Positions 1 through 6,587 of a stretch of DNA of 6,587 nucleotides are shown here, one piece after another. The stretch's first letter is position 1. Each line of letters opens with the position of its first letter. The position numbers and the translations under genes were made by a program. The notes below the pieces were generated by a model that saw only the letters and a program-made list of their open reading frames with translations, did no database searches and was not told where the DNA came from. Origin of the DNA: Deltaproteobacteria bacterium (GTDB lineage Bacteria > Desulfobacterota > JADFXK01). The stretch covers positions 1 through 6,587 of the forward strand of contig JADFYA010000218.1 in assembly GCA_015233285.1 (NCBI GenBank), read 5' to 3'.

Positions 1-201
1 GGCGGACAGGGCAACCTGAATGAAGTAATTGAACAATTGCATATTAGTCCCGGAGATACGACGGCGGATAGGAGATTCTCCCTAGAGACCGTTCGCTGTT
101 TAGGCGCCTGTGGGCTGGCACCGGTGATGATGGTGGACGAAGATACCCACCGCCAGGTTAAATCTTCAAAGGTGCAGGAAATCATCAAGGATTACGACTA
201 G
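1..201 (+). CDS. hoxE: HoxE/NuoE-like [2Fe-2S] subunit of the hydrogenase diaphorase (C-terminal part only)
   Basis: The reading frame is open from base 1 to the TAG at 199-201 and gives the last 66 residues of a protein that begins upstream of the window. It contains [20 protein letters not shown], the hallmark of the thioredoxin-like [2Fe-2S] fold of NuoE/HoxE/HydC. The two cysteines of VRCLGAC (residues 33 and 37 of the fragment) are the second ligand pair; the first pair must lie upstream. In this family the subunit carries one [2Fe-2S] cluster beside the FMN subunit in the cytoplasmic diaphorase module. It is followed after 15 bases by the HoxF gene in the same reading frame, so the two are separated only by this stop codon and a Shine-Dalgarno spacer. 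NuoE of complex I or HydC of an electron-bifurcating hydrogenase are the alternative family names. The downstream hoxFUYH genes favour HoxE. Confidence 0.93.
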
Positions 202-216
202 CCGGGGAGCGATCTA

Positions 217-3200
217 ATGGGTAGGTTAAAAGTTGAACATCTCTATCGCATAAAAGGTGACGTCCTCAGGTCTTCAGTCCTGGAGCCGGATAAGCTCAGA
301 GCCAGGGTCACGGTCCATATGGGCACTTGCGGCATTTCCTCCGGCGCGGACAAGGTCTGGCAGGCCCTCCAAGAGGAACTGGCCGATTCCGGGCGGACCG
401 ATATCTTGTTGACCACTTCCGGTTGCGCCGGCATGTGTAATCGAGAACCCCTGATCACGGTTGAGCGGTTGGCAGAAGAAGCCATAAAATATGCCAACGT
501 GACTCCGGAACGGGCCAGCGACATCTTTCGTAACCATGTCCTGAACGGCCGGATCATGACGGACTGGACCTTTGCCCGAGGCTGGGAACAGCCGGACCAT
601 GCCTTCGAGGGTCCACCGGCCACTGACGCGGCTGCGGTCCCATCGATCAAAGACAACTCGTTTTTCGGGATGCAGGAACTCCGGGTCATGCGCAACCGGG
701 GGCTGATCCGGGCCGAAAGCCTGGAGGAATACATTGCCACAGACGGTTACTTTGCCGCGGCCAAGGCGCTGTATCAAATGTCGCCCCAAGATATCATCCA
801 GGAGATGAAGGCCTCGGGCTTAAGAGGTCGCGGCGGGGCCGGATTCCCCACCGGCATCAAATGGGAATTCGCGTCTAAATCCAAGAATGACGTCAAATAC
901 GTCCTGTGTAATGCCGATGAAGGTGACCCAGGCGCATTTATGGACCGCTGCGTTTTAGAATCCGATCCCCACTCGGTACTGGAGGGGATGATCATTGCCG
1001 CCAAGGCCATTGGTTCCCGGCAAGGGTTTATCTATTGCCGGGCCGAATATCCGCTGGCCGTCAAAATGCTCAACCTGGCCATCGACCAGGCCCGAGAACA
1101 CGGTCTCCTAGGCCAAGATATTCTGGGCTCCGGTTTTGATTTTGATCTGGAAATTTACCGAGGGGCCGGCGCTTTTGTCTGCGGTGAGGAAACGGCCTTG
1201 ATGACCTCCATTGAAGGCAAACGGGGTGTGCCCCGACCCCGGCCACCCTTCCCGGCCATTCAAGGATTATGGAAAAAACCGACTATCTTGAATAACGTGG
1301 AAACCCTGGCCTCGGTTCCTCAAATTATTCTTAAAGGCGGCAAATGGTTTGCCGGGATCGGGACCCAGCGGAGCCGGGGAACCAAGGTTTTTGCGCTGAC
1401 CGGAGATGTCCGGAATGTGGGCCTGGTCGAAGTTCCCATGGGCACTGCACTGGGCACCATCATCCATGATATCGGCGGAGGCATTCCCAAAAACAAAAAG
1501 TTTAAGGCGGCCCAACTGGGTGGTCCCTCGGGCGGTTGCATTCCGGCCCAGCACCTCAATGCCCCGGTAGACTACGAGTCCATCCTTAAGTTAGGGGCGA
1601 TCATGGGTTCGGGCGGCATGATCGTCATGGACGAGGACAAGTGCATGGTCGATGTCGCCCGGTTCTTCATGGAATTCTGCGTTGACGAGTCCTGTGGCAA
1701 GTGTACTCCATGCCGGGTGGGCACTCGGCAGATGCTGGGCATCTTGACCCGAATTTGCCAGGGCCGGGGCCGCGAAGGCGACATTGAAACTTTGGAGAAA
1801 TGGGCGTCCATCATTCAAAACACCGCCCTGTGCGGCCTGGGGCAAACCGCGCCCAACCCGGTGCTGTCGACTTTGCGCTATTTCCGATATGAATACGAGG
1901 CTCATATCCGTGATAAACGCTGCCCGGCCGTAGCTTGTGTGGACCTTTTTAAGGCCCCCTGCCAACATGCGTGCCCGGCCGGGATGGACGTGCCGGCCTA
2001 CCTGGCCCTGGTCCGAGCCGGACGATTGGAAGACGCCTATCAGGTTTTACTCAAAACCAACCCCTTTCCCAGCATCTGCGGCCGAGTCTGCGACCATAAA
2101 TGCGAGGCCAAATGCCGGCGAGCCACTTTGGATGAAGCCGTCAACATTAAGTATCTGAAACGGTTTATCACCGACCAGGCGGTTAGACCCAAACCGACCC
2201 CCATCCCGATTAGCCGAATGGAAAAGATCGCCATCATCGGCGCCGGTCCCTCGGGTTTATCTGCGGCCAGAGAACTGGCCCGGCGGGGTTACCACGTGAC
2301 GGTGTTTGAGGAACTGCCGGAACCCGGCGGGATGCTTCGCTATGGTATCCCGGCTTATCGGTTGCCCCGGGAGATTGTCAAGAGCGAGATAGAGGCCATC
2401 ACCGGCCTGGGCGTGGACCTGCGATGTAATACCAGGGTGGGCCGGGACATCTCCTGGGCCAAAATCAAAGAAGACTTTGATGCCGTTTACCTGGCCGTGG
2501 GGGCCCACCAAAGCCAAGACTTAGGTGTGGAAGGTGATAACCTTAACGGAGTGGTTGGCGCGGTGGAGTTTCTCAGGCAAGTAAATCTGGACCTGACTCC
2601 TCGGGTGGGACGGCAAGTGGCCGTTGTTGGAGGTGGCAATTCCGCCATTGACGCGGCCCGCTCCGCCTTGCGGTTGGGCGCCCAGGAAGTGACTATTTTG
2701 TACCGGCGGCTGAGAGAAGATATGCCCGCGCAAGAGCACGAGATCCGGGCCGCTGAAGAGGAAGGCGTCAAGATTGAATACCTGGTGGCGCCCATCAGGC
2801 TGGCCGGTCAGGACGGTCAGGTGGGAAAAGTGGTCTGCCAGCGCATGTCTTTAGGTGAATTTGACGCGACCGGGAGGAGAAAACCCTTGCCCATTGCCGG
2901 AGCCGAATTCTCGGTGGAGGCGGACCAGGTGATCACGGCCATCGGTCAAAAACCGGACTTGCCTTTCCCCGGCCAGGACGAAATGGGCGCCGTCAAGCTG
3001 TCCCCGGCCGGACTCATTGCGATCAAGGTGAATAGCCACACCCGCACAGACGAGGCTATGGTTTTTGCCGGTGGTGATGCCGTCACCGGTCCCAACACCG
3101 TGATCTGGGCCATCGCCTCTGGACGGCGGGCGGCGGAAGAAGTTGACGCAGCTATCCGCACCCGCAATAACGAACCGGCTTACGTTGCCTCACCTGAGCC

Positions 3201-3387
3201 GGAGATCGACATTCCCCGGCAGGTTGATGAAGAAACCTTGGAAAAACCACGCGGTCAAATGCCTGAGATGTCACCCGCGGCCAGGCGTTGTGACTTCTGT
3301 GAGGTGGAAATTGGTTTTGACCGGGATACGGCCCAGGCCGAGGCTTGCCGGTGTTTGAGGTGCGATATCAAAGAGGCGTCGGCTTGA
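217..3387 (+). CDS. hoxF: HoxF/NuoF-like NAD(H)-FMN subunit fused to a GltD/NfnB-like FAD-NADP(H) oxidoreductase
   Basis: A 1056-residue multidomain diaphorase subunit. Residues about 28-85 are a thioredoxin-like [2Fe-2S] domain with Cys38, Cys70 and Cys74. Residues about 150-560 are the NuoF core: GLRGRGGAGFPTG (201-213) and NADEGDPGAFMDR (232-244) for FMN/NADH, GAGAFVCGEETAL (317-328), and the N3-type [4Fe-4S] ligands Cys493, Cys496, Cys499 and Cys539. Residues 569-650 are the N-terminal double-cluster domain of the GltD/DPYD/NfnB family, with Cys569, 574, 582, 586, 621, 625, 629 and 633. Residues 668-980 are its flavoprotein part: the FAD fingerprint GAGPSG (675-680), a second dinucleotide site GGGNSA (805-810) with the arginines of LYRR (828-831) that usually mark NADP(H), and AGGDAVTG (951-958). 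The tail has five more cysteines (1025-1049). NuoF/HydB proteins are usually 420-600 residues, so this is a fusion; the frame is uninterrupted. The ATG is the first after the hoxE stop and has GGGGAG at 204-209, 7 bases upstream. The domains are clear; the physiological electron flow is inferred. Confidence 0.94.
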   Translation: MGRLKVEHLYRIKGDVLRSSVLEPDKLRARVTVHMGTCGISSGADKVWQALQEELADSGRTDILLTTSGCAGMCNREPLITVERLAEEAIKYANVTPERASDIFRNHVLNGRIMTDWTFARGWEQPDHAFEGPPATDAAAVPSIKDNSFFGMQELRVMRNRGLIRAESLEEYIATDGYFAAAKALYQMSPQDIIQEMKASGLRGRGGAGFPTGIKWEFASKSKNDVKYVLCNADEGDPGAFMDRCVLESDPHSVLEGMIIAAKAIGSRQGFIYCRAEYPLAVKMLNLAIDQAREHGLLGQDILGSGFDFDLEIYRGAGAFVCGEETALMTSIEGKRGVPRPRPPFPAIQGLWKKPTILNNVETLASVPQIILKGGKWFAGIGTQRSRGTKVFALTGDVRNVGLVEVPMGTALGTIIHDIGGGIPKNKKFKAAQLGGPSGGCIPAQHLNAPVDYESILKLGAIMGSGGMIVMDEDKCMVDVARFFMEFCVDESCGKCTPCRVGTRQMLGILTRICQGRGREGDIETLEKWASIIQNTALCGLGQTAPNPVLSTLRYFRYEYEAHIRDKRCPAVACVDLFKAPCQHACPAGMDVPAYLALVRAGRLEDAYQVLLKTNPFPSICGRVCDHKCEAKCRRATLDEAVNIKYLKRFITDQAVRPKPTPIPISRMEKIAIIGAGPSGLSAARELARRGYHVTVFEELPEPGGMLRYGIPAYRLPREIVKSEIEAITGLGVDLRCNTRVGRDISWAKIKEDFDAVYLAVGAHQSQDLGVEGDNLNGVVGAVEFLRQVNLDLTPRVGRQVAVVGGGNSAIDAARSALRLGAQEVTILYRRLREDMPAQEHEIRAAEEEGVKIEYLVAPIRLAGQDGQVGKVVCQRMSLGEFDATGRRKPLPIAGAEFSVEADQVITAIGQKPDLPFPGQDEMGAVKLSPAGLIAIKVNSHTRTDEAMVFAGGDAVTGPNTVIWAIASGRRAAEEVDAAIRTRNNEPAYVASPEPEIDIPRQVDEETLEKPRGQMPEMSPAARRCDFCEVEIGFDRDTAQAEACRCLRCDIKEASA

Positions 3388-3446
3388 AATCCGCCGGTAT
3401 AGATGAACTTGCGCGGCCACGAATGGGCTTTTAGAGAGGATGCTAG

Positions 3447-5393
3447 ATGGATGCTATTGCGAATATCAGCCTAAAGATAGACGGAATTGAGGTGATGGTC
3501 CCAGATGGCCTGACCATCTTGGAGGCGGCCCGGCAAAACGGCATTCACATTCCGACCCTGTGCCATCACCCGGCCCTTTCGGCCTGGGGCGGCTGTCGGC
3601 TATGCGTGGTGGAGGTGGATGGCGCTCCCCGCCTGGTGGCCGGTTGTGTTACGCCGGTGCGTAAAGGCATGGACGTGATCACCTCCAATGACCGGATCAT
3701 CGAGGCGCGCCGGACCATCCTGGAATTCCTTTTCGCAGAACGGAACCACTATTGCATGTTCTGTGCCGTGAGCGGCGATTGCGAACTCCAGGACCTGGCC
3801 TATGAGTATCAGATGGACCATCTCACCGTACCGCCGTTGCAGCAGGAATTCCCGGTTGACACCAGCCATGATGATATGGTCATGGATCACAACCGGTGCG
3901 TTCTGTGCGGGCGCTGTGTCCGGGCCTGCCGGGAGCTGGTCGGCGATTCCGTTCTGGATTTTCAAAACCGGGGCGGTCAATCCCTGATTACGGTCGATGT
4001 CACCGGACAACTGGGTGGATCAACCTGCGTTTCGTGTGGTGCGTGTCTCCAGGTTTGCCCCACCGGGGCCATCTTTGACCGTTACCGGACACACTACGCG
4101 GTCAAGGGGAAATCCAAAGACTGGGTAAGCAAAGAGTCATACTGCCCACAATGTGGGCTGCTCTGCCCCACCGTATCGGTAGTGCGGCGAAACAGTCTGC
4201 TCAGAATAGAAGGGCAAATGCCCGGCCGGGAACCGGATCGGGGACAATTATGCCACAAAGGCCGGTTCGACCCGGTCAAAACCACGGGGCCCAGACTCAC
4301 CGAGCCGTTAGTCCGGGGGGATGACGGAACCTGGCAAAAATCCACCTGGGCAGCGGCCCTGGACAGGATCGCCGGCGGACTGGAAGACATCCGAAAAAAC
4401 AACGGTCCCCAGGCCCTGTTTGGACTGATCTCCAGTTGTTGCTCCAATGAAGAGCTTACCCGGTTTCAGCAATTCATCACCACCTGTTGGCCGGAAGGAT
4501 ACCTGGACACCCTGGATGGCCGACATTTCCGAACACTGCTCGGGGCCGGGAGCCTCATCCCGGAAGTCCCCTGGGCAACTATGCTTGAGGCGGATTTTAT
4601 CCTCCAGGTGGGGGTGATTTCTTCGCAGAGCCATCCCATCATCACCTCGCTCACTCGGCGGGCGATTTTGGAAAATAAGACTAAGGTGGCCGTTATCGGA
4701 CCGGAAAACCCCATCGGTCCCTGGGCCAGCTTCCATCTGCCGGCCTCCCACGAGGAGTTGCTTCTGACCGTGAATGCCATTTGCATTAAGATTAATCCGG
4801 ACCTGGCCACCGACCCGGCCAAGGGAACTTTATCTCATGTGGGGACAAAGGGGTTTGCCGACTTTATCAAGTTAATCGAAGACTCTGAAAAGGCGCTCAT
4901 TATTATAGGTGAGGCGCTGACCGAAATAGGCGACTCGGCCGTGATCAAGCGCCTGGTGGACCTGGCCCAATTTAAGAGCCACGGGGCATCCCAAGCCCCC
5001 AGGCTGATCATTCTCAAACCCGCCGGAAACAGCGCCGCGGCCTGGAGTCTGGGCGTCGCGGCCCGGCAAAGCGTCCGGAATCAGTTGAAAGGTGGTCTGA
5101 TTTGCGCCACCGGTGAAGACGGCTGGGATCCGGTTCTAATCGGCACGCCTGGTAACCTGGATTTCTTGGCCGTGCTGACTCCCTACTTTTCTGAAACGTT
5201 AGCCCGCCAGGCCTCGGTCTTGCTGCCCATTCCCACCTGGATGGAAGTTGACGGAACCTATGCCTTCGCCGATGGGTCCGGGAGCCGATTCAAGCGCCGG
5301 GTCCTGACCCCACCGCCGGGAGTCGGTTCGGTCGAAGAGACGTTAACCGCTCTGTCCGGCCGAATTTCAATGAACCCCGGCCAGCCGGACTAG
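3447..5393 (+). CDS. hoxU: HoxU/NuoG-like multi-cluster Fe-S subunit with a C-terminal molybdopterin-oxidoreductase-like domain
   Basis: A 648-residue electron-wiring subunit linking the diaphorase to the hydrogenase. Residues 1-80 are a plant-type [2Fe-2S] ferredoxin domain (Cys39, Cys50, Cys53, Cys67). Residues 101-112 are the His-Cys3 [4Fe-4S] site (His101, Cys103, Cys106, Cys112, then ELQ), with the short H-x-C spacing of HoxU. Residues 151-161 (Cys151, 154, 157, 161) and 194-204 (Cys194, 197, 200, 204) are two classical [4Fe-4S] ferredoxin motifs. Cys233, Cys236, Cys240 and Cys269 form an N7-like site opening a molybdopterin-oxidoreductase fold that runs to the end, with a NuoG-like ending around MEVDGTYAFADGSG. 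No catalytic Cys/Sec context is evident, so it is probably structural or Fe-S only. HoxU is normally about 240 residues, so the C-terminal 400 residues make this more NuoG- or HydA-like. The frame has TAG directly before the ATG, and GAGAGGA at 3434-3440 sits 6 bases upstream, which fixes the start. Confidence 0.93.
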   Translation: MDAIANISLKIDGIEVMVPDGLTILEAARQNGIHIPTLCHHPALSAWGGCRLCVVEVDGAPRLVAGCVTPVRKGMDVITSNDRIIEARRTILEFLFAERNHYCMFCAVSGDCELQDLAYEYQMDHLTVPPLQQEFPVDTSHDDMVMDHNRCVLCGRCVRACRELVGDSVLDFQNRGGQSLITVDVTGQLGGSTCVSCGACLQVCPTGAIFDRYRTHYAVKGKSKDWVSKESYCPQCGLLCPTVSVVRRNSLLRIEGQMPGREPDRGQLCHKGRFDPVKTTGPRLTEPLVRGDDGTWQKSTWAAALDRIAGGLEDIRKNNGPQALFGLISSCCSNEELTRFQQFITTCWPEGYLDTLDGRHFRTLLGAGSLIPEVPWATMLEADFILQVGVISSQSHPIITSLTRRAILENKTKVAVIGPENPIGPWASFHLPASHEELLLTVNAICIKINPDLATDPAKGTLSHVGTKGFADFIKLIEDSEKALIIIGEALTEIGDSAVIKRLVDLAQFKSHGASQAPRLIILKPAGNSAAAWSLGVAARQSVRNQLKGGLICATGEDGWDPVLIGTPGNLDFLAVLTPYFSETLARQASVLLPIPTWMEVDGTYAFADGSGSRFKRRVLTPPPGVGSVEETLTALSGRISMNPGQPD

Positions 5394-5395
5394 AT

Positions 5396-5400
5396 GGAGG
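5396..5400 (+). promoter_or_regulatory. Shine-Dalgarno GGAGG that decides the hoxY start
   Basis: GGAGG lies immediately after the hoxU stop. It abuts an ATG at 5401 with no spacing, but lies 6 bases before the in-frame ATG at 5407. Normal ribosome spacing therefore favours 5407 as the start, two codons shorter than the longest open frame. Confidence 0.8.
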
Positions 5401-5406
5401 ATGACC

Positions 5407-5949
5407 ATGGAAAAACCGAAAGTGGCCACAGTCTGGCTGGAAGGATGTTCCGGTTGCCACATGTCGTTTCTGGATCTGGATGAAGGATTGGCCGACATCC
5501 TGGCCGCGGTGGAGCTGACCGTAACGCCCATCACGGATTTCAAGGACTACGATTTTCCCGAGGCGACCCTGGGCATTATCGAGGGCGCCGTGGGCAATAC
5601 AGAACAACTGGAAATACTTCATAAGCTGAGGAAAAAGTGTCAAGTCTTGATGGCCTGGGGCGACTGTGCGGTATTTGGCGGCGTCAACACTTTGCGCAAC
5701 CACATTCCCACGGAGGCCCTGCTGACACGAGGTTTCATCCAAACGGAAAGTACCGTTGACGGTGTTTTGCCGGTCCATCAAGAGCTGCCGGCCCTATTAC
5801 CTCAGGTGTTGGCGGTGAATGAGATTGTGCCTATCGAAATCTATGTCCCGGGCTGCCCGCCTTCTCCGGAGGCCATCGCCCACGCCCTGCAGGAAGTCCT
5901 TCAGGGTCGGATACAGCGGATGCCGACCGGTCTCTTACATTTTGACTGA
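5407..5949 (+). CDS. hoxY: [NiFe] hydrogenase small subunit, HoxY type
   Basis: A 180-residue small subunit holding the proximal [4Fe-4S] cluster that passes electrons between the NiFe site in HoxH and the HoxU chain. The N-terminus reads VWLEGCSGCHMSFLDLDE, the signature of cytoplasmic group 3 small subunits. The four expected cluster ligands are Cys14 and Cys17 (GCSGC), Cys87 (WGDCAVFGG) and Cys150 (VPGCPPSPEA). There is no Tat signal and no C-terminal medial/distal cluster domain, which fits the short HoxY family of about 180-200 residues and a soluble enzyme. The ATG at 5407 is chosen over the one at 5401 because of the Shine-Dalgarno spacing. It follows hoxU by 13 bases and is almost certainly cotranscribed with it. 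An F420-nonreducing hydrogenase small subunit is the main alternative, but those are usually longer and have other neighbours. Confidence 0.95.
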   Translation: MEKPKVATVWLEGCSGCHMSFLDLDEGLADILAAVELTVTPITDFKDYDFPEATLGIIEGAVGNTEQLEILHKLRKKCQVLMAWGDCAVFGGVNTLRNHIPTEALLTRGFIQTESTVDGVLPVHQELPALLPQVLAVNEIVPIEIYVPGCPPSPEAIAHALQEVLQGRIQRMPTGLLHFD

Positions 5950-5960
5950 TGCCACCCTCT

Positions 5961-6017
5961 TGTCATTTCGAGCTAAGGGAGAAATCTTAAGATTCCTCAC
6001 ATGCGTTCGGAATGACA
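5961..6017. repeat. Dispersed-type imperfect palindrome (REP/MITE-like) in the hoxY-hoxH gap
   Basis: This 57-base element starts TGTCATTTCGAGC, ends GTTCGGAATGACA, and is centred on the perfect palindrome AATCTTAAGATT (5983-5994). Folding the left arm (5961-5988) on the right arm (5989-6017) pairs about 22 of 28 positions with one bulged base; three of the mismatches would be G-U pairs in RNA. No long T run follows, so it does not look like an intrinsic terminator. I recognise the TGTCATT..CGAGC...GAGGAATCTT style from dispersed intergenic repeats in many bacterial genomes. Copy number in this genome cannot be seen from one window. It codes for nothing evident. Confidence 0.8.
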
Positions 6018-6078
6018 AACTTGGAATCGTTGCCTTTTTGGCTGCGGCCAGGCCGCTCTGTGTTGAGCTCTTTTAAAC

Positions 6079-6084
6079 AGGAGA
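6079..6084 (+). promoter_or_regulatory. Shine-Dalgarno AGGAGA of hoxH
   Basis: AGGAGA lies 7 bases before the hoxH ATG at 6092. The frame is closed upstream by TAA at 6074-6076, so this ATG is the only plausible nearby ATG start. The site shows that hoxH keeps its own strong initiation signal despite the repeat in the gap. Confidence 0.8.
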
Positions 6085-6091
6085 TCATCCC

Positions 6092-6587
6092 ATGGACCAA
6101 CGAAAGATCACCATAAATCCCGTCAGCCGGGTGGAAGGGCATGGGAAAGTAACCATCCACTTAGACGATCAGGGCCAGGTGGCTGATGCCCGTTTTCATG
6201 TTGTCCAGTTTCGAGGCTTTGAAGCTTTTTGCCGGCACCGGCCCTATGAAGAAATGCCCATTATCACACAACGTATCTGCGGCATCTGCCCGGTCAGCCA
6301 CCAACTGGCTTCAGCCAAGGCCTGCGATGTCATATTAGGACAAGAAATCCCCGAGACTGCCCGGTTGCTTCGGGAACTACTGCACATGGGCCAGTATATC
6401 CAGTCGCACGCCCTCCATTTCTTTTACCTGGCCAGTCCCGACTTGCTCTTAGGCTGGGACTCGGACCCGGCCAAACGTAATGTGGTGGGCGTCATGGCCG
6501 CATTTCCGGAAGCTGCGGCTAAAGGAATCAGGCTGAGAAAGTTTGGCCAGGAGATAATCAAGACCCTGGCCGGCAAAAAAATTCACC
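6092..6587 (+). CDS. hoxH: [NiFe] hydrogenase large subunit, HoxH type (N-terminal part, runs off the window)
   Basis: The first 165 residues of the catalytic subunit that binds the NiFe(CN)2CO centre and interconverts H2 with protons and electrons. The N-terminus has the conserved [11 protein letters not shown] (Glu15), and residues 61-70 are [10 protein letters not shown], the L1 motif with the NiFe ligands Cys63 and Cys66. Further matches to the bidirectional HoxH family are [43 protein letters not shown] and GKKIH at the window edge. Full-length HoxH is usually about 420-490 residues; the C-terminal DPCxxC-type motif carrying the other two Ni ligands and the maturation-protease cleavage site lie outside the window. 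It follows hoxY after 142 bases containing a palindromic repeat. Group 3 (3d or 3c-like) assignment is firm at group level; the subgroup is an inference from neighbours. Confidence 0.96.

What the first reader, a model, noticed from the sequence alone, without database searches (positions are those of the whole stretch)
1921..3387. HoxF carries an extra GltD/NfnB-like flavoprotein: two flavins and two nucleotide sites in one hydrogenase subunit
Directly visible: after a complete NuoF core with its N3 ligands, the same frame continues into eight cysteines of the GltD/DPYD-type double [4Fe-4S] domain, an FAD fingerprint (GAGPSG), a second dinucleotide site (GGGNSA) with LYRR, and a closing AGGDAVTG. 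Known: HoxF/HydB enzymes have one FMN/NAD(H) site, often followed by a small 2[4Fe-4S] ferredoxin domain; the NfnB family uses FAD with NADP(H) and can bifurcate electrons. Inference: the fusion replaces the ferredoxin domain, making a hydrogenase able to couple H2, NAD(H) and NADP(H), either as a transhydrogenating enzyme or as a bifurcating one with ferredoxin as a third partner. Related NuoF-GltD fusions may exist near formate dehydrogenases and hydrogenases, so the architecture may be known but little studied biochemically.
Basis: partly seen in the sequence, partly recalled or inferred. Interest (0 to 1): 0.72.

Follow-up and report, generated by a model that had tools for sequence, protein, structure and literature searches.

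The report
Bifurcating hydrogenase with swapped NADP exit
A hydrogenase of the energy-splitting kind, from sediment-type bacteria, carries an NADP-binding flavoprotein exactly where its relatives carry a ferredoxin-docking domain, which suggests that the place where electrons leave such enzymes can be exchanged like a module; a similar fusion has been described before for another kind of hydrogenase.

Summary
ORF 217-3387 (1056 aa) is an electron-bifurcating-type HydB (BfuB), not a plain HoxF, fused in frame to a complete GltD-type FAD/NADP(H) module, in an operon HydC-HydB-HydA-HydS-HydL. B, A, S and L each match the bifurcating [NiFe]-hydrogenase of Acetomicrobium mobile best among PDB sequences. 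GltD replaces the C-terminal ferredoxin (B3/B4) domain directly after a conserved metal-hinge motif. By ligands and fold it is of the non-bifurcating StnC type (Lys ligand, C-terminal CLRC tail), not the NfnB type. In 118 B subunits the Cys/His hinge site is complete in 91/91 GltD, 16/16 ferredoxin and 2/2 duplicated-domain forms but 1/9 without an exit domain; outside that set, 0/4 FMN-less GltD forms have it. Exit domains interleave on the B-core tree; within the window's NiFe clade GltD alternates with a domain beside a formate dehydrogenase. Best reading (inferred, about 0.5): FMN-based bifurcation from H2 to NAD+, with NADP+ replacing ferredoxin as low-potential partner. The fusion is prior art for [FeFe]-hydrogenases (Zheng & Huang 2024, sub-type I BfuB); a NiFe form or the exit-port pattern was not seen in nine literature searches. 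New variant of a known kind.

The parts
1..201 (+). HydC/HoxE-type thioredoxin-like [2Fe-2S] subunit (3' part; full 170 aa in L001 with C96, C101, C137, C141)
   Evidence: PF01257 3.4e-19; full length in L001
217..3387 (+). HydB/BfuB-GltD fusion, 1056 aa
217..600 (+). N-terminal thioredoxin-like domain (H34, C38, C70, C74); matches the separate 127-aa thioredoxin-like genes beside other fusions better than those fusions' own N-termini
808..1320 (+). NuoF FMN/NAD(H) domain (PF01512, residues 198-368)
1651..1905 (+). Four-helix bundle (PF10589, residues 479-563), B1/N3 cluster C493, C496, C499, C539
1642..1938 (+). Hinge metal site ligands C476, C514, H563, C569, C574 (zinc hinge in T. maritima, B2 [2Fe-2S] in A. 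mobile)
1942..2184 (+). GltD double [4Fe-4S] domain (Fer4_20): C582, C586, C621, C625, C629, C633 and Lys648
2224..3123 (+). FAD/NADP(H) two-dinucleotide oxidoreductase (Pyr_redox_2, residues 670-969): GAGPSG 2239-2256, GGGNSA 2629-2646, LYRR 2698-2709, AGGDAVTG 3067-3090
3253..3366 (+). C-terminal tail (residues about 1013-1050) with CLRC (C1046, C1049), counterpart of the N-terminal segment of NfnB/GltD
   Evidence: (second stretches)
3447..5393 (+). HydA/NuoG-like subunit, 648 aa; cysteine sets that I assign to A1-A5; no H-cluster domain called
5401..5949 (+). HydS small subunit of [NiFe]-hydrogenase
   Evidence: PF01058; best PDB hit 7t2r_E
6092..6587 (+). HydL large subunit of [NiFe]-hydrogenase (3' end cut; CGIC present; DPCLSC in the L001 copy)

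Best explanation
The window encodes a bifurcating-type [NiFe]-hydrogenase (HydABCSL layout) whose low-potential exit has been exchanged: the ferredoxin-docking B3/B4 domain at the C-terminus of HydB is replaced by a StnC-type GltD module. Proposed path: H2 at NiFe (HydL) -> HydS -> HydA clusters -> B1 -> FMN in HydB. One branch reduces NAD+ at the FMN. [quoted passage not shown] Net: 2 H2 + NAD+ + NADP+ <-> NADH + NADPH + 2 H+, or the reverse. Shown here: the domain order, the conserved ligands, the operon and the swap pattern. Inferred: occupancy of the sites, the electron path, bifurcation, and NADP(H) as partner.
Against: No biochemistry. In the FMN-less forms GltD must draw from B1 or the alpha subunit, so a gate is not required for GltD to work. 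One B without an exit domain (L059, 546 aa) has the complete hinge site, and two short NuoF outgroup proteins have three of its four ligands. The metal there is disputed (zinc or [2Fe-2S]), so it may be structural only. The N-terminal thioredoxin domain has three Cys and His34, so a [2Fe-2S] there is open. Zheng and Huang hold that a complete B1-B5 set appears necessary; B3/B4 are absent here. Fusions beside MetVF (18 of 80 loci) do not obviously need a low-potential NADP exit. The model carries no cofactors and no coordinates were available, so no distance was measured.
Confidence: 0.5

Rival explanations
1. Non-bifurcating dual-nucleotide hydrogenase/transhydrogenase: electrons from H2 pass through B1 and equilibrate with both FMN/NAD(H) and FAD/NADP(H); the enzyme reduces either nucleotide and exchanges electrons between them without energetic coupling.
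For: FMN-less forms join only the B1 bundle to GltD and lack the complete hinge site (0 of 4) yet keep B1 and the GltD cluster ligands; three of the four (L024, L104, L106) lie beside FDH-like alpha subunits: B1-to-GltD transfer without a gate seems possible. B3/B4 absent.
Against: Hinge site kept in 91/91 full-length fusions but incomplete in 8 of 9 forms without an exit domain. HydC retained with its four cluster Cys in L001. Uncoupled NADH/NADPH equilibration would waste the usual potential difference.
Confidence: 0.27
2. The FAD in GltD is itself a second, NfnB-like bifurcation site, with ferredoxin as a further partner (the first reader's second option; also floated by Zheng & Huang 2024 for sub-type I BfuB).
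Against: That Arg is also present in StnC (R239), whose FAD is held to be non-bifurcating, so it does not discriminate. Lys648 and the C-terminal tail are StnC-like. No NfnA-like gene inside the window.
Confidence: 0.12
3. NADP(H) works as the mid-potential partner as in StnABC, and ferredoxin is reduced at some other surface; the H2 module then acts as the second or alternative input.
For: The module is StnC-type; StnC feeds NADPH electrons to FMN.
Against: In StnABC the ferredoxin domain on StnB is retained and GltD sits in the other subunit; here no ferredoxin-type Fer4 family was called in B.
Confidence: 0.08

Closest known systems
Sub-type I BfuB of group A3 [FeFe]-hydrogenases, Zheng & Huang 2024 (PMC11406978; sections 7 and 8 read)
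   Same: B3/B4 domain of BfuB replaced by DPD_II plus a C-terminal FAD/NAD(P) domain; BfuC and BfuA partners.
   Different: That is an FeFe enzyme, described in Hydrogenedentota with relatives in other phyla; the window is a NiFe HydABCSL-type operon. The paper suggests FAD as a possible second bifurcation centre; the StnC-type ligand set, the hinge-site statistics, the FDH/MetVF contexts and the exit swap are not in the sections I read.
A. mobile NiFe-HydABCSL (PDB 7t2r/7t30; PMC8880783, sections 7 and 9 read)
   Same: Closest PDB relative of B, A, S and L; hinge/B2 ligands; NiFe module.
   Different: Has the C-terminal ferredoxin domain (B3/B4) and no FAD/NADP module.
StnABC / Nfn-Bfu (8oh5, 9bov, 9n5u; PMC10482914, section 9 and passages read)
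   Same: GltD module type (Lys cluster ligand, C-terminal tail); bifurcating core homologous to HydBC.
   Different: GltD is in StnC (the A subunit), with the ferredoxin domain kept on StnB; no hydrogenase.
NfnAB (5jca, 4ylf)
   Same: Fold of the GltD half.
   Different: Glu instead of Lys ligand, tail segment at the N-terminus, NfnA partner, FAD bifurcates.
FMN-less GltD forms (L024, L104, L106 beside FDH-like alpha subunits; L025 beside StnABC-like genes)
   Same: B1 bundle followed by GltD with C-terminal tail.
   Different: No FMN/NAD domain; hinge site incomplete. M. thermoacetica FdhB, listed in PMC5736913 (section 16) with 4Fe-4S, ferredoxin-binding and NADP domains, may be of this type; that is my inference.

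Membership tests
Bfu family as defined by Schut et al. 2022 (PMC9304861) | FMN domain (IPR011538) and NADH_4Fe-4S bundle (IPR019575) in B | tested here: met
   PF01512 and PF10589; the InterPro-to-Pfam equivalence is recalled
Bfu family as defined by Schut et al. 2022 (PMC9304861) | SLBB domain (IPR019554) in B | tested here: inconclusive
   No SLBB row for the window B at E<=0.001, but sequence and model align through this region with HydB chains
Bfu family as defined by Schut et al. 2022 (PMC9304861) | 4Fe-4S ferredoxin domain (IPR017896; B3/B4) in B | tested here: not met
   No ferredoxin-type Fer4 family in B; Fer4_20 (DPD domain II) instead; alignment
Bfu family as defined by Schut et al. 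2022 (PMC9304861) | Conserved His of the B2 site | tested here: met
   H563 in 120/120 and 91/91
Bfu family as defined by Schut et al. 2022 (PMC9304861) | BfuC subunit (IPR002023) | tested here: met
   PF01257 in window 1-201 and in the full L001 copy
Sub-type I BfuABC (Zheng & Huang 2024) | DPD_II + FAD/NAD(P) in place of B3/B4 | tested here: met
Sub-type I BfuABC (Zheng & Huang 2024) | Group A3 [FeFe]-hydrogenase catalytic subunit | tested here: not met
   HydA has no Fe_hyd_lg_C row; NiFe subunits S and L follow
StnABC | GltD inserted in the NuoG-like subunit | tested here: not met
   window A (648 aa) has no Fer4_20 or Pyr_redox row
StnABC | Lys ligand of the FAD-proximal [4Fe-4S] cluster | tested here: met
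   K648 120/120 and 91/91; StnC K170
NfnAB | Glu ligand of the FAD-proximal cluster | tested here: not met
   Lys at the position; Glu in NfnB
NfnAB | NfnA-type partner subunit | tested here: inconclusive
   No such gene inside the window; the genome itself is not held
Electron-bifurcating enzyme | Coupled reduction of two acceptors | not testable with these tools
   needs the purified enzyme

The most novel reading that the evidence does not exclude
The BfuBC core is a general bifurcation engine with an interchangeable low-potential exit port behind a metal hinge: ferredoxin (Fd domain), NADP(H) (GltD), or formate/CO2 (duplicated bundle docking an FDH). Evolution has swapped the port repeatedly, even within one NiFe-hydrogenase clade, so bifurcation in this family is not tied to ferredoxin.
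Probability: 0.4. Interest if true: 0.8.

Novelty: new variant of a known kind. Interest (0 to 1): 0.56.

Why it matters
Bifurcating hydrogenases of this family are held to couple H2 to NAD and ferredoxin. If the same core can push electrons into NADP+ instead, hydrogen at low pressure can supply NADPH directly, and the mechanism (FMN gating by a mobile C-terminal domain) becomes testable by swapping natural exit domains. The pattern also gives a role to many proteins that sources name only NuoF or FAD-dependent oxidoreductase, and which a definition requiring a ferredoxin domain in BfuB would leave out.

Tried and rejected
Plain HoxF/HoxEFUYH: rejected, because the closest solved relatives are bifurcating HydB chains and the hinge site is complete. 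Frameshift or assembly artefact: rejected, because 117 of the 120 listed homologues are 980-1072 aa long and 84 of 297 genomes of one phylum match the junction at E<=1e-60. Eight GltD cysteines: corrected. NfnB-like bifurcating FAD: disfavoured. A single origin of the GltD form on the B-core tree: rejected for this sample (p-AU 2.85e-58). Limits of that test: quick trees only; 118 rows were reduced to 102 by near-identity, then the very long row L105 was dropped; the 8-change count leaves out rows of the other two exit types; the group was chosen after seeing the first tree, so the p-value is not strict.

Led nowhere: own genome (none held); no coordinates of the model reached the script box, so cluster distances were not measured. 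In literature searches I saw no paper on a NiFe HydB-GltD fusion in the listings; only open-licence PMC papers are held, so this is no proof of absence. Papers: sections read of PMC9304861 (section 4 part 1, section 5 part 1, and passages), PMC8880783, PMC10482914 (9, and passages), PMC11406978 (7, 8, and passages), PMC5736913 (16, and passages); passages only of PMC7483475, PMC5037454, PMC9499530, PMC10327494, PMC7325909, PMC6037941. Supplements were not seen. Recalled, from no call: the DPD cluster ligand scheme used to assign the tail CLRC, the assignment of HydA cysteines to A1-A5, and the Pfam/InterPro equivalences.
Full report
What is there. The window reads as a 5'-cut hydC, then hydB (217-3387), hydA (3447-5393), hydS (5401-5949) and a 3'-cut hydL (6092-6587) on the + strand. 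Against PDB sequences B, A, S and L each find the A. mobile bifurcating NiFe hydrogenase 7t2r first (701, 324, 197, 228 bits); HydC was not searched there. The nearest relatives are metagenome-assembled Deltaproteobacteria: L001 is 98% identical over the whole B. The operon C-B-A-S-L is present in L001, L003, L008 and L009; L004 holds the rest of it from a cut B. L001 supplies the missing ends: HydC with C96, C101, C137, C141, and HydL with CGIC and DPCLSC. HydA has cysteine sets that I assign to A1-A5 and no FeFe active-site domain.

Ligands. In the 120 listed homologues: B1 four Cys 120/120; C476, H563, C569, C574 120/120; C514 119/120; six GltD Cys and K648 120/120; C1046 and C1049 118 of 118 without a gap; tail Cys 1025 and 1028 are not conserved. 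In 91 fusions from loci of wider spread: C582, C586, C625, C629, C633, K648 91/91; C621 83/91; YRR is complete in at most 78 rows, the others having gaps, X or other letters there. Lys at this position is the StnC ligand K170, Glu the NfnB one, and in StnC the FAD is held not to bifurcate. The Arg that matters in NfnB is kept here and in StnC, so it does not discriminate.

Comparative test. Of 118 B subunits with a whole NuoF core, extracted from the window and the loci, 91 end in GltD, 16 in a ferredoxin domain, 2 in a duplicated NADH_4Fe-4S bundle, 9 in nothing. The hinge site C476+H563+C569+C574 is complete in 91/91, 16/16, 2/2 and 1/9. The 118 contain near-copies and a few contigs fetched twice; with near-copies removed (102 rows) the counts are 76/76, 15/15, 2/2 and 1/9. 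Of the nine, L059 (546 aa) has the complete site, two short NuoF outgroup proteins (L118, L119) have three of the four ligands, and six have none; four of the six are close relatives, so there are few independent cases. FMN-less forms (B1 bundle plus GltD; L024, L025, L104, L106) keep B1 and the GltD ligands but none of four has the complete site (a fifth hit, L097, is a contig-edge fragment and was left out). The site is a zinc hinge of the mobile C-terminal domain in T. maritima (and zinc in StnB), and a [2Fe-2S] cluster in A. mobile, according to the groups concerned; either way it goes with an exit domain behind an FMN core. Against my reading, the FMN-less forms show that GltD may take electrons from B1 without the site.

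Swaps. On a quick maximum-likelihood tree of the B core (102 rows) the window sits in a 12-row clade (SH-aLRT 99) with ten GltD and two duplicated-domain rows, L013 and L014, which need two changes. A, S and L of these two are about as close to the window's as those of GltD-type loci (S 67% and 69%, L 77% and 83% over the window's part, against S 67%, L 79% in L003). Their B has a second bundle in place of GltD (Pfam finds NADH_4Fe-4S twice in L013; alignment), and a formate dehydrogenase alpha gene is inserted (TIGR01591, 834 and 862 bits, cut-off 666). With L105 dropped (101 rows) the tree needs at least 12 changes of exit type, or 8 if only GltD and ferredoxin rows are counted, and one clade of all GltD rows is rejected. 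Quick trees and a small ferredoxin-type sample limit this.

Spread and contexts. The junction query matched 84 of 297 genomes of the phylum of G003 (the genome of L008, a Desulfobacteraceae bacterium) at E<=1e-60, 112 places by my count of the list (at most nine candidates a genome were scored, so this is a lower bound; the list also holds a few FMN-less forms). I fetched 80 of these places: the first 62 by E-value less two already held, and 20 of the other 50. By hits within 9 kb on the same strand: NiFe 8, FeFe 12, MetVF 18, molybdopterin/FDH-like alpha subunit 25, only an A-like N-terminus 6, none seen 11. The rule is coarse: some FDH-like hits are only 26-32% identical, two of these 25 are the FMN-less L104 and L106, several contigs end close by, and five places are the same contigs as loci. 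Outside this phylum, the BRC1 genome of L011/L026 (one contig) has the fusion beside an FeFe hydrogenase (NF040763, 877 bits, cut-off 765).

Mechanism. The A. mobile and T. maritima papers place bifurcation at the FMN and a mobile C-terminal HydB domain at the ferredoxin end. Replacing that domain by GltD makes NADP(H) the natural partner of the low-potential branch. Using -280, -380 and -414 mV, H2 could drive both nucleotides down to about 145 Pa, NADP+ alone only to 7.1 kPa, NAD+ alone to 3 Pa. This is plausible for low-H2 sediments, but it is arithmetic, not evidence of coupling.

Known and new. Zheng and Huang 2024 described this replacement in sub-type I BfuB of FeFe hydrogenases and asked whether FAD adds a second bifurcation centre. 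Schut et al. 2022 defined BfuB by four domains including IPR017896, a ferredoxin domain that I did not find in the window protein, and put the NiFe forms mainly in clade 49 (6 members). New as far as my nine searches reach: the NiFe form, the StnC-type identity of the module, the hinge-site statistics with two kinds of control, and exit swapping within one NiFe clade. Hence a new variant of a known kind, interest 0.56.

Noticed in passing
L013:10001-14979, L014:9851-14773: NiFe bifurcating-type hydrogenase whose B subunit ends in a second NADH_4Fe-4S bundle and is followed by a formate dehydrogenase alpha gene before HydA-S-L: a possible H2/formate/NAD three-way complex.
   Followed up: partly
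L020, L022, L023 (and 18 of 80 sampled loci): B-GltD fusions beside MetV- and MetF-like genes and a molybdopterin-type A subunit (Pfam checked for L022 only): a possible multi-subunit methylene-THF reductase complex.
   Followed up: partly
L067, L082, L088, L096: Tandem FeFe hydrogenase operons: one with a B subunit without any exit domain, then one with B-GltD.
   Followed up: no
L040, L043, L044, L052, L060, L073: B-GltD with a separate 127-to-168-aa thioredoxin-like gene, and HydC in most, but no A subunit hit nearby; some neighbours look by eye like PHP-domain and kinase-type ATPase genes, not checked by any family search.
   Followed up: no
window 5957-6022: Palindromic element between hydS and hydL (fold -24 kcal/mol, z -5.2); its core occurs at the same place in the near-identical loci L001 and L004 (L028 is the same contig as L004) and in no other of 123 loci. 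Whether it is a dispersed repeat was not tested.
   Followed up: partly
L021:10612-13530: A-subunit-like molybdopterin protein with a HydC-type thioredoxin domain fused to its C-terminus, beside a B-GltD gene.
   Followed up: no
L024:3623-6328: FDH alpha gene in two pieces of one frame with a TGA between them, next to an FMN-less GltD gene, consistent with a selenocysteine codon; left unjoined.
   Followed up: no
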